A stretch of DNA of 64,000 nucleotides. It comes from Candidatus Gastranaerophilales bacterium. GTDB taxonomy: Bacteria > Cyanobacteriota > Vampirovibrionia > Gastranaerophilales > Gastranaerophilaceae. Shown here one piece after another: positions 1-64,000 of this stretch (position 1 is the first letter of the stretch; each line of letters opens with the position of its first letter). The stretch covers positions 1-64,000 of the forward strand of contig CALURL010000011.1 in NCBI GenBank assembly GCA_944323155.1, written 5' to 3'. The notes under the pieces were generated by a model, which saw only the letters and a list, made by a program, of their open reading frames with translations, searched no databases and was not told the origin of the DNA. The translations under genes were made by a program, and so were the position numbers.

Positions 1-174
1 GTAACGAAATGTAAATATAAATTTAAAATAGGCTGAAACCCGCTTATAGTCCCGGATAGGATAGGATAGGAGGCAGTATTGTCAATTCTTTTTAGCAAAA
101 ATACTTTATAAGAATATAAAAAGTATATAAAAATAATATAAAGATTTAGCTAATTAGAAAGGAGAACATTACTT
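1..174 (+). promoter_or_regulatory. Promoter and long leader with tandem GGATA repeats
   Basis: A -10-like TATAGT lies at 45-50 behind the block TTTAAAATAGGCTGAAACC (22-40). The predicted transcript start (about 57) falls inside three tandem GGATA units at 54-68, followed by GGAGG. A leader of about 118 nt leads to a Shine-Dalgarno (GAAAGGAG, 157-164) and the ATG at 175. The same organisation recurs upstream of the gene at 63390. Promoter function is inferred from sequence only. Confidence 0.5.
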
Positions 175-1104
175 ATGACTTTGCAAGTAGATCCATCAAA
201 TGGTGATGACAAATGGGGTGTAGGCAGTACAAGAACACCTAAAACAGAAGAACAAAAGCCAAAAATTGAAGTTTTTGGCCCAAAATACAAAGAAGTTTAC
301 ACAAAAGACGGGAAAAATCAATTAATGATTCTTGTCGAAGATAACGGTTCAAATCCCTTTGAAATCTTAAACAAATTGCAAGACGATTTTGCAAAAAATA
401 ACCCGAGCTCTCAGGCTGGGGCAAATGAGTCATCAGAAGACTTACCTCCTGAATTACAAGAAGCCTTTAATCGCAAGAATATAGAACTGCCTCTGAATGA
501 GGAAGATGAAGCATCAGATGTCTCTAACACACCGAATGCCAAAGGTAAAACACCAGCCCCCAAAGATGACCCGGAAATAGAACTTGACCCGCCTAAAATA
601 AACCTTCCGGAACCTCAAAAGCCGGAATCTTCAGGAGCTGCTTCGGGAAGAATTAACACCGTACCGGACAATATAGATGCCGGAAAACCTGTTGAATACA
701 CCCCGGCGCCAAGTGAATATAATGCAGAAAATCCTCATCCTAAATCAGGAACAAAAACAACAGGAGAAAATGGTTATTCAATGGTTGTTCAGGATGATGG
801 AAGCTACAAGTATTACAATCCGGACGGACAAGAAATTTCGGCCGAAGAATTTAGGAAATACAATCACAATATGTATTCAACCAGCCTCTCACAAAACTGG
901 GGCCCCATGGATCCAAAAGATGGTACGCGCAAACGAGGAAATGTAGTAGTATCAGACTACAATTATCAACTTATTAAGACATATGGCGATCCGGCACTGT
1001 TCTATATAACCGAAAACGGAAAGTACGTAAATTCCAAAGGCGAAGTTATTAATGAATACGTATATAAGCAGCTTTGTGAAGCTTATCAAGATATCACAAC
1101 ATAA
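175..1104 (+). CDS. Uncharacterised low-complexity protein with C-terminal WG-like segment
   Basis: Function unknown. This 309-residue protein has no signal peptide or membrane segment. Residues 80-200 are rich in Pro, Glu, Asp, Lys and Asn and look disordered. Residues 195-300 contain Tyr/Gly-rich strands (for example DDGSYKYYNPDGQEIS and ITENGKYVNSKGEVI) resembling short beta repeats of the 'ENGKY..' kind seen in surface or scaffold proteins. The start is set by GAAAGGAG ten nt upstream. A hairpin terminator follows, so it is monocistronic. Its promoter and AGGAT-repeat leader are shared with the gene at 63390, suggesting co-regulation. The family is probably restricted to this lineage. Confidence 0.75.
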   Translation: MTLQVDPSNGDDKWGVGSTRTPKTEEQKPKIEVFGPKYKEVYTKDGKNQLMILVEDNGSNPFEILNKLQDDFAKNNPSSQAGANESSEDLPPELQEAFNRKNIELPLNEEDEASDVSNTPNAKGKTPAPKDDPEIELDPPKINLPEPQKPESSGAASGRINTVPDNIDAGKPVEYTPAPSEYNAENPHPKSGTKTTGENGYSMVVQDDGSYKYYNPDGQEISAEEFRKYNHNMYSTSLSQNWGPMDPKDGTRKRGNVVVSDYNYQLIKTYGDPALFYITENGKYVNSKGEVINEYVYKQLCEAYQDITT

Positions 1105-1111
1105 AACTTTT

Positions 1112-1140
1112 AAGAGGTGCTTCAATGCACCTCTTTATTT
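1112..1140 (+). terminator. Rho-independent terminator
   Basis: The nine-base arms AAGAGGTGC and GCACCTCTT enclose a six-nt loop and run into TTTATTT. A second, weaker hairpin (GAGTGGT/ACCGCTC, about 1151-1174) with a T-run follows and may back it up. Confidence 0.8.
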
Positions 1141-1182
1141 AATTTTTAAAAAGAGTGGTAAAATTAACCGCTCTTTTTTATA

Positions 1183-1210
1183 TTTACAATTGTCATGTTT
1201 ATAGTATAAT
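1183..1210 (+). promoter_or_regulatory. fabD promoter
   Basis: TTTACA (1183-1188), a 16-nt spacer and TATAAT (1205-1210) sit about 33 nt before the fabD ATG, leaving room for the Shine-Dalgarno GAGAGGGA. Confidence 0.65.
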
Positions 1211-1243
1211 TGCCACAGGAACATTTTTAGAGAGGGATATTTT

Positions 1244-2194
1244 ATGGCAAAAAAGATTGCATTTTTGTTTCCTGGTCAAGGGTCTCAGGCTGTCGGCATG
1301 GGAAAAGATTTGTATGACAATTTTGAATCAGCAAAAGATGTTTTTGATGAGGCTGATAAAGTTTTAGGAAAAAGTGTTACAACTTTGTGTTTTGAAGGTC
1401 CGGATGAAGCCTTAAAACAAACAGTTAACACTCAACCCTGTATTGTAACAATGTCAATTGCTGCTATGGAAGCATTAAAATCAAATTTTGATATCAAGCC
1501 TGATTATGTTGCAGGACATTCGTTGGGTGAATATTGCGCAATGTATGCGGCAAATGTTATGTCTTTGGAAACAACATTAAAAGCTATTCAAAAAAGAGCT
1601 GATCTGATGGGTGCAACAAAGGGTGGTGCAATGGCTGCTGTTTTGAATGCACCGGAAGGCGCTTTGGAAGAAGCGTTAAAAGAAGCTTCTCAGATTGGTT
1701 ATGTAGATGTCGCAAACTATAATTCTCCTGCACAGGTTGTAATTACAGGTGATGAAGCTGCAGTTGCAAAAGCAGGTGAGCTTATTCTTGCAAAAGGCGC
1801 AAGACGTGTTGTTCCGCTTGCAGTTTCTGGCGCATTTCATTCAAAATTTATGGAAAATGCCGGTCATGAATTTGAAAACTTTGTATCAACTCTGGATTTG
1901 AATAACGCTGAAATCCCTGTAGTTACAAATGTTGATGCGGAACCTACAACACAAAGTGCTGATTTTAAAGTAAAAATGCCAAAACAAATTTATTCATCAG
2001 TGCATTGGACTCAAACTATTCAAAAAATGGCTTCAGACGGTGTTGAAATCTTTATTGAAATCGGATCTGGAAAAGTTCTTGCAGGTTTGAACAAGAAAAT
2101 AGTTCCAGAAGCTGCTGTTTTCAATGTTTTTGATAAAGCTTCATTAGAAAATACAATAGAAAGTTTAAAGGAGATATTATGTCTGAAAAATTAG
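1244..2194 (+). CDS. fabD: Malonyl-CoA:ACP transacylase FabD
   Basis: Transfers malonyl from CoA to acyl carrier protein, feeding type II fatty acid synthesis in the cytoplasm. The 316-residue length is typical. The oxyanion motif GQGSQ is at residues 11-15, the nucleophile serine in GHSLGEY at Ser93, and the catalytic histidine in AFHSKF at His199. The start is preceded by GAGAGGGA. Its last 16 bases overlap fabG, so the two are translationally coupled. acpP and fabF follow, making this the main elongation gene cluster; fabH and fabI are not in the window. Confidence 0.97.
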   Translation: MAKKIAFLFPGQGSQAVGMGKDLYDNFESAKDVFDEADKVLGKSVTTLCFEGPDEALKQTVNTQPCIVTMSIAAMEALKSNFDIKPDYVAGHSLGEYCAMYAANVMSLETTLKAIQKRADLMGATKGGAMAAVLNAPEGALEEALKEASQIGYVDVANYNSPAQVVITGDEAAVAKAGELILAKGARRVVPLAVSGAFHSKFMENAGHEFENFVSTLDLNNAEIPVVTNVDAEPTTQSADFKVKMPKQIYSSVHWTQTIQKMASDGVEIFIEIGSGKVLAGLNKKIVPEAAVFNVFDKASLENTIESLKEILCLKN

Positions 2195-2904
2195 CATTAG
2201 TAACAGGTGCATCACGCGGAATAGGTAAAGCATGCGCTTTTGAACTTGCAAAAGCAGGTTATGACATAGCAGTTAACTTTGCTGGAAACGAAGAAGCTGC
2301 AAACAAAACTGTTGAAGAAATAAAAGCACTAGGCGTTGATGCTGCTGCTTTTAAATTCGATGTTTCTAATCAGGAAGAAGCTGCAAAAGGTGTTGAAGCT
2401 GTTATAGAAAAATTCGGAAGAATTGATATTCTTGTTAACAATGCAGGGATTACCCGCGATGGCTTGTTTATGAGAATGAGTGCAGAAAACTGGAACGCTG
2501 TAATTAATACAAATTTATCAAGCGCTTTCTATGTATCACAGCCTGTTGTAAAGGTTATGATGAAACAAAGAAGTGGTGCTATTGTTAATATGTCAAGTGT
2601 TGTCGGAGTTTCTGGAAACGCTGGTCAGGCCAACTATTCAGCGGCAAAGGCAGGACTTATCGGTTTGACTAAAACTCTTGCAAAAGAATTAGGTTCACGC
2701 GGTATTAGAGTTAATGCTATTGCGCCTGGATTTATTAATACTGATATGACAAAAGATCTTGATACTTCCAAATTTACAGACTTTATCCCGTTGAAACGTC
2801 TTGGCGAACCGGAAGATATCGCTAAAGCTGTTAAATTTTTGGCTGTAGACGCAGATTATATCACAGGTCAGGTTCTGGAAGTTGATGGCGGTTTAATTAT
2901 ATAA
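2179..2904 (+). CDS. fabG: 3-oxoacyl-ACP reductase FabG
   Basis: NADPH-dependent ketoreduction of 3-oxoacyl-ACP, the first reduction of fatty acid elongation. It is a 241-residue short-chain dehydrogenase. The Rossmann motif TGASRGIG is at 9-16, NNAG at 87-90, the catalytic serine near 139-140, Tyr153 and Lys157 (YSAAK), and the C-terminal ITGQVLEVDGG. The start lies inside the fabD tail behind AAAGGAG. Genome context (fabD-fabG-acpP-fabF) supports FabG rather than another SDR enzyme. Confidence 0.97.
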   Translation: MSEKLALVTGASRGIGKACAFELAKAGYDIAVNFAGNEEAANKTVEEIKALGVDAAAFKFDVSNQEEAAKGVEAVIEKFGRIDILVNNAGITRDGLFMRMSAENWNAVINTNLSSAFYVSQPVVKVMMKQRSGAIVNMSSVVGVSGNAGQANYSAAKAGLIGLTKTLAKELGSRGIRVNAIAPGFINTDMTKDLDTSKFTDFIPLKRLGEPEDIAKAVKFLAVDADYITGQVLEVDGGLII

Positions 2905-3002
2905 AAAATTATGGCAAGAATTCTAAGTACATAGAAAGTTTTTATGAAACTGAGTTGAAAAGTAAAGATTTTTAACAATGTAACCTTTGGAATGTAAATA
3001 CC

Positions 3003-3031
3003 TTGCAAAAATTTTTTGAACTAAGTATAAT
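3003..3031 (+). promoter_or_regulatory. acpP promoter
   Basis: TTGCAA, a 17-nt spacer and TATAAT lie about 60 nt before the acpP ATG. A separate strong promoter is expected because ACP is needed in excess over the enzymes. The rest of the 185-bp gap (2905-3089) shows nothing else recognisable. Confidence 0.7.
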
Positions 3032-3089
3032 TATATAGTTATTATAGAAATATAGTGTAGTAATACAATTAAATTATGAGGTAAAAAAC

Positions 3090-3320
3090 ATGAGTACATT
3101 AGAAAAAGTTAAAAAAGTAGTTGTAGATCAATTAAGCGTTGACGAATCTTTAGTTACTCCTGAAGCAAGCTTCACAGCAGATTTGGGCGCAGATTCATTA
3201 GATACAGTAGAATTAGTAATGGCTTTCGAAGAAGAATTCGGCTGCGAAATTCCTGATGAAGAAGCTGAAAAAATTCAAACTGTACAAGACGCAGTTAACT
3301 ATATCGACTCTCACAAATAG
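3090..3320 (+). CDS. acpP: Acyl carrier protein
   Basis: Carries growing acyl chains on a 4'-phosphopantetheine arm and also supplies hydroxyacyl chains for lipid A. It has 76 residues, is strongly acidic, and carries the attachment motif [10 protein letters not shown] with Ser36 as the modified serine. It starts behind ATGAGGTAAAAAAC and has its own promoter. The 128-bp gap before fabF contains a hairpin (AATATCTT/AAGATATT, 3341-3360, extended by TCACT/AGTGA) that may attenuate or process the message between the two genes. Confidence 0.98.
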
Positions 3321-3332
3321 ACTGCTTGTGCG

Positions 3333-3367
3333 GTCACTTGAATATCTTTTCTAAGATATTGAGTGAG
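3333..3367 (+). promoter_or_regulatory. Hairpin between acpP and fabF
   Basis: The eight-base arms AATATCTT and AAGATATT around TTCT are extended outward by TCACT and AGTGA. No T-run follows, so it is unlikely to be a full terminator. It could be a processing or stability element that separates acpP from fabF dosage. Confidence 0.4.
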
Positions 3368-3448
3368 AATTCAAAAATGTTGCGAGGGTGAAAATTGAAT
3401 ATTATTTTCCCCTCGTATATTTATCAGAATAAACTAAAAGGTAAAGAG

Positions 3449-4702
3449 ATGACAAAAAGAAGAGTAGTTATCACAGGACTTGGTGCAGTTACACCATTTG
3501 GTGTCGGTGTTGATAAATTTTGGAATAGTCTTGTAGAAGGAAAAAGCGGAATTAGTATATCAGAGCTTATTGATGTTTCAAAGCATGTTGTAAAAATTTC
3601 CGGCGAATGTAAAAATTTTAATCCTGAGGAATATATTGACCCAAAAGAAGCTAAAAAAATGGACAGATTTATTCAGTTTGCAATGATTGCTGCTGATGAA
3701 GCCGTGAAAGATGCTAAACTTGAAGAAGTTCATGACGTTGATCCTTACAAAATTGGTGTTATGGTAAGTTCTGCAGCAGGCGGTTTCAGAACTTTTGAAG
3801 ATAACCATGTAAGAATTCTTGAAAAAGGACCTAATAAATGTTCTCCTTTTACAATCCCTATGATGATTGTCAATATGGCATCAGGCAGGATTTCTATGAA
3901 ATACGGATTTAAGGGAATTAATAAAGTTGTTGTTTCTGCTTGTGCTACCGGAACTCATACAATTGGCGATGCATTCCGTTCTATTCAATATGGAGATGCT
4001 GATATAATGGTTGCAGGCGGAGCAGAGGCTACTATTTGCGATGTTGGTATTGGAGCCTTTTCAAGCGCAAGAACTTTGTCCAAACGTAATGATGAACCTA
4101 CAAAAGCTTCACGTCCTTGGGATGTTGACAGAGATGGTTTTGTAATGAGTGAAGGCGCCGGAGTTTTGGTATTGGAAGAGTATGAACATGCCAAAAAACG
4201 CGGTGCAAAAATTTATGCAGAAGTTGTAGGTTACGGGCAAACTGCTGATGCTTATGATGTTGTTGCTCCTGATCCGGAAGGTCAGGGTGCTACTCATTCT
4301 ATGAAATTTGCACTTGAAGATGCAGGATTGAAACCGCAAGATATAGACTATATAAATGCTCACGGTACAAGTACAGGACTTGGTGATGTTGCCGAATCAA
4401 AAGCTATTGAAGGTTTGTTCGGCAGCAAAGATGTAAATAAAAACCTACTTGTAAGTTCTACAAAATCAATGCATGGACATCTTCTTGGTGCAACTGGCGC
4501 TGTAGAATGTATCGCTTGCGTAAAAACAATTAATGAAAAAATAGTACCTCCGACAATCAACCTTGATAATCAAGATGAAAAAGTTGGTAATCTTGACTAT
4601 GTTCCTCATAAGGCAAGAAAAGCTGATATTCATACTGCTTTGTCAAATTCATTTGGTTTCGGCGGTCAAAATGCTTCTATTATTATTAAAGAAGTAAAAT
4701 AG
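3449..4702 (+). CDS. fabF: 3-oxoacyl-ACP synthase II FabF
   Basis: Condenses malonyl-ACP with acyl-ACP in fatty acid elongation. From the ATG at 3449 the protein has 417 residues and begins MTKRRVVITGLG, matching the family. The frame extends 18 codons further upstream, but those residues are not family-like. The catalytic triad is visible: Cys165 in SACATGTH, a His in NAHGTST near 304, and a His in SMHGHLLG near 341. GFGGQNAS closes the fold. Followed by a bidirectional terminator shared with the convergent phosphofructokinase gene. Confidence 0.96.
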   Translation: MTKRRVVITGLGAVTPFGVGVDKFWNSLVEGKSGISISELIDVSKHVVKISGECKNFNPEEYIDPKEAKKMDRFIQFAMIAADEAVKDAKLEEVHDVDPYKIGVMVSSAAGGFRTFEDNHVRILEKGPNKCSPFTIPMMIVNMASGRISMKYGFKGINKVVVSACATGTHTIGDAFRSIQYGDADIMVAGGAEATICDVGIGAFSSARTLSKRNDEPTKASRPWDVDRDGFVMSEGAGVLVLEEYEHAKKRGAKIYAEVVGYGQTADAYDVVAPDPEGQGATHSMKFALEDAGLKPQDIDYINAHGTSTGLGDVAESKAIEGLFGSKDVNKNLLVSSTKSMHGHLLGATGAVECIACVKTINEKIVPPTINLDNQDEKVGNLDYVPHKARKADIHTALSNSFGFGGQNASIIIKEVK

Positions 4703-4732
4703 TACAAATAAATTTTTTAAAATTTATAATAA

Positions 4733-4770
4733 TAAAAAAATACCGCTTTTATTTAAAGCGGTATTTTTGT
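4733..4770. terminator. Bidirectional terminator between fabF and PPi-PFK
   Basis: ATACCGCTTT and its complement AAAGCGGTAT flank a short loop, with A-runs on the left and T-runs on the right, so it can serve both converging genes. Confidence 0.85.
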
Positions 4771-4786
4771 GTCTGTTTGTAGCTAT

Positions 4787-6469
4787 CTACACATTAGCCA
4801 ATTCTTTTGCTCTTTCCAATTGTAATGTGCAAGTTGTAACATCACAAACGCAAGATGGTCCAAAGTATTGAATTGCACCTGGGAATAAATATCTGTCATT
4901 CATTGCCCAGTCTTCTCTGTTAGCTTCCAACACTTTGAATACAGGCCCATCAAGTTTTACCAATGCTTTTTGAATTACTGGTTTGAATTCACCGTGACGT
5001 TTTTCCATATTCATCATCATTGTCAATGGAACACCGCCTGCAACCCATTCAGAAGCAGGAGCTGTCAAATTTCTAACTGATGACAAATAACCTGTTAATC
5101 CAAAATTGATTAGAGCAAATGCATTAAAGCCTAAAGAATAGCAGTAATCAGCATCAAAGTTTGATGGGAATGCACATCTTCCTTCATAGCCGAAGAAGTG
5201 TGATTGTGCATTGAATTTGCCAATGTAATCACCTTGAGATTTCAATTCGTCAAGTCTTGTTGAAATCATTTCAATTAAAAGTTTTTCAGTTTCTATTTTA
5301 GAAACTTGAACATTACCATGCGGGTCTCTATCTGCCAACAATTGACCTTTAATTAAAATAGGTAATGAAGCATAAACTTTTGCATTTGCAGGATCCAATC
5401 TGTTTTCTACAATATCAAATTTTTCTCTGATTGTTGTAGCATTAACAAAGTCAGGATCTGTTTCTAATGACGCCATAATATCATTCAAGTTAGCAATCAT
5501 AGATTTCATTTCCGGAATAAATTCAATCAAACCTTCAGGAATAATTGCAATACCGAAGTTTTTACCCTGATCAGCACGTTTAACGATAATATCAGTAATA
5601 TAATTTACAACTTGTTCCAAAGACATTCTTTTTTCTTCAACCTCTTCAGAAATCATTGTAATATTAGGCTGAGTTTGCAAAGCAGCTTCCAAAGCTACGT
5701 GAGAAGCACTTCTTCCCATAATCTTGATAAAGTGCCAGTATTTTTTAGCAGAATTTGCGTCACGCTGAATGTTGCCGATTAATTCTGCATAAGTTTTTGT
5801 TGCAGTATCAAAACCGAAAGAAATTTCGATTTGTTCGTTTTTCAAGTCGCCGTCAATAGTTTTTGGACAGCCGATAACCTGAATACCTGTGTTATTTTTA
5901 ACAAACCATTCTGCAAGCAAAGCTGCGTTTGTATTTGAATCATCTCCACCAATAATTACGACTGCAGAAATGTTTAATTTTTTACAAACTTCCAAAGATT
6001 TTTGGAACTGTTCTTCTGTTTCAAGCTTTGTTCTACCAGAGCCGATAATATCAAATCCGCCGGTATTTCTGTAAGCGTCGATAAACTCATCAGTGAATTC
6101 AATATATTTGCCGTCAATAATACCAGATGGACCGCCTAAAAATCCATAAAGTTTGTTAGCAGAATTTGCCTGTTTCAAAGCGTCATATAAACCGGCGATT
6201 ACGTTGTGTCCGCCAGGTGCCTGGCCGCCTGAAAGGATTACACCAACGTTTCTTGTTGATGATGTTTTTGCATCACTACCTGCATTAAAAGTAACAACAG
6301 GCTTTCCATAAGTGTTTTTGAATAATTCTTTAATTTGTTCTTGATCTCTTACTGATTGAGTCGCAGAACCTTCAGCCATTTCAAGGTTATTAATTCCGTT
6401 AGCAAGGCTGGACGGAAGTTTTGGCTGATACTTTAATCTTTCGATTTGTAACGGTGAAAGTTTTTCCAT
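4787..6469 (-). CDS. pfp: Diphosphate--fructose-6-phosphate 1-phosphotransferase
   Basis: Reversible phosphorylation of fructose 6-phosphate using pyrophosphate, at the phosphofructokinase step of glycolysis. The 560-residue length matches the long PFP-beta clade rather than the 320-residue ATP enzyme. [10 protein letters not shown] and [10 protein letters not shown] carry the aspartates that in this family select PPi over ATP and bind metal. MGRSASHVA forms the sugar-phosphate site. A Shine-Dalgarno (AAGGAAGAGAAC) precedes the ATG. Monocistronic. PPi dependence is inferred from the motifs and fits an ATP-sparing anaerobe. Confidence 0.93.
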
Positions 6470-6582
6470 GTTCTCTTCCTTATATTAAATAACACTATTT
6501 ACAATTAATATTCTACAATAAAAAATATATTTTTTACATAGAATTATTGTTTTCTTACAGATGGCTTAACTTAAAAATTTTA

Positions 6583-7704
6583 TTATATAATAAATTTTCC
6601 GTTTTCATAAATCAAAACATCATCCGCATAAATCTTACCGCCTTGTGGATGTGTTTTTGTCGGCTTCATATTTTTAATCATGTCCCAGTGAAGGCCTGAA
6701 ATATTTTTGCCGCCTGTTTCAGGGTATGACGCTCCAACTGCCATGTGAATTGCCCCTCCGATTTTTTCATCGAATAAAATGTTGCCGGTAATCTCCTGAA
6801 TTTCATCGTTTGTCCCAACGGCAATTTCGCCTATGCCTTTAGACCCTTCGTCCATATTAAGCATTGCTTCTAAAAAGTCTTTGCCTGTTTCTGCTTCAAA
6901 TTTTACAACTTTCCCGTTTGCAATCCACAGGTGAACGCCGGTTGCAGAATTGCCGCGATAGTTTTGTGGAAAATCAAAGTAAATTTCTCCATTAATGTCA
7001 TTTTCAACGGGGGATGTAAAAACTTCTCCGTCAGGATAATTATTCAGACCTGAACAGCTTATCCATTTTCTGCCTTCTACGCCGAATGTAATATCTGTTT
7101 TTTCGCCAACTATGTGTAACTTTTTGACGCCGTTAAGATAGTTTGCCCATTTTGTTTGTTTTTCGTCTAATTCACGGAGTTTTTTTACAGGGTCATCCAA
7201 ATCAAGATAGCAGGATTTAAAAAGGAATTCAGAATATTCATCCAGAGACATTTTTGCTTCCTGCGCAAGTGCGTGAGTCGGAACATCTGCAATTACCCAT
7301 TTGGCGTCTCCTTTTGCAGAACGTTCCATAAGCATTTTAGAAAGTTCCTGTGTAGCCTTACCGCGTCGTCCGAGTTTTGTCAAATCGGCACGCGCCATAT
7401 TTTTTGTGTTCATCGGAGCTCCAATTGAGATAAATTTGTCAATTTTTTCATATTCTAATTTAGTAATTGGATCAATATAGTCAAGCTGTTCATCTGAAGC
7501 ATATTTTATGAAAATATCAGACATATCTTCAATTGAAGTTCTTACAATCGGATGAGCACCTTTTTCTAGAACTCTTTTATAAACTGCTTTTACAAGGTCT
7601 TTTGCATAAACGCTGGTTGCTCTGATTTGTACTAAATCACCTTTTTGCACATCTGTTGAGTAGTCAACCAGAACTTCTGCGTATTTATCCCAAATAGTTT
7701 TCAT
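6583..7704 (-). CDS. M29-family metallo-aminopeptidase
   Basis: Releases N-terminal amino acids from peptides in the cytoplasm. The 373 residues match the thermophilic aminopeptidase (M29) family in length and order: an N-terminal domain with DLVQIRATS, and a C-terminal metal domain with EIAVGTNDE, GAIHMAVGASYPETGG and SGLHWDMI supplying Glu, His and Asp ligands. The start is set by AGAGAGGGA. It lies downstream of the lpxA terminator, so it is its own unit. The substrate range cannot be read from sequence. Confidence 0.88.
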   Translation of the reverse strand: MKTIWDKYAEVLVDYSTDVQKGDLVQIRATSVYAKDLVKAVYKRVLEKGAHPIVRTSIEDMSDIFIKYASDEQLDYIDPITKLEYEKIDKFISIGAPMNTKNMARADLTKLGRRGKATQELSKMLMERSAKGDAKWVIADVPTHALAQEAKMSLDEYSEFLFKSCYLDLDDPVKKLRELDEKQTKWANYLNGVKKLHIVGEKTDITFGVEGRKWISCSGLNNYPDGEVFTSPVENDINGEIYFDFPQNYRGNSATGVHLWIANGKVVKFEAETGKDFLEAMLNMDEGSKGIGEIAVGTNDEIQEITGNILFDEKIGGAIHMAVGASYPETGGKNISGLHWDMIKNMKPTKTHPQGGKIYADDVLIYENGKFII

Positions 7705-7759
7705 ATAATATTCCCTCTCTTTTTTAATAATTCTGTTTATTATTTCATGTTAATATAAA

Positions 7760-7791
7760 ACTCCCTTCTCTTGCAATAGTGAGAAGGGAGT
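7760..7791 (-). terminator. lpxA terminator
   Basis: Eleven-base arms (ACTCCCTTCTC and GAGAAGGGAGT) around a ten-nt loop; read on the minus strand the stem is followed by TTTTATATT. It closes the lipid A block. Confidence 0.85.
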
Positions 7792-7808
7792 ATAATTTTA
7801 GATTATTG

Positions 7809-8618
7809 TTATTCTTCGCTTTCCAAAGATTCGTGACCGCTTTTGTGTGTTTTTAAAAGCACTCCGCGTTTGGATGTTTGAATAAATTCAATCATTTTTT
7901 CGATGTATTCATTCATCGGAATTTCAGCTTTAATTTTTTCGATAGCCTGAGTTGTGTTTAAATCTTCAGAAATTAGAAGTTTAAAAGCTTCGTTAGTTGC
8001 CGTTCTGATATCCTGCGGCACTCCGCGGCGTTTCATTGCAATAACATTAAGTCCGCGTGGAACAGGCGGTCTTCCTTCTCCTTTTGAATATGGAAGAATA
8101 TCCTGACGTGAAGCTGAAAAGCCGCTTATTATAGCCATATCACCAATTCTTATATTTTGATGGAATACGCTCATTCCGCCGACAAAAGCTCCAAATCCCA
8201 CATGAACGTGTCCGCCTAAAGTTACAAGATTTGCAAGAATTACCTCATCTGCTAAAACGCAGTTGTGGGCAATGTGAGAACCTACCATAAGCAGACATTT
8301 CTTACCGATTCTTGTTGTATAGTCACCGCAGGCTGCACCTCTGTGAATTGTTACGTTTTCTTTGATAATTGTTCCGTCTCCGATTACAACCTTAGTAGGC
8401 TCTCCTTTGTAGCCTAAATCTTGTGGTTCTGAACCTATAGTTGCAAATGGAGAAATTGTACAATCGTCTCCTATTTCTGCAAATTCAATATAAGCATTTG
8501 CGATTACTCTTGTTCTGTGGCCGATTTTAACGTTTTCACCGATTACAACATATGGGCCGATAATTGCATCATCCGCAATTTGGGCTGACGGGTGAATTAC
8601 TGCGGTTTTATCTATCAT
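7809..8618 (-). CDS. lpxA: UDP-N-acetylglucosamine O-acyltransferase LpxA
   Basis: First step of lipid A synthesis: transfers a 3-hydroxyacyl chain from ACP to the 3-OH of UDP-GlcNAc. From the ATG at 8618 it has 269 residues. A start six codons upstream would consume the Shine-Dalgarno AGAGAGGGA, so it is rejected. It has left-handed beta-helix hexapeptide repeats from residue 6 (VIHPSAQIADDAIIGPYVVI) and a catalytic His in the HRGAACG/GSHIAHNC region, then a helical C-terminal domain. A TATAAT-like -10 at 8649-8654 (minus) suggests its own promoter even though it belongs functionally to the lpx block upstream. Confidence 0.94.
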   Translation of the reverse strand: MIDKTAVIHPSAQIADDAIIGPYVVIGENVKIGHRTRVIANAYIEFAEIGDDCTISPFATIGSEPQDLGYKGEPTKVVIGDGTIIKENVTIHRGAACGDYTTRIGKKCLLMVGSHIAHNCVLADEVILANLVTLGGHVHVGFGAFVGGMSVFHQNIRIGDMAIISGFSASRQDILPYSKGEGRPPVPRGLNVIAMKRRGVPQDIRTATNEAFKLLISEDLNTTQAIEKIKAEIPMNEYIEKMIEFIQTSKRGVLLKTHKSGHESLESEE

Positions 8619-8681
8619 AAAATCCCTCTCTTTCAATACTATAGCTCAATTATAGTACAAATTACGGTGATTATCTATATT

Positions 8682-10322
8682 TTAATATTTTTTTAATAAG
8701 GGATTTGTTGCAACCTGCTCTGAAATATATTCATATTCTTCATTGAGAATTTTATTTAATTCAGGAATATATTTGTCTAAATTATTATTAAGCATATAAT
8801 TAGCAACCTTTAAATATAATGCCTGAACTTCATTGGTTTGATATACTTTTGGAATAAATTCTCCGTCTTTTTGGGTAAACATTGAGCGATGTATTAAATC
8901 TAAAGCCTTTAAGAATAATTTTTCTTCTTCATTTGCCTTGCGCAAATTTATAGTTTCTTTCATTTTATTTGCAAATATCGCAATCGTGCTGAAATAAGTT
9001 GAAGCCATTATATCTGATTCTAACAGATGACAATCAGCAAATTTAGTAACAATTCTGCTTGAATTTTCATCTTGAATTACAACATTTGTATATTTATTTA
9101 CCAGATTATCAAAATTCAGATTTTCAGCTGTTATACCTTTTTGCTGCGCCCAGGCTGTAATTTTTAACTTTAATTTTTCTGGAATTTGATTGACTGTTAT
9201 AAAAGTATTGTTTTCTTGTTTAACTTTTTTCCAGGCATATTCCATATTTTTAGAAAAAGATTTTCTTGCCCATTCATTTGCAGCCCAAAATTGTTTCATT
9301 GCGGATAATTTTGGTTTGGAGATTCCCAAAGGATTTTCAAGTTCTTTTGGTGTAAAATCTTTAAATCCTTTCTCTTTCATAAATTTACTCATGGCTGTTT
9401 TAATTCTGTCTGCTCCAAAAACATTCCACGCTTTTTTTGCAACTCTTGATATGATTTCTGCTTGTTCAGGATTTTCGCGATAAAATTCTTTTTGACGTTC
9501 TGACATTTGGAGAAGTCTTTCAGGATTTTCTCGATAGAATTTTAAAAGTGCCTGTGAGATGTGCTCTTTTTGTTCTTTTGACATTGGCCCGCGTTTTATA
9601 TAAACAGGTTCACCATCAGCTTTTTGTGCACGTCTATCAAGCGATTCTAAACGTTTTGCTGTCATCTCTTTTGTCAGGCGTTCATTATATTCTGGATCGG
9701 ATAATTTTAGGACATGACCGTATTCACGCTCTACAGTCGGAATATTGAATTTTTTTATTGTGTAATATAAATCTTTTCCATTTGTATATTTTTTCAAATC
9801 ATTAAGAGAAAAGCCTTCTCCCCAGTATAGTTTTAAAAGCTGCAAAGATAAATCTTCATCTTTGTCAAAGAATTCTAATTCGCCGTTTTTAAAACTTTCA
9901 AATATCGTACCTTTTGAAAAATCGACTTCGTTATCTGATAGGACATCTTTAAATTCCGGGAATTTTTTCTTTACTTCTGCAATCGAAAAACAATCTTTAA
10001 GGCTTGAGTAGAATTTTTTGTGAATACTGATTAATGTTTCTTTTGCTTTATTGCCTTCTTCCAAAATCATTCCTGCCCATTCTCTAATGTGAGGCGGGTA
10101 TATGTTTGGTTTCTTTTCAGCTAGAATATCTAATCTTTCTATTGTTTTAGCCAGATCAATACTATATCCGCCGTTAAAACTTACAAGATATTGCTGCGTG
10201 CTGGGCAAGGCTGTATGATAATTATTAGATATTTCATTGTTAGTTGCTGATTTTCTGTTGGTTGTGCTGTGAGTATAGTACGCTCTTTTTGTATTAATAG
10301 GGGTAATATTGTATATTTTCAT
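8682..10322 (-). CDS. 546-residue unknown protein with FYRENPE repeats
   Basis: Function unknown. The start at 10322 (MKIYNITPIN) is chosen because GGAGAAC sits just upstream; the longer frame would read through the fabZ terminator. Near residue 50 is the motif VSFNGG, resembling N-terminal motifs of other unknowns in this window. Residues about 235-305 are basic and contain two 18-residue repeats (KFYRENPERLLQMS..., EFYRENPEQAEIIS...) preceded by SKEQKEHISQAL. This resembles NUMOD3-type helical DNA-binding modules of homing endonucleases, but no nuclease motif is visible. It lies between fabZ and lpxA, interrupting the usual lpxD-lpxC-fabZ-lpxA order. Confidence 0.7.
   Translation of the reverse strand: MKIYNITPINTKRAYYTHSTTNRKSATNNEISNNYHTALPSTQQYLVSFNGGYSIDLAKTIERLDILAEKKPNIYPPHIREWAGMILEEGNKAKETLISIHKKFYSSLKDCFSIAEVKKKFPEFKDVLSDNEVDFSKGTIFESFKNGELEFFDKDEDLSLQLLKLYWGEGFSLNDLKKYTNGKDLYYTIKKFNIPTVEREYGHVLKLSDPEYNERLTKEMTAKRLESLDRRAQKADGEPVYIKRGPMSKEQKEHISQALLKFYRENPERLLQMSERQKEFYRENPEQAEIISRVAKKAWNVFGADRIKTAMSKFMKEKGFKDFTPKELENPLGISKPKLSAMKQFWAANEWARKSFSKNMEYAWKKVKQENNTFITVNQIPEKLKLKITAWAQQKGITAENLNFDNLVNKYTNVVIQDENSSRIVTKFADCHLLESDIMASTYFSTIAIFANKMKETINLRKANEEEKLFLKALDLIHRSMFTQKDGEFIPKVYQTNEVQALYLKVANYMLNNNLDKYIPELNKILNEEYEYISEQVATNPLLKKY
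9467..9574 (-). repeat. 54-bp intragenic tandem repeat (two units)
   Basis: CAGGATTTTC occurs at 9467 and again at 9521, each followed by nearly the same bases. The 54-bp period equals 18 codons and encodes the FYRENPE units of the 546-residue protein. Confidence 0.6.
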
Positions 10323-10371
10323 AAAATTAAGTTCTCCAGAATATATAAAAAGTGTAAAAATATTTTTTGCT

Positions 10372-10401
10372 AAAAAGACCGGAAAATATGCCGGTCTTTT
10401 T
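10372..10401 (-). terminator. Terminator after fabZ
   Basis: Arms AAAAAGACCGG and CCGGTCTTTTT; on the minus strand the stem ends in a T-run. It separates fabZ from the 546-residue gene. Confidence 0.8.
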
Positions 10402-10423
10402 AACATTTATTTATATTTAAAAG

Positions 10424-10876
10424 TTATTTTAGTGCAAAAGTCATATCTGCTTCTACACAAACTTTTCCGTCAACTTTTCCAACGCCATGTGCCTTACATA
10501 CAGGACCTTTCACCTTTGTAAGTTCTACTTCCATTTCAAATTTATCACCAGGTCTTACGATATTTTTGAAACGAACACCGTCAACTCCTGCATATAAAGT
10601 TAATTTCCCTTCAAATTCCGGCATTGTCATCAAAATTGGAGCAGAACATTGTGCCATAGCTTCAAGCTGCAAAACTCCGGGCATAATCGGGTTTCCCGGA
10701 AAATGTCCCTGGAAAAATTGTTCATTCATTGTTAAATTTTTATATCCTTTTGCATATTTGCCCGGAACACATTCTGTGATTCTATCTACAAGCAAAAACG
10801 GATAACGGTGCGGTATCATTTCCATAATCTGCATTGTGTCAAATTGCAAAACTTCTTGTTTTGTTTCTTCTGTCAT
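10424..10876 (-). CDS. fabZ: 3-hydroxyacyl-ACP dehydratase FabZ
   Basis: Dehydrates 3-hydroxyacyl-ACP in fatty acid elongation and competes with LpxA/LpxD for hydroxyacyl-ACP. It has 150 residues with a hot-dog fold. HRYPFLLVDRI carries the first active-site element, and GHFPGNPIMPGVLQLEAMAQ the catalytic histidine and glutamate. The Shine-Dalgarno AAGGAGT precedes the ATG and it follows lpxC by 11 bp, so it is co-transcribed. Placement among lpx genes is the classical arrangement linking membrane lipid and lipid A supply. Confidence 0.96.
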   Translation of the reverse strand: MTEETKQEVLQFDTMQIMEMIPHRYPFLLVDRITECVPGKYAKGYKNLTMNEQFFQGHFPGNPIMPGVLQLEAMAQCSAPILMTMPEFEGKLTLYAGVDGVRFKNIVRPGDKFEMEVELTKVKGPVCKAHGVGKVDGKVCVEADMTFALK

Positions 10877-10887
10877 AACTGTACTCC

Positions 10888-11709
10888 TTATTTACATTCA
10901 ATTAATTTATCTTTCAATATTTTTGCGGTTTTAACATGAACTGCATGTCCTGCTTCTTTTGCCAAAATCTGGCATTTCAAATTAAGCGGATTTACACCTG
11001 TTAGATAAAAATCTCCGATTAAGTCGAGAATTTTATGTTTAACAGGTTCCAAATCAGAACGTAACTCTGATGTGAAACCGCCGTCATCCAAAAATCCTAA
11101 TGTATTTTCTACATTTACACCGCGTGCAAAACCAAGCATCTGAAACTTTTTCAGGTCTCTATAAAATCCGAAAGTTCTTGCTTCTATAATTTCTTCGCTG
11201 TTTTTGTTATTATAAGCAGCCCAGCGTCGTGTCATAGCCGGATGATCATAGTTAACAGCGTACGAAATATACAATTCTTTATCCGGTAAAACCACAAGGC
11301 TTGTTTTTCCGTTCAGATAATAAACAGGCTCTGATACGGTATAATATTTAGGTTTTGTAAATATATGTTTTTCAATACCTGCTTTTTTCAAAAGTTCAAC
11401 CCATTGTTTTGAACTTCCGTCAAGAGCCGGAACCTCTTCTTCTGACATGTGAATATCAATTGAATCTATTCCGCAAAAAGCAAGTGCTGCTGTTATATGT
11501 TCTGTAAGTATTGCTTTGGATTTTTTGTTTCCTATAACAACGCAATGATCAGTTGACAAAACATTATCTACGCAAGCCTCAAACGGCTCGTTGCCTTTCA
11601 CAAAATATCGAATCTTGCCTGATTTGGACGGTATAAATTTCATTGTGCAGGGTTTGTTTTTCATTAAACCGTTGCCTGAAATTTCTGTTTCTTTAAGAAT
11701 TGTGGTCAT
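10888..11709 (-). CDS. lpxC: UDP-3-O-acyl-GlcNAc deacetylase LpxC
   Basis: Zinc deacetylase and committed step of lipid A synthesis. In 273 residues it keeps the zinc ligands: His in [10 protein letters not shown], and His/Asp in [17 protein letters not shown] and the later AGHAV also fit LpxC. It is shorter than the 300-residue enterobacterial form. The start overlaps the lpxD tail by 17 bp, giving translational coupling. The product acts in the cytoplasm between LpxA and LpxD. Confidence 0.93.
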
Positions 11710-12796
11710 GATTTATATTGTCCTCAAATTCTTTTAACAGCGGTTCGTATTTTCTGAATTTAGCAAAGATTTCTTGAGCGTCTTTCATTGTTTTCAACTG
11801 TTTGATGAAATCTTTTCTTGGAACAGCAGGAATACCAACTATAATTGATTTTTCAGGGAATGATTTTGTAACACCTGCTTTTGCTGTGATAATTGTATCA
11901 GCACCGATTTCAATGTGATCAGCAAGACCTGCTTGTCCAGCAATAACTACTCTATCGCCGATTACGCAGCTTCCTGCAATACCTACCTGTGATACGATTA
12001 AGCATCCTTTGCCGATACGGCAGTTGTGGCCTATCATAACAAGGTCGTCAATTTTGGTGTTATCACCGATTATTGTATTTTCGATTGTGCCGCGGTCAAT
12101 TGCTGTATTAGCACCAATTTCTACGTTATTGCCGATTACAACAGAACCGATTGAAGGTATTTTAAAGATAACATGTTTTGCGTTTGCTTCTTTAATTTCC
12201 CCTTCTTTTCTTGCCTGTTCTATGTTGTCAGGATTTTCTGTAACAAAGCTGAATCCATCTGCTCCAAGAGAAACTCCGTGATGAAGAATTACATCATCTC
12301 CGACTTGAACTCTGTCGCCGATATTTACGCCGGGATGGAACAAACAATTTTGGCCGATTTTTGCACCGCCGCCAATGTAGGTGTTGGCTAAAATCTTTGT
12401 ATTATCACCGATTACTGCATCATGTGAGATTACAACATTTGGGCCTATTTGAACATTTTCGCCTAGTTTAGCTGTTTCATGAACAGTTGCTGTTGGATGA
12501 ATGCCTTTGTTAACTTCTGGCGGAGTATAGAATAAGTTCAGCAATTTCATCATAGCAAGTCTAGGTCTTTCCACTTCAATTGTTGTAATACTGTCAAGGT
12601 TTACACCAAGAGGAACTAGAGCTGCTTTGGCTTTTGATTTTGAAAGGTTTGCAATTTCTTCTTCGCCAAGTGCAAGTGCAAGAGTGTTTTCATCAGAAAG
12701 CAGTGGCGGTGCTATTTGAGAGATTTTTACATCTTCAACTTTTGTGAGCATACCACCGACAATTTGTGTAATTTCTTCTACTGTGAAGCTTTTCAT
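11693..12796 (-). CDS. lpxD: UDP-3-O-acylglucosamine N-acyltransferase LpxD
   Basis: Adds the second hydroxyacyl chain (N-linked) to the lipid A precursor. Its 367 residues comprise an N-terminal uridine-binding domain (1-95), a left-handed beta-helix with hexapeptide repeats (about 100-310) containing the catalytic His in [13 protein letters not shown], and a helical tail. The Shine-Dalgarno AAGGAG lies in the end of the upstream GIY-YIG-like gene, which overlaps it by 4 bp. Distinguished from LpxA by the N-terminal domain and length. Confidence 0.95.
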
Positions 12797-13146
12797 ATAT
12801 TTTCTCCTTTTTTAGATTTTATTTGTTCTTTATCATGAAGCTTGCCTTCGTCATTCCAGATTTTTAAGATTTTTTCATGTAAATCTGACAAGTCAGGGTT
12901 ATCTGATTTTATCAATTGAAGTAAATCTTCTTTTGGTAACTGTTCAAGCTCATTTTTTCTGATAATTGCATCTGAAAATTCTTCAAATCTCTCATAATAT
13001 GCAAGTTTATTTGTTGGATATTCATCTTTATAGATATCATTAGTTTTATTTTTTAGCTCATGCATGTGCATTAAAAGATTAGATGTTTCTCCGATTATCA
13101 GATTATTTTCCGGTTTGTCAAAGAGTATGTAGACATATTCACTCAT
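12793..13146 (-). CDS. Degenerate GIY-YIG-domain protein
   Basis: A 117-residue protein with the GIY-YIG fold pattern: YVYIL at 4-8, IIGETSN at 17-23, and [24 protein letters not shown] at about 46-69, as in URI-type proteins. The second Tyr of YIG is Ile and the expected arginine after it is absent ([10 protein letters not shown]), so nuclease activity is doubtful. It sits 6 bp after the heptose nucleotidyltransferase and overlaps lpxD by 4 bp, so it is firmly embedded in the LPS operon. It could be a structural or RNA/DNA-binding relic; no function is assigned. Confidence 0.7.
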
Positions 13147-13152
13147 GAAGAT

Positions 13153-13617
13153 TTATCCCTCCTTCATTTTTTCAATAGTGTTTGTAGTGGATTTACCTTC
13201 GACAAATTTAATAAATTCTACTCTTGTCCCATTTTTTTTCATAATATCTGCTTCAGGCAGAGTTTCCATTGTATAATCTGCACCTTTTGTATAAACATCA
13301 GGTTTCATTTTATCTAAGAGATCACGAGGACTATCTTCATCAAATAATACCACATAATCTACATATCTCAAAGCGCTTAACACTTCTGCTCTGTCATTTT
13401 CGTTATTTATTGGACGTTTTGACCCTTTTATTGAGCGGACAGATTTGTCAGAATTTAGCAATACTATGCAGTAATCTCCGAAAGATTTAGTTTGCTGCAG
13501 GTATCTAACATGACCTACATGAAGGATATCAAAGCAGCCATTTGTTGCAACAACTGTTTTGCCTTCATTATGGATTCTGTCTATCAAATCTCGTAAATCT
13601 TCTCTTTTTACTAACAT
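13153..13617 (-). CDS. rfaE2: Heptose 1-phosphate nucleotidyltransferase (RfaE domain II type)
   Basis: Activates D-glycero-beta-D-manno-heptose 1-phosphate with a nucleotide for LPS inner core or heptose-containing surface sugars. The 154 residues equal only the C-terminal half of E. coli HldE. The nucleotidyltransferase motif HVGH is at 33-36 (NGCFDILHVGHVRYL), with NSDKSVRSIKG and the C-terminal VEGKSTTNTIEKM. The kinase half must be encoded elsewhere. It is the first gene of the lpxD-lpxC-fabZ operon, with GAGG as a Shine-Dalgarno. Confidence 0.9.
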   Translation of the reverse strand: MLVKREDLRDLIDRIHNEGKTVVATNGCFDILHVGHVRYLQQTKSFGDYCIVLLNSDKSVRSIKGSKRPINNENDRAEVLSALRYVDYVVLFDEDSPRDLLDKMKPDVYTKGADYTMETLPEADIMKKNGTRVEFIKFVEGKSTTNTIEKMKEG

Positions 13618-13710
13618 TTATCCTCTATAAGTACACTACCCTTATTATAATTTTATCAAAAACACATGTGAAAGTTGTAGAGTTTTAACAAAAAGTAATA
13701 TAAAAAGTAA

Positions 13711-13731
13711 ATCCGCATAATATATGCGGAT
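13711..13731 (-). terminator. Hairpin terminator overlapping a stop codon
   Basis: Arms ATCCGCATA and TATGCGGAT with a three-nt loop; on the minus strand it overlaps the stop of the 70-residue gene and leads into a T-rich stretch. Confidence 0.55.
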
Positions 13732-13943
13732 TATACTATCTGGTTCAAAATTTTTCCAACAACATCTCCGAGTTTGTATTTTGATATATTTTGAGTTTTT
13801 GAAGTTATTGCTTTATAGTATTTTTCGGCTTGTTCTACAGCAATATCATTTCTAATATCATCAAAACGTGTCGGAATATATTGACTTACTTGTACAAAAT
13901 TTTTGGTTTTAGAATATTCTTGCCTTAATTGACTTAACTTCAT
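13731..13943 (-). CDS. Small unknown protein (70 aa)
   Basis: No family recognised. The start is supported by AAAGGAAG upstream, and a hairpin terminator overlaps its stop. The sequence is soluble and mostly helical (RQEYSKTKNF, DIAVEQAEKYYKAI). It carries no signal peptide and lies in a run of small minus-strand genes between the LPS operon and asd. The C-terminal LGDVVGKILNQIV is weakly like FlgM tails (GKVDEIAKKIL style), but the match is too weak to name it. Confidence 0.55.
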   Translation of the reverse strand: MKLSQLRQEYSKTKNFVQVSQYIPTRFDDIRNDIAVEQAEKYYKAITSKTQNISKYKLGDVVGKILNQIV

Positions 13944-14041
13944 ATTTTTAAACTTCCTTTATCTATGTAAAGAAAGAGTTATGAATATAAAAATTGCCAT
14001 AATATTAACTTTTATTAATAGAAAAAGTTTATATTATTTTT

Positions 14042-14194
14042 TTAAGCAATCTGTAATGTCTCATCAAGAAAATCTGATGTAAGTCTTGGTAAATCAATAT
14101 CTGATTTTAATTTTTGTTCTTCTGATTTTTTTGATTTTTCTTTCGCAAGTTCATGTTTGCATTCTTCAATTTTTTTCATAATAATATCCCCCAT
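14042..14194 (-). CDS. Small unknown peptide (50 aa), Lys/Glu-rich
   Basis: An open frame of 50 codons begins at the ATG at 14194 behind GGGGAAAAAT. A second in-frame ATG at 14179 sits behind GGGGGAT, so either could be used (50 or 45 residues). The N-terminal two thirds are charged and helical (KKIEECKHELAKEKS), then SDIDLPRLTSDFLDETLQIA. It accounts for most of the 337-bp gap between its neighbours. Small size and lack of homologues I know of keep confidence moderate. Confidence 0.45.
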   Translation of the reverse strand: MGDIIMKKIEECKHELAKEKSKKSEEQKLKSDIDLPRLTSDFLDETLQIA

Positions 14195-14280
14195 ATTTTT
14201 CCCCGTATATATTTATAAAAAATTTTATAGAGGAAAAATTGACTAATTAACTATAAAATATTAAGAATTGTAAATGTATA

Positions 14281-14553
14281 TTAACCAAAAAATTCAACTA
14301 TTTTTCCACCTAAAACACGTGAGTCTTCTCTTGCTTTGAGTGCATTTGGGGCAATATAACATTCATTATTAATATATGAAGGAACATTATGTTCTTTCAT
14401 AACTTTTTTCACCAACCTTTTGGGAATTGAAGCGGTATTTAAATTTGCAACACGTGTAAGTTCTGAATGTAAAATATTTTTACATGGTTTTTGCAAAACA
14501 ATTTTTTTTGTTGCGGGGCTGTGAGGTAATATTGTCAATTTTGAAATATTCAT
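14281..14553 (-). CDS. Small unknown protein (90 aa)
   Basis: No family recognised. It begins behind CAGGAGACAGA. The N-terminus is basic (KLTILPHSPATKKIVLQKP) with two cysteines (Cys24 and one near 66); no clear signal peptide or membrane segment. It is likely a lineage-specific protein, in the same small-gene run as the 70- and 50-residue neighbours. Confidence 0.5.
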   Translation of the reverse strand: MNISKLTILPHSPATKKIVLQKPCKNILHSELTRVANLNTASIPKRLVKKVMKEHNVPSYINNECYIAPNALKAREDSRVLGGKIVEFFG

Positions 14554-14614
14554 TCTGTCTCCTGTAAAAAAATATATAAAGATAATAATTTATCTTTATA
14601 TATATATATTATAT

Positions 14615-15631
14615 CTAAAATAAATCCATTTCAAGTACTTTTTGGCAGATTCTGACAGTATTAAGCGCCGCGCCTATTCTGAGGTTATCAGCAACGCACC
14701 AGAGTGAAATACCATTGTTAAACGCCAAATTTTTTCTTATACGTCCGACAAACACAGGATTTACGCCAGAGGCATCGTATGTTGTAGGGTATTCATAATT
14801 TTGCGGACTATCTATAACTTTTATACCGAATGAATTTTTTAAGATTTCTCTTACTTCTTCCGGGGTAATTTCTTCTTCAAATTCAATATCAACTGCTTCT
14901 GAATGTCCGTTATAAACAGGTACTCTCGCGGCTGTACATGATATTGGCAAATCTTCTGGAAGATGAAGAATTTTTCGAGTTTCATTCACGACTTTCATTT
15001 CTTCTTTTGTGTAGCCATTATCCAAGAATACGTCAATTTGTGGAATTACGTTAAATGCTATCGGTTTTTTGAAGCATTTATTGTCAAAAGTCTCGCCGGC
15101 AAGACGTGCTTTTGTGTTCTCTGTTAATTCGTTTATTGCAGCAAGTCCTGCACCAGAAACCGCCTGATATGTTGATACAATAAGACGTTTCATTTTAACT
15201 TTGTCAATTAAAGGTTTCAAAACGAGCATAAGCTGGGAAGTTGAACAGTTCGGATTTGCGATAATACCTTTGTGCTTTTTCAAATCTTCATCATTAACAT
15301 AAGCAATAACTAAAGGAACATCATCTTCCATTCTAAAAGCTGATGAGTTATCAATTAGAACACCGCCTCTTTTTACAATTTCCGGAGCAAACAGTTTTGA
15401 TGTTGCTGCGCCTGCTGAAGCAAGAACAATATTAACATTGTCAAAACTTTCAGGTTTTGCTTCTTCTACGATGTAGGTTTTTCCCTGGAAATCAATTTTT
15501 TTACCTGCGCTTTTGGCACTTGACAGGAACTTTATTTCGTTAAATTCAATTCCTAACTCGTCAACGATTTTTGTAATTTCTCTTCCGACAACCCCTGTTG
15601 CTCCTAAAATTGCGATGTTTGCTTTTCTCAT
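14615..15631 (-). CDS. asd: Aspartate-semialdehyde dehydrogenase
   Basis: NADPH-dependent reduction of aspartyl phosphate to the semialdehyde, the branch point to lysine/diaminopimelate, threonine and methionine. It has 338 residues with the N-terminal GATGVVGREI nucleotide motif, the active-site Cys in NPNCSTSQL (near 129), and NGHSEAVDIEF supplying the catalytic His region. It follows dapB by 14 bp on the same strand (AAGGAAAAGGG Shine-Dalgarno), forming a dapB-asd operon for diaminopimelate. Confidence 0.95.
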   Translation of the reverse strand: MRKANIAILGATGVVGREITKIVDELGIEFNEIKFLSSAKSAGKKIDFQGKTYIVEEAKPESFDNVNIVLASAGAATSKLFAPEIVKRGGVLIDNSSAFRMEDDVPLVIAYVNDEDLKKHKGIIANPNCSTSQLMLVLKPLIDKVKMKRLIVSTYQAVSGAGLAAINELTENTKARLAGETFDNKCFKKPIAFNVIPQIDVFLDNGYTKEEMKVVNETRKILHLPEDLPISCTAARVPVYNGHSEAVDIEFEEEITPEEVREILKNSFGIKVIDSPQNYEYPTTYDASGVNPVFVGRIRKNLAFNNGISLWCVADNLRIGAALNTVRICQKVLEMDLF

Positions 15632-15645
15632 TTTAACCCTTTTCC

Positions 15646-16395
15646 TTACATTATATTATCTAAACCGTATACGAAATCATTATTTTTTGCAACATGTTTT
15701 ACTGCAAGCAAAACTCCTTGCATGTAACATTTTCTATCCATTGAATCATGTCTTATTGTCATAATCTGACCTGATGAACCGAAAATAACTTCTTGAGAGG
15801 CAATGTAGCCTGGCATTCTAACTGAATGTATATGAATATTAGAATATGAATTTCCACCTCTGGCACCTTTTATGGTTTCGGTTTCCGGACAGTTATTTTT
15901 TGTGAAATTTTCTTTAACTTCAGCCATCATTGCCGCTGTTTTTATGGAAGTTCCTGATGGAGCGTCTTTTTTCTGGTTGTGGTGAAGTTCAATAATTTCT
16001 GCATTATCAAAATATTTTGCGGCCTGACGGGCAAACATCATCATTAAAACTGCTCCTGTTGAAAAGTTTGGCGCAATTAGGCAGCCTGTATTTTTTTCTT
16101 TTGAAAGTTTTTTTAGATATTCTATTTCTTCGTCTTTAAGCCCTGTTGTCCCGATAACTATTTTTATTCCGTTGTTTAAGCAGTATTTTGCGTTTTCAAA
16201 GATAGATTTCGGCTGGGTAAAATCAATTACAATATCAATTGATGCTGCTTTAGAAGCTTCTTCAATTGTATGGTACATATCTTCTCCTGCAATATCAATT
16301 TGTGCAGTTAATTCTGTTTCAGGGCATTCTGTAACAGCCTGAACAACTTCTTTCCCCATTTTCCCTAAAGCCCCGCATACAGCAACTTTTATCAT
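15646..16395 (-). CDS. dapB: 4-hydroxy-tetrahydrodipicolinate reductase
   Basis: Reduces the DapA product in diaminopimelate/lysine synthesis. It has 249 residues: the N-terminal Rossmann motif GALGKMGKEV, GTTGL, the active-site ELHHNQKKDAPSGTS with the paired histidines near 132, and HSVRMPGYIASQEV for tetramer contacts. Shine-Dalgarno ATAAGGAGAG. First gene of the dapB-asd pair, divergent from the PC4-like gene. Confidence 0.95.
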   Translation of the reverse strand: MIKVAVCGALGKMGKEVVQAVTECPETELTAQIDIAGEDMYHTIEEASKAASIDIVIDFTQPKSIFENAKYCLNNGIKIVIGTTGLKDEEIEYLKKLSKEKNTGCLIAPNFSTGAVLMMMFARQAAKYFDNAEIIELHHNQKKDAPSGTSIKTAAMMAEVKENFTKNNCPETETIKGARGGNSYSNIHIHSVRMPGYIASQEVIFGSSGQIMTIRHDSMDRKCYMQGVLLAVKHVAKNNDFVYGLDNIM

Positions 16396-16467
16396 AATTC
16401 TCTCCTTATGCTTTCAAAAATAAATTTTCTACAACTCATTTTATCAAAAAAATATTTTCTATGCTAT

Positions 16468-16473
16468 TATAAT
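16468..16473 (+). promoter_or_regulatory. -10 element for PC4-like gene
   Basis: TATAAT 28 nt before the ATG, with ATAAGGAGAG as Shine-Dalgarno between. No clear -35 was seen. Confidence 0.5.
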
Positions 16474-16501
16474 ATGGTAATTAAGTAATAAGGAGAGAAA
16501 A

Positions 16502-16738
16502 ATGGCAGACGCTAAGATTTTGGCTACAATTGAAAGAAGTGAGACTGAACAGTTACAAATTTCTATCAGTGAATACAAGGGCAGAAGTTATTTGAATATG
16601 AGAATATTTTATACTACAGATGATGGTGCAACATGGCTTCCTACAAAAAAAGGCGTAACTTTTACTCCTGAACAATTAGACTTGTTAGAAGAAGCTATTC
16701 AAGATGCCCGTAAAGAGTTTATGGCAGAAGAAGCTTAG
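16502..16738 (+). CDS. PC4/Sub1-like single-stranded DNA-binding protein
   Basis: A 78-residue protein matching the transcriptional coactivator p15 (PC4) fold: beta strands QLQISISEYKGRSYLNMRIFY, then TTDDGATWLPTKKGVTFTPEQLDLLEEAI. Family members bind single-stranded DNA or RNA as dimers and can influence transcription or repair. The neighbour downstream is the replication-restart helicase priA, 56 bp away on the same strand, which makes a link to ssDNA metabolism attractive but unproven. Confidence 0.8.
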   Translation: MADAKILATIERSETEQLQISISEYKGRSYLNMRIFYTTDDGATWLPTKKGVTFTPEQLDLLEEAIQDARKEFMAEEA

Positions 16739-16794
16739 TATTTTGAAGAGTGAAAACGCGGCGGGTGAAGTAGAAATAGATTTGAGGCAGATTT

Positions 16795-19056
16795 ATGGTT
16801 GAAGAAATAGAATCTAATAAACAAAATCCACACTTCACCCCTAACGTTTCCCATAAATACGCATCTGCGCTTGTTAATATTAAAGGTTTAGGGGTTAAAA
16901 CTTTCAGTTATCTGATTCCCGAAGAAATGAAAGACAAAATTCAAATCGGGCAGGCAATTCTTGTCCCGTTTGGACGTCAAGGTTTGATAAATGCGTTTTG
17001 TGTCGGGTTTTCTGACTATCTTCCGGGTGATTTTAAGGTTAAGAAGATAAACAAAATTCTTGATGAAACTCCGTTATTTTCGATTGATTATCTGAAACTT
17101 CTTGAATGGGTCGCAAATTACTATTGCTGTGATCTTGTTACTGTTTTGAATGCGGCTATTCCTTTGAAACTTATTGAAAAGGCTGCAAAAACAGAGTTTG
17201 CAGTTGAATTTGTGACATTTGATAATGCAACCAAAAGGCAGAGGGAAGTTCTGGAACTTTTGAAAGAAATGGGTAAGACTCCATTAATTATTTTCGAAAA
17301 AATGGCAAAGACAACCCGTGCAACAATTAAAAAACTTGAAGAACTCGGTTGTATAAAGCTTACTCAGGAAGAATTATACAGAAATCCGCTTGATATTTTA
17401 AAAATAACTGAACGAGAACCGCTTTTTGAATTGTCAGGAGAACAGAAAACTGTTTATGATGGAATTTCTAAAACAATAAAAAATAATTCTTCTGCTCAAA
17501 TTCTGCTTCACGGGGTAACTGCATCTGGAAAAACAGAAGTTTATTTTAAGCTGATTGATGATACGATTAAGGCAGGTAAAAACGTACTTTTTCTTGCTCC
17601 CGAGATAGCGCTGGCTTCCCAGTTGACAAAGCGTCTGGCAAAAAAATTCGGAACAGAAGATGTTGCAATCTGGCATAGCAGTATCTCTGACGGAGAAAGA
17701 TATGATGTTTGGCAAAAGCTTTATAAAAATGAAATAAAAATTCTTGCCGGTGCGCGTTCTGCTGTATTTGCACCGTTGAAAAATATTGGCTTAATAATAA
17801 TAGATGAGGAGCATGAAGGGGCTTATAAACAGACAACACCGACGCCGCGTTATGATGCGCGTGTAGTTGCAAGAAAATTGGCAGAATTCCATAATTGTCC
17901 ATTGCTTTTGGGGTCTGCAACTCCTGATGTTTCAACATATTATAGAGCGCTGAATTCCGGTAATCTTTTTGAACTTAAGCATAGATACAACAATGCAAAA
18001 GTTCCGCCTGTAAGTGTTATTAATATGCAGGATTACGGACGTGCTGCTTATAAAAATGTTATATCTAAACCTTTACAGACAGAAATTTCTGAAACTCTCG
18101 AAAAAGGACAACAGGTTATTCTTTTGATAAATCGCCGCGGATTTGCGACATTCACGCAATGTCAGGCCTGCGGGCATGTAATTGAGTGCCCTAACTGTGC
18201 TATTCCAATGATCTGGCATGCAAAAGACGGTTATTTAAAATGTCATTATTGTAATCATATTTCATATTTCCCGGATTTTTGTCCGGAGTGTGGTTCTGAT
18301 GCTTTTAAAATCAGCGGGACAGGTACTCAAAAAATTGAACAATATATCAAAGATTTATTTCCTGATAAAAATGTTGAGCGTATAGATAGTGATATTCTTG
18401 TTAGAAAAGGCGAGCATATAAGGCTTTTAGAACGTTTTCAAAAGGGTGATATAGATATTCTTGTAGGTACGCAAATGATAGCAAAAGGCCTTGATAATCC
18501 AAATGTAACGCTTGTTGGGGTAATCTCTGCTGATGCAAGTTTTAATCTTCCTGATTTCAGGGCAAGCGAAAGAGGTTTCCAGCTTTTAACTCAGGTTGCA
18601 GGACGTGCAGGGCGCGGTGAGTTTGCGGGAAAAGTTTTATTCCAGACATATAATCCTGATTTTTACGCACTGGAAAGTGCAAAATCTCAAAATTATAGTG
18701 AATTTTTCCAAACTGAAATTGCTGCCCGTGAAGAATTTGATTACCCGCCGTTCAGCCAAATTATCAGGCTTATAATAAGTTCATTGAATAACTTCCGTGC
18801 AGAAAAATCAGCTCAGGAAATTGCTCTAAGACTATGCACAATGATTGAAAAGTTCGGAATTTCCGAACGGTTGGAAGTTCTTGGCCCTACACCTTGTGTA
18901 ATCGAACGTATTAACAGCCAGTATAGATTTCAAATACTTATTAAAAATAAATTAGGCGACAAGGGACATCAATTTGTTTCCAGTTTTTTGAGCAAAGTTA
19001 TTATGCCTAAAGATATAAAGCTTTCGATAGATGTTGATCCTCTTGATATTTTATAA
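16795..19056 (+). CDS. priA: Primosomal replication restart helicase PriA
   Basis: Recognises stalled forks and reloads the replisome. In 753 residues it shows an N-terminal DNA-binding domain, Walker A GVTASGKTEVY near 238-248, the DEEH Walker B box (IIDEEHEGAYKQ), and paired zinc knuckles CQACGHVIECPNC and CHYCNHISYFPDFCPEC. Helicase motifs V-VI follow (GTQMIAKGLDNPNV, QVAGRAGRG). The start has TTTGAGGC upstream. The stop codon abuts the stop of the convergent acetyltransferase with no gap. Confidence 0.96.
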   Translation: MVEEIESNKQNPHFTPNVSHKYASALVNIKGLGVKTFSYLIPEEMKDKIQIGQAILVPFGRQGLINAFCVGFSDYLPGDFKVKKINKILDETPLFSIDYLKLLEWVANYYCCDLVTVLNAAIPLKLIEKAAKTEFAVEFVTFDNATKRQREVLELLKEMGKTPLIIFEKMAKTTRATIKKLEELGCIKLTQEELYRNPLDILKITEREPLFELSGEQKTVYDGISKTIKNNSSAQILLHGVTASGKTEVYFKLIDDTIKAGKNVLFLAPEIALASQLTKRLAKKFGTEDVAIWHSSISDGERYDVWQKLYKNEIKILAGARSAVFAPLKNIGLIIIDEEHEGAYKQTTPTPRYDARVVARKLAEFHNCPLLLGSATPDVSTYYRALNSGNLFELKHRYNNAKVPPVSVINMQDYGRAAYKNVISKPLQTEISETLEKGQQVILLINRRGFATFTQCQACGHVIECPNCAIPMIWHAKDGYLKCHYCNHISYFPDFCPECGSDAFKISGTGTQKIEQYIKDLFPDKNVERIDSDILVRKGEHIRLLERFQKGDIDILVGTQMIAKGLDNPNVTLVGVISADASFNLPDFRASERGFQLLTQVAGRAGRGEFAGKVLFQTYNPDFYALESAKSQNYSEFFQTEIAAREEFDYPPFSQIIRLIISSLNNFRAEKSAQEIALRLCTMIEKFGISERLEVLGPTPCVIERINSQYRFQILIKNKLGDKGHQFVSSFLSKVIMPKDIKLSIDVDPLDIL

Positions 19057-19794
19057 TTATTTCATCATTTGTTCACGATAATTTATTATTCTTCCGCTCA
19101 TACGCTGCCACCAGCGTTCAGCGTCAGGTTTTAGCGGCATGTGAAGAAGTTTTGTATAATGCGGAATATCTGTTCTGTCCTCGCGCAAAATATCATAATA
19201 CATCTTTTCAATAGGATTTTGTAAATCTACTTTTTTAAATCCAAGCTTTTGATAAAAAGGAACAGCCCTGTTGTAACCTGCAAGAATTACGTCTGTGTAA
19301 ATATCTTTACCGGCCTGAAAAACTTTTTCCATAAGGATTTTTGCTACGTTGTTTCGTCTGTATTCCTGAGCAACTGCAAGAGAATCTATGTACATTGTTT
19401 TTGAATCACTCAATCCACGAACTTCACGGAGTTTCGTTGTAATTATTGCTCCTACAATATTATTAAATTTATCTTTTGCAACAAGAATATTTGAATTCCC
19501 GTCGTCTTTTTTGAAAACGCTTTCTATAAAGTAGTTAAAACTTAACACTTTATTTCTATACATAACTAAATTTTCATGTCTGCCAAATTTTTTCCAACCG
19601 GGACTTGTTGAGCCTTGAATAAAATTATCTACAAAAAATTTTGATAATTGGGTTAAATCATGTTGAGAACTGCAATTTTCCTGCTTGAATTCTCTAACAA
19701 CAACATTGCCGAGCTTTGTCTTGATTTTAAAGGCTCTGATAGGGTTATTTATTGAAGTAAATGTTGTTTTTTGATTGACTGTTGTGGAGAGCAT
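19057..19794 (-). CDS. GNAT-family N-acetyltransferase
   Basis: A 245-residue protein whose centre and C-terminal half form a GNAT fold: GAIITTKLREVRG, MYIDSLAVAQEYRRNNVAKILM (acetyl-CoA-binding motif, about 128-149) and NRAVPFYQKLGFKKVD. The N-terminal 45 residues are an extension (FTSINNPIRAFKIKTKLGNV) loosely like the N-terminal motifs of other unknowns here. The ATG is 6 bp after the dxr stop without a Shine-Dalgarno, so it is probably translated by coupling. Substrate unknown. Confidence 0.75.
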   Translation of the reverse strand: MLSTTVNQKTTFTSINNPIRAFKIKTKLGNVVVREFKQENCSSQHDLTQLSKFFVDNFIQGSTSPGWKKFGRHENLVMYRNKVLSFNYFIESVFKKDDGNSNILVAKDKFNNIVGAIITTKLREVRGLSDSKTMYIDSLAVAQEYRRNNVAKILMEKVFQAGKDIYTDVILAGYNRAVPFYQKLGFKKVDLQNPIEKMYYDILREDRTDIPHYTKLLHMPLKPDAERWWQRMSGRIINYREQMMK

Positions 19795-19800
19795 ACAGTA

Positions 19801-20901
19801 TTAAAACTGCTGAATAAATTTTTTTGTTAGTTCTCTTATATTTTTATCAACTTCAAAAATTTCTTCGATTGTCGGATTTTTTATAACAGTGTGCTCATCC
19901 ATCATTTTTTTTGTAATTTCATATATATTGTAGAGTTTAATTTTTCCGTCAAGAAAGGCAAAAACGGCTTCTTCGTTTGCCGCATTCAAGCAAACAGTTG
20001 CAGTGCCGCCTGTTTTTCCGGCATTATAGGCAAGTTTTACTGTCGGAAACTTTTCAAAATCCGGCGCTAAAAAATCCAGTCTTGCAATTTGAGCAAAACT
20101 AAAACTTTTTGATTTTATCCCCTCAAATCTTTCAGGGTATGTTATAGCGTACTGGATAGGAATATGCATACTCGGAAGTCCAAGCTGTGCTATTACACTG
20201 CCGTCTTTGTATTCTATTGCAGAATGAACTATACTTTGCGGGTGAACAACGACTTCAATTTTGTCATAATCCATTGAGAATAAATGATGTGCTTCAATTA
20301 TTTCAAGCCCTTTATTCATAAGTGTTGCGCTGTCGACTGTAATCTTTTTCCCCATATTCCAGCGTGGATGGGCTAATGCTTGTTCTACCGTTGCCTGTTT
20401 CATTTCATCAATACTTTTGTTTAAAAACGGGCCGCCTGATGCTGTTATTATTAATTTTTCTACCTGATTAATATCTTTAATGCATTGGTGAATTGCGCAG
20501 TGTTCGCTATCAACAGGAATTATTTTTACTCCGTGTTTTTTAGCTTCTTCCATTACAATATCACCGGCCATAACAAGAGTTTCTTTGTTCGCAAGTGCAA
20601 TATCTATGCCGTTTTTTATTGCTGTTAAAGTCGGTTTTAGTCCGATTCTTCCTGAGCACGCCATTAAAATTATATCATTTTCTTTGTCACTACAAATTTT
20701 TTCCAAACCTTCTTCACCTAGGCAGGTGTAATGAGGTTTAAATTTTTTTGCCTGCAGGTCTAAGAGTTCTTTGTTATGACCGCCGGCAAGCGCGATAATT
20801 TCAAATTTATCCTGTAACTTTTCAATAACTTCCAGTGCTTGAGTTCCGATTGAGCCTGTGGAACCTATAATGCTTATTTTTCTCTTCTTATTTTTATCCA
20901 T
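19801..20901 (-). CDS. dxr: 1-deoxy-D-xylulose 5-phosphate reductoisomerase
   Basis: Second step of the non-mevalonate isoprenoid pathway, making MEP with NADPH. It has 366 residues: the Rossmann motif GSTGSIGTQALEV at 12-24, VDSEHCAIHQC (metal-binding Asp/Glu), TASGGPFLN, HPRWNMGKKITVDSATLMNKGLE and the C-terminal NAANEEAVFAFL. The start at 20901 has no Shine-Dalgarno. A TATAAT lies exactly 6 nt before it, predicting a leaderless transcript. The GNAT gene follows by 6 bp. Confidence 0.95.
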   Translation of the reverse strand: MDKNKKRKISIIGSTGSIGTQALEVIEKLQDKFEIIALAGGHNKELLDLQAKKFKPHYTCLGEEGLEKICSDKENDIILMACSGRIGLKPTLTAIKNGIDIALANKETLVMAGDIVMEEAKKHGVKIIPVDSEHCAIHQCIKDINQVEKLIITASGGPFLNKSIDEMKQATVEQALAHPRWNMGKKITVDSATLMNKGLEIIEAHHLFSMDYDKIEVVVHPQSIVHSAIEYKDGSVIAQLGLPSMHIPIQYAITYPERFEGIKSKSFSFAQIARLDFLAPDFEKFPTVKLAYNAGKTGGTATVCLNAANEEAVFAFLDGKIKLYNIYEITKKMMDEHTVIKNPTIEEIFEVDKNIRELTKKFIQQF

Positions 20902-20907
20902 ATATAT

Positions 20908-20913
20908 ATTATA
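20908..20913 (-). promoter_or_regulatory. Leaderless promoter of dxr
   Basis: TATAAT, then ATATAT, then ATG on the minus strand. The spacer is exactly 6 nt and there is no Shine-Dalgarno, so transcription should start at the A of the start codon. Confidence 0.6.
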
Positions 20914-20953
20914 TGATAAAAAGATTGTTTAGCTTGATATTTAATAAAAAATT

Positions 20954-20962
20954 TGTTATACT
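20954..20962 (+). promoter_or_regulatory. Extended -10 promoter of prepilin gene 1
   Basis: TG-T-TATACT, about 24 nt ahead of the Shine-Dalgarno AAAGGAG (20978-20984) and the ATG at 20992. Confidence 0.5.
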
Positions 20963-20991
20963 TAATAACAGTTATTGAAAGGAGATATAAA

Positions 20992-21866
20992 ATGGAAAAA
21001 TTTAATTTTAAAGCTGCTCACGGGGGGGGGGCACGCGTCAGAAGCTGGTTTTAGACAGTTTTATCGGGCTGAAAATTCAACCTGCATTTTTTATTCCTTC
21101 CGAAATTTCGTACTGTCAATTCAGTAAAACTTATAATATTGCTTTTACTCTTGCAGAAGTTTTAATTACTCTTGGTGTTATAGGAGTTGTCGCTGCCTTA
21201 ACCATTCCCAATGTTATTGCAAAGTATCAGGAAATGGCTGCTGTTGTTAGATTAAAAAAGTCTTATTCTGTTGTAACAAATGCTATTAATCGAGCTATGG
21301 CAGAAGAAGGATATTCAAATTATGCAGAATTATTTACAGGAACTAATGCCGAAGTTGCAGATAAAATATTCAAATACATGAATGTTATTGAACGTTGTAA
21401 TAAACTTGATGCTCATGGATGCGGTACACGTTATACCATAAAAAATGCATACAAAGTTAATGATGGTACAGGCGGGGTTGCTAATGATAATGCGCATGGC
21501 GAACGTGCATTACTCATAGACGGTTCTTTAATTAGAATTACGAAAAATGACGATGCTGTGATTTCTGGAAATAGCTGTTCGACAACTTATGAAGCTCATA
21601 AGAAAAATCCGGATGGCAGTTATATCCCTGACGGTAACGGTGGTTATGAAATGGAAACTTACACCGTTCCTATTTGCGGCGCTATTATGATAGATGTTGA
21701 CGGACCAAAAGGTAAAAATCAGTTTGGTTATGATAATTATGCAATCAGGGTTACCGGTACTAAATTGACAAATGATTCATCTGCATACGGCAATATTTTT
21801 GAAACAATGCGAACCGGCAAATTATCGTATGTGAAATATAATTTTGACGATAAATATGAAGATTAA
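20992..21866 (+). CDS. Type IV prepilin-like protein 1, frame broken by G10 (putative phase-OFF)
   Basis: A promoter, AAAGGAG and ATG open a frame (MEKFNFKAAH) that enters ten G at 21022-21031 and stops at 21052 after 20 residues. The frame one base over is open from just before the tract to 21866 and encodes a class III prepilin: KTYNIA, then FTLAEVLITLGVIGVVAALTIPNVI with Glu at +5, then a soluble C-terminal domain with Cys pairs. One extra G (or two fewer) joins them into 291 residues with a 51-residue leader. Such proteins form pilus or pseudopilus tips after PilD-type cleavage. Sequencing error is the main alternative. Confidence 0.75.
21022..21031 (+). repeat. Poly-G tract (G10) at codon 11 of prepilin gene 1
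   Basis: Ten consecutive G in an AT-rich region, right after the tenth codon. G11 or G8 restores the prepilin frame. Homopolymers of this length are classic slipped-strand phase-variation sites. Confidence 0.8.
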
Positions 21867-21872
21867 CAAAAT

Positions 21873-21903
21873 AAAAAACGCCCATTTCAAAGGGCGTTTT
21901 TTA
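21873..21903. terminator. Bidirectional terminator between prepilin 1 and group B hydrogenase
   Basis: CGCCC and GGGCG arms flank an eight-nt loop, with A-run to the left and T-run to the right, serving the two converging genes. Confidence 0.8.
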
Positions 21904-21926
21904 TAAGTTTAATATGTGAATTATTG

Positions 21927-23399
21927 TTATTCTTCTTCCATATCTTTAATATGCTTACTTTCGTTAACGTAGTTAGTAACCTGTTTAAGTGCCGGTTTCA
22001 TTGCGTTAACTGTAGAATTACCGCCTAAGCAGCCGCCTGTGCAGGCCATAACTTCGATTAAATTACCAAGGTCACAAACTCCGTTTTTAGCGTATTTTTT
22101 CAAATCTCTTACGGATTGTTTTGTAAGACCATCGATAATTACAGGATGTGTCGGCAAATCTTCCGGCAGCAATGACTGAACAGCTTTTGCAACACCGCCT
22201 GTTACACAGTAATTCCTTGCTTCTGCTGAGGCTTCGGTTTTAAATTCACTGCCTTCACATTCTGCTACCTGAATATTGAGAGCAATCATCCATGCACCGA
22301 CTTCTTCGTAATTCAGAACATAATCAATATTTTTATCATTTAAAGCTTCACGTTTTTTTGCAACGCACGGGCTGAAAAATACTGTAACAGCTTCCGGATG
22401 TTCTTTCTTTACGATTTCTGCTGTGTAATATAAAGGTGTTTTTGTATCTGAGCGGAATGGTTTCATTTCAGGAATATGTTTGTCAACAAGTTCATTATAT
22501 CCGGCACAGCAGGATGTTGTCATAAATTCTGCACCTTTCATAAGTCTTTCTTCAAACTCATGGGCTTCATTTTTTGTTGTAATATCAGCACCTTGCGCAA
22601 CTTCATAAACATCTGCAAATCCTAATTTTTGGATTGCATCTTTAAGCTGCTGCGGTGTGCATGGGAGCTGGCCTATCATTGCAGGAGCTATCATTGCTAT
22701 AACTTCTTTTCCTGCTTTAATTTGTTTTAAAACATCTATAATCTGGCTTTTTTCATGAACTGCACCAAATGGACAGGCAGAAGCGCATTTGCCGCAGGAA
22801 ATACACTTGTCAAAGTCAATTTTTGCATGACCTTCTTCATCTTTTGCAATTGCTCCGACCGGGCATGCATTCTCACAAGGAACAATTATTTTTGTAATTG
22901 CCTGGTAAGGACATACTTGAACACACATTCCGCAATTTTTACATTTTTCCGGATCAATTACGGATTTGCCATTTTTAACAGAGATTGCGCCGAATTTACA
23001 TGTACTTTCGCATGGTCTTGCAACACAGCCCTGACATAAATCTGTTACATATATTCTTGCAGGAACGCAGCCTTTGCAGGCTGTGGTAAGTACTGTCAAT
23101 GGGTGGTCTTCCGGCTCTTCTCTATCTAATGCTTTTTTTGCCAAATCTGAAAGAAGAATACTGTCATCAGCTTCTTCTATAGAGTAACCTAAATCTGCTA
23201 TGGTTCTATCTCGAAGAATTGCTCTTTCTTTATAAATACAACATCTATAAGGTACTTCACTGCCTTTTGGACGCATATCATAAGGGATTAATCTTGTTCT
23301 TTCTTCAAAATCATCACTTAAGAATGCTCTAATTAATCTTACTAAGATTTCCCTTTTTAAATGTGATGTCTGTTTTGGGGAATTTGTATTCATCGCCAT
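21927..23399 (-). CDS. Group B monomeric [FeFe] hydrogenase
   Basis: Predicted cytoplasmic H2 production or uptake using ferredoxin-type electrons. In 490 residues it has several 4Fe-4S ferredoxin motifs between about 122 and 210 (CKNCGMCVQVCPYQAI, CISCGKCASACPFGAV), then the H-cluster motifs: L1 TSCCAGYN (295-302, both cysteines present), L2 SPCVAKKREA (343-352) and L3 MACTGGCLGG (451-460). L1 with Ala-Gly-Tyr instead of Pro-x-Trp marks the group B1/B3 type. A terminator upstream at 23502-23525 makes it a separate unit from the sensor operon. Maturation needs HydE, HydG and HydF; only hydF is in this window. Confidence 0.92.
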   Translation of the reverse strand: MAMNTNSPKQTSHLKREILVRLIRAFLSDDFEERTRLIPYDMRPKGSEVPYRCCIYKERAILRDRTIADLGYSIEEADDSILLSDLAKKALDREEPEDHPLTVLTTACKGCVPARIYVTDLCQGCVARPCESTCKFGAISVKNGKSVIDPEKCKNCGMCVQVCPYQAITKIIVPCENACPVGAIAKDEEGHAKIDFDKCISCGKCASACPFGAVHEKSQIIDVLKQIKAGKEVIAMIAPAMIGQLPCTPQQLKDAIQKLGFADVYEVAQGADITTKNEAHEFEERLMKGAEFMTTSCCAGYNELVDKHIPEMKPFRSDTKTPLYYTAEIVKKEHPEAVTVFFSPCVAKKREALNDKNIDYVLNYEEVGAWMIALNIQVAECEGSEFKTEASAEARNYCVTGGVAKAVQSLLPEDLPTHPVIIDGLTKQSVRDLKKYAKNGVCDLGNLIEVMACTGGCLGGNSTVNAMKPALKQVTNYVNESKHIKDMEEE

Positions 23400-23501
23400 T
23401 TTTCAACTTCCTTATATTAATATCTCATTATTTCCATTATGGCATGAACATAATTTTTTTTCAAAACTTAGCCCTAAAATTGTAAAATTTCTAATAAAAA
23501 A

Positions 23502-23525
23502 TTAGAGGTCATTTTTGACCTCTAA
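23502..23525 (-). terminator. Terminator of the sensory hydrogenase operon
   Basis: Nine-base arms TTAGAGGTC and GACCTCTAA with a six-nt loop; on the minus strand a T-run follows. It lies between the second 2Fe-2S gene and the group B hydrogenase. Confidence 0.8.
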
Positions 23526-23531
23526 CTTGTT

Positions 23532-23792
23532 TTATTTCTTTAATTTTTCATCGATTGCTTTTAATACTTTTTCAACAGTTGCTTCTTTAATTATCTCGTC
23601 ATCAACCTTAACATATGGTGCTTTAGAGAATTCCCAGTCAATTGAACACAACCCAAGACACGGAACACCTGAAACTTCTACTTTGTCACCATATTTGGCC
23701 GGTACTGTTTCTATTAATTCCTGCAAATTTGAAGAACCCATTACAAAGCAGGTTGTTCCTAAACATACATTAACACTAATTTTTTTGTCCAT
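23532..23792 (-). CDS. Thioredoxin-like [2Fe-2S] ferredoxin (NuoE/HydC C-terminal type), copy 2
   Basis: An 86-residue protein with four cysteines in the arrangement of the thioredoxin-fold 2Fe-2S domain: VCLGTTCFVMGS near 9-14 and VPCLGLCSIDWEF near 43-47, followed by YVKVDDEIIKEAT. It would shuttle electrons or sense redox next to hydrogenases. Last gene of the sensor operon, 14 bp after the phosphatase gene. It is related in plan to the first gene of the operon at 26740. Confidence 0.85.
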   Translation of the reverse strand: MDKKISVNVCLGTTCFVMGSSNLQELIETVPAKYGDKVEVSGVPCLGLCSIDWEFSKAPYVKVDDEIIKEATVEKVLKAIDEKLKK

Positions 23793-23806
23793 TTTTCTAT
23801 CCTTCC

Positions 23807-24970
23807 TTACATATACTGAATATTTACCTTTTTAAAATATTTGTCTTGCAAAACTGCTGCTATTTTCTTTATAATATTTTTTCTAATTTCAATTTCGATA
23901 GGCAGCGCTGGATCATAGTGTGCCTGATTAAGTTTTGCACCGACCATAAAGTTTATGCAATCACTGTCTAAAAAGAATTTTACCAGCTTTCCTGCGGCGT
24001 TGTCAATATCAGGTGTGTTTGCTTCTAAATATTCTAATGCTTTAGTAAGAGTTAAAATCCCTTCTGTTACAAGATCTACACCATCCATATAAGAACAGGC
24101 CGGAAGTTTGCCGATACTTATTGTAGTATCCATTGTTATTGGTCTGTTTAATTCTCTTGAGATAAGATTTGCTGTTGTACCGCCACAAATTGCTTTTTTA
24201 CCTTTAAAGTTTGCAAAAATTCTTGCATATTCTGAATCTTTTTCCTGATGAAATGGCGGTCCTGTGAATACTAAAGCTTCACGCGGTTCTCTGAAATACA
24301 ATACGCATGCCGAAATATCATCTTTTGGAAGTCTGTCTGTTTCAATATTTCTTGCCTGATTAACAATATATTGTGAGAATTCTGTACTTGAAATATCCGG
24401 ATGTTCTTTTAATTTATCCTTTAAAAGAACAATAAGTCCTTCACGTCTTAAGCCAAGTTTTAACCGCCCGCCGCCGAGCCCTGCCTGCGTTACACCGTCA
24501 GAACAAAATATTAATCGGTCTCCAAGTTTTAGATTAATTTTATAAACACGCATTTTTCTGTTTTTAAATGTTTTGGACGGTATTGTGTCATAATCAGGCT
24601 GAATGACTTCATTATCTCTTATCCAGATGAATTCAGGATTTCCTTCTTCGACGATTTTTGCATTGCCGTCATCATCAACTTTTATTGCAGAAAATGTTGA
24701 ATAACTTATTTTTCTTATCTGGCAGACAGGTAGAGAATTCATAATAATTTCTGCGGCTTTTCTGATTGGAATTTGCCCGCCTTCAATGAACCTCAAGAGC
24801 ATTGTTGCAGTCATACAGGATAAAATATTTGCTTTAATTCCGCTTCCGAGTCCGTCTGATAGAACTGCAATCAGCATAGCTTCATCGGGATAGCGTTTGG
24901 ATACAAAGTAATCCCCGTATGCATTCTGATTATATTTTTTCATTTGACTGCAATCTATATCTATAAACAT
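23807..24970 (-). CDS. SpoIIE-type PP2C serine/threonine phosphatase
   Basis: A 387-residue protein. Residues 1-230 form a PP2C/SpoIIE catalytic domain: SDGLGSGIKAN near 34-44 gives the metal-binding Asp, and LGDRLIFCSDGVTQAGLGGG near 149-168 another. The C-terminal 150 residues (FANFKGKKAICGGTTANLISREL...) form a second domain of the type fused to such phosphatases in hydrogenase clusters. It follows the sensory hydrogenase by 8 bp. In known group C systems a phosphatase or kinase is the output of the H2 sensor; here it probably dephosphorylates an anti-anti-sigma-like target not present in the window. Confidence 0.88.
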   Translation of the reverse strand: MFIDIDCSQMKKYNQNAYGDYFVSKRYPDEAMLIAVLSDGLGSGIKANILSCMTATMLLRFIEGGQIPIRKAAEIIMNSLPVCQIRKISYSTFSAIKVDDDGNAKIVEEGNPEFIWIRDNEVIQPDYDTIPSKTFKNRKMRVYKINLKLGDRLIFCSDGVTQAGLGGGRLKLGLRREGLIVLLKDKLKEHPDISSTEFSQYIVNQARNIETDRLPKDDISACVLYFREPREALVFTGPPFHQEKDSEYARIFANFKGKKAICGGTTANLISRELNRPITMDTTISIGKLPACSYMDGVDLVTEGILTLTKALEYLEANTPDIDNAAGKLVKFFLDSDCINFMVGAKLNQAHYDPALPIEIEIRKNIIKKIAAVLQDKYFKKVNIQYM

Positions 24971-24978
24971 TTTTTACC

Positions 24979-26712
24979 TTACTTATTTTCTTCAGTTGTT
25001 GATGTTGTGGTTTCGTTGTCGTCGTAATCATTTGCGATTGAGTTCAGAAGTGTCTCTGTTTCTACCATATGTTCACCGAGTAATGATGCAATTTCTTGAA
25101 CAATTGAAATATTTTTAGAGATAACCTCCTGAGCTTTTTGAGAAATTTTTTCTCTGTTTGTTTCGGTAGATGTTACATCTGTAATTACTGCACCAACAAT
25201 TTGATTTTCTTCAATTGTGAAGGCAGAAATGTCATATAGACGATTTTTGCAATGATAACGTTCTTTATGCAAATCTTTGCCGGTTTTAAGAATAGTCCGG
25301 AATATATCTGCAAAGTCAACAATTCTTTCTATTCCAGCTCCGGCAAGTCCGTCAGGACGAGCTTTAAATACCTCATACATGTCACCGGTAAACATTTTCA
25401 TAAAGCTTTCATTTGCTTCTAATATGTTCATATTATTGTCAACCATAACAACTGCAGCCGGCATGCAACGTATCATTGCGTTAGCTTTTCTCATTGCGAT
25501 TTTTCTCATATATGATACACACATAGAAGTTTCTGCATCGCCGTCAAGTAAAGCTTTTGCAAGATCACGGCATGTGGCATAACCGCATCCGCCGCAATTT
25601 AATTCATCATCAACAGTGTGTTTGCCGATTTTTTTCAAAGCCATTAAAATTTCTTCTAACGGGTAATCTGTATTAACTACTTTTAACGGTTTCATTTCGT
25701 AATCTACTACAGTGGAAGCTTTTTTAGGGATGTAATCTCTGTTTTTAACTTTAGAAAGTACATCAGAAATTAATGATATCCCTGCCTTGTTTGTAGAAAT
25801 ACAAGGACCGCCTATACATCCGCCTTCACAGGATAAAGCTTCTATAAATATAGGTTTGTCAATTGTATCTAGATTAAGATTATTTAGTGCATTTTCAAAA
25901 GCCTGTAAACCGCATACTGATATCAATTGAATATTTTCTTTAACCCCAATGCGTTTAATCGTCTCATTCATTCCCCCGTCAATAGGGTATAATGTACCTT
26001 CATATGCAGTGTATGGTACAAATTGATTTTCGTTTTCTGATTGAATGTCTGAAACATCAATGTCTTCATCATTAACCCATATTTTTAATTCTTCAAAAGT
26101 TAATGCTACATCAATTAAATCATTATAAGTTGTTTCGTTTTTCTTTCCAATGCAAGGACCGATAAATACAACCGCAATATCATTTCCATATTTTTCTCTT
26201 AAAATTTTTGCATGCGTCATTGCAGGTGAACCTATTGGAGTTATGCAATTTATAAATTCCGGACGATATAATTTAATGTAATCGACAATTACAGGACATG
26301 CGCTTGATATGAATAATCCTTTTTCTGCATTGTTAAGAATTTCTGCTGTTTTGATTGAAACTTCCTGAGCACCGAGTGCTGTTTCTGAAACACCTTTAAA
26401 ACCAAGTGCTTTTAAAATCGCTATCATTTTTTTAGGAGAATGTTCAAATACTCCGCTCCAGGATGGTGCAAGAGAAACGTAAACATCTTTTTTTGCAAGA
26501 ATTAAATTTTTAGCCTTGTCAATATCGCTTCTGACGCGTTTAGCGTTTGCAGGACAGCATTTGACGCAGTTTCCGCATGCTATGCAGCGCTCAGGAATTA
26601 CTGACGCATGTCCGTTTTCTATTTTAATAGCTTTAACAGGACAATTTCGGATGCATTTATAACAGTCATGACATTCATTTGTCAGAGTGTATACAGGATA
26701 TTGTTTATTCAT
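24979..26712 (-). CDS. Group C sensory [FeFe] hydrogenase with PAS domain (HydS-like)
   Basis: Predicted H2/redox sensor rather than a bulk catalyst. In 577 residues: two 4Fe-4S ferredoxin motifs (14-55), an H-cluster domain with L1 SSACPVIV (136-143), L2 GPCIGKK (185-191) and L3 LSCEGGCIGG (293-302), an extra four-cysteine Fe-S domain (373-398, NCGGCGYATC...C), and a PAS domain (about 412-520, MPAAVVMVDNNMNILEANE), then a helical tail. In L1 the proton-relay cysteine of catalytic enzymes is Ala138 while the cluster ligand Cys139 is kept, as in sensory group C members. Operon with the SpoIIE phosphatase. Confidence 0.92.
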   Translation of the reverse strand: MNKQYPVYTLTNECHDCYKCIRNCPVKAIKIENGHASVIPERCIACGNCVKCCPANAKRVRSDIDKAKNLILAKKDVYVSLAPSWSGVFEHSPKKMIAILKALGFKGVSETALGAQEVSIKTAEILNNAEKGLFISSACPVIVDYIKLYRPEFINCITPIGSPAMTHAKILREKYGNDIAVVFIGPCIGKKNETTYNDLIDVALTFEELKIWVNDEDIDVSDIQSENENQFVPYTAYEGTLYPIDGGMNETIKRIGVKENIQLISVCGLQAFENALNNLNLDTIDKPIFIEALSCEGGCIGGPCISTNKAGISLISDVLSKVKNRDYIPKKASTVVDYEMKPLKVVNTDYPLEEILMALKKIGKHTVDDELNCGGCGYATCRDLAKALLDGDAETSMCVSYMRKIAMRKANAMIRCMPAAVVMVDNNMNILEANESFMKMFTGDMYEVFKARPDGLAGAGIERIVDFADIFRTILKTGKDLHKERYHCKNRLYDISAFTIEENQIVGAVITDVTSTETNREKISQKAQEVISKNISIVQEIASLLGEHMVETETLLNSIANDYDDNETTTSTTEENK

Positions 26713-26739
26713 TTATAACTCCTAAATAATAAAAACAAA

Positions 26740-26988
26740 TTATAGTTTTTTTACTAATTCTGAAAGAATTTCTTCCAATTTTTTTTCATCAACATTGTTG
26801 TATTCAACATCGTTAATAACAACGATAGGACCTCGAGAACATTTATTTTCGCATCGTGCACCGGCAAGGTTAATGTTTGCCTGCAGGTCGTGTGCCTGAA
26901 TATATGCTTCTAAAAATTCCAGATTTCTTTCATTTCCGCGTGCAAAGCACGAACTTCCCATACAAACAGTTATATTAATCTTTGGCAT
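26740..26988 (-). CDS. Thioredoxin-like [2Fe-2S] ferredoxin, copy 1
   Basis: An 82-residue protein with VCMGSSCFARGN near 8-19 and AGARCENKCSRGP near 44-56, the four cysteines of a NuoE/HydC-type 2Fe-2S domain. First gene of the operon 2Fe-2S / HydS / SpoIIE phosphatase / 2Fe-2S; 27 bp before HydS. It begins behind AAAGAGGAA. A role as electron link or sensor partner of HydS is inferred from context. Confidence 0.85.
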   Translation of the reverse strand: MPKINITVCMGSSCFARGNERNLEFLEAYIQAHDLQANINLAGARCENKCSRGPIVVINDVEYNNVDEKKLEEILSELVKKL

Positions 26989-27061
26989 AAATTCCTCTTT
27001 CTATAAAACTATAATATATTATTTTTTCTGTTATTTCAAGAGTTGTTTTTATGAATTTTAG

Positions 27062-27090
27062 TTGACTCAAAATGTAAAATATGGTATTCA
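27062..27090 (+). promoter_or_regulatory. Promoter of prepilin gene 2
   Basis: TTGACT, 17-nt spacer, TATTCA, with an extended TG-G before the -10. About 28 nt of leader with AGGAG follow to the ATG at 27125. Confidence 0.6.
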
Positions 27091-27124
27091 TAACTTGTTG
27101 GAGCAGTATAAGGAGAAAATAGCA

Positions 27125-27960
27125 ATGCTAAATATTAAGAATTATGAAGTCGGGGGGGGGGTAACTCTTTAAGCCTGATAGCAAGGCTTTTCGGGGGTAA
27201 TACTGATTGCCCAAAAAAGAAAATCTTTTATAATAGTGATATTTTACATCACTATTATAAAAGGAAACTTATATTGAAAAAAGGGTTTACACTTGCAGAG
27301 GTCTTGATTACATTAGGGATTATTGGAATAGTTGCGGCTTTAACTTTGCCTAGTTTGATAGCAAATTATCGAAAAAATGTCGCTGAAACTCATATAAAAC
27401 GTGTTGTATCAACATTAAATGAAGCATTTAAATTTGCCCAATTAGATTATGGGGAAGCCGAATACTGGGAACTTTCAGGTTCTCCTGATTTTATAAAAAA
27501 ATATCTAATGCCTTATGTACCTGGCAGTAGTTTTATTAATGAGTCTAATATGGGGGCTATAAAGGTAGAAACATATGATGGCAAATCTTCTTTTGCTTTA
27601 AGCGGCGGATGGTCAAGCGGTTTTAAATTAAAGACAGGTGAAGTAATTGGTGTTCAGACTGCAGATCCAGCAGCTCCAGATTTTATTGGACATCAATTAA
27701 AAATTTTGTTACAGGAAAATAAATATAAAAGGTATATTTCTGGTAAAGATTATTTTGTATTATATTTTAACCCCAAAAGAGGTGTTGTAGATAATATTAG
27801 TACATGGGGTGAACATTGGAATGTTGATTGTTCTAAAGCATTACATGATTCACATGAATATAACCAATGTGTCACATCAGGAGGTCATTCTGCTATGTGC
27901 GCTATGATAATCCAGTGTAATGGCTGGAATATTCCTGATGATTATCCGATAAGATTTTAA
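27125..27960 (+). CDS. Type IV prepilin-like protein 2, frame broken by G10 (putative phase-OFF)
   Basis: TAAGGAGAAAATAGCA and ATG open MLNIKNYEV, which enters ten G at 27152-27161 and stops at 27170. One base over, the frame is open from 27148 to the stop at 27958-27960: NSLSLIARLFGGNTDCPKKK..., then KKG, FTLAEVLITLGIIGIVAALTLP with Glu at +5, and a C-terminal domain with three Cys near the end. One more G, or two fewer, gives 278 residues with a 54-residue leader, almost the same plan as prepilin 1. An internal TTG at 27274 behind AAAAGGAAA would give a conventional short leader, but a strong hairpin covers that site. Confidence 0.75.
27152..27161 (+). repeat. Poly-G tract (G10) at codon 10 of prepilin gene 2
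   Basis: Ten consecutive G, the same length and almost the same codon position as in prepilin gene 1. G11 or G8 restores the frame. Confidence 0.8.
27225..27263 (+). promoter_or_regulatory. Perfect 16-bp hairpin over the internal start of prepilin 2
   Basis: CTTTTATAATAGTGAT and its exact complement at 27248-27263 enclose the loop ATTTTAC. The right arm includes the AAAAGG that would serve as Shine-Dalgarno for the TTG at 27274. No T-run follows, so it is not a terminator. Confidence 0.7.
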
Positions 27961-27969
27961 TTATAGAGT

Positions 27970-29259
27970 TTAGAGAATTCTTGAATATATTTCATCAATA
28001 TTTTTCAAGAATTCTTTTTTTTCAAAGATTTCGTCGATTTCAACAGGACTAAGCAGTTTTGTAACATCTTTATCATTCAAAAGATTAACCCTGAAATCGC
28101 CGTCGTTTTCAAAAGCATCAAGAGCGTTGCGCTGTACAAGTCTGTATGCTTCTTCTCTTGTTAATCCTTTTTCCACAAGTTCAAGCAGAACTTTTTGCGA
28201 GAATACAATTCCGCCGAATTTATCTGTATTTTTGAGCATATTTTTTTCATGGACAACAAGATTTTTTACAATTCCGTTGAAACGAGTCAGCATAAAATCA
28301 ACCAGAGTCAGGCTGTCAGGGAAAATAATTCTTTCAGCAGAACTGTGTGAGATATCTCGTTCATGCCAGAGCGGAACATTTTCCAGTGCAACAATAGAAT
28401 TTGCTCTTACAACGCGGGCAAGACCGCATAAATTTTCTGATAAAACAGGGTTTTTCTTGTGCGGCATGGCAGAAGAACCTTTTTGATTTTTGCCAAAACC
28501 TTCTTCCACTTCTAAAACCTCTGTTCTTTGTAAATGTCTGATTTCTGTCGCAAACTGTTCTAAAACACTTGCAATTAGGGCTAAAGACTGCATAAAGTAT
28601 GCGTGATAATCTCTTGCAATTATTTGAGTAGAAATTCTTGCAGGTTTAAGCCCCAAATTTTTGCAGGTAATTTTTTCAACTTCCGGAGATATGTTGCTGT
28701 AAGTTCCAACAGGCCCTGAAATTTGTCCAACACGAATTTGATCAAGCGCGTGAATAAAGTTTGCTCTCTGACGTTCGAGAATATCTATCCAGTTACAAAT
28801 TTTTACGCCGAATGTCATAATTTCTGCATGCACGCCGTGTGAACGCCCGATACATATAGTGTTTCGGTGTTTATTGGCTAAGTCTTTTAATGATTGAATA
28901 GTTTCATCCAGATCGTTAATAATAATTTTTCCGCTATCTTGAATTTGGAGCGCGAAAGCTGTATCAATTACGTCAGAACTTGTCATACCAACATGCATAT
29001 ATTTTGCTAAATCGCCCAGACTTTCGTTAACACATGTCAAGAAGGCGATTACATCATGGCGGACTTCACGTTCTATTTCGTCAATGCGTTCAATATTGAA
29101 AGAAGCCTTTTTCTTTAGTTTTTCAATATCATCTTTTGGAAATTCTCCAAGTTCTGCATATGCTTCTGCAACGGCAATTTCTACATTCAGGTAGTATTGG
29201 AATTTAGATTCCAAGTCCCAAATTTTTTTCATTTCTTCTCTGGAATATCTTTCAATCAT
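27970..29259 (-). CDS. purB: Adenylosuccinate lyase
   Basis: Cleaves SAICAR and adenylosuccinate in purine synthesis. It has 429 residues of the fumarase/aspartase superfamily: TSSDVIDTAFALQ, RSHGVHAEIMTFG with the catalytic His region, and the signature GSSAMPHKKNPVLSENL near 258-274. The start at 29259 lacks a Shine-Dalgarno and has an extended -10 (TG-C-TAAAAT) exactly 6 nt upstream, predicting a leaderless message. Its last codons double as a hairpin terminator for the convergent prepilin gene. Confidence 0.96.
   Translation of the reverse strand: MIERYSREEMKKIWDLESKFQYYLNVEIAVAEAYAELGEFPKDDIEKLKKKASFNIERIDEIEREVRHDVIAFLTCVNESLGDLAKYMHVGMTSSDVIDTAFALQIQDSGKIIINDLDETIQSLKDLANKHRNTICIGRSHGVHAEIMTFGVKICNWIDILERQRANFIHALDQIRVGQISGPVGTYSNISPEVEKITCKNLGLKPARISTQIIARDYHAYFMQSLALIASVLEQFATEIRHLQRTEVLEVEEGFGKNQKGSSAMPHKKNPVLSENLCGLARVVRANSIVALENVPLWHERDISHSSAERIIFPDSLTLVDFMLTRFNGIVKNLVVHEKNMLKNTDKFGGIVFSQKVLLELVEKGLTREEAYRLVQRNALDAFENDGDFRVNLLNDKDVTKLLSPVEIDEIFEKKEFLKNIDEIYSRIL
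27974..28019 (+). terminator. Prepilin 2 terminator inside the purB coding end
   Basis: Twelve-base arms AGAATTCTTGAA and TTCAAGAATTCT with an 18-nt loop, followed on the plus strand by a run of eight T. It starts only 14 nt after the prepilin stop and lies within the last codons of purB. Confidence 0.75.
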
Positions 29260-29265
29260 AATTTT

Positions 29266-29274
29266 ATTTTAGCA
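29266..29274 (-). promoter_or_regulatory. Leaderless extended -10 promoter of purB
   Basis: TG-C-TAAAAT, then AAAATT, then ATG: spacer exactly 6 nt, no Shine-Dalgarno. Confidence 0.65.
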
Positions 29275-29377
29275 CAAACTTTATATTAATATATTCTTTA
29301 TAATTCTTTACAAAAAAGGCAATTATTCAAATATTAAATACTTTATATATATAAGAGTATAAATTTTGAGGATTGTT

Positions 29378-29857
29378 ATGTCTAAGATTAATCAGATTTC
29401 AAAAGAACAATTTGAGGTTAATAAAGAACTGAAAGCAATGTATGGTTCTTATGAAAACTACATGGCTGCTCAAATGAAACAGTTAAAATTAGAATCAATC
29501 CATACTTTTGCAAAAAATCAGCCGGCTTATATGTCTAATCCTGCCGAGAATTTTTTTAATATGAGAATGGAAGCTTATGACAAGCACCTCGCTCAATCAG
29601 AAAAATTAATCGAAAATTACAAAATTCTGGAAGCTCAGTATGAGGCTTTATTAAAGCAACAGAGTTCAATTAATGCAAGTCTAATGTCAAAATATCAGGT
29701 TTCCAGCCAGAAAGATTTGATAACTACAATGAATGATAGTAATTCGTTTTATGATCAGGGAGTTTATAATAAAACTTCAAAGTCCGTAAATGAAGCTTAT
29801 TCCAAATTTATTGCAGCATTGCAGACGGCAAATTATCAAACGCACAGAATAGTTTAG
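29378..29857 (+). CDS. Unknown coiled-coil protein (159 aa)
   Basis: No family recognised. The ATG at 29378 follows TTTTGAGGATTG. An upstream TTG in frame would eat this Shine-Dalgarno and is rejected. Residues 5-110 are helical with heptad-like spacing (KEQFEVNKELKAMYGSY, KLIENYKILEAQYEALLKQQ). It is Gln/Asn/Ser-rich, has no cysteine and no membrane segment. It is followed by an inverted repeat and then rpsO. It could be a structural or secreted-complex chaperone-like protein, but nothing in context decides. Confidence 0.6.
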   Translation: MSKINQISKEQFEVNKELKAMYGSYENYMAAQMKQLKLESIHTFAKNQPAYMSNPAENFFNMRMEAYDKHLAQSEKLIENYKILEAQYEALLKQQSSINASLMSKYQVSSQKDLITTMNDSNSFYDQGVYNKTSKSVNEAYSKFIAALQTANYQTHRIV

Positions 29858-29884
29858 AATCCGTAACATATTTCTAGTTTCATG

Positions 29885-29918
29885 CTTGCATTTTTTCCTT
29901 TATATATTATCATGCAAG
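29885..29918 (+). promoter_or_regulatory. Inverted repeat upstream of rpsO
   Basis: CTTGCAT (29885-29891) and ATGCAAG (29912-29918) with a 20-nt AT-rich loop, 52 nt before the rpsO ATG. rpsO leaders are autoregulated by S15 in other bacteria; whether this element does so is not shown by sequence alone. Confidence 0.35.
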
Positions 29919-29970
29919 TTGTAGAGTGCTTACGCCAATAATCACTCAACAAAGTAAAGGAAATTAAATA

Positions 29971-30246
29971 ATGCCAATTAATTTAACAAAAGAACAAAAG
30001 CAAGAAATTATCAAAACTTACGGTAACAACGATAAAGATTCAGGTTCTACAGCAGTACAAGTTGCTATGATGAGCCAGAAAATTTCTGAACTTACCGAAC
30101 ACTTAAAATCAAATAAAAAAGACTTTGCTACAAAAAGAGGTCTTTTGATGATGGTAGGTAAAAGAAAAAGATTACTTGCTTATTTGAAATCTCAAAACCT
30201 TGAAGAATACAGAGAATTAATCAAAAAACTCGGTATTAGAGGTTAA
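29971..30246 (+). CDS. rpsO: 30S ribosomal protein S15
   Basis: Primary 16S rRNA-binding protein of the small subunit platform. The 91 residues match the family: the N-terminal helix ending in [29 protein letters not shown] and the rRNA-binding [21 protein letters not shown]. The start has AAAGGAAAT. It is followed by a terminator at 30269-30296. Confidence 0.98.
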
Positions 30247-30268
30247 TTTTTTCAGATTACAATGTTTT

Positions 30269-30296
30269 AAAAGGCTGTCTGATGACGGCCTTTTTT
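30269..30296 (+). terminator. rpsO terminator
   Basis: AAAAGGC-TGTC hairpin with GAC-GGCCTT arm and six T. It lies just before hydF and rules out the longer hydF reading frame as coding. Confidence 0.75.
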
Positions 30297-30314
30297 AGTA
30301 AAGAAGGAATTTTT

Positions 30315-31508
30315 ATGAAAGCTTTAAAATCAATGCGTTTACATATTGGTGTTTTCGGGAAAACTAACGTTGGAAAATCTTCTCTGTTGAATAAGATTAC
30401 TAATCAAGATATCTCGATTGTTTCGGAAATCGCAGGTACTACAACTGATGTTGTTGAAAAATCAATGGAACTTTTGCCTGTCGGACCTGTAACATTTTTG
30501 GATACCGCAGGAATTGATGATAATACAGAGCTTGGATGTAAACGTATTGAAAAAACTATGAAAATTATTAATCGTATTGATGTTGCTGTGGTTGTATGCG
30601 ATTATAATGGACTTGATATTTTTGAAAAAGAGCTTATTGCAAAATTTGATGAGCTTAAAATTCCATATCTTGTTGTTGTTAACAAAATTGATGTTCAAAA
30701 AGTTGATGATGATAATTTAAATAAAATTAAGGCATATACTTCTAATATTATTGCTACATCGGCAAAAAATGATAATGAACTGGTGTATAAATTTAAGAAT
30801 ATGCTTGTAAAATTATTGCCTGATGATTTTGTGAATTCTCCAAAAATTGCCGGAGATTTAGTTGCAAAAGGCAGCACAGTTGTTCTTGTAATCCCGATAG
30901 ATAAGGAAGCGCCAAAGGGAAGAATTATTTTGCCTCAGGTGCAAACTATTCGTGATTTGTTGGATTCTGAGTGTTTGACGTATGTCGTTAAAGAAACTGA
31001 ACTGAAACAGGCAATTGATAATCTAAAAAATCCTCCTTCTCTTGTAATTACAGATAGTCAAGCATTCCGGCAGGTTGCCGAAATTGTGCCTGAAACAATA
31101 CCTCTAACATCGTTTTCAATTCTTTTTGCAAGATTAAAAGGGGATTTAAACGCGTTTATCAAAGGGGCTGAAGCTATAGATAAACTTCAGGACGGCGATA
31201 AGGTTTTAATTCTTGAAAGCTGTACACACCACGCTATAGAAGATGATATCGGACGCGTTAAAATTCCTAATTTACTGCGGAAAAAAACAGGCAAAAAGTT
31301 AATTATAGAAAATTATGCAGGACATGATTTTCCGCAAATTGACGATTACAAGCTAATAATTCATTGCGGCGCATGTATGACAAACAGAAGAGAAGTCTTG
31401 TCAAGAATTCTTATTGCAAACAGCAAAAATGTTCCGATAACAAATTATGGAATAACAATTTCATATTGTCTTGGTATTTTGCCGCGTGCAGTTAAGATTT
31501 TTTCATAA
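30315..31508 (+). CDS. hydF: [FeFe]-hydrogenase maturation GTPase HydF
   Basis: Scaffold on which HydE and HydG assemble the 2Fe subcluster before transfer to the hydrogenase. From the ATG at 30315 (AAGGAA upstream) it has 397 residues. The P-loop GKTNVGKSS is at 15-23, followed by the G3 motif DTAGI and G4 NKID. The C-terminal Fe-S ligands are in ESCTHH and HCGACM. It supports active H-cluster assembly for the hydrogenase genes 3-8 kb away. hydE and hydG are not in the window. The tail overlaps the convergent unknown gene by 6 bp. Confidence 0.95.
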   Translation: MKALKSMRLHIGVFGKTNVGKSSLLNKITNQDISIVSEIAGTTTDVVEKSMELLPVGPVTFLDTAGIDDNTELGCKRIEKTMKIINRIDVAVVVCDYNGLDIFEKELIAKFDELKIPYLVVVNKIDVQKVDDDNLNKIKAYTSNIIATSAKNDNELVYKFKNMLVKLLPDDFVNSPKIAGDLVAKGSTVVLVIPIDKEAPKGRIILPQVQTIRDLLDSECLTYVVKETELKQAIDNLKNPPSLVITDSQAFRQVAEIVPETIPLTSFSILFARLKGDLNAFIKGAEAIDKLQDGDKVLILESCTHHAIEDDIGRVKIPNLLRKKTGKKLIIENYAGHDFPQIDDYKLIIHCGACMTNRREVLSRILIANSKNVPITNYGITISYCLGILPRAVKIFS

Positions 31509-31931
31509 ACTTCCTCTATAAAAGTGGAATGTTTCCATAAACCAGTTTGCAAGATTTTCTGGATTTTCATCTGGGTTCATGTAAAAATTTTGTGTTTTGT
31601 TATTGTCATCAATCTGCATATATATATTTTCGCGTTCAAAACGGTCTGATACACGTTTTGTTATCGTTTTTTTATCAGAAAAAAATTCTTCATAAGTGCC
31701 ATTTTTTACAAAGTCAGCTTTTGAAGGATGAAGCGGGGCTACTTTCAGGTATTTATGTTCATGGCGCGGGGCAAGTCGTTCTTGTATTATGTTTAATGCA
31801 TTCCGTAAATTATTTTGTTGATTTTTAAAATGAAAACTTTCAATATATTTGGTCATCTCAGGTGTTTCAACCAGTTTTATACCAAAATTTGGTCTGTAAT
31901 AGTTTCTACTTTGATAAGAATATATTTTCAT
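31503..31931 (-). CDS. Unknown protein with N-terminal NFG motif (142 aa)
   Basis: No family recognised. AAAGGGG precedes the ATG. The N-terminus MKIYSYQSRNYYRPNFGIKL resembles other minus-strand unknowns in this window in having a short polar stretch, then a hydrophobic/Asn-Phe-Gly motif. The body is charged and soluble (RLAPRHEHKYLKVAPLHPSK, MQIDDNNKTQNFYMNPDEN). The stop overlaps the hydF stop. Confidence 0.6.
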   Translation of the reverse strand: MKIYSYQSRNYYRPNFGIKLVETPEMTKYIESFHFKNQQNNLRNALNIIQERLAPRHEHKYLKVAPLHPSKADFVKNGTYEEFFSDKKTITKRVSDRFERENIYMQIDDNNKTQNFYMNPDENPENLANWFMETFHFYRGSL

Positions 31932-32101
31932 ATAAATCCCCTTTCTGGTTGCAGTATTCTATCAGTTTAATATAAATATTCAAAAAAATAATATAATATT
32001 ACTAAAATGTTACAATAGTAGTAAAAATATATTATTCCCTGATTAGCGGTGGTCTAGAGAATATATTTCCATCAGGAATATGATATAAAATGTTCTTTCT
32101 C

Positions 32102-32110
32102 TGGTAAAAT
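32102..32110 (+). promoter_or_regulatory. Leaderless extended -10 promoter
   Basis: TG-G-TAAAAT, then AATATT, then ATG at 32117: spacer exactly 6 nt, no Shine-Dalgarno. Confidence 0.6.
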
Positions 32111-32116
32111 AATATT

Positions 32117-32440
32117 ATGTATGAATATGAATCGGAAATAGAAGATAAGGAATTAAAAAAAGTCGGGCTGGAACTTATGTTTATGACACCCGAAAAATGC
32201 TCAAGCACGGACGGTATTACTGCTGTTGAGCTTGCAAAACTTGTTGATTTACCGATTGATATTGTAAAAAAGAAATTACAAATTCTAAAAGATGCCGAAC
32301 TCGTTCGTGTTAAGGGGATTAATCCGAAATACTGGAAGTTTAATGAATACAATTTTCAAAGAATTGATGAAAATGATGATGTTTACAGGCTTTTGTGCAA
32401 CTTTGACGATGTAGATTTTGACAGATTTTTTCAGTATTAA
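32117..32440 (+). CDS. Winged-helix-like DNA-binding protein (107 aa)
   Basis: Probable small transcription factor. Residues about 35-80 (DGITAVELAKLVDLPIDIVKKKLQILKDAELVRVKG) read as a winged helix: helix, turn, recognition helix, then a wing ending in KYWKFNEYN. The acidic ends carry no recognisable ligand domain. The start has no Shine-Dalgarno but a leaderless promoter. The stop abuts the convergent mnmE stop (TAATTA). The target is unknown. Confidence 0.65.
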   Translation: MYEYESEIEDKELKKVGLELMFMTPEKCSSTDGITAVELAKLVDLPIDIVKKKLQILKDAELVRVKGINPKYWKFNEYNFQRIDENDDVYRLLCNFDDVDFDRFFQY

Positions 32441-33775
32441 TTATTTGCCTATACAGAAATGGTCAAAAATATTATTTAGAATATCGTCTGTAATAACTTC
32501 TCCTGTTATTTCATCTAAAAATAACAAAGCTGATTTCAAATCAATTGAGATTAAATCCTGCAGTTGGTGAATTTTTGCGGCTTCAAGTGCCTGAGTAAGG
32601 CTTTCTCTGCATTTGACAAGGCAATCCTGCTGGCGGTTGTTGGTGATGAATTCTGTATCTTCTAAAGAAAAATTATATGCAGCCTGTTTTATTTTTTCTT
32701 TTAATTCTTCAAGGCCTTCTTTAGTCTGCGTTGAAAGGTAGAAAATGTCATTTTTTCTTTCTTTTATCAAATCGCATTTATTTGCAATAATGATATGATT
32801 TTTGTCTTTGATCAAGTCGAGAATAGCCTTATCTTCGTTGTCCATTCCTTTCGCGGCGTCATAAAGGAATAGAACTAAATCTGCTTCATCTGCAGATTGT
32901 TTTGAATATTCAATTCCAATTTCTTCAACTTTACCGACTTCTTTGTTGTCTCTAATTCCTGCTGTATCTATGAGAGTAATTGCCACATCCCAATCAAGGG
33001 TTTCTTTCAGGACGTCCCTTGTCGTTCCTGCGATGTCTGTAACAATTGCACGCTCTACATTCAAAAGTGTATTAAAAAGTGATGATTTGCCGGCGTTAGG
33101 TTTGCCGACAATTGCAATTTTTATTCCCTGACGCTGGACATTTGAAGCTTTTGCTGAGGCAAGAATTGTGTTTATTTTATTTAAAGCCTTTTCAAATTCT
33201 TCAATTAAGTATTCATATTCAGGCTCTGCGACATCTTCCGGAAAATCAATTCCTGCAACGATTTTTGACAAAACATTAAAGATATCTTCTCTAATTTCTT
33301 TAATTTTTTTACCTAGAACTCCTGATAAATTTTTTGCAGATTTTTTTGCGAAATTCTGTGTTTTTGCATGAATTAAATCTGCAACAGCTTCTGCCTGCGA
33401 TAAATCCATTTTTTTATTAAGAAAAGCACGTTTTGTAAATTCTCCGCGTTCTGCAGTTCTTGCACCGTTTTTTAGGATTAACTCAAGAATGTTTCTGACA
33501 ACATTAATCCCACCGTGGCAGTGAATTTCAATTACATCTTCTCCTGTGTAGCTGTTTGGTTTTTTGAAGGGAAGAACAATAACTTCATCAATTTCTTTGT
33601 CGCAGTCCAAAATCCAGCCGTGAGAAATTTTTCCAGCTTCAAGATTGTGTTTAGAATAAATTTTGTCAATAATTTTAAAACTGTCATCTCCGGATATACG
33701 GATTACTCCGACCCCGCCTGTTCCGATTGGTGTTGCAATTGCAGCTATTGTATCAAATTCCTGTATAATATTCAT
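32441..33775 (-). CDS. mnmE: tRNA modification GTPase MnmE
   Basis: With MnmG it installs the cmnm5 group on wobble uridine 34 of tRNAs. From the ATG at 33775 it has 444 residues: an N-terminal formyl-THF-binding domain beginning DTIAAIATPIGTGGVGVIRISG, a GTPase domain with GKPNAGKSSLFN and DTAGIRD, and the C-terminal FCIGK with the conserved Cys. The frame extends six codons further, but the TATAAT exactly 6 nt before 33775 and the lack of a Shine-Dalgarno fix this leaderless start. Confidence 0.96.
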   Translation of the reverse strand: MNIIQEFDTIAAIATPIGTGGVGVIRISGDDSFKIIDKIYSKHNLEAGKISHGWILDCDKEIDEVIVLPFKKPNSYTGEDVIEIHCHGGINVVRNILELILKNGARTAERGEFTKRAFLNKKMDLSQAEAVADLIHAKTQNFAKKSAKNLSGVLGKKIKEIREDIFNVLSKIVAGIDFPEDVAEPEYEYLIEEFEKALNKINTILASAKASNVQRQGIKIAIVGKPNAGKSSLFNTLLNVERAIVTDIAGTTRDVLKETLDWDVAITLIDTAGIRDNKEVGKVEEIGIEYSKQSADEADLVLFLYDAAKGMDNEDKAILDLIKDKNHIIIANKCDLIKERKNDIFYLSTQTKEGLEELKEKIKQAAYNFSLEDTEFITNNRQQDCLVKCRESLTQALEAAKIHQLQDLISIDLKSALLFLDEITGEVITDDILNNIFDHFCIGK

Positions 33776-33781
33776 ACAATA

Positions 33782-33787
33782 ATTATA
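33782..33787 (-). promoter_or_regulatory. Leaderless promoter of mnmE
   Basis: TATAAT, then TATTGT, then ATG on the minus strand; exactly 6 nt spacer. It lies immediately behind the terminator of the preceding gene. Confidence 0.65.
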
Positions 33788-33797
33788 CATCAAAAAA

Positions 33798-33825
33798 ACG
33801 GGCTTTTTTAATTAAAAAAGCCCGT
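33798..33825 (-). terminator. Terminator of the 231-residue gene
   Basis: Perfect palindrome with 14-base halves starting ACGGGCTTTTTT; on the minus strand it is followed by seven T. Confidence 0.85.
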
Positions 33826-33832
33826 ACAAATA

Positions 33833-34528
33833 TTATATAAATTCTTTACCAACCTGAATAGCTGCAGCGGCTGCCATTCCATACGGTCCCATAAAACTTA
33901 ATGCAGAAGAGGCAAGGTTTGCATAGTTGTCTAAAGAACTACTGGCACCTTGATTTGCAGCATAAGCTTTTGCATTATAGTCATTCCCGGCTGCGCTGTT
34001 TGAGGAAGCGGCATTCATATAGTTAAGCGCATTATTATATGTGTTATTCTGTATATTGTATAAGAAATTCAAATAATTGTATTGTTGAGTAAGCTCGTTA
34101 TTAACGAGATTGTTACTTTGTGCCATAACATCGTTTGCAAGTGCACTCATTGCATCTGAACGTTTATCTTCAAGTGAACTTAATTCATCCATAAATGCAG
34201 AGTTATCAAAGTTTCCAAAACGTCTTGCAACATCGTTTTGAAGGTCTTTGATGAGCGGAGTGTATGTGTCATTAATAATTTTCATACCGTTTTGAGTGTA
34301 GGCAGAGAGCTGATTGTTTAAATTTTGTCTTGTATTAGCATCAAAAGTATTCAGCTTTGGCAAAGATTCTGCAAAAGAGTTTTGAGCATAATCAAATGCC
34401 TTTTTTTCCGCATCAGACATGTTGTAATTTGTATAAACAGTATTGCCTTTTCTGTATGAAGACGCTTTTTCTTGCCCGTTTAATGTCACAGATCCGCCGG
34501 AGTAGGCAGGGTAACTTGATTTTCCCAT
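33833..34528 (-). CDS. Unknown Ala/Asn-rich helical protein (231 aa)
   Basis: No family recognised. Shine-Dalgarno AGAAAGGAC and a strong terminator show a single-gene unit. The N-terminus MGKSSYPAYSGGSVTLNG is Gly/Ser-rich. Residues 40-170 are a long helix (EKKAFDYAQNSFAESL, LNNELTQQYNYLNFLYNI), and residues 175-228 are Ala/Ser-rich with a short hydrophobic Gly/Ala segment (SFMGPYGMAAAAAIQVG). This composition recalls phage internal-virion or DNA-ejection proteins, but no phage genes surround it. Confidence 0.6.
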   Translation of the reverse strand: MGKSSYPAYSGGSVTLNGQEKASSYRKGNTVYTNYNMSDAEKKAFDYAQNSFAESLPKLNTFDANTRQNLNNQLSAYTQNGMKIINDTYTPLIKDLQNDVARRFGNFDNSAFMDELSSLEDKRSDAMSALANDVMAQSNNLVNNELTQQYNYLNFLYNIQNNTYNNALNYMNAASSNSAAGNDYNAKAYAANQGASSSLDNYANLASSALSFMGPYGMAAAAAIQVGKEFI

Positions 34529-34647
34529 AAATTGTCCTTTCTTGATTTTTTATCAAAACAGGGACAAAAATTTAATGAATTTAATAAAGCGTTATTTTTA
34601 TTATAACATATGTTCGCAAAATCTGTAAAGTTTCAGTTTGTTTAGAG

Positions 34648-34653
34648 TATAAT
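34648..34653 (+). promoter_or_regulatory. Leaderless promoter of TPR gene 1
   Basis: TATAAT, then ATTTGT, then ATG at 34660; exactly 6 nt spacer, no Shine-Dalgarno. Confidence 0.6.
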
Positions 34654-34659
34654 ATTTGT

Positions 34660-36423
34660 ATGAGTGAGATGAATTTAGATAATATAAATCAGTTAATAGC
34701 TGATAAAAAGTTTACGGAAGCTAAAAAAGAATTACAAAAATATTTGGATAATGATGAAAAGAACGTAGAAGCTTTGAAATTACTCGGGCTTTGTCATGTT
34801 AACCTTAATGAATTTAAGGAAGGTAAAAGCGTTTTTGAAACGGTTGTTAAATATAAAGATGACGCCTCAAGCTGGTTTTATCTTGCAAATTGTTATGACA
34901 ATCTGGAAGATTTTCTTCATGCAATACCTGCGTATGAGGAAGTTATAAGATTGCGCGAAAACTATATTGACGCTTATAAAAATTTGGCAATTGTGTATGT
35001 TAAAAACAAAGAACCACAAAAAGCTGTTGATTTGTGTAAAAAAGCTTTAGAATTTGAACAACAGGATTATACGCTCTACTATATAGTCGGAACTGCCTAT
35101 ATGTCTATGAAAAAGTTTGAGGAAAGTGTTTTTTATCTGGAAAAAGCGCTTGAACTTAATCCTGAGCACTCTCAGCTTTATAATAACCTTGGAACATCCT
35201 ATGTTACTATAGGCAATCTTGAAAAAGCTTACGAAAACTTTATAAAAGCAAGTGAGCTTGATCCTGATAATTCTATTACATACTATAATATAGCTTCAGT
35301 ATTGCAGCTTCAAAATAAACATGAAGAGGCTTGCAAATTTTTTGAAAAAGCTTATCTAATTGAACCTCAGGACAGCTATATGGTTGCTCTTGCACTTTCT
35401 GAAGTTAAATCAAAACAGTTTGAAAAAGCTATAAAGCATTACAAACTTTTGATTTCGCATCATCCTGAAAAGCCTAATTTTCAATATAATCTTGCCTGCT
35501 GCTATGAAATGACAGGTGAATATACTTATGCAATTGGAATTCTGGCACATCTTGTTATGCTTAATCCAAAGTCAACATCTATGGCTCAAAAACTTGCAAG
35601 TCTTTATATGAAGATTAACCAGCCGTTAAATGCAAAAGAAATTTATGAAAAGATAATTCTTGCAGGAACAGTGTCATTTGAGGTTTATTATACATTCGCT
35701 CAAATTTGCGCTAAGACTGGCGATATGGACAAGGCTGAAAAAATTCTTAAAAAAGTTATTGAGCTTAAACCAGAATTCGCACTTGCACATAAAGATCTCG
35801 GTGTAATTTATTTAGGTAAGCGTCTTTTTGATTACGCAGAAGATGAATTTAAAAAAGCTCTTGAATATGCACCTGATGATTTTTCAATTCTTTTTGAATA
35901 TGCTAATTATCTTCATGCAACAACTAACTTTAAAGGAGCTGACGAATATTATCAAAAGGCTCTTGAAAAGGAACCTGATGATGTTGATGCTCTTGGATTT
36001 TCTGCGTTAAATAAAATTCAATTGAAGGATTTTGAAAAAGGTTTTGAGCAGGTCGAAAAAGCAATGAAATTGAACCCTCATATGAGTTTTCTTCAGTATA
36101 TAGCCGGAAAACTTAAATTTATGATGGGAGACTTTGAAAACGCAAAATATTATCTGATTAAGTCTTATGAAACAGAAAAAACTCACGACGCCGAAAATCT
36201 ATTGGGATTATGCTACTTTGAACTCGGAAATTATGAGCAGGCAAATCAGATTTTTGAAAGCATGTTAAAGGAAAATCCATTAAATGTAAATCTTCTTTTA
36301 AGCAGTGCAAGATGTTATGAAAAATTAGGCAATAACGACAAAGTGTTAGAACTTTGTGACAAAATTACAGAAGCATTTCCTGAGTGTGAAGAGGCACAGG
36401 AAATGATAAGGCGTGTTTCATAA
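34660..36423 (+). CDS. Tetratricopeptide repeat protein 1 (cytoplasmic)
   Basis: A 587-residue protein built almost wholly of TPR units (about 15), for example EKALELNPEHSQLYNNLGTSYV and KKALEYAPDDFSILFEYANYL. It has no signal peptide, so it is expected in the cytoplasm as a scaffold for protein complexes. The partner is unknown. The start depends on a leaderless promoter. A hairpin at 36446-36473 follows. A second, exported TPR protein lies 2 kb downstream. Confidence 0.85.
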   Translation: MSEMNLDNINQLIADKKFTEAKKELQKYLDNDEKNVEALKLLGLCHVNLNEFKEGKSVFETVVKYKDDASSWFYLANCYDNLEDFLHAIPAYEEVIRLRENYIDAYKNLAIVYVKNKEPQKAVDLCKKALEFEQQDYTLYYIVGTAYMSMKKFEESVFYLEKALELNPEHSQLYNNLGTSYVTIGNLEKAYENFIKASELDPDNSITYYNIASVLQLQNKHEEACKFFEKAYLIEPQDSYMVALALSEVKSKQFEKAIKHYKLLISHHPEKPNFQYNLACCYEMTGEYTYAIGILAHLVMLNPKSTSMAQKLASLYMKINQPLNAKEIYEKIILAGTVSFEVYYTFAQICAKTGDMDKAEKILKKVIELKPEFALAHKDLGVIYLGKRLFDYAEDEFKKALEYAPDDFSILFEYANYLHATTNFKGADEYYQKALEKEPDDVDALGFSALNKIQLKDFEKGFEQVEKAMKLNPHMSFLQYIAGKLKFMMGDFENAKYYLIKSYETEKTHDAENLLGLCYFELGNYEQANQIFESMLKENPLNVNLLLSSARCYEKLGNNDKVLELCDKITEAFPECEEAQEMIRRVS

Positions 36424-36445
36424 CAAAAGATAATTTAAACAGCAC

Positions 36446-36473
36446 AAAAACCGGCCTTCTAAGAGGGTCGGTT
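36446..36473 (-). terminator. Terminator of the 53-residue gene
   Basis: Minus-strand hairpin AACCGACC/GGCCGGTT followed by TTTTT. It lies about 40 nt after the stop of the small minus-strand gene; the plus-strand side lacks a T-run. Confidence 0.65.
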
Positions 36474-36513
36474 AAGTGTTAAAATTTCAAATTTTAATCT
36501 CTGATATCCTAAA

Positions 36514-36675
36514 CTATATAAGACCTAAAACTTTTCTGTACCAGGTGAAAGTTTCTAATTCAACACCGTTGAAAGTTGTTTTCATGCATTGGTTCTTTAA
36601 ATAGTTTTCGAATTCATCGTTAAATTTTGATTTAACCCTTTTTGCTTTTGTTGCTTTTGATGCTAATACTGTCAT
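36514..36675 (-). CDS. Small basic protein (53 aa)
   Basis: Too short for usual gene calling but well supported. Its parts are an extended -10 (TG-T-TATAAT, 36743-36751), a leader of about 60 nt, Shine-Dalgarno GGAGAAGG, ATG at 36675, stop at 36514, and a T-tailed hairpin after it. The protein starts MTVLASKATKAKRVKSKFN (basic, seven Lys/Arg in the first 20) and continues into an amphipathic segment with one Cys and a Trp (ETFTWYRKVLGLI). Nucleic-acid or membrane binding is possible; no family is known to me. It occupies the 429-bp gap between its neighbours. Confidence 0.7.
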   Translation of the reverse strand: MTVLASKATKAKRVKSKFNDEFENYLKNQCMKTTFNGVELETFTWYRKVLGLI

Positions 36676-36742
36676 AGACCTTCTCCTTTTTGATTCCGCG
36701 TTTCCATTAGTAATACATTAGTGCCCCATATATCTTGTTTAA

Positions 36743-36751
36743 ATTATAACA
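36743..36751 (-). promoter_or_regulatory. Extended -10 promoter of the 53-residue gene
   Basis: TG-T-TATAAT on the minus strand, about 68 nt before the ATG. Confidence 0.55.
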
Positions 36752-36852
36752 TTTCTGGTTATGTTTTTGTACCATTCTTAAGAATTAATACCCTCAAAAT
36801 TAAACCATAATAAGTGTTTCCGCAGTTAAGTTTTATGAAGTTGATTGTTTAT

Positions 36853-37497
36853 TTAAAAATTATTATACTTTATAGCTAATGCTAGATAATCTGCGGGATG
36901 TTTAATATCTCCTGCCGGGAGATGTGAATATGATTTTTGAATTCTTTTTATAAGCCTGTAAGGATTTTTATCAAAATAGATATCTGAATACATTGTTACT
37001 CCGTTTTTAACAATGTTTTCTTGGGCAGAATTGTAAATGTTCGGATATTTTTTCTCATAAGTCCTGTGAGCCATTGCGTTAAGAGCCAGACAGTTGATTT
37101 CTTCCTGTATTGAACTGTCGCCGTCATTATCTTTTGCATGACCTGCTTCATGCAAAATTGCCTCTGATATTGCGAGAATTACTGCTTTGTTTCTGTTATT
37201 CTTGTAAATTTTGTTGATATTAATAGATTTTTCGTTTATGTCCCACTGCGCATGAATATCGTTTGACGGAAGTTTTGCAAACTGAATTTTTATGCCGGAA
37301 TTTTTTATAAAATCATAAGCTTCTTTCCCGTTTTTAAATGGCGGTTTAGCTCCATGTCTTTTTATAAAATTTTTATCATCATTTGAAAATTCCAGATTTC
37401 TTAGTTCTTCCACGGCAAGATTGATTGTGTCAGGCGATTTCCTGAAATTTATTTTATAGGATGTAGAATTTATAGCATGTGGACAAACTTTTATCAT
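36853..37497 (-). CDS. Putative zinc metalloprotease with HEAGH motif (214 aa)
   Basis: Residues near 117-121 read AILHEAGHAKDNDGD: an HExxH zincin motif, with SIQEEINCLALNA after it offering the third ligand glutamate. N-terminal residues contain YKINFRKSPD, another Asn-Phe motif of the sort shared by several unknowns here. No signal peptide. The ATG at 37497 lies behind TG-A-TATTAT with a 7-nt gap and no Shine-Dalgarno, so it is probably leaderless. Divergent from the methyltransferase gene 57 bp away. The substrate is unknown. Confidence 0.7.
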   Translation of the reverse strand: MIKVCPHAINSTSYKINFRKSPDTINLAVEELRNLEFSNDDKNFIKRHGAKPPFKNGKEAYDFIKNSGIKIQFAKLPSNDIHAQWDINEKSININKIYKNNRNKAVILAISEAILHEAGHAKDNDGDSSIQEEINCLALNAMAHRTYEKKYPNIYNSAQENIVKNGVTMYSDIYFDKNPYRLIKRIQKSYSHLPAGDIKHPADYLALAIKYNNF

Positions 37498-37504
37498 CAA
37501 GATA

Positions 37505-37513
37505 ATAATATCA
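37505..37513 (-). promoter_or_regulatory. Near-leaderless extended -10 promoter of the metalloprotease gene
   Basis: TG-A-TATTAT followed by 7 nt and ATG on the minus strand. Confidence 0.5.
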
Positions 37514-37539
37514 TGTTTTAGGTTAAATTTGAATATTCG

Positions 37540-37548
37540 TGTTAGAAT
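37540..37548 (+). promoter_or_regulatory. Leaderless extended -10 promoter of methyltransferase gene
   Basis: TG-T-TAGAAT, six T, then ATG at 37555. Spacer exactly 6 nt, no Shine-Dalgarno. Confidence 0.6.
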
Positions 37549-37554
37549 TTTTTT

Positions 37555-38475
37555 ATGATTTTAATTGGTGAAAATATTCATATTATTTCAAAAACCGTGC
37601 GGGATGCACTTGTAAAGCGTGATGAGAACTTCTTAATAGAACTTATAAATATCCAAAAGAATATGGATTATCTTGATTTGAATATAGGGCCTGCAAAGGG
37701 GGAGCTTCAAGGTGTTATGCCTTGGCTAACCAGTTTAGTTGAAGAGAATTGCGGGCTTGGAATTTCTTTTGATACAACGAATGTTGAGGAGATGAAAACA
37801 GGGCTTGCTGTTTGTAAAAAATCTGAAAACGCTTTTATTAATAGTACTTCAAAAGATGAAGAACGTTTAGAAGTTCTTACGGATTTGGCGGTTGAATACG
37901 GTTGTAATTTAATAGCGCTTACATTGAGCAGGGAGACAGGTATTCCAAAAACTTCAGATGGCAGATTAGAAATTGCATTTGAGATTTATGAAAAGTGTAT
38001 TGAAAAAGGGATTAATACGGAAAAATTGTATTTTGACCCTTTGATATTGCCTCTGTGTGTAGAACAATCACAAGCTTTAGAGGCGCTCCATACAATTCAG
38101 ATGGTAAAAGAAAGTTTTGAGCCGCCTGTTAAAACTGTTATCGGCTTATCAAACATTTCAAACGGCTGTCCTGCGGATTTGAGACCTTTAATAAACAGGG
38201 TATACGGAGTTCTTGCATATGGTGCCGGGCTTGATGCTGCGATTATTGACGCAAAAGATTGTGAGCTTGTGAGAATTTTTAGAATGCTTGAAACTTCAAG
38301 ACCAGAAAAATCGGAAGATGAATTGTATATCCGCTTAGCAAATATGATAAAAGAGTTTTCTGATATTGAAGATATTGAATTCAACACAAATTCGTATGAG
38401 GAACAGCGGATTTTAAAATGTGCTCAAATTATTTTGAATAAAAAAATCTATTCCCACAGCTTTACACAAATTTAG
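37555..38475 (+). CDS. Pterin-binding methyltransferase (AcsE/MeTr-like)
   Basis: A 306-residue TIM-barrel protein of the dihydropteroate synthase/methyl-THF transferase family. GENIHIIS opens the barrel, DYLDLNIGPAKGE (38-50), SFDTTN, FINSTS and VIGLSNISNGCP match the methyltetrahydrofolate:corrinoid methyltransferase. It would move a methyl group between tetrahydrofolate and a corrinoid protein. No corrinoid protein, CODH/ACS or metH fragment lies nearby, so its partner is elsewhere. Acetogenesis cannot be concluded. Confidence 0.8.
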   Translation: MILIGENIHIISKTVRDALVKRDENFLIELINIQKNMDYLDLNIGPAKGELQGVMPWLTSLVEENCGLGISFDTTNVEEMKTGLAVCKKSENAFINSTSKDEERLEVLTDLAVEYGCNLIALTLSRETGIPKTSDGRLEIAFEIYEKCIEKGINTEKLYFDPLILPLCVEQSQALEALHTIQMVKESFEPPVKTVIGLSNISNGCPADLRPLINRVYGVLAYGAGLDAAIIDAKDCELVRIFRMLETSRPEKSEDELYIRLANMIKEFSDIEDIEFNTNSYEEQRILKCAQIILNKKIYSHSFTQI

Positions 38476-38480
38476 TTTTT

Positions 38481-38489
38481 TGTTAGAAT
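38481..38489 (+). promoter_or_regulatory. Extended -10 promoter of TPR gene 2
   Basis: TG-T-TAGAAT, the same sequence as at 37540, about 25 nt before the ATG at 38514. It predicts a leader of about 18 nt with only a weak AGG. Confidence 0.4.
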
Positions 38490-38513
38490 GTTGTTGTATA
38501 GGTTTTATAGTAT

Positions 38514-40565
38514 ATGGGTATCAAAAAAATTAAAAAACAACTAATTTTATCGGCATTATTTTCATTAGTATTAACAGGTCTTCCAGCAAGCAGTGCTATG
38601 ACTCCGGAAGCGAATACATTATATCAGCAGGCTTGTTCTGCTGAATATCAGCAGGATTACAAAACCGCAGAGGCAAAGTTAATTCAGGCTTTGAATATTG
38701 CCAAAGATGATCCTATGCTTATGACAAAACTCGCCGGAATATATAGTGATACGGATCAATATGATAAGGCTTTGGAAATTTATAATAAAGTACTTCAAAT
38801 CCGTCCGGATGATGCATTTGTTTATATTAGCGTAGGCAGTATTTATGAAAATCAGGGGAAATATATAGAAGCTTTACAGGCATACAACAAAGCTATGGAA
38901 ATTTTCCCGAATTATAAATATAATTTTTTGAATATCGCAAATGTACAGTATCAGTTAAGAGATTACAAATCTGCAATAGAGAATTACAATCAATTTTTAT
39001 CAACCTATGCACAACACTGGGAAGCAAGAGAAAATCTTGCTAATTCATATCTGGCAAATAGTGATTTTGAAAAAGCTGTTAGTGAATATGATATTTTGTA
39101 TTCAAAAAATACTGCAGCCTTTAAAGATTTTGCAAATTACGGGCTTGCGTTATTCGAAACTAAAAAATACGATAAAGCGGCTGAAATGCTTGAAAGAGCT
39201 GTTGCAAATGATCCTGATAACACATCGGCTCATGTTTCGCTTGCCCTGTCATATCAGCAATTAGAAAAAAATGATCTTGCACTTGCCCAGTATGACGAGG
39301 TTTTTAAACAAGCTCCAAATTTATATTCAATAAGGCTTGATTATGGAAATCTTCTTGCAGATTTAGGCAGAAATGATGATGCTGTAGCAAGTTACAAACT
39401 GTATATTGAACATTATCCAAAAGATGCACGCGGTTATCAAAATCTTGGTATAGTTTATAAAAGACAGAAAAATTTTGATAGTGCAATTGAAAATTTTGAA
39501 AAAACATTAATTCTTCAAGCAGGAAAGAAAAACTTGCCTGTTATGCAGGATTTGGCAGAATGTTATCATCTGAAAAAAGATTATCCTAATGCTTTGAAAT
39601 ATTACAATGCTGTTTTGGCAAGCAAGCCGAATGATTATGATTTGAAACTAAATAAAGCACTGGTTTTACATGCTATGAAGGATTATAACGAAGCTATTGC
39701 TTTATATACGGACTTGTTGAAAACAAAAGAAAGCGAATCTGTTCAGAATAACTTAACTTCTGCATTAATCGCTCAAGGGTATGTATTTTTTGATGAACAA
39801 AATTACTCTCTGGCAACCGGATGTTTTGAACGTGCTATAGAACGCAAGACAAAAGACAGCGGGGCTTATTTCGGGCTTGCAAAATCTTATAGAGCCTGCG
39901 GCATGAACGACAAAGCAGCAGAGTTTTATGAAAAAGCTATTTCTATGGCGCCGGAAAAGAAAGAGTACAGCGCAGAATATACCGAATTTATTGCAAGTTC
40001 TTACAAGCCTGATGTCACAACAAATTCTACGGATGTAAAAGGTATTTCAGAAGTTAAACTTTCTATGGAAGAAACTCCGGATGCAGCTGAAAAAGCTAAC
40101 CTTGAACATAACAAGAATTTGATAGCTATCGGTGATGAAAATTACAAGAAGAAAAATTATGATGTTGCAATAAAAAATTATCAAGACGCTTTACAAATAA
40201 ATCCGAATGATGCAGAAACACTTTTAAAACTCGGAAATATTTACAAAATGCGCGATGACAACACAAACGCCCAAAATTTTTATAAAAAAGCAGTTGTTGT
40301 AAATCCTAATTATGCAGACGGCTGGTTTAATCTTGGCCTTGTGTATGCGAATACAAATAATCTTTCCGGTGCAAAAGAGTCGTTTCACAGAGTTATAACT
40401 CTTGATCCTAATTACGGCTATGCATACTATGCGCTTGCCATAGCTTATGAACAGGACGGAAACAAACAGGAAGCTATTAAAAATTACAAAATCTTTTTAG
40501 TGCATAACAAAGACGCTGCAACAGCAAACGTTGTTCAAGATAGAATTAAAGAGTTGTCAAAATAA
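38514..40565 (+). CDS. Exported tetratricopeptide repeat protein 2
   Basis: A 683-residue protein. The N-terminal Lys-rich stretch and hydrophobic core (KKQLILSALFSLVLTGLPASSA, about residues 7-28) form a signal peptide; the rest is TPR arrays in two blocks (about 30-480 and 540-680), joined by a linker (VTTNSTDVKGISEVKLS). Expected in the periplasm or at the outer membrane as an assembly scaffold. It is followed after 3 bp by a lipoprotein gene, so the two products probably act together. Confidence 0.85.
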   Translation: MGIKKIKKQLILSALFSLVLTGLPASSAMTPEANTLYQQACSAEYQQDYKTAEAKLIQALNIAKDDPMLMTKLAGIYSDTDQYDKALEIYNKVLQIRPDDAFVYISVGSIYENQGKYIEALQAYNKAMEIFPNYKYNFLNIANVQYQLRDYKSAIENYNQFLSTYAQHWEARENLANSYLANSDFEKAVSEYDILYSKNTAAFKDFANYGLALFETKKYDKAAEMLERAVANDPDNTSAHVSLALSYQQLEKNDLALAQYDEVFKQAPNLYSIRLDYGNLLADLGRNDDAVASYKLYIEHYPKDARGYQNLGIVYKRQKNFDSAIENFEKTLILQAGKKNLPVMQDLAECYHLKKDYPNALKYYNAVLASKPNDYDLKLNKALVLHAMKDYNEAIALYTDLLKTKESESVQNNLTSALIAQGYVFFDEQNYSLATGCFERAIERKTKDSGAYFGLAKSYRACGMNDKAAEFYEKAISMAPEKKEYSAEYTEFIASSYKPDVTTNSTDVKGISEVKLSMEETPDAAEKANLEHNKNLIAIGDENYKKKNYDVAIKNYQDALQINPNDAETLLKLGNIYKMRDDNTNAQNFYKKAVVVNPNYADGWFNLGLVYANTNNLSGAKESFHRVITLDPNYGYAYYALAIAYEQDGNKQEAIKNYKIFLVHNKDAATANVVQDRIKELSK

Positions 40566-40568
40566 TTT

Positions 40569-40979
40569 ATGAAAAAATTCCTTTTAATATTAACCTGTTT
40601 ATTTATAATGCTTTCAACAAGCGCATGTTCTGACAGGGCTGGAATTCTATTCAACCAGAATCCAATAACTGAAAAAAATGTTCTTGATAATTCGTCTGTG
40701 TTTTATCCAGGAAGAAGAATTTATTATTTGATATTGCTTCCGAAAAAAGTTCATTCGCGCTATCTTTATATTCAGGTTGTAAAAAAAGATAATGATTACG
40801 GCCGGCTGGGTTATACTCTGTACTGGACTAAAAATATACGCCTGAAAGATGAAGAAGTCAATTATTTTACCGATTATTTTGTAATAGGTGAGGAAGGATA
40901 TTATATTATGCAGGTGTATTCAAAGGATAAGCCGACAAAAAAGCTTGCAGTATCTGAATTTTACGTACAAAATCCTTAA
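40569..40979 (+). CDS. Small lipoprotein (136 aa)
   Basis: MKKFLLILTCLFIMLSTSAC is a lipoprotein signal with the acylated cysteine at residue 20. The mature part is beta-rich (YLYIQVVKKDNDYGRLGYTLYW, YYIMQVYSKDKPTKKLAVSEFYV), like a small Ig-type or PDZ-less envelope domain. The family is not recognised. It is co-transcribed with the exported TPR protein (3-bp gap) and may be its membrane anchor or partner. Confidence 0.8.
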   Translation: MKKFLLILTCLFIMLSTSACSDRAGILFNQNPITEKNVLDNSSVFYPGRRIYYLILLPKKVHSRYLYIQVVKKDNDYGRLGYTLYWTKNIRLKDEEVNYFTDYFVIGEEGYYIMQVYSKDKPTKKLAVSEFYVQNP

Positions 40980-41048
40980 TTGACACAAATAAAGATTTAT
41001 GTAATGATAACATTCAAAGGGATTTAAAAACAAAAAGAGATTTGTATT

Positions 41049-43157
41049 ATGTTATATAAAAAATTTATTTCATTTACTCTGATGTTATCAATGGTTGTTA
41101 ATGCTTCCTGCAGTTATGCTTACGGGGGTGGGGCAAACGCCGCCGCAGCTGACGTTTCAGCAGTCGATTCAAGACCGCATTTAACAGATAAGATAAAAGA
41201 AGCTGTTCAAAAAAATGATAATGTTAATCAAGCTCAGGAACTAGTTCCTAAAAAGCTTGAAAATGAAATGAAAGATGCTATTGCTCATATATATGGCAAA
41301 AATCAGACAGATGAAATTTATTCTAAAGTTTTACAGAGCATAAAAAAAGCAAAATCTCAAAGAGGTTCAAGTCTTTATAGCGATGATTTGAACAGAAGTT
41401 CAGACTGGTACAAAGAAGAAGTTATTTATATGTTTTATGCAGACCAGTTTGGAGTCGCAGAAAACGGTAAACCAAATACATTTAAATCTCTTATTCCTAT
41501 GTTAGACTATTTGAAAGATTTAGGTGTAACAACGATTTATATTTTACCATTTGCTGATTCTCCAATGTCTGATGCCGGTTTTGACGTTAGAAATCCGCGT
41601 AATGTAAGAGCTGAATTAGGCGGTATGTTTGAATTTCAACAATTTATGACAGAAGCAAAAAAACGTGGTTTTAAGATTAAAGCAGATTTAGTTTTAAATC
41701 ATTTTTCAGATCAGCATGAATGGTTTCAGGCTGCACTTAAAGGCGATGTAAATAAGCTTAATTATTTTGTTACAAGAACTGAAATGCCTCAATACAAAAA
41801 ATATAAAGATGATAAACTCGGTTACGTTGTTGAGTATACAGAAAATGACGGAACTATTTCAAAAAGACGCTTGATTTTCCCTGAAAATACTGATAATCAT
41901 TATCGTAAAATTACAGTCAATGGTAAAGATTATTATGTATATCATACTTTTTATCCTTTCCAGCCTGACATAAACTGGGAAAATCCGGAAGTTTTATATT
42001 ATGTTCTTGATACAATTGCTTTTTGGGCAAATATAGGAATAGATATTTTCAGAATGGATGCAATACCATATCTTGATAAAACTCCTGGTACAAATGCCGA
42101 AAATCAGCCAAAAACTCATGCAGTTATCCGTTTGTTAAGTGCTTATCTCCAAACAATTGCTCCGCGTTCAGTAATTCAAGCTGAGGCTTGCCAGTATCCT
42201 AAAAAAATTCTTCCATATTTCGGAACTGAAAGAAAAGTTGATGAAGTAATTAATGGAAAACAAAAAGAACTAGTAAGAACTGATGAAGTTCAAATAGCTT
42301 ATCATTTTCCGTATATGCCTGCAATTTGGGCATCTCTTGTTGAGGCTGATAATCAATATTTTTGGAAAGCTTATAAAAATACCCCGAAAATTCCTGATTC
42401 AGCTTCATGGGCATTGTTTTTGAGGGTTCATGATGAGTTAACTCTTGAGATGGTTAATCAGAAAACTCGAGAATTATTATTTGACGATTTGTCCCCGAAA
42501 GGTGCAGAATTCAGAAAAGGCTTTGGCGTTTCAGGCAGAATGGCGAACTTCTTAGATAATAATCCAGATAGAATTGGTATGGCTTTCTCTATTTTAATGT
42601 CTTTACCAGGAATTCCAATAATTTATTACGGTGATGAAATTGGTATTCAGAATAACTTTGCAAATGCTAAAAAGTCTGCAAAGTTACGTGAACTTCGACA
42701 AAAGTCAAAAAATAATAAAAATAAAGTTTCTTTATTAAGCTATTTTGATAGCCGTGATATAAACAGAGGGCCGATTTCTCAAAAAACATTCTATAATGCA
42801 ATGCATAATCCAAATAGTTTTAATGGAAAAGTTTATGCAAGAGTTAAAAAGTTAATTAAAACAAGAAAGGATTATCCGGTAATTACACGTGGAAGTTTTG
42901 ATGAGGTTAAAGCTGACTCCAATGAAGTTTTCTCATACTTGAGAACATTAGATAACGACAGAATAATTATAATTAACAACCTGTCTGATAACAGGATAAG
43001 GGCTACGGTAAATCTGGTTAATGATGATTTCGGCAAAAAAGAAAAAGATATTTATCTAAAAGACCTGTTAACAGATAAAATGGTTAGAGTTCGTGTTCAA
43101 AATAAAAAGCTGACAGTGCGTTTGAAACCATATGATGCTATGTGGCTAAAATTATAA
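41049..43157 (+). CDS. Exported GH13 enzyme, trehalose-synthase/amylase-like
   Basis: A 702-residue glycoside hydrolase 13 protein with an N-terminal signal (ISFTLMLSMVVNASCSYA; Cys near 20 could also make it a lipoprotein). The barrel has LPFADSPMSDAGFDV, KADLVLNHFSDQHEWF, nucleophile Asp in FRMDAIPYL, acid/base Glu in QAEACQYP and the third Asp in FLRVHDELTLEMV, then PGIPIIYYGDEIG. HDELTLEMV and SDQHEWF are most like TreS, but the usual NHD is VHD. It acts outside the cytoplasm on alpha-glucans or maltose/trehalose. The tail overlaps the convergent nucleotidyltransferase by 6 bp. Confidence 0.82.
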   Translation: MLYKKFISFTLMLSMVVNASCSYAYGGGANAAAADVSAVDSRPHLTDKIKEAVQKNDNVNQAQELVPKKLENEMKDAIAHIYGKNQTDEIYSKVLQSIKKAKSQRGSSLYSDDLNRSSDWYKEEVIYMFYADQFGVAENGKPNTFKSLIPMLDYLKDLGVTTIYILPFADSPMSDAGFDVRNPRNVRAELGGMFEFQQFMTEAKKRGFKIKADLVLNHFSDQHEWFQAALKGDVNKLNYFVTRTEMPQYKKYKDDKLGYVVEYTENDGTISKRRLIFPENTDNHYRKITVNGKDYYVYHTFYPFQPDINWENPEVLYYVLDTIAFWANIGIDIFRMDAIPYLDKTPGTNAENQPKTHAVIRLLSAYLQTIAPRSVIQAEACQYPKKILPYFGTERKVDEVINGKQKELVRTDEVQIAYHFPYMPAIWASLVEADNQYFWKAYKNTPKIPDSASWALFLRVHDELTLEMVNQKTRELLFDDLSPKGAEFRKGFGVSGRMANFLDNNPDRIGMAFSILMSLPGIPIIYYGDEIGIQNNFANAKKSAKLRELRQKSKNNKNKVSLLSYFDSRDINRGPISQKTFYNAMHNPNSFNGKVYARVKKLIKTRKDYPVITRGSFDEVKADSNEVFSYLRTLDNDRIIIINNLSDNRIRATVNLVNDDFGKKEKDIYLKDLLTDKMVRVRVQNKKLTVRLKPYDAMWLKL

Positions 43158-43427
43158 TTCTGTTAAATCATTTTTTATTAGATTATAAAATTTTTTATCA
43201 ACAGAATTTGCGTCAGTAAAATTTACTATATAGGGTAAATAACTTGTATCGAATTTTTCTTTTAATTCAGGGATAATATTTTTCTGAGATTTTACAAGTA
43301 TATCCAGATCTGAAAGTTCAGAAAAATCTCCTTTAACTCTTGAGCCATAAGCATAAAATTTTGCGTTATATTTTTGCAGAATATTTTTTATTATTTTATA
43401 TTCTTTTTCGTTAATTCCTTTAATCAT
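43152..43427 (-). CDS. MNT-type minimal nucleotidyltransferase (91 aa)
   Basis: Small nucleotidyltransferase of the MntA/HI0073 kind. YGSRVKGDFSELSDLDILV near 22-40 gives the GSx10DxD metal site. Family members act as antitoxins that AMPylate HEPN partners or as tRNA-type transferases. Its partner, an HI0074-like gene, survives only as a broken fragment immediately upstream, so this gene may be orphaned. It starts behind GAGGAAAA. It resembles the partial gene at 63743. Confidence 0.8.
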   Translation of the reverse strand: MIKGINEKEYKIIKNILQKYNAKFYAYGSRVKGDFSELSDLDILVKSQKNIIPELKEKFDTSYLPYIVNFTDANSVDKKFYNLIKNDLTEL

Positions 43428-43576
43428 TTTGGGAGCTTTTCCTCAAGATTTTTAACTAAAACATCTGTATCCTGAATGAATAGCGGAATTATTTCAACAA
43501 GTTTACGAGATTTTTGGAGATTGTATTCATGCGCTGTATTGTTACGTTTTTAGTTTTCCCAATTATCAATTAATTT
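43424..43576 (-). pseudogene. Remnant of HI0074-type nucleotidyltransferase partner
   Basis: Minus-strand codons ending at 43424 read LIDNWEN, stop, KRNNTAHEYNLQKSRKLVEI, then PLFIQDTDVLVKNLEEKLPK and a stop overlapping the next start. This matches the C-terminal part of HI0074-family proteins (RN-T-HxY motif), which pair with MNT proteins. The frame has an internal TAA where Lys or Tyr would be expected, and a further stop just upstream at the duplicated gyrA tip. The N-terminal half is missing. Confidence 0.6.
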
Positions 43577-43581
43577 TCATC

Positions 43582-43612
43582 CAGCAGACTGGTTTGCGAA
43601 ACATTTTGTTCA
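43582..43612 (-). repeat. Direct repeat of the gyrA 3' end (copy 1)
   Basis: Thirty-one bases identical to 43969-43999, with gyrA-like codons ([13 protein letters not shown], stop) in the same orientation. Confidence 0.85.
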
Positions 43613-43622
43613 ATATTAGACT

Positions 43623-43718
43623 TTATAATTTTTTATTTTCAGCAGGTGGTTTTGTCATTTTATTGAGAGCATAACCGCCGAAGATACCTACTATTATAAG
43701 TAAAATAATTTGAAGCAT
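43623..43718 (-). CDS. Small single-pass membrane peptide (31 aa)
   Basis: An ATG at 43718 overlaps the stop of the 76-residue gene (TAATG) and has GGAAGGAG in the right place. The peptide is a hydrophobic helix, LQIILLIIVGIFGGYALNKM, then a short Pro/Lys tail. Translational coupling with the 76-residue two-pass membrane protein suggests a complex. Function unknown. Confidence 0.55.
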   Translation of the reverse strand: MLQIILLIIVGIFGGYALNKMTKPPAENKKL

Positions 43719-43948
43719 TAATCTCCTTCCATTTTGTTTATATACTCATCAATTAGTCTATCTAATTTTATGTAATTGGTCAATAGTAAAACACTATAAT
43801 ATATTCCAATAATAAGTAATATAATTGTTTTGATTTGAAGAGGTAAAAACAACAAACCAATAACTCCACCGGTTACGATTCCGAATAATTGAATAGACAA
43901 TTGTCTTTTATTTATTAAATTTTTAATCTTAATTTCATAATTATTCAT
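43718..43948 (-). CDS. Two-pass small membrane protein (76 aa)
   Basis: Residues 18-35 and 40-58 (QLFGIVTGGVIGLLFLPLQI, TIILLIIGIYYSVLLL) are hydrophobic; the N- and C-terminal ends are charged. The start overlaps the gyrA stop by one base. Together with the 31-residue peptide it lies between the two copies of the gyrA-tip repeat, so it may be cargo of an insertion. The family is not recognised; small toxin or membrane-stress proteins look similar. Confidence 0.6.
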   Translation of the reverse strand: MNNYEIKIKNLINKRQLSIQLFGIVTGGVIGLLFLPLQIKTIILLIIGIYYSVLLLTNYIKLDRLIDEYINKMEGD

Positions 43949-46509
43949 TATTCGATATCATTTCCGTTCAGCAGACTGGTTTGCGAAACATTTTGTTCAG
44001 CCTCCTGTGCCTCCATTGCCGCAACATCTTTTTTTACCTGATCATCGTCGTCCGGATTTACAATTTTGTTTACGGAAACAACAGTATCATGATCTGTTAA
44101 GTTTTGAGCTCTTACACCTGTTGCAGGTCTTCCCTGACGTGAAATTGAGCCGGCATTTAATCTTGTCACAACACCATTTGCTGTTACCATCATGATATCA
44201 TCTGATTCTTTTACGATAGTTAGAGCAACAAGTTTTGATGATGAAGATTTAAATTTAGTTGCAATAAGACCTATTCCGCCTCTGTTTTGGCTTCTGAATT
44301 CAGAAAGTTTTGTACGTTTTCCAAATCCGTCAGAAGTTACAACAAGCAAATCAGCGTCATAATCGCGCGGCACAATATCACAACCTACAATTTCATCGCC
44401 TGTACGTAGTTTCATTGAAGTTACGCCTCTAGCGCTTCTGCCTAAAGGTCTCAAATCTTCAATAGGAAAACGAATTGCCATACCGCAGGAGGTTCCGATA
44501 ATAATTTCGTCTCTTGCTGTTGCAAGTTTAACCCAATCTAGTTCATCATTTTCTTCCAAACCGATTGCGATAATACCGTTTCTTCTGATATTTGTGAAGT
44601 TATCAAGTTCTATACGTTTGATGTAGCCTTTTTTAGTAAGCATAATCAAATTCAAATCATGAGAGAAATTACTTACAGGTACAACTGCTGTAATTCTTTC
44701 ATCCTGTTCTATCGGAAGAACATTAACAATAGGCAAACCTTTTGCCTGACGGCCGCCTTCCGGGAAGTCGTAGACATTAAGGCTGTATACTGTTCCTTTT
44801 GAAGAGAAGAACAATACTTTATCATGCATCATTGCTGTAAAGAAGTGTTGAATATCATCATCTTCTTTTGTCTTAATGCCTGATTTGCCGCGGGTTGCAC
44901 GGTTTTGGCGTTCAAATGTGTCAAGTGAAATACGTTTCAAATATCCTTGATGCGTAATAAATACGGCCATAGGAGTATTTGGTGTAAGGTCTTCTATTGT
45001 GACTTCACCTTGTTCCGGTAGAATTTGTGTTTTTCTGTCATCGCCGTATTTTTCTTTGTCTTCTAATAATTCACCTTTGATTATGTCAAGAATTTTTTGA
45101 CGGCTTGCAAGAATTTCTTCGTATTCAGCGATTTTCTTAACGAGTTCATCGTATTCGGCTTTAACTTTGTCTTGTTCTAAGCCTGTCAATCTTCTTAATT
45201 GCATTTCAAGAATAGCATTAGATTGATCTACATCCAGCCCGAATCTGCTCATCAAACCGACTCTAGCGTCATCTGTTGTTTTTGATTTTTTGATAAGTTC
45301 AATAACTTCGTCAATTGAACCCAGTGCAATAATCAAACCTGCTAAAATATGTGCTCTTATTTTAGCTTTTTTGAGGAAGAAAATAGTTCTTCTTGTAACA
45401 ATTTCTACTCTGTGTTCAACGAATTCTGATAAAACTTCATAAAGATTTAATAATCTTGGCTGTTTACCGCAAAGAGCAAGCATATTTACGCCAAATGAAG
45501 TTGATAATTGAGTATATTTAAACAAGTTATTTTTAACAACATCCGGTTTTGCGTCACGTTTCAATTCTATAACAATACGCATTCCTTCTCTGTCGGATTC
45601 ATCACGGATGTCGGAAATTCCAGTAATTTTTTGTTCTTTAACAAGGTCAGCAATTTTTTCAATAAGCATTGATTTATTAACTTGATAAGGAATTTCAGTA
45701 ACAACAATTGCAGTACGAGCTTGTCTTCCGCCACCGCCGGCAATTTCTTCAATACTTGCGACTGCCTGCATTTTAATAGAGCCGCGTCCTGTTTCGTAGG
45801 CTTGTTTAATATCATTTAATCCTATAATAGTTGCAGCAGTCGGGAAATCAGGCCCTTTTACATATTCCATCAATTCTGCAACGGTAATATTCGGATTATC
45901 AATTAAAGCTATTGTTCCGTCGACGATTTCGCACAAGTTATGCGGCGGAATATTTGTTGCCATACCGACTGCAATACCAGAGCATCCGTTTAATAGGAGC
46001 ATTGGAAGTCTAACAGGCAAAACAGAAGGTTCTTGCAAAGAACCGTCAAAGTTCGGTTCAAATTCAACGGTTTCACAATCAATATCAGCAAGCATTGATT
46101 GTGTAATTTTATGCATTCTTGCTTCTGTATAACGCATAGCAGCAGCGCCGTCGCCATCTACTGAACCGAAGTTCCCATGACCATCAACTGTCAGGTAACG
46201 GGTAGAAAAATCTTGAGCCATACGGACTAAAGCTTCATAAACAGCTGTATCGCCGTGGGGGTGATATTTACCGAGAACTTCACCAACGATACGTGCGCAT
46301 TTCTTGAACGGTTTGTCTGGAGTCATGCCAAGTTCATTCATTGCGTATAAAATGCGTCTATGAACAGGTTTTAGCCCGTCTCTTACGTCAGGTAAAGCAC
46401 GTCCTACGATTACACTCATTGCATAATCTATATATGAACGTTTCATCTCTTCTCTTATATTAACGGGAACAATTTTCCCATCACTAAACATACTCTGCTG
46501 ATTACTCAT
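43948..46509 (-). CDS. gyrA: DNA gyrase subunit A
   Basis: Type II topoisomerase subunit that breaks and rejoins DNA to introduce negative supercoils. In 853 residues: catalytic Tyr127 in AMRYTEARM, the breakage-reunion domain to about 500, and six C-terminal beta-pinwheel blades, with [10 protein letters not shown] as the gyrase-box equivalent. At the positions matching E. coli Ser83 and Asp87 this protein has Thr88 and Glu92 ([12 protein letters not shown]). The C-terminal tip [16 protein letters not shown] is duplicated downstream. The start has AATGAGGG 11 nt upstream. gyrB is not in the window. Confidence 0.96.
43969..43999 (-). repeat. Direct repeat in the gyrA 3' end (copy 2, in gene)
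   Basis: Thirty-one bases identical to 43582-43612, 387 bp apart in direct orientation; this copy is inside the functional gyrA. Confidence 0.85.
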
Positions 46510-46607
46510 CTTTTTTATACCCTCATTGCCGGTAATATTTACTAGTTAAAGTATAGCATAAAAACACTCAAACAGCCAATTTTAAAATAATCTTTACAAA
46601 TCTACTT

Positions 46608-46700
46608 TTATTTAATATTGGGAAGAATGGCCGCTAAATAGCCTATTGGGACGATTAAAGACAGAGCAAATAAAACATATTCAAAAATTTCTTTACTCAA
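46608..46700 (-). CDS. Possible small membrane peptide (30 aa, TTG start)
   Basis: A TTG overlapping the TGA of the 94-residue gene opens 31 codons with a hydrophobic stretch (EYVLFALSLIVPIGYLAAIL). No good Shine-Dalgarno is visible, so it would depend on translational coupling. The arrangement parallels the 76/31-residue pair on the other side of gyrA. Confidence 0.3.
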   Translation of the reverse strand: MSKEIFEYVLFALSLIVPIGYLAAILPNIK

Positions 46701-46981
46701 GGGGCATTCTTTTTGCGGCTGTCCCAAAATTTTTTTTTTAATTTAATACAATCAATTACAAATAAAATAATTTGAATGATGAAAAAGTTTGCTACAAGTA
46801 TCACTCCTGCATTCAAAAGCAGAACTACAACAAAGAATAATCCGTAAGAGGGTTCAGGAGCTTGTTTTAATACATAAAATAATTTTTCTGCTAGTATTGT
46901 TATGATTCCTGATACAGCACTTAATAAGTATAACAGCCCTATTGTTTTGCCAAACTTGAAAGTTAATGTGTTACGGAACAT
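46697..46981 (-). CDS. Small membrane protein (94 aa)
   Basis: Two strong hydrophobic segments (GLLYLLSAVSGIITILA at 14-30, FFVVVLLLNAGVILVANFFIIQIILFVI at 49-76) and a basic tail (KLKKKFWDSRKK). Shine-Dalgarno AAAAAGGG precedes the ATG. It lies upstream of gyrA on the same strand, 187 bp away, but the link is not clear. The family is not recognised. Confidence 0.6.
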   Translation of the reverse strand: MFRNTLTFKFGKTIGLLYLLSAVSGIITILAEKLFYVLKQAPEPSYGLFFVVVLLLNAGVILVANFFIIQIILFVIDCIKLKKKFWDSRKKNAP

Positions 46982-47031
46982 GATAAAACCCTTTTTAATT
47001 TAATTTTTGAATTTTATCATTTAATTAAAAT

Positions 47032-47562
47032 TTAATCAACTTTGTATTGGGGTGCTGTTTTGTCTAACATTTCCATGTATTTTTTACTGTTATCCTGTGC
47101 GAATTTTATTGCGGCTTTTCTGGCACCTTCTGTACCTTCGTGTTCGTTTGCGTAGAAACGTTTTGCGAATTTGAACATATCAAGACCTTTTGTTGCAGCT
47201 GGTTTGTAGATTAGGGCGTTATATTCATAATAATCTCTTGTTGTCGGGAATGTTATGTATTCCACCATCGCAACGTCCGGAAGCACCAGAACTGAAGCAC
47301 CCGGAGTTTGCTGTTGAATTTTATGAGCGTATTCTGCAGCAGCTTCTGTTTCGTTGGTTAATTCTGGGTGGTTTGATAGTGTTATTTTGGAATGCCAGTT
47401 CTCGGGAGTTTCGTCTTTTAAAAAGTATTCATAAGGGTTTTGTGTAGAACTATTGAGCTTATAAACATCTTTATCAAACTTAATTTTTTCAACCTGAGCT
47501 AGAACTGGGTTCATTGATATTAACATTAACAGAGTGCTAAAAAGTGTTATAAATTTTTTCAT
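47032..47562 (-). CDS. Unknown exported protein (176 aa)
   Basis: N-terminal signal peptide MKKFITLFSTLLMLISMNPVLA with a cleavage site after Ala22. The mature part is soluble and charged, with a mixed alpha/beta pattern (TPGASVLVLPDVAMVEYITFPTT, LDMFKFAKRFYANEHEG). No cysteine, no known family. AAGAGGAGA is the Shine-Dalgarno. Presumed periplasmic. Confidence 0.7.
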   Translation of the reverse strand: MKKFITLFSTLLMLISMNPVLAQVEKIKFDKDVYKLNSSTQNPYEYFLKDETPENWHSKITLSNHPELTNETEAAAEYAHKIQQQTPGASVLVLPDVAMVEYITFPTTRDYYEYNALIYKPAATKGLDMFKFAKRFYANEHEGTEGARKAAIKFAQDNSKKYMEMLDKTAPQYKVD

Positions 47563-47621
47563 AAAATCTCCTCTTCTGTGTAAAATATTATGAACATTTT
47601 AGACAAAATATTAAATTCCCT

Positions 47622-47651
47622 TTGTCGGTAATATATTTTTGTGTATATAAT
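47622..47651 (+). promoter_or_regulatory. Promoter of the rfb operon
   Basis: TTGTCG, 18-nt spacer, TATAAT; a leader of about 18 nt with GAGGAG leads to the rfbC ATG. Confidence 0.65.
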
Positions 47652-47675
47652 ATTAATCAATAATGAGGAGTTGAT

Positions 47676-48221
47676 ATGCCGTTTGAATTTGAAAGATTAG
47701 CAATAAATGATGTAATTCTTGTTAAGCCAAAAGTTTTTGGCGATAGTCGCGGTTTTTTTATGGAAGCTTATAAAAAGTCGGATTTTTTTGCAAACGGTAT
47801 AGATGTAGAATTTAATCAGGACAATCATTCAAAATCGGTTAAGGGTGTTTTGCGGGGTTTGCATTATCAGGAAAAACCTTACGGGCAGGCAAAGCTCGTA
47901 AGATGTTCAAGAGGCAGGATTTATGATGTCGCTGTTGATATCAGAAAAGAATCTGAAACTTTCGGAAAGTATGTGAAAGTTGAACTTTCTGAAGAAAATA
48001 AACACATGCTTTTTATTCCGGAAGGTTTTGCCCACGGATTTGTTGTTTTATCTGATGAGGCTGAACTTTTATACAAAGCAAGCGGAGAATATTGCCCGAG
48101 CGCAGACAGAGGTATTCTCTGGTGTGATAAAGATATTAATATTGACTGGGAAATTGATTTTGAACCTATTTTGTCAGAGAAAGATAAGGTACAACCGCTA
48201 TTGAGAGAGGTAATAAAATGA
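47676..48221 (+). CDS. rfbC: dTDP-4-dehydrorhamnose 3,5-epimerase
   Basis: Third step of dTDP-L-rhamnose synthesis for surface polysaccharide. It has 181 residues with a cupin fold: DSRGFFMEAYKKSDF, NQDNHSKSVKGVLRGLHYQ with the catalytic His, RGRIYDVAVDIR and PEGFAHGFVVLSD. First gene of rfbC-rfbB-rfbD, each overlapping the next by 4 bp. rfbA completes the pathway 800 bp downstream, separated by a toxin-antitoxin pair on the opposite strand. Confidence 0.95.
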   Translation: MPFEFERLAINDVILVKPKVFGDSRGFFMEAYKKSDFFANGIDVEFNQDNHSKSVKGVLRGLHYQEKPYGQAKLVRCSRGRIYDVAVDIRKESETFGKYVKVELSEENKHMLFIPEGFAHGFVVLSDEAELLYKASGEYCPSADRGILWCDKDINIDWEIDFEPILSEKDKVQPLLREVIK

Positions 48222-49198
48222 AAATACTTGTAACTGGCGGAGCAGGATTTATTGGAAGCTGCTTTGTAAGGCATATGTTGAAAAATCATCCGGATTACAA
48301 AATTATTAACCTTGATGCCCTTACTTATGCCGGTAATATTGAAAATCTTAACGATGTCAAAGACAATCCGAATTATACATTTGTCCACGGAAATATTTGT
48401 GACAAAAAACTTGTGCCTGAACTGGTAGAACAGGTAGATGCTGTTGTTAATTTTGCCGCAGAATCTCATGTCGACCGCTCAATTACCGGGCCAGAAATTT
48501 TTATAGATACAAATGTAAAAGGTACTTTGAATCTTTTACAGGCTGCAAAAGAATTTAAAACAGAGCGTTATTTGCAGGTTTCAACAGATGAAGTTTACGG
48601 AACTTTAGGTAAAACAGGTTATTTTTATGAAACAACACCTCTTGCACCGAATAGTCCGTATTCCGCCTCAAAAGCAAGTTCTGATATGCTTGTCAGAGCT
48701 TACCATGAAACATATAATATGCCGGTTTTAACAACAAGATGTTCAAATAATTACGGGCCGTATCAGTATCCTGAAAAGTTAATTCCGTTTTTTATATCAC
48801 AACTTTTAAAGGGTGAAAAAGTTCCTGTATACGGCGACGGTTTGAATGTTCGCGATTGGTTATATGTTTATGACCATTGTGCTGCAATAGATACGGTGCT
48901 TCATAAAGGTAAAATTGGCGAGGTTTACAATATAGGCGGGCATAACGAAAAGACTAATCTTGAGATTACGCATATAATTTTAAAGGCTATGGGAAAAGAT
49001 GAAAATTCAATAAAGTATGTTCAAGACAGATTAGGACATGACAGACGTTATGCGATTTGTAACGATAAAATTCAAAATGAACTCGGCTGGAAACCGTCAT
49101 TAACTTTTGAACAAGGTATAAAACTTACAATAGACTGGTATTTAAACAATCAGGAGTGGATAAGACATATTGAGGCTAAAAGGGAATTAGTATCATGA
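48218..49198 (+). CDS. rfbB: dTDP-glucose 4,6-dehydratase
   Basis: NAD-dependent dehydration of dTDP-glucose. It has 326 residues of extended SDR type: GGAGFIGSCFVRHML at 7-21, FAAESHVDRSI with STDEVYGTLG, and the YSASKA catalytic Tyr/Lys. NNYGPYQYPEKLIP is the family signature. It overlaps rfbC and rfbD by 4 bp. Confidence 0.95.
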   Translation: MKILVTGGAGFIGSCFVRHMLKNHPDYKIINLDALTYAGNIENLNDVKDNPNYTFVHGNICDKKLVPELVEQVDAVVNFAAESHVDRSITGPEIFIDTNVKGTLNLLQAAKEFKTERYLQVSTDEVYGTLGKTGYFYETTPLAPNSPYSASKASSDMLVRAYHETYNMPVLTTRCSNNYGPYQYPEKLIPFFISQLLKGEKVPVYGDGLNVRDWLYVYDHCAAIDTVLHKGKIGEVYNIGGHNEKTNLEITHIILKAMGKDENSIKYVQDRLGHDRRYAICNDKIQNELGWKPSLTFEQGIKLTIDWYLNNQEWIRHIEAKRELVS

Positions 49199-50016
49199 AA
49201 AGAATACTTGTAACAGGTGCAAATGGAATGCTCGGACAGGATTTATGCCCGATATTAGAGGATTCTGGATATGAAGTTATAGAAACAGATATTGACAAAC
49301 TTGATATTACAAATGCCGTACAGGTAGAACAGGTTTTAAAAGAAAATAATCCTGATATAGTTATTCACTGTGCAGCTTATACCAATGTTGATAAGGCTGA
49401 AGAAGATTTGAAAACAGCAGAACTTATTAATGTTACCGGTACAGAAAATATTGCGGAAATATGCGGCAAATCAGGTATTACTCTAGTTTATATTTCAACG
49501 GATTATGTTTTTGACGGTACAAAATCAGAGCCTTATACTTCTGATGACAGGCCGAATCCTATTAATAATTATGGAATGACAAAGTATGAAGGAGAGGAAG
49601 CTGTCAGAAGCTTATGTGATAAATATTACATAGCCCGTACAAGTTGGCTTTACGGGCATTACGGAAAGAATTTTGTTGAAACAATGTTGAATTTGGCAGA
49701 CAAACCTGAGATTAAAGTTGTTGACGATCAAACCGGATGTCCTACATGGACTGTTGAACTTGCAAACGGTATTATTAAATTGCTTTCTAAACCGTATGGA
49801 ACTTACCATGTTTGCGGTTCAGGTTCAACAACATGGTATGGTTTTGCAAAAGAAATATTTAATCAGGCTGGTTTGGACGTAAATTTAAAACCATGCATAA
49901 CAGAAGATTTTCCACGTCCTGCAAAGCGTCCTGAATACAGTGTTATGGATAACGGTGGTATTTGCAGAAACTGGAAAGCTGCGTTAAAAGATTACATGGA
50001 ACTCAGAAATATTTAA
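49195..50016 (+). CDS. rfbD: dTDP-4-dehydrorhamnose reductase
   Basis: NADPH-dependent last step giving dTDP-L-rhamnose. It has 273 residues: GANGMLGQDL at 8-17, HCAAYTNVDKAEED, STDYVFDG, and YGMTKYEGE with the catalytic Tyr/Lys. It overlaps rfbB by 4 bp. The stop is 1 bp from the stop of the convergent HepT gene. Confidence 0.95.
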   Translation: MKRILVTGANGMLGQDLCPILEDSGYEVIETDIDKLDITNAVQVEQVLKENNPDIVIHCAAYTNVDKAEEDLKTAELINVTGTENIAEICGKSGITLVYISTDYVFDGTKSEPYTSDDRPNPINNYGMTKYEGEEAVRSLCDKYYIARTSWLYGHYGKNFVETMLNLADKPEIKVVDDQTGCPTWTVELANGIIKLLSKPYGTYHVCGSGSTTWYGFAKEIFNQAGLDVNLKPCITEDFPRPAKRPEYSVMDNGGICRNWKAALKDYMELRNI

Positions 50017-50017
50017 A

Positions 50018-50362
50018 CTATTTATATGTTTGTATGATATTTATAATATCATCACTGAATTGTGGTAATTTGTCTTTAATTGTTTTCCAGATTATTTCAT
50101 AATCAACACCGAAATAATCATGAATTAGTTTATCTCTCATTCCGGCTATTTGTCTAAATGGTATGTTTGGATATTTAGCTTTGAAATCTTCTGGTAAATT
50201 TTTTACAGCTTCTCCAATAATTTCGAAGTTTCTTTCTACTGCATCCTTAATCATATCATTGTTAATAAATTGATTATAGTCTATATCTTCGGTATATTTA
50301 AAAATTTTATTAAGAGAATTTTTTATATCTTCTAAAAAAAATAATGGATCTTTTTTACTCAT
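50018..50362 (-). CDS. HepT-like HEPN toxin (DUF86)
   Basis: A 114-residue helical HEPN protein with MRDKLIHDYFGVDYEIIW, which contains the RX4HXY ribonuclease motif. It pairs with the nucleotidyltransferase gene overlapping its start by 4 bp. In the known MntA/HepT system the antitoxin adds AMP to a tyrosine of the HEPN motif and inactivates the RNase. Inserted between rfbD and rfbA on the opposite strand. Confidence 0.85.
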   Translation of the reverse strand: MSKKDPLFFLEDIKNSLNKIFKYTEDIDYNQFINNDMIKDAVERNFEIIGEAVKNLPEDFKAKYPNIPFRQIAGMRDKLIHDYFGVDYEIIWKTIKDKLPQFSDDIINIIQTYK

Positions 50363-50667
50363 AAAACAATAGCTTCCTTTAAAATTTTGTCTTTAATAAA
50401 TTTTTTGAGACTGTTTGATGTTCCTAAATCAATTTTTTTATTAAAAAGTTCAGTAAGATAGTCTTGTAAATTTATAAATTCAAACATATCAATCGGTTTT
50501 GTAAAACTTACGAGTAAATCAATATCACTGTCAGTTGTTTGCTGGTTTTTTGCGTATGAACCAAAAAGCATAAATTTATCAACAAAAAATTTTTCTTGAA
50601 AGTAATTTTTGTTATTTTCAAGAATATTTCTTATTTCGTCTATTGTATAAATTTTGTTATTTTTCAT
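50359..50667 (-). CDS. MntA-like nucleotidyltransferase antitoxin
   Basis: A 102-residue minimal nucleotidyltransferase: FGSYAKNQQTTDSDIDLLVS near 36-55 contains GSx10DxD. It overlaps hepT by 4 bp and precedes it, the usual antitoxin-first order. The start at 50667 has no Shine-Dalgarno, and an extended -10 lies exactly 6 nt upstream, predicting a leaderless transcript. Confidence 0.85.
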   Translation of the reverse strand: MKNNKIYTIDEIRNILENNKNYFQEKFFVDKFMLFGSYAKNQQTTDSDIDLLVSFTKPIDMFEFINLQDYLTELFNKKIDLGTSNSLKKFIKDKILKEAIVL

Positions 50668-50673
50668 AACATT

Positions 50674-50682
50674 ATTATAACA
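50674..50682 (-). promoter_or_regulatory. Leaderless extended -10 promoter of the mntA/hepT pair
   Basis: TG-T-TATAAT, then AATGTT, then ATG on the minus strand. Spacer exactly 6 nt, no Shine-Dalgarno. Confidence 0.65.
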
Positions 50683-50703
50683 TATTTTTTAATTTTTTTA
50701 CTA

Positions 50704-50732
50704 TTGCAAATCTATAGAATTTTAACTAAAAT
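50704..50732 (+). promoter_or_regulatory. rfbA promoter
   Basis: TTGCAA, 17-nt spacer, TAAAAT, about 50 nt before the rfbA ATG. It makes rfbA independent of the upstream rfbCBD promoter. Confidence 0.65.
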
Positions 50733-50782
50733 ATAAAAGTAAGTTTGATAAGGTTTTCAACCCAATGTAAGAGGTGTTTTAT

Positions 50783-51664
50783 ATGAAAGGTATAGTATTA
50801 GCAGGCGGTGCAGGAACAAGGTTATATCCTTCTACAATAGCTGTTTCCAAACAATTGCTGCCAATTTATGATAAACCAATGATTTATCATCCTATTTCTG
50901 TCTTAATGCTTGCCGGAATTCGTGATATTTTGATAATTTCAACCCCTCAGGATTTAGGGAATTTTAAACGCCTTTTAGGTGACGGAAAACAGTTTGGACT
51001 TGATTTTTCTTATGTTGAACAGCCTTCACCGGACGGGCTTGCACAGGCATTTCTTCTCGGAGAAGATTTTATTGGATGTGATGATGTTGCTTTGATATTG
51101 GGTGATAATATTTTTTATGGCCCCGGGTTTTCAGGAACTTTGAAAAAAGTTGTTAAAAATATAAAAAATAACGGCGGTGCAACAGTTTTCGGATATCCTG
51201 TGAAAGATCCTCAAAGGTTCGGGGTTGTAGAGTTTGATAATTGCGGGAAAGTTGTTTCGCTGGAAGAAAAACCGCAAAATCCAAAATCTAATTATGCAGT
51301 CACTGGTTTATATTTTTATGATAATAAAGTTGTTGAATATACAAAAAATCTTAAGCCATCTGCGCGTGGAGAACTTGAGATTACTGATTTGAATAATATT
51401 TATTTGCAAAATAGCAGTTTAAATGTGGAATTATTAGGCCGCGGTTTTGCGTGGTTGGATACAGGAACTCATCATTCGCTGCTTCAAGCGAGTCAGTATG
51501 TTCAAACAATTGAGGAAAATCAGGGGATAAAAATTGCTTGTCTTGAAGAAGTTGCTTTCCGCATGGGATTTGTTACAAGAGAACAATTGCAAATGTCAAT
51601 TGAAAATTACAATAATAACGAATATTTCAATTATATAAAAAATATGCTTAACAAGTTGTCATGA
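50783..51664 (+). CDS. rfbA: Glucose-1-phosphate thymidylyltransferase
   Basis: Makes dTDP-glucose, entry to the rhamnose pathway. From the ATG at 50783 it has 293 residues; the GTG three codons upstream is part of the Shine-Dalgarno [28 protein letters not shown] at 5-24 is the nucleotide-binding motif, and GDNIFYGPG and [20 protein letters not shown] complete the active site. The 3' end carries the glyA promoter. Confidence 0.96.
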
Positions 51665-51684
51665 TTTTTATTTTTGCCTATAAT
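51656..51684 (+). promoter_or_regulatory. glyA promoter
   Basis: TTGTCA, 17-nt spacer, TATAAT. The -35 overlaps the last codons of rfbA. Confidence 0.7.
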
Positions 51685-51721
51685 TACCATATAGATTTTA
51701 GGGAAATTTGTGAGGTGATTT

Positions 51722-52960
51722 ATGAATTTGGAAAATATAAAAAAGGTTGATCCTGAAGTGGCTCAACAGATTGAACTTGAGTTTGAAAGACAGCAGAACA
51801 CTATTGAGCTTATTGCGAGTGAAAATATTACATCCAAAGCGGTTATGGAAGCAGCCGGAAGTGTTTTGACAAACAAGTATGCAGAAGGTAAACCTCACAA
51901 AAGATTTTACAATGGGTGTGAGCATGTTGATGTTATTGAAGAATTGGCACAAAAACGTGCTTGCAAGTTATTCGGCATGGATCATGCAAATGTTCAGCCG
52001 CACAGCGGCGCTCAGGCAAATATGGCCGTTTTTATGTATTTGCTCAAACCCGGCGATAAAGTTTTAGGCATGGATTTGTCAAATGGCGGCCACCTTTCTC
52101 ACGGTTCTCCTGTAAACTTTTCAGGCTTATATTTTGATGTAAAAAGTTACGGCGTTGATGAATACGGCAACATAGATTACGAAAACGTCCGTAAAATGGC
52201 TCATGAACATAAACCAAAATTAATAATTTGTGGTGCAAGCAATTATTCTAAAATTATAGACTTTAAAAAGTTTAGAGAAATAGCTGATGAAGTTGGGGCA
52301 TATTTACTTGCAGATATTGCACACATCGCAGGTCTTGTTGCAGCCGGTTTACATCCGTCTCCTGCAGGTTATGCTCAATTTGTGACAACTACAACGCACA
52401 AATCTTTAAGAGGACCAAGAGGCGGAATTACTATGTGCGACGCTGAGCATGCTCAAGGAATTGACAAGGCAATTTTTCCAGGTATGCAGGGTGGACCTTT
52501 AGAACATATTATTGCTGCTAAGGCTGTTGCGCTTTTGGAAGCTTCTAAACCTGAATTTAAAGAATATGCAAAACAAATTCTTAAAAATGCAAAAGCTTTA
52601 GCTCAAGGGCTTATGGATGAAGGCATGGATATCGTTGGCGGTATGACAGAAAATCATTTGATGACACTGGATTTGAGAAAAACAGGTAAAACAGGAAAAG
52701 ATATGGCAAATGTTCTGGAAAGAGTAGGAATTACTGCTAACAAAAATACAGTTCCAAATGATCCTCAAAGTCCTTTTGTTACTAGCGGTATAAGATTAGG
52801 GGTTCCAGCCGTTACAACTAGGGGCTTCAAAGAAGATGATATGACTGAAGTTGCAAAAATTATTGCATCTGCTATATTTTCATCAGATAATGAGTTGGGA
52901 TTACAGAATTTAAGAGAACGCTCTTTGAAATTATGTAAAAAATATCCGATATATCAATAG
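51722..52960 (+). CDS. glyA: Serine hydroxymethyltransferase
   Basis: PLP enzyme converting serine and tetrahydrofolate to glycine and 5,10-methylene-THF. It has 412 residues: [26 protein letters not shown], the Schiff-base lysine in [15 protein letters not shown], and [14 protein letters not shown] near the C-terminus. Shine-Dalgarno GTGAGGTG. Followed after 15 bp by the polyprenyl-phosphate transferase gene, so probably co-transcribed. Confidence 0.97.
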
Positions 52961-52975
52961 GGAAATAAATTAAAA

Positions 52976-54007
52976 ATGTTAATAAAATTATCACACGCAC
53001 ACGTTATTGGAACTGTAATTGCCTACTTGATAGGTGTATGTCTGGTACCTTTAGTAATAAGCTTTTCTAAAAAAGAGGGGCTTGTTGATATGCCGAATGC
53101 CAGAAAAATTCACACTAAACCTATTTCGAGAATAGGCGGAGTGGCTATCTGGGCAAGTTTGATGTTAACATTTTTATGTCTTGTATGTCTAAGTTATTAT
53201 CCTTACGGCAGCTTATTATCCGGAATTCTGCTCGGCGGATCTTTAATGTTTTTGCTCGGGCTTGTGGATGATATTTATAATCTTGACGCAAAGTTTAAAT
53301 TATTTATTCAAATTTCAATAGCTACCCTTGTATATCTGCTTGGTGTTCAGATAAATAATGTGCCTTTTATCGGCAATATTGGAATATTTTCTTATCCAAT
53401 TACATTATTGTGGATTGTTGGAATTTCTAATGCCTTGAATTTTATAGACGGAGTAGACGGGCTTGCAGGGTCTGTTGTGACAATTAATGCCATAACTTTA
53501 GCTATAATTGCAGTGTCCATGACTCCTCCAAATCCAATGAGTGCTTTAATAGGATTTATTCTGGCCGGATCAATGCTTGCGTTTTTGACCTACAATTTTA
53601 ACCCTGCAAAGATATTTATGGGGGATTCCGGCGCATTATTTTCGGGTTTTTTACTTGCAACAATTTCTATTACAGGAGTTATGAAGGCTGCAACACTTGC
53701 GATTTTGCTGCCATTTTTAGTGCTTGCAGTCCCTATTATGGACATAACTTTTTCTTCATTCAGAAGAATTGCCAAGGGACAATCTCCTTTTGTTGCTGAT
53801 GCTGAACATATTCATCATAAACTGTTGCATGCTGGTTTTTCGCAAAAGAAAACAGTTATGATATTAACCTCAATTGCAATTATTGCTGGGGCTTTAGCCT
53901 CTCTGTTTATGGGCTCTGATACCATAAAACACTATTTTATGTATATAATTGCAATAGTAATTATTATGTTTTTACTAAACTTTATAAAACTATTGACAAA
54001 AAAATAG
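52976..54007 (+). CDS. Polyprenyl-phosphate HexNAc-1-phosphate transferase (WecA/TagO type)
   Basis: Integral membrane enzyme that starts O-antigen, enterobacterial-common-antigen or teichoic-type polymers on undecaprenyl phosphate. It has 343 residues with about ten membrane helices. The catalytic Asp motifs are GLVDDIYNLDAKFK and NFIDGVDGLAGS, then MGDSGALFSGF and the WecA/TagO-specific AEHIHHKLLHAG loop, which argues against MraY. It sits next to the dTDP-rhamnose genes, consistent with a surface polysaccharide role. Confidence 0.9.
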   Translation: MLIKLSHAHVIGTVIAYLIGVCLVPLVISFSKKEGLVDMPNARKIHTKPISRIGGVAIWASLMLTFLCLVCLSYYPYGSLLSGILLGGSLMFLLGLVDDIYNLDAKFKLFIQISIATLVYLLGVQINNVPFIGNIGIFSYPITLLWIVGISNALNFIDGVDGLAGSVVTINAITLAIIAVSMTPPNPMSALIGFILAGSMLAFLTYNFNPAKIFMGDSGALFSGFLLATISITGVMKAATLAILLPFLVLAVPIMDITFSSFRRIAKGQSPFVADAEHIHHKLLHAGFSQKKTVMILTSIAIIAGALASLFMGSDTIKHYFMYIIAIVIIMFLLNFIKLLTKK

Positions 54008-54120
54008 GCTTGTGATAAAATTCGAAAGGATTTAATTACTCAGTTTTGAAACGATGCTGTATTAAGCAGGATGAGAGTTCAAAATATTTAAGTGTAAATC
54101 TGCCATATATATATCTTTAA

Positions 54121-54149
54121 GTCGGGTTTGACTTATAAAAAACCTGACG
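54121..54149 (+). promoter_or_regulatory. Hairpin in the leader of the 190-residue gene
   Basis: GTCGGGTTT and AAACCTGAC pair (one G-T) around a loop GACTTATAAA. No T-run follows. The 203-bp gap (54008-54210) has no open frame; an AT-rich repeat of ATATATAT occurs on both sides of the hairpin. Confidence 0.4.
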
Positions 54150-54210
54150 AAAGGGGTGTTAAAGGTATATATATTACATGTAGTGTTAGTTAAGTAAAGG
54201 TTTATTAACT

Positions 54211-54783
54211 ATGACAGTAAGAGCAGTTGATATGTACAATCATGACAGATCCGCATTCCCGACAGTATTAACCGGGACAGTATTGGGTATGGGTGTAGGC
54301 TATATTGCAAGAAATGAGTTGCCTGTTACTCCTTCTGAAAACAATTTTAATATTGATACTATCAAAACATCCAGCTATAAGATAGCAAACAGAAATATGG
54401 TACAGGATATCAAGACGGCTGCTGCTAAAGCACAAGGGCTATCTGAGTATAAGCCAGGTACCAAGCTTAATCTTTCTTTAGCTCAGGATGAGTTCGTAAA
54501 AATGATAGAAAATAAAAAAGGTAATAAAGGTTTCCTTGCAGAAAGCATCGAAAAAACCTCAGAAGCTCTTGAAAAGAAAGTTCCTGGTGCAGGCAAAGAA
54601 TACAAGGAAATTATTGCAAAAGCTAATGAAGCTGCAAGCAAAAATGCAAATCGTTTGATAAATGCTTGTAAAATCATGATAAAAGGCGAAAGACCACTTG
54701 CAGGATTTTTAATCCCGGGTGCTATAGTTGGTATGGCCACAGGAATTATTGTTAACGCATTTAGAGATAGCAGACAAGCATAA
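54211..54783 (+). CDS. Unknown membrane-associated protein (190 aa)
   Basis: No family recognised. A hydrophobic Gly-rich stretch near the N-terminus (FPTVLTGTVLGMGVGYIA, 16-33) and another at the C-terminus (LAGFLIPGAIVGMATGIIVNAF, about 162-183) bracket a charged helical middle (KMIENKKGNKGFLAESIEKT). This suggests a hairpin-like membrane topology with a soluble helical domain. It has its own leader with hairpin, Shine-Dalgarno AAAGG and a terminator, so it is a single-gene unit. Confidence 0.65.
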   Translation: MTVRAVDMYNHDRSAFPTVLTGTVLGMGVGYIARNELPVTPSENNFNIDTIKTSSYKIANRNMVQDIKTAAAKAQGLSEYKPGTKLNLSLAQDEFVKMIENKKGNKGFLAESIEKTSEALEKKVPGAGKEYKEIIAKANEAASKNANRLINACKIMIKGERPLAGFLIPGAIVGMATGIIVNAFRDSRQA

Positions 54784-54824
54784 TAAGAAAGTTTTATATT
54801 TATAAATTTCACCAAATAAATTAA

Positions 54825-54852
54825 GGCCGCATAAATTCTATCCGGCCGTTTT
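54825..54852 (+). terminator. Terminator after the 190-residue gene
   Basis: GGCCG and CGGCC arms with a 13-nt loop, followed by TTTTC. Confidence 0.6.
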
Positions 54853-54891
54853 CATTTTTTTGCTGGCAGAGACTTAGATGAACGTTTTTAT

Positions 54892-56229
54892 TTATACTAA
54901 TTCCCCTTTAAGATACCAGGTTTTTGCTCCTGAAATTTTAACGTTGATGAATTCTCCTGTTAGGTCTTTGTCGCAGGGAACATGAACTGTTTTGTTGTTT
55001 CTTGTTTTGCCTGTAATAATATTTTGGCCTTTGTGATTGTAAAAGCTTTCAACAAGAATTTCCATCTCGCGTCCTACGTACTTCAAGTTTGATTTAAGGC
55101 AGTTTTCCTGAATTTTTTTATTTAATCTCTGAAATCTTTCATCTTTTACATCTTCAGGGATATACTTGTCAACCCATTTTGCGGCAACTGTTTTTTCTCT
55201 GGGCGAATACGCTGCAACGTTGCAGTAATCAAGTTCAAATTCATCAATTGCAGTTAGGGTTTCCTGGAACTGTTCTTCCGTCTCTCCGGGGAAGCCTGCA
55301 ATAAAATCGCTTGTTATCGTAACATCCGGAACCATTTTTCTTACTTTTTCATCGATTTTAGCGTAAGTTTGTCTGTCATACCTTCTGTTCATAGCCTTCA
55401 AGACTTCACTGCTGCCTGATTGCATTGGAATATGAAAATATTCACAAACTTTATCAAGTTCGACAACTGTTTCTATTAGTTCATCTGTAATGTCTGTTGG
55501 ATAAGATGTTACAAAACGAATTCTGAATTTGCCTTCAAGTGCGTTCAAGTCTTTCAGAAGCTGCGCAAGACGGTATTTGTTGTCAGGAGATTTTGTCTGA
55601 AAATCTTTTCCGTAGCTGTCTACGTTTTGCCCAAGTAATGTAATTTCTTTAAAACCTGCATTTAGTGCATCTTGTGCCTCTTTGATAATAATTTCAGGTA
55701 ATCTTGAGCGTTCTCTGCCTCTTGTATATGGAACAATACAATATGTGCAGAAGTTATTACAGCCTTCTGTAATTGGAATCCATGCATTAACACCTTTTAC
55801 GCGGTTAATCGGATATTGTTTGGCAAGGTTATCTTCTGTTGCGTGGGTTTCATGGCATTCACAAATTTTTTCACCATTTTCAACCCTTTTAATAATTTCC
55901 GGAAGCGAATAGATTTTGTGAGTTCCTAGTACAAAGTCGACATAAGGAGCACGTTTAAATATTTTATCAGCTTTTTGCTGGGCAACACAGCCGCAAATTC
56001 CAATTTTGATATTTTTGCCTTCCTGTTTCCACTTTCCCCATACTCCGAGCTGGCTGAATGCTTTATCTTCAGATAATTGTCTGATTGAACATGTATTAAG
56101 CATTAATAAATCTGCTTTTTCCTGTTCTTTTACTTCTTCATATCCGAGGCAGGAAAGCATTCCAAGCATTCTTTCCGTGTCGGATTTATTCATCTGGCAG
56201 CCCATTGTATCTATGTAAACGTATTTCAT
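54892..56229 (-). CDS. miaB: tRNA-2-methylthio-N6-dimethylallyladenosine synthase MiaB
   Basis: Radical-SAM methylthiotransferase that modifies A37 of tRNAs reading UNN codons. It has 445 residues: the N-terminal UPF0004 domain with Cys11, Cys47 and Cys81, the radical SAM triad GCNNFCTYC (157, 161, 164), and a C-terminal TRAM domain (VGREMEILVESF...). Shine-Dalgarno AGGGAAG. miaA is not in the window. Confidence 0.95.
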   Translation of the reverse strand: MKYVYIDTMGCQMNKSDTERMLGMLSCLGYEEVKEQEKADLLMLNTCSIRQLSEDKAFSQLGVWGKWKQEGKNIKIGICGCVAQQKADKIFKRAPYVDFVLGTHKIYSLPEIIKRVENGEKICECHETHATEDNLAKQYPINRVKGVNAWIPITEGCNNFCTYCIVPYTRGRERSRLPEIIIKEAQDALNAGFKEITLLGQNVDSYGKDFQTKSPDNKYRLAQLLKDLNALEGKFRIRFVTSYPTDITDELIETVVELDKVCEYFHIPMQSGSSEVLKAMNRRYDRQTYAKIDEKVRKMVPDVTITSDFIAGFPGETEEQFQETLTAIDEFELDYCNVAAYSPREKTVAAKWVDKYIPEDVKDERFQRLNKKIQENCLKSNLKYVGREMEILVESFYNHKGQNIITGKTRNNKTVHVPCDKDLTGEFINVKISGAKTWYLKGELV

Positions 56230-56380
56230 ATTTCGACTTCCCTTATCTTAATTTTTATATTAATTATTGTATCACAAAAAAATGTTACATAGCGTTTAAT
56301 AACTTGACTTTTGGGTATAAAAATAATATTGTGAAAATAGGGTCTTTTTATAAAATAATATAGTGTAGAGGTGTTTATTA

Positions 56381-58051
56381 ATGGGATTAAGAAGCAGAAA
56401 CATTTTATCATTGCTGGAAGATAAGACAAACAATTATTCAGACAGGGTTGCGCTTGGAATGAAAACCCAGATGGGCTGGAAAGAATTTACCTATAAGGGT
56501 ATTGGTTTGATGTCAAGAAAGCTTGCATATTACCTGATAAATGAAGTTGGGGTTAAAAAAGGTGAAAGGCTTGCAATTCTATCAGAATCCAAACCTGAAT
56601 ATGGTGCCTGTCTTTTTGCGTCAATTCTTGCCGGAATGATAACGGTTCCGTTGGATGTGAAACTCACTGAATTTGAACTAACTTCGATATTACTTGACTG
56701 TGAACCTACTGTAATGCTGGTTTCTCAAGCCTCTGTTCAAAAGGCTATTGATTTACAAAAGAAAATTCCGTCTCTTAAGACAATTCTTATTATGGATGAG
56801 CCTTCTTATAATCCTGCTTTTACAAGTATTTATTCACTGCCGGATAATTACGAATGTAAATGGCGTTTTAGAAGTTCACGCTCAACTGCTTTGATAATTT
56901 ATACATCAGGAACAACAGGTGCTCCGAAAGGTGTTGAAATATCTTTTATGAATATGTTTACACAGCTTGAGGATTTGCAGCTTGCACTTGAGAAAATTCT
57001 TCCATACCAAAATGTAACAATACTTTCAATCTTACCAATGAATCATTTATTTGAACTTACTGTAGGTTTTTCGACATTTTTGAATTTTGGATTTTCTGTT
57101 TATTACACCCAGAGCTTAAAACCAAAAGATATTCTGAGTATAATGCGCGAAAAACAGGTTGAATTTATGATTGTTGTTCCGGCATTTTTAAAACTTTTGA
57201 GAACAGGAATTGAGACAGAATTGAATAATTCTTCCAAATTTGTCCAGATTGCATTTAAACTTATGTTTGCGCTGGCGAAATTTATTCCTTCGTATACTGT
57301 AAAAAAATTAATGTTCAAAAGGATACATGACAAATTCGGCGGGTATTTTATCGGGTGTATTTCAGGCGGCGCGCCTCTTGATGTTGAGGTTGGAAGATTT
57401 TTTGAAAGAATTGGTATAAAAGTTTATCAAGGATACGGACTTTCTGAAACAAGCCCTGTAGTTTCTGTTAATGTTGACAGGCGCAGTGATATCGCATCTG
57501 TTGGTCGTCCTTTGAAAAGTTTTGAAGCTAAGATTGATGAAAATACCGGAGAACTTCTTTTGAAAGGCCCTTCTGTCATGAAAGGTTATCACAACCAGCC
57601 GGTCTTAACAGCAGAGGTTATAGACAAAGACGGCTGGCTTCATACAGGTGATATTGCAAAAATTAAACACGGACATATTTATATTACAGGCAGAATAAAA
57701 AATATGATAGTTCTTTCGGGAGGCAAGAAAGTTTTTCCGGAAGAAGTCGAGGCAGTTTTAGAAAAAAGTCCATACTTTGCTGAGGTCTGTATTCTTGGTG
57801 TATCTCGAACTTTTGGCTCAAAAGACGGAACAGAAGATATTGCAGCGGTTATTGTCCCAAAAGATGATATTATCGAAAAATACGATTGGGAAACTGTTGA
57901 AAAACTTATGCGTCAAGAGGTTAAAAATTTGTCTCAACAGTTGACAGCTTACAAACGTCCTATTAATATAGTAATAACAAAGAATCCGCTTCCTCGAACT
58001 ACAACAAGGAAAATAAAACGGAAAGAAGTACGTGAGCTTGTAAAAGCGTAA
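56381..58051 (+). CDS. AMP-forming acyl-CoA/acyl-ACP synthetase
   Basis: Activates fatty acids through an acyl-AMP. It has 556 residues of the ANL superfamily: P-loop YTSGTTGAPKGVE near 172-184, GYGLSETSPVVSVN (A5), HTGDIAKIKHGHIYITGR (A7-A8) and catalytic Lys in RTTTRKIKRKEV at the C-terminus. No membrane segment is certain, though residues 205-250 are hydrophobic. Chain-length preference and CoA versus ACP cannot be decided. It is followed after 16 bp by an exported protein gene. Confidence 0.88.
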   Translation: MGLRSRNILSLLEDKTNNYSDRVALGMKTQMGWKEFTYKGIGLMSRKLAYYLINEVGVKKGERLAILSESKPEYGACLFASILAGMITVPLDVKLTEFELTSILLDCEPTVMLVSQASVQKAIDLQKKIPSLKTILIMDEPSYNPAFTSIYSLPDNYECKWRFRSSRSTALIIYTSGTTGAPKGVEISFMNMFTQLEDLQLALEKILPYQNVTILSILPMNHLFELTVGFSTFLNFGFSVYYTQSLKPKDILSIMREKQVEFMIVVPAFLKLLRTGIETELNNSSKFVQIAFKLMFALAKFIPSYTVKKLMFKRIHDKFGGYFIGCISGGAPLDVEVGRFFERIGIKVYQGYGLSETSPVVSVNVDRRSDIASVGRPLKSFEAKIDENTGELLLKGPSVMKGYHNQPVLTAEVIDKDGWLHTGDIAKIKHGHIYITGRIKNMIVLSGGKKVFPEEVEAVLEKSPYFAEVCILGVSRTFGSKDGTEDIAAVIVPKDDIIEKYDWETVEKLMRQEVKNLSQQLTAYKRPINIVITKNPLPRTTTRKIKRKEVRELVKA

Positions 58052-58067
58052 TTTTAAAGAGGTAAAG

Positions 58068-58493
58068 ATGAAGTTTTCAAAATTAATTTTGTTATCAGTA
58101 TTAGTTTTAATTGCCCTTTTGCCGGTGTTTGCAGATGGTGAGGCAGAGCAGCCTATACAACAGCAGTCTGAAGAAATTCAGCTTCCTTTGGTAACAGAAC
58201 CTAAGTGGGAAGAGTTTTGCGAGATAGGTTATGAAAATGCTAAAAAAACCGATAGGGAAGATGTTTTTGACGTTTTCAGTTTTGTAAAAGCAGAGCGTGT
58301 CAAAAAGAATTACTGGGCAGCAAGACGTGAAAGCTTTGAAAAATATTTAAGCACCTGCAACGCAATGACAAATGAGACGAGCAAAGCTGAATGCTATACT
58401 GAACTTCGCAGGATAGAAAAGTCAAAAAATGATGATTATTCTCATCAGCGAAAAGAGCTGCTCTACCAGAGAAATATTATAATTGACAAATAA
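58068..58493 (+). CDS. Unknown exported protein (141 aa)
   Basis: Signal peptide KFSKLILLSVLVLIALLPVFA with cleavage after Ala22. The mature part is acidic first (DGEAEQPIQQQSEEIQ), then a charged helical domain with three Cys. The family is not recognised. It follows the acyl synthetase gene by 16 bp with AGAGGTAAAG as Shine-Dalgarno. A terminator follows. Confidence 0.7.
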   Translation: MKFSKLILLSVLVLIALLPVFADGEAEQPIQQQSEEIQLPLVTEPKWEEFCEIGYENAKKTDREDVFDVFSFVKAERVKKNYWAARRESFEKYLSTCNAMTNETSKAECYTELRRIEKSKNDDYSHQRKELLYQRNIIIDK

Positions 58494-58518
58494 AAAATCG
58501 GCTTATACCGATTTTTTT
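58492..58518 (+). terminator. Terminator after the exported protein gene
   Basis: AAAATCGG and CCGATTTTTTT around CTTATA. Confidence 0.75.
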
Positions 58519-58597
58519 ATCTCAGATATTTTCTGTAATAATATCAATCTCCTCGACTGCAAGGTTCAGAATTTCGAACATAAAAAAATTAATAAAA

Positions 58598-58628
58598 AAG
58601 CAGACGGCTAATAAACCGTCTGTTTTTG
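58598..58628 (-). terminator. Rubrerythrin terminator
   Basis: CAGACGG and CCGTCTG arms with a loop CTAATAAA; on the minus strand it ends in a run of T. Confidence 0.8.
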
Positions 58629-58645
58629 TTATATTTTAACTTTGC

Positions 58646-59185
58646 TTATGAAAAATATCTTTTCAAAAGACCGTCAAAACCTTTTCCATGGCGAGCTTCG
58701 TCTTTAGCCATTTCGTGAACTGTGTCATGGATTGCATCATAGCCTAATTCTTTAGCACGTTTTGCGATTTCTAATTTGCCTTCGCAAGCGCCGTGTTCAG
58801 CTTCTGCACGTAATTCTAGGTTTTTCTTTGTAGAATCTGTAACAACTTCGCCTAACAATTCAGCAAATTTAGCAGCGTGTTCTGCTTCTTCAAAAGCATA
58901 TCTTTTGTAAGCTTCTGCAACTTCAGGATATCCTTCTCTTTCAGCAACTCTAGCCATTGCAAGATACATACCAACTTCTGTGCATTCGCCTGCAAAGTGT
59001 GCTCTTAAACCTTCCATAACTTCTTTATCTTCAACTTTACCGTCGCCAACTTTGTGTTCGCAAGCGTAAACTTTTTCACCGCCGCTAATTTCTTTAAAAG
59101 TTGTAGCGCCGCATAAAGGGCATTTTTCTGGTGCTTTATCAGCTTCTGTTGACCAACCGCATACTGTACATACAAATTTTGCCAT
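58646..59185 (-). CDS. Reverse rubrerythrin
   Basis: Reduces peroxide or oxygen in anaerobes with electrons from a rubredoxin reductase. Its 179 residues have the rubredoxin-type FeCys4 site at the N-terminus (Cys6, Cys9, Cys22, Cys25) and then a ferritin-like diiron domain ([51 protein letters not shown]). In classical rubrerythrin the rubredoxin domain is C-terminal, so this is the reverse form. Shine-Dalgarno AAAGGTGG. It is probably induced by oxidative stress and located in the cytoplasm. Confidence 0.93.
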
Positions 59186-59301
59186 TGTTTACCACCTTTC
59201 TTAATTACATTTAAAATTTGAATTAATCTCTTCTACAAAAATTATTATACAATATAACAAATTTTTTGTAAAGTAGGAATTATTCTCATTTTGTTTTTTT
59301 A

Positions 59302-59420
59302 GTTTGGCAAGTGTGCCCAACCTATGAATAAACTTGTTGGGGTTTCAACCCCAACAAATAAAAAATCCTCTCTTAAAAATTTATGAAAAAGATTTTGTTA
59401 GTTGGACATACCTGCCAAAC
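59302..59420. repeat. Imperfect inverted repeat element with central hairpin
   Basis: GTTTGGCAAGTGTGCCCAAC at 59302-59321 matches the reverse complement of 59401-59420 at 17 of 20 positions. Between them a perfect stem (TTGTTGGGG and CCCCAACAA, 59334-59357) is present. No coding frame is convincing. It could be a small MITE-like element or a structured RNA. It occupies the 437-bp gap (59186-59622), together with a GACCTC/GAGGTC hairpin at 59446-59475. Confidence 0.55.
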
Positions 59421-59607
59421 AATTTATGTGCTCAGCGCAAAAAAAGACCTCCTTTTTTGTTTTTATTCAGAGGTCAAGGTTGGTTATTTTGGTTATGTTA
59501 TAGTATTATTATGAGTTAATTAGTTTTTAATATAGTGTTTGCATTTGTTTAAATGCCTCTGAAAAAAAATTTTTGCTTTTTACAAATGAAAACTTTACAA
59601 AACTTTA

Positions 59608-59616
59608 TGATAAGAT
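59608..59616 (+). promoter_or_regulatory. Leaderless extended -10 promoter of the YkgJ-like gene
   Basis: TG-A-TAAGAT, then GTAATT, then ATG at 59623. Spacer exactly 6 nt, no Shine-Dalgarno. Confidence 0.6.
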
Positions 59617-59622
59617 GTAATT

Positions 59623-60039
59623 ATGTTTGAAAAGTTAAGAAAATTCTTTTTGTCAAAGATCTTACGCAGAAAGTATTACAGGACAGGCAAATGTAATGCT
59701 TGCGGAAAATGCTGCACACAAATTTATGTAAAACATTATAAACATGTTATTCAAGATGAAAAAGAGTTTGAAAAACTTCAATATCTTCACAGATTTTATA
59801 CTTATTTGAAAGTCATTGGCAAGGATGATATTGGTTTAATTTTTGAATGTCAGAATTTGGATAAAGATACTCACAAATGTAAAATTCACAAAACCCGTCC
59901 GGGGATATGCCGCAGGTATCCGCAAGAGGAATTATTTTCAATGGGCGGAGCATTGTCTGATGATTGCGGGTATAAAATGGAACCGATTATTCCGTTTAGT
60001 GAAGTTTTTGATAAGCTTTCTAAAAAGCATATTAGATAA
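59623..60039 (+). CDS. YkgJ-family cysteine cluster protein
   Basis: A 138-residue protein with the CxxCxxCC cluster (Cys24, 27, 30, 31: GKCNACGKCCTQIYVKH) and later cysteines CQNLD...HKCKIHKTRPGICRRYP, probably binding a metal or Fe-S cluster. Family role is unclear; some members accompany flagellar or redox genes. The tail overlaps the convergent gene by 8 bp. Confidence 0.8.
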   Translation: MFEKLRKFFLSKILRRKYYRTGKCNACGKCCTQIYVKHYKHVIQDEKEFEKLQYLHRFYTYLKVIGKDDIGLIFECQNLDKDTHKCKIHKTRPGICRRYPQEELFSMGGALSDDCGYKMEPIIPFSEVFDKLSKKHIR

Positions 60040-60586
60040 TATCTGTATTGTTCAATTCAACAATATCAAATGCATCTTCAAGATTACATGTATTTTTGTT
60101 GAGAGTAATATTAAGTTTTTCTGTAGTTGGGTGAAGCAAAATATTTTCAAAACCAGCTTTGCTTCCGGCGAGAATAGATGTATCAATGTCTGGTTTGTCG
60201 CATAGGATGTCGGCAATTTCATTAACTTTTTCTATGGTATTTGTGCCTTTGGGGCTTTCAATTTTGCTGCCTCCGATAATCCATGCTGTTAGTTTTTCTT
60301 TTGAAGTTTCTTTTAACTCATCGATTCTTTTTGCAATTTCTTCAATAATTTCAGTGACTCTTCCACTAACAGGAACATGCTTTACGAAACCATTTTTACC
60401 ACTTTTCACAATAACCGCCAGATTGTCAGCGTCTATATTAGTTATATATTCATATCCACTTCTTAATTGTGCCTGATTATTACCACTTAAGCAGCGATGT
60501 GCACGTTTAACTGTAGGTAATGATTTTTCGAAATTTTTAGAACTTAAAATTAAGCTTGAATGCCCTTGAAAATTGATATTTTGCAT
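60032..60586 (-). CDS. Unknown protein with N-terminal INFQG motif (184 aa)
   Basis: No family recognised. It begins MQNINFQGHSSLIL behind AAGGAGTAAAA. The Asn-Phe-x-Gly motif near the start resembles other unknowns in this window. The middle (AWIIGGSKIESPKGTN, VNEIADILCDKP) looks like a mixed alpha/beta domain somewhat like CheD-type enzymes, but without a firm catalytic Cys/His pair. No signal peptide. Confidence 0.6.
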   Translation of the reverse strand: MQNINFQGHSSLILSSKNFEKSLPTVKRAHRCLSGNNQAQLRSGYEYITNIDADNLAVIVKSGKNGFVKHVPVSGRVTEIIEEIAKRIDELKETSKEKLTAWIIGGSKIESPKGTNTIEKVNEIADILCDKPDIDTSILAGSKAGFENILLHPTTEKLNITLNKNTCNLEDAFDIVELNNTDII

Positions 60587-60730
60587 GGTTTTACTCCTTA
60601 TATGGCTTATATAAAATATGTGAAAAAATTTTTTTGCTATTTAATTTAAAAATTAAACTTTTTGGCAATGAAAAATTGTCTATTGTCGTTTATTCTGATA
60701 CTGTTGGATATTTTGAAAGGTTGGTAAAGT

Positions 60731-61057
60731 ATGAAAAAGTTTTTAATAGTCATGTGTCTAATATTTGGGATTTCACCTGTTTTTGCAGCATGTAGTATAA
60801 CAGGCGGTGCTTGTACTATGTCTGTTAGATCAAATTGGGATTCATTACCTTTGCAGGAACGTGTTTTGCCTAATAATCTTCAGGAAATGCAGAGGTCTAA
60901 TGCATTTCAGCCTACATATATAAAACCGTATTATAATGAGTTAATTAATACAAAACAAGATACGCTTGTTCCACAGAGTGATTATAATTCCAATTGTCAG
61001 TTTGGGGTTTGTTTACCGGGGCAGACTACAGGTGCAGGGGCAGAGGTTTCCGAATAG
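60731..61057 (+). CDS. Unknown exported small protein (108 aa)
   Basis: Signal peptide KKFLIVMCLIFGISPVFA ends near Ala19/Ala20. The mature protein has four cysteines (two near the N-terminus, two in NCQFGVC) and is Gln/Asn/Pro-rich, suggesting a small disulfide-stabilised envelope protein. Alternatively Cys21 could be lipid-modified. Start behind GAAAGGTTGG. Terminator at 61066-61092. Confidence 0.7.
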   Translation: MKKFLIVMCLIFGISPVFAACSITGGACTMSVRSNWDSLPLQERVLPNNLQEMQRSNAFQPTYIKPYYNELINTKQDTLVPQSDYNSNCQFGVCLPGQTTGAGAEVSE

Positions 61058-61065
61058 AGGATAAA

Positions 61066-61092
61066 AAGCGGGCTAGTCACCCGCTTTTTTTG
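61066..61092 (+). terminator. Terminator upstream of dnaK
   Basis: AGCGGG and CCCGCT arms around CTAGTCA, then TTTTTT. It isolates dnaK from the preceding gene. Confidence 0.8.
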
Positions 61093-61104
61093 AAAAAGTC
61101 CGTT

Positions 61105-61113
61105 GGGGGGGGG
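61105..61113 (+). repeat. Poly-G tract (G9) in the dnaK intergenic region
   Basis: Nine consecutive G just after a terminator and about 150 bp before dnaK, in an AT-rich context. No coding frame on either strand is convincing here. Confidence 0.7.
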
Positions 61114-61258
61114 ATATGTTTTTGCCATATTATCAGACCTTCGCCATCAGTTATTTGCGCAATTATTAATTTTTTGTTTATTTTTTTTATAATTTTAAAA
61201 ATCAGTGTTATAACATAAATATAATTAATGGAATTTAAATTATTAGTAAAGGAGATAA

Positions 61259-63106
<1,848 letters not shown>

Positions 63107-63150
63107 ATTGTTTAAGCATTTTATATATAATCAAAATGCCTAAACCTAAA

Positions 63151-63190
63151 AAATACGGACTTAAAAAATTTTTTAAGTCCGTATTTGTCT
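63151..63190 (+). terminator. dnaK terminator
   Basis: A perfect palindrome with 18-base halves (AAATACGGACTTAAAAAA and its complement), flanked by A on the left and T on the right, probably bidirectional. Confidence 0.8.
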
Positions 63191-63244
63191 ATTATGTCTA
63201 TGTGATTTTGAGTAGAATTATTTATTACAAAATGTAAAGTTGGA

Positions 63245-63389
63245 TTTTAAAATGGCTAAAACCTAGATATAATGCCTTATAGGATAGGATAGGATAGGAT
63301 GCGATGCCGATTTGTCAATAATTTTCAGCCTTTCGTTTTTAATTAAGTATAAGAATTATTTAAATTAAGAATAGGAAAGGTCGGTTATT
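63245..63389 (+). promoter_or_regulatory. Promoter and leader with tandem AGGAT repeats (second copy)
   Basis: TTTTAAAATGGCTAAAACC (63245-63263) and TATAAT (63268-63273) match the promoter block at 22-50. The predicted transcript start falls at the first of four AGGAT units (63281-63300). A leader of about 110 nt follows, with GTCAAT at the same relative place as in the first copy and GAAAGGTCGG as Shine-Dalgarno. Confidence 0.55.
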
Positions 63390-63725
63390 ATGGCAATTAC
63401 AGTAAAAGATTTATTTCAGTATGATCCGAATTTTGCTCAGGCAAAGATTAGACGTTTAACAGGAAAAACAAATTATAAAAAATCTGATACCGTGGATTTA
63501 TCTAGATTAGCAGCTTTAAATGATAAAGGATTATCTATATTTGCTGCTAAAAAAGAGGGGAAGACATTTATAAATTCAATACAAGATGATAATATGCGAA
63601 CTCAAATAGCTGAGGCGGTACATATAAAAAACGAAGAAAAAGCTCAAAACAACAATAATGCGGCTTCTTCTGTTATTCCTATGGACAAAAGTATTTGGGA
63701 CATAGAAAGAGCAAAAATGGCATAA
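63390..63725 (+). CDS. Unknown small protein (111 aa)
   Basis: No family recognised. It is soluble and basic; the N-terminal part contains TVKDLFQYDPNFAQAKIRRLT, then KSDTVDLSRLAALNDKGLSIFA, and the C-terminus is Asn/Ala/Lys-rich. No signal peptide. The start has GAAAGG. It shares its promoter and AGGAT-repeat leader with the 309-residue gene at 175, so co-expression is expected. Confidence 0.65.
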   Translation: MAITVKDLFQYDPNFAQAKIRRLTGKTNYKKSDTVDLSRLAALNDKGLSIFAAKKEGKTFINSIQDDNMRTQIAEAVHIKNEEKAQNNNNAASSVIPMDKSIWDIERAKMA

Positions 63726-63742
63726 TTTTATAATTGCATTAT

Positions 63743-64000
63743 TTATATGACTATATAATTTTTCAGAATTTCAGCCTGAAATGTTTTGGGGAGGTTATCA
63801 AATTCGTGAATATCAATAATAAATGGAATATTACTCTCTGACAACAATTCTTTGAGTTCAAAAAGTGATTTGTCCGAGTCATTGAAATTTTTTACAACCA
63901 AATCCAAATCGCTTCCGGAATGTGCCCCGCCGGTGAGTCTGCTTCCATATGCCCAGATTTCCGCATCAGGACAGTATGAAATCAAAATGTCCTTTAACAT
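63743..64000 (-). CDS. MNT-type nucleotidyltransferase (5' end at window edge)
   Basis: YGSRLTGGAHSGSDLDLVV near 18-36 gives the GSx10DxD metal site of minimal nucleotidyltransferases. The readable part has 85 residues and an ATG exactly at the window edge; the true start may lie beyond. It is similar in plan to the gene at 43152 (both continue ...ELKE...IPFI). A HEPN partner, if any, would be upstream, outside the window. Confidence 0.8.
   Translation of the reverse strand: MLKDILISYCPDAEIWAYGSRLTGGAHSGSDLDLVVKNFNDSDKSLFELKELLSESNIPFIIDIHEFDNLPKTFQAEILKNYIVI

Follow-up and report, generated by a model that had tools for sequence, protein, structure and literature searches.

In Bifidobacterium breve UCC2003, a G10-G11 tract splits the first sortase-dependent pilus gene at bbr_0113 and bbr_1889; the second pilus ORF has no active start, and a one-base slip joins the two halves (PMC9187656). 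Tract lengths vary within the B. breve population, and the ON length was enriched in mice (PMC9187656). Phase-variable loci in Neisseria reach maxima of 54 (gonococcal) and 47 (meningococcal), with 36-82 in N. lactamica (PMC5953494), and Campylobacter jejuni NCTC 11168 carries 29 loci with poly-G tracts of at least 7 (PMC4965091, PMC6321876). For Gastranaerophilales or Melainabacteria, a search of the open-access literature, with most subscription journals outside its scope, yielded no account of phase variation.

Here we describe a tract-split prepilin gene in a 64,000-nucleotide stretch of DNA (the window) from a genome (G000; assembly of 1.79 Mb, 99.7% complete) that its protein relatives assign to Candidatus Gastranaerophilales, together with the gene family to which it belongs.

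Two tract-split prepilin genes in one window

The focal gene opens with an ATG at 27125-27127, followed by nine codons to 27151, ten Gs and the triplets GTA ACT CTT TAA (Table 1). Its description in the initial annotation, with a Shine-Dalgarno (SD) sequence, ATG, nine codons, G10 and an early stop, is exact in the sequence. Frame reading also verified that a single added G joins the leader to the prepilin frame: with one extra base, the ATG at 27125 is open to a stop at 27958-27960, giving 278 residues. The same annotation had placed a promoter upstream of 27125, and there our consensus scan returned no match; the best regional match sits downstream of the tract at 27207-27234, in a scan that finds about an equal number of sites in shuffled sequence.

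The focal protein matches the Pfam profile PF07963 (25.3 bits against a cut-off of 21.2) and contains the prepilin methylation motif MKKG/FTLAE, with the invariant columns G/A at -1 and E at +5. Further profile matches, to PilA, PulG and PpdD, are confined to the N-terminal part. The AlphaFold model of the prepilin (pLDDT 81) consists of a long N-terminal helix at residues 7-59 followed by strands, and a fold search of the whole model against the PDB returned no significant match and no solved relative. An example of a predicted peptide upstream of FTLAE is IFYNSDILHHYYK.

A second gene of matching tract length, position and required correction had also been claimed, and it is present: the sister prepilin has a G10 tract, a stop soon after it, and joins its prepilin frame with one added base. 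Overall, the 64-kb window contains 3 runs of at least eight Gs, compared with 0.1 expected from dinucleotide shuffles. A G9 run at 61105-61113 lies outside any prepilin, in an intergenic region that follows a terminator-like hairpin and precedes a dnaK-like gene starting at 61265; it has no obvious frame and may be a leftover or may set the spacing of a promoter.

Table 1 Coordinates of the focal and sister prepilin genes and their elements within the window
Feature	Position	Strand	Basis
Shine-Dalgarno AAGGAG of the focal leader ORF	27110..27115	+	read from sequence
Focal leader ORF as assembled (G10), MLNIKNYEV-GGG-VTL, TAA at 27170-27172	27125..27172	+	sequence, frame analysis
Focal G10 tract; ON length 2 mod 3, i.e. 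G11	27152..27161	+	sequence, frame analysis
Stretch from tract to prepilin start, free of stops in the prepilin frame; translation NSLSLIARLFGGNTDCPKKKIFYNSDILHHYYKRKLI	27162..27273	+	frame analysis, stop counts
Promoter-like TTGCCC-16-TATAAT (10/12), within the fused leader before the internal TTG	27207..27234	+	consensus match only
Perfect 13-base inverted repeat, TTATAATAGTGAT-N7-ATCACTATTATAA, translated within the fused leader	27228..27260	+	
Focal prepilin frame, 228 aa from TTG, MKKG/FTLAEVLITLGIIG; N_methyl PF07963 and DUF6613 PF20318	27274..27960	+	
Sister prepilin of the same design; ATG 20992, G10, FTLAE at 21144, stop 21864-21866; needs +1	20992..21866	+	
G10 tract of the sister gene	21022..21031	+	sequence

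A genome-wide family with a shared register

We examined the surroundings of all 91 runs of at least nine Gs in the genome, counted on both strands, revealing 72 prepilin genes whose leader contains a tract, almost always some nine codons past an SD-ATG start (examples of leaders before GGGG are MKNLFRDVY, MKKDIKHVH and MENLFRKSV). A Pfam search found 84 N-methyl motifs in total, so the tract genes are the large majority of the prepilins in this genome. A prepilin peptidase is also encoded (PF01478 at C6:49789-50187, in a frame of 336 aa).

The ON residue, meaning the tract length modulo 3 that puts leader and prepilin in one frame, is 2 (G11) in 70 of the 72 genes (binomial p ~5e-31, computed on paralogues that are not independent). 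Most paralogues share ancestry, and the common register does not represent 72 independent events. Tract lengths as assembled are 10 in 59 genes, 11 in 10, 12 in 2 and 9 in 1, with 10/72 genes in frame (binomial against one-third, p 2e-4, again for non-independent paralogues).

Between tract and motif, 2,123 codons contain only 2 stops in the prepilin frame compared with 167 and 195 in the remaining frames, and the corresponding counts in a second genome, G001, are 0 compared with 64 and 111; the genes had not been preselected as open. Because stops are nearly absent in the prepilin frame only, the joined frame is under selection. No SD and start follow the tract in 66 of the 72 genes, which can therefore hardly be translated except through it. 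Tract-less prepilins mostly start as SD-ATG-AAA-AAA-GGN-TTT, with the ATG 12 nt before the motif; the start of tract prepilins is found some 70 to 600 nt upstream of the motif. Several leaders (L056, L069, L096, L100 and others) carry repeated in-frame inserts between tract and FTLAE, composed of ATHVDTCANVR units and PLPMGEGARRAGEG units, and reach about 183 codons with the joined frame unbroken.

Eight non-prepilin ORFs are also interrupted by a tract, and 7 of these keep their frame at the assembled length (GT2, GT8, capsule synthesis, nucleotidyltransferase, radical SAM, Mur ligase and one without a Pfam match), compared with 10/72 prepilins (Fisher p 4e-5, among paralogues that share descent). 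Since the other tract ORFs are in frame and the prepilins mostly are not, the commonest length, close to G10, appears to be an equilibrium value for the whole genome, with the prepilins set one base off it. The in-frame tracts at L047:501, L057, L078 and L102:4652 lie inside NTP-transferase/APH, GT2, GT8 and capsule-synthesis genes, which are likely classic phase-variable surface-sugar genes. At L086 (~1444, minus strand), an in-frame G10 lies midway along a gene of the Mur ligase family, where slippage would be costly if the gene is essential. Finally, L393 (contig C2, ~139.3-142 kb) contains an intact mutS and, a few tens of bases past its end on the same strand, a prepilin whose C11 tract is in frame; mutS and this switched-on prepilin may share a transcript.

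Tract length across paralogues and genera

Using tract lengths taken from consensus draft assemblies, we compared paralogues with near-identical flanks (at most 2 differences in 48 nt) and found that tract length differs in 9 of 12 pairs. One group of genes in G001 with nearly identical flanks includes G9, G10, G11 and G12. Tract length thus changes much faster than the flanks, as seen between genes and not within one locus.

Tracts of this kind were present in 99 of 117 sampled genomes of the family, ranging from 0 to 128 per genome. Leaders are species-specific, and the design recurs in other genera with unrelated leader letters. In G001 and G002, the leader reads MLNKDWNF-GGGG-DYLAA with a mode of G10 and an ON residue of 2; G053 likewise has mode G10 and ON 2, G005 has mode G11 and ON 1, and G011 has mode G13 and ON 0. 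Further genera carry G9/C9 tracts or C11-12 tracts. Over eight genome sets, 25/176 genes were ON. G050 is an exception, with 3 of 5 genes in frame, so the modal length is not always OFF. The initial annotation had argued, from the two genes of the window, that a common switch design is hard to explain by random error, and this argument is strengthened by 72 prepilins, 70 of them in the same register, and by other genera with unrelated leaders. Together, these results show how the genes are built and in which register, that selection acts on the joined frame, that 66 of the 72 have no other start, that near-identical paralogues differ in tract length and that related genera repeat the design. 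A phage origin of the tract was considered and rejected, as no phage match was found; IMG/VR viral contigs scanned for the focal tract and a second tract contained no copies.

A proposed slippage switch and its alternatives

Very probably, these genes form a large, mostly-off repertoire of type IV prepilins that undergoes phase variation by replication slippage. Prepilin translation would be gated by a run of G (or C) lying some nine codons past the start, and replication slippage on the DNA would alter the length of this run. At the commonest length, G10 in G000, the ribosome would hit a stop a few codons on and no pilin would be made; a one-base slip to G11 would fuse the leader to the prepilin frame, and the prepilin peptidase would presumably cleave off the long leader ahead of FTLAE, the end of the mature protein. 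Most members would be off in most cells, with a small, changing subset on in each, amounting to a combinatorial, default-off repertoire. We infer that the genes switch in a population, are expressed and serve in pili. MutS is intact in this genome, which we counted against slippage; long tracts can nevertheless slip in cells with mismatch repair.

An improbable alternative is decoding at the RNA level, in which transcriptional slippage or ribosomal frameshifting yields some prepilin from G10 in every cell and the tract acts as a dosage device. A near-uniform length of 10 and the one correction that most of the 72 genes need would fit such a device, as would conservation of the joined frame, and G_GGG_GGG is formally a slippery heptamer that is present before the 0-frame stop (G10, then TAA or TAG within a few codons). 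However, the heptamer needs only seven Gs and observed lengths are 9-18, sense-strand C runs serve equally well, and near-identical paralogues carry G9, G10, G11 and G12. The required correction is +1 in G000, G001 and G053 and nearest to -1 in G005 and G011, so no single programmed shift fits. A programmed -1 frameshift was accordingly rejected as the common mechanism, given ON residues of 2, 1 and 0 with modes of 10, 11 and 13 by genus, and no fixed programmed frameshift can take that role because the correction changes direction between genera; RNA polymerase may slip in either direction. Homopolymer miscounts or two-colour poly-G errors in assembly are a concern in draft assemblies throughout, since long G runs are hard to sequence, but we regard such an artefact as extremely unlikely: the flanks are defined on either side of the tracts, whose position within a single gene family is fixed and which show a frame structure; such tracts recur in many independent assemblies, and at equal tract length other genes of this genome are in frame. 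It is just as hard to credit that the out-of-frame prepilins, though the majority as assembled, are dead copies, as leaders and mature frames are free of stops, nearly all frames are broken at the slippable tract alone, the register is kept in 70/72 genes and other frame lesions have not accumulated at an equal rate.

For the focal gene only, its own promoter and the TTG at 27274 might drive expression, leaving the G10 leader irrelevant or a decaying graft, which we consider possible but doubtful. This gene is among only 6 of the 72 with a possible start downstream of the tract, in this case AAAGGA, a gap of eight bases and a TTG that opens MKKGFTLAE, exactly as tract-less prepilins begin. With the promoter-like site and the inverted repeat, a possible operator candidate, the SD and TTG reproduce the layout of ordinary tract-less prepilins. 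On the other hand, the prepilin frame is open for 37 codons upstream of the TTG, as in genes without an alternative start, the usual start in relatives is ATG and not TTG, and relatives that have lost the internal start translate a similar promoter-like stretch (ICYNSDMVHHYY). The focal gene may thus be translated from two starts: the tract would gate the first, and the second, TTG 27274, would act independently of it. As for the switch design originally proposed for this gene, tract and register stand, while the SD and TTG could bypass the switch; expression from the TTG here is compatible with slippage switching at the level of the family.

Strand bias and a possible mobile leader cassette

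About ten prepilins in G000 have their C run on the sense strand (L015, L043, L055, L056, L065, L076, L083, L093, L100 and L102). These genes point opposite to their neighbours, such that the direction of the G strand tracks the contig and not the gene, and they carry the flanks of G-run genes (TTAC-G10-CA..CGC) on the opposite strand, where 6 of 8 have a similarity score far beyond the 99th percentile obtained with shuffled flanks. The G strand is uniform along contigs, three flips excepted, and GC skew is positive on it at 73 of 91 tracts, from which it is probably the leading strand. A replication-strand proxy based on the coding direction of neighbouring ORFs was weak (44 compared with 34 tracts). 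The shared flanks and the uniform, skewed G strand suggest a DNA unit whose placement follows replication and not the direction of the gene.

Loci L303-L322 of G011 behave differently from the tract genes of G000: in these genes of mode G13, the two halves of the leader assort nearly independently of each other, which would fit a recombination junction at the tract (correlation across the tract 0.04, compared with 0.42 and 0.20 on its two sides). Such a junction is supported in G011 and is not claimed for G000, where the across-tract correlation is 0.38 compared with 0.17 and 0.29 on the sides. Replacement of leaders in orthologues gave one clear case (48% versus 27% identity) among 52 genes, which is too few.

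Tentatively, the SD-ATG-leader-G-tract unit could be a portable cassette that both spreads and is homogenised among the prepilin genes within each species, set one base off equilibrium such that few of the ~70 pilins are displayed and with its G strand fixed to one replication strand. We consider this rather unlikely, and the hints are the flanks shared by C- and G-run genes, the uniform G strand, leader reassortment in G011 and the species-specific leaders.

Significance and comparison with known systems

If the slippage switch is real, a common gut lineage of non-photosynthetic cyanobacteria would possess a set of slippage switches that ranks among the larger ones known, gathered in one pilin family and off by default. 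Cell surfaces would vary between cells, and gene callers would be annotating dozens of pilins as truncated or mis-started. Evolutionary tuning of a resting state, that is, of the ON length relative to the equilibrium length, could then be studied over ~70 parallel copies and in several genera.

The prepilins themselves resemble ordinary Gastranaerophilales prepilins, with an FTLAEVLITLG start and PF07963. As in C. jejuni, poly-G tracts occur in genes for surface structures, and glycosyltransferase-type genes carry them here too. The C. jejuni tracts are spread over mixed gene classes, and we know of no single paralogous family among them that, like the one described here, lies one base away from the modal length.

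The system is also similar to that of Neisseria, where poly-G/C slippage in reading frames controls type IV pili within a large phasome (PMC5953494). There, however, the tracts lie in pilC and glycosylation genes and pilin diversity arises mainly by pilS-to-pilE recombination, whereas here the prepilin genes would be switched in bulk. Antigenic variation of the pilE/pilS type, with one expression locus and start-less silent donors, was rejected for this family, in which each tract prepilin copy has its own SD and ATG.

The closest tested precedent is provided by the B. breve pilus loci, which likewise belong to a gut commensal and combine a tract-split pilus gene with one-base joining (PMC9187656). 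Unlike the two sortase-type clusters of B. breve, the genes described here are ~70 paralogous type IV prepilins in one genome, with the tract placed in a cleavable leader, and constitute a far larger set.
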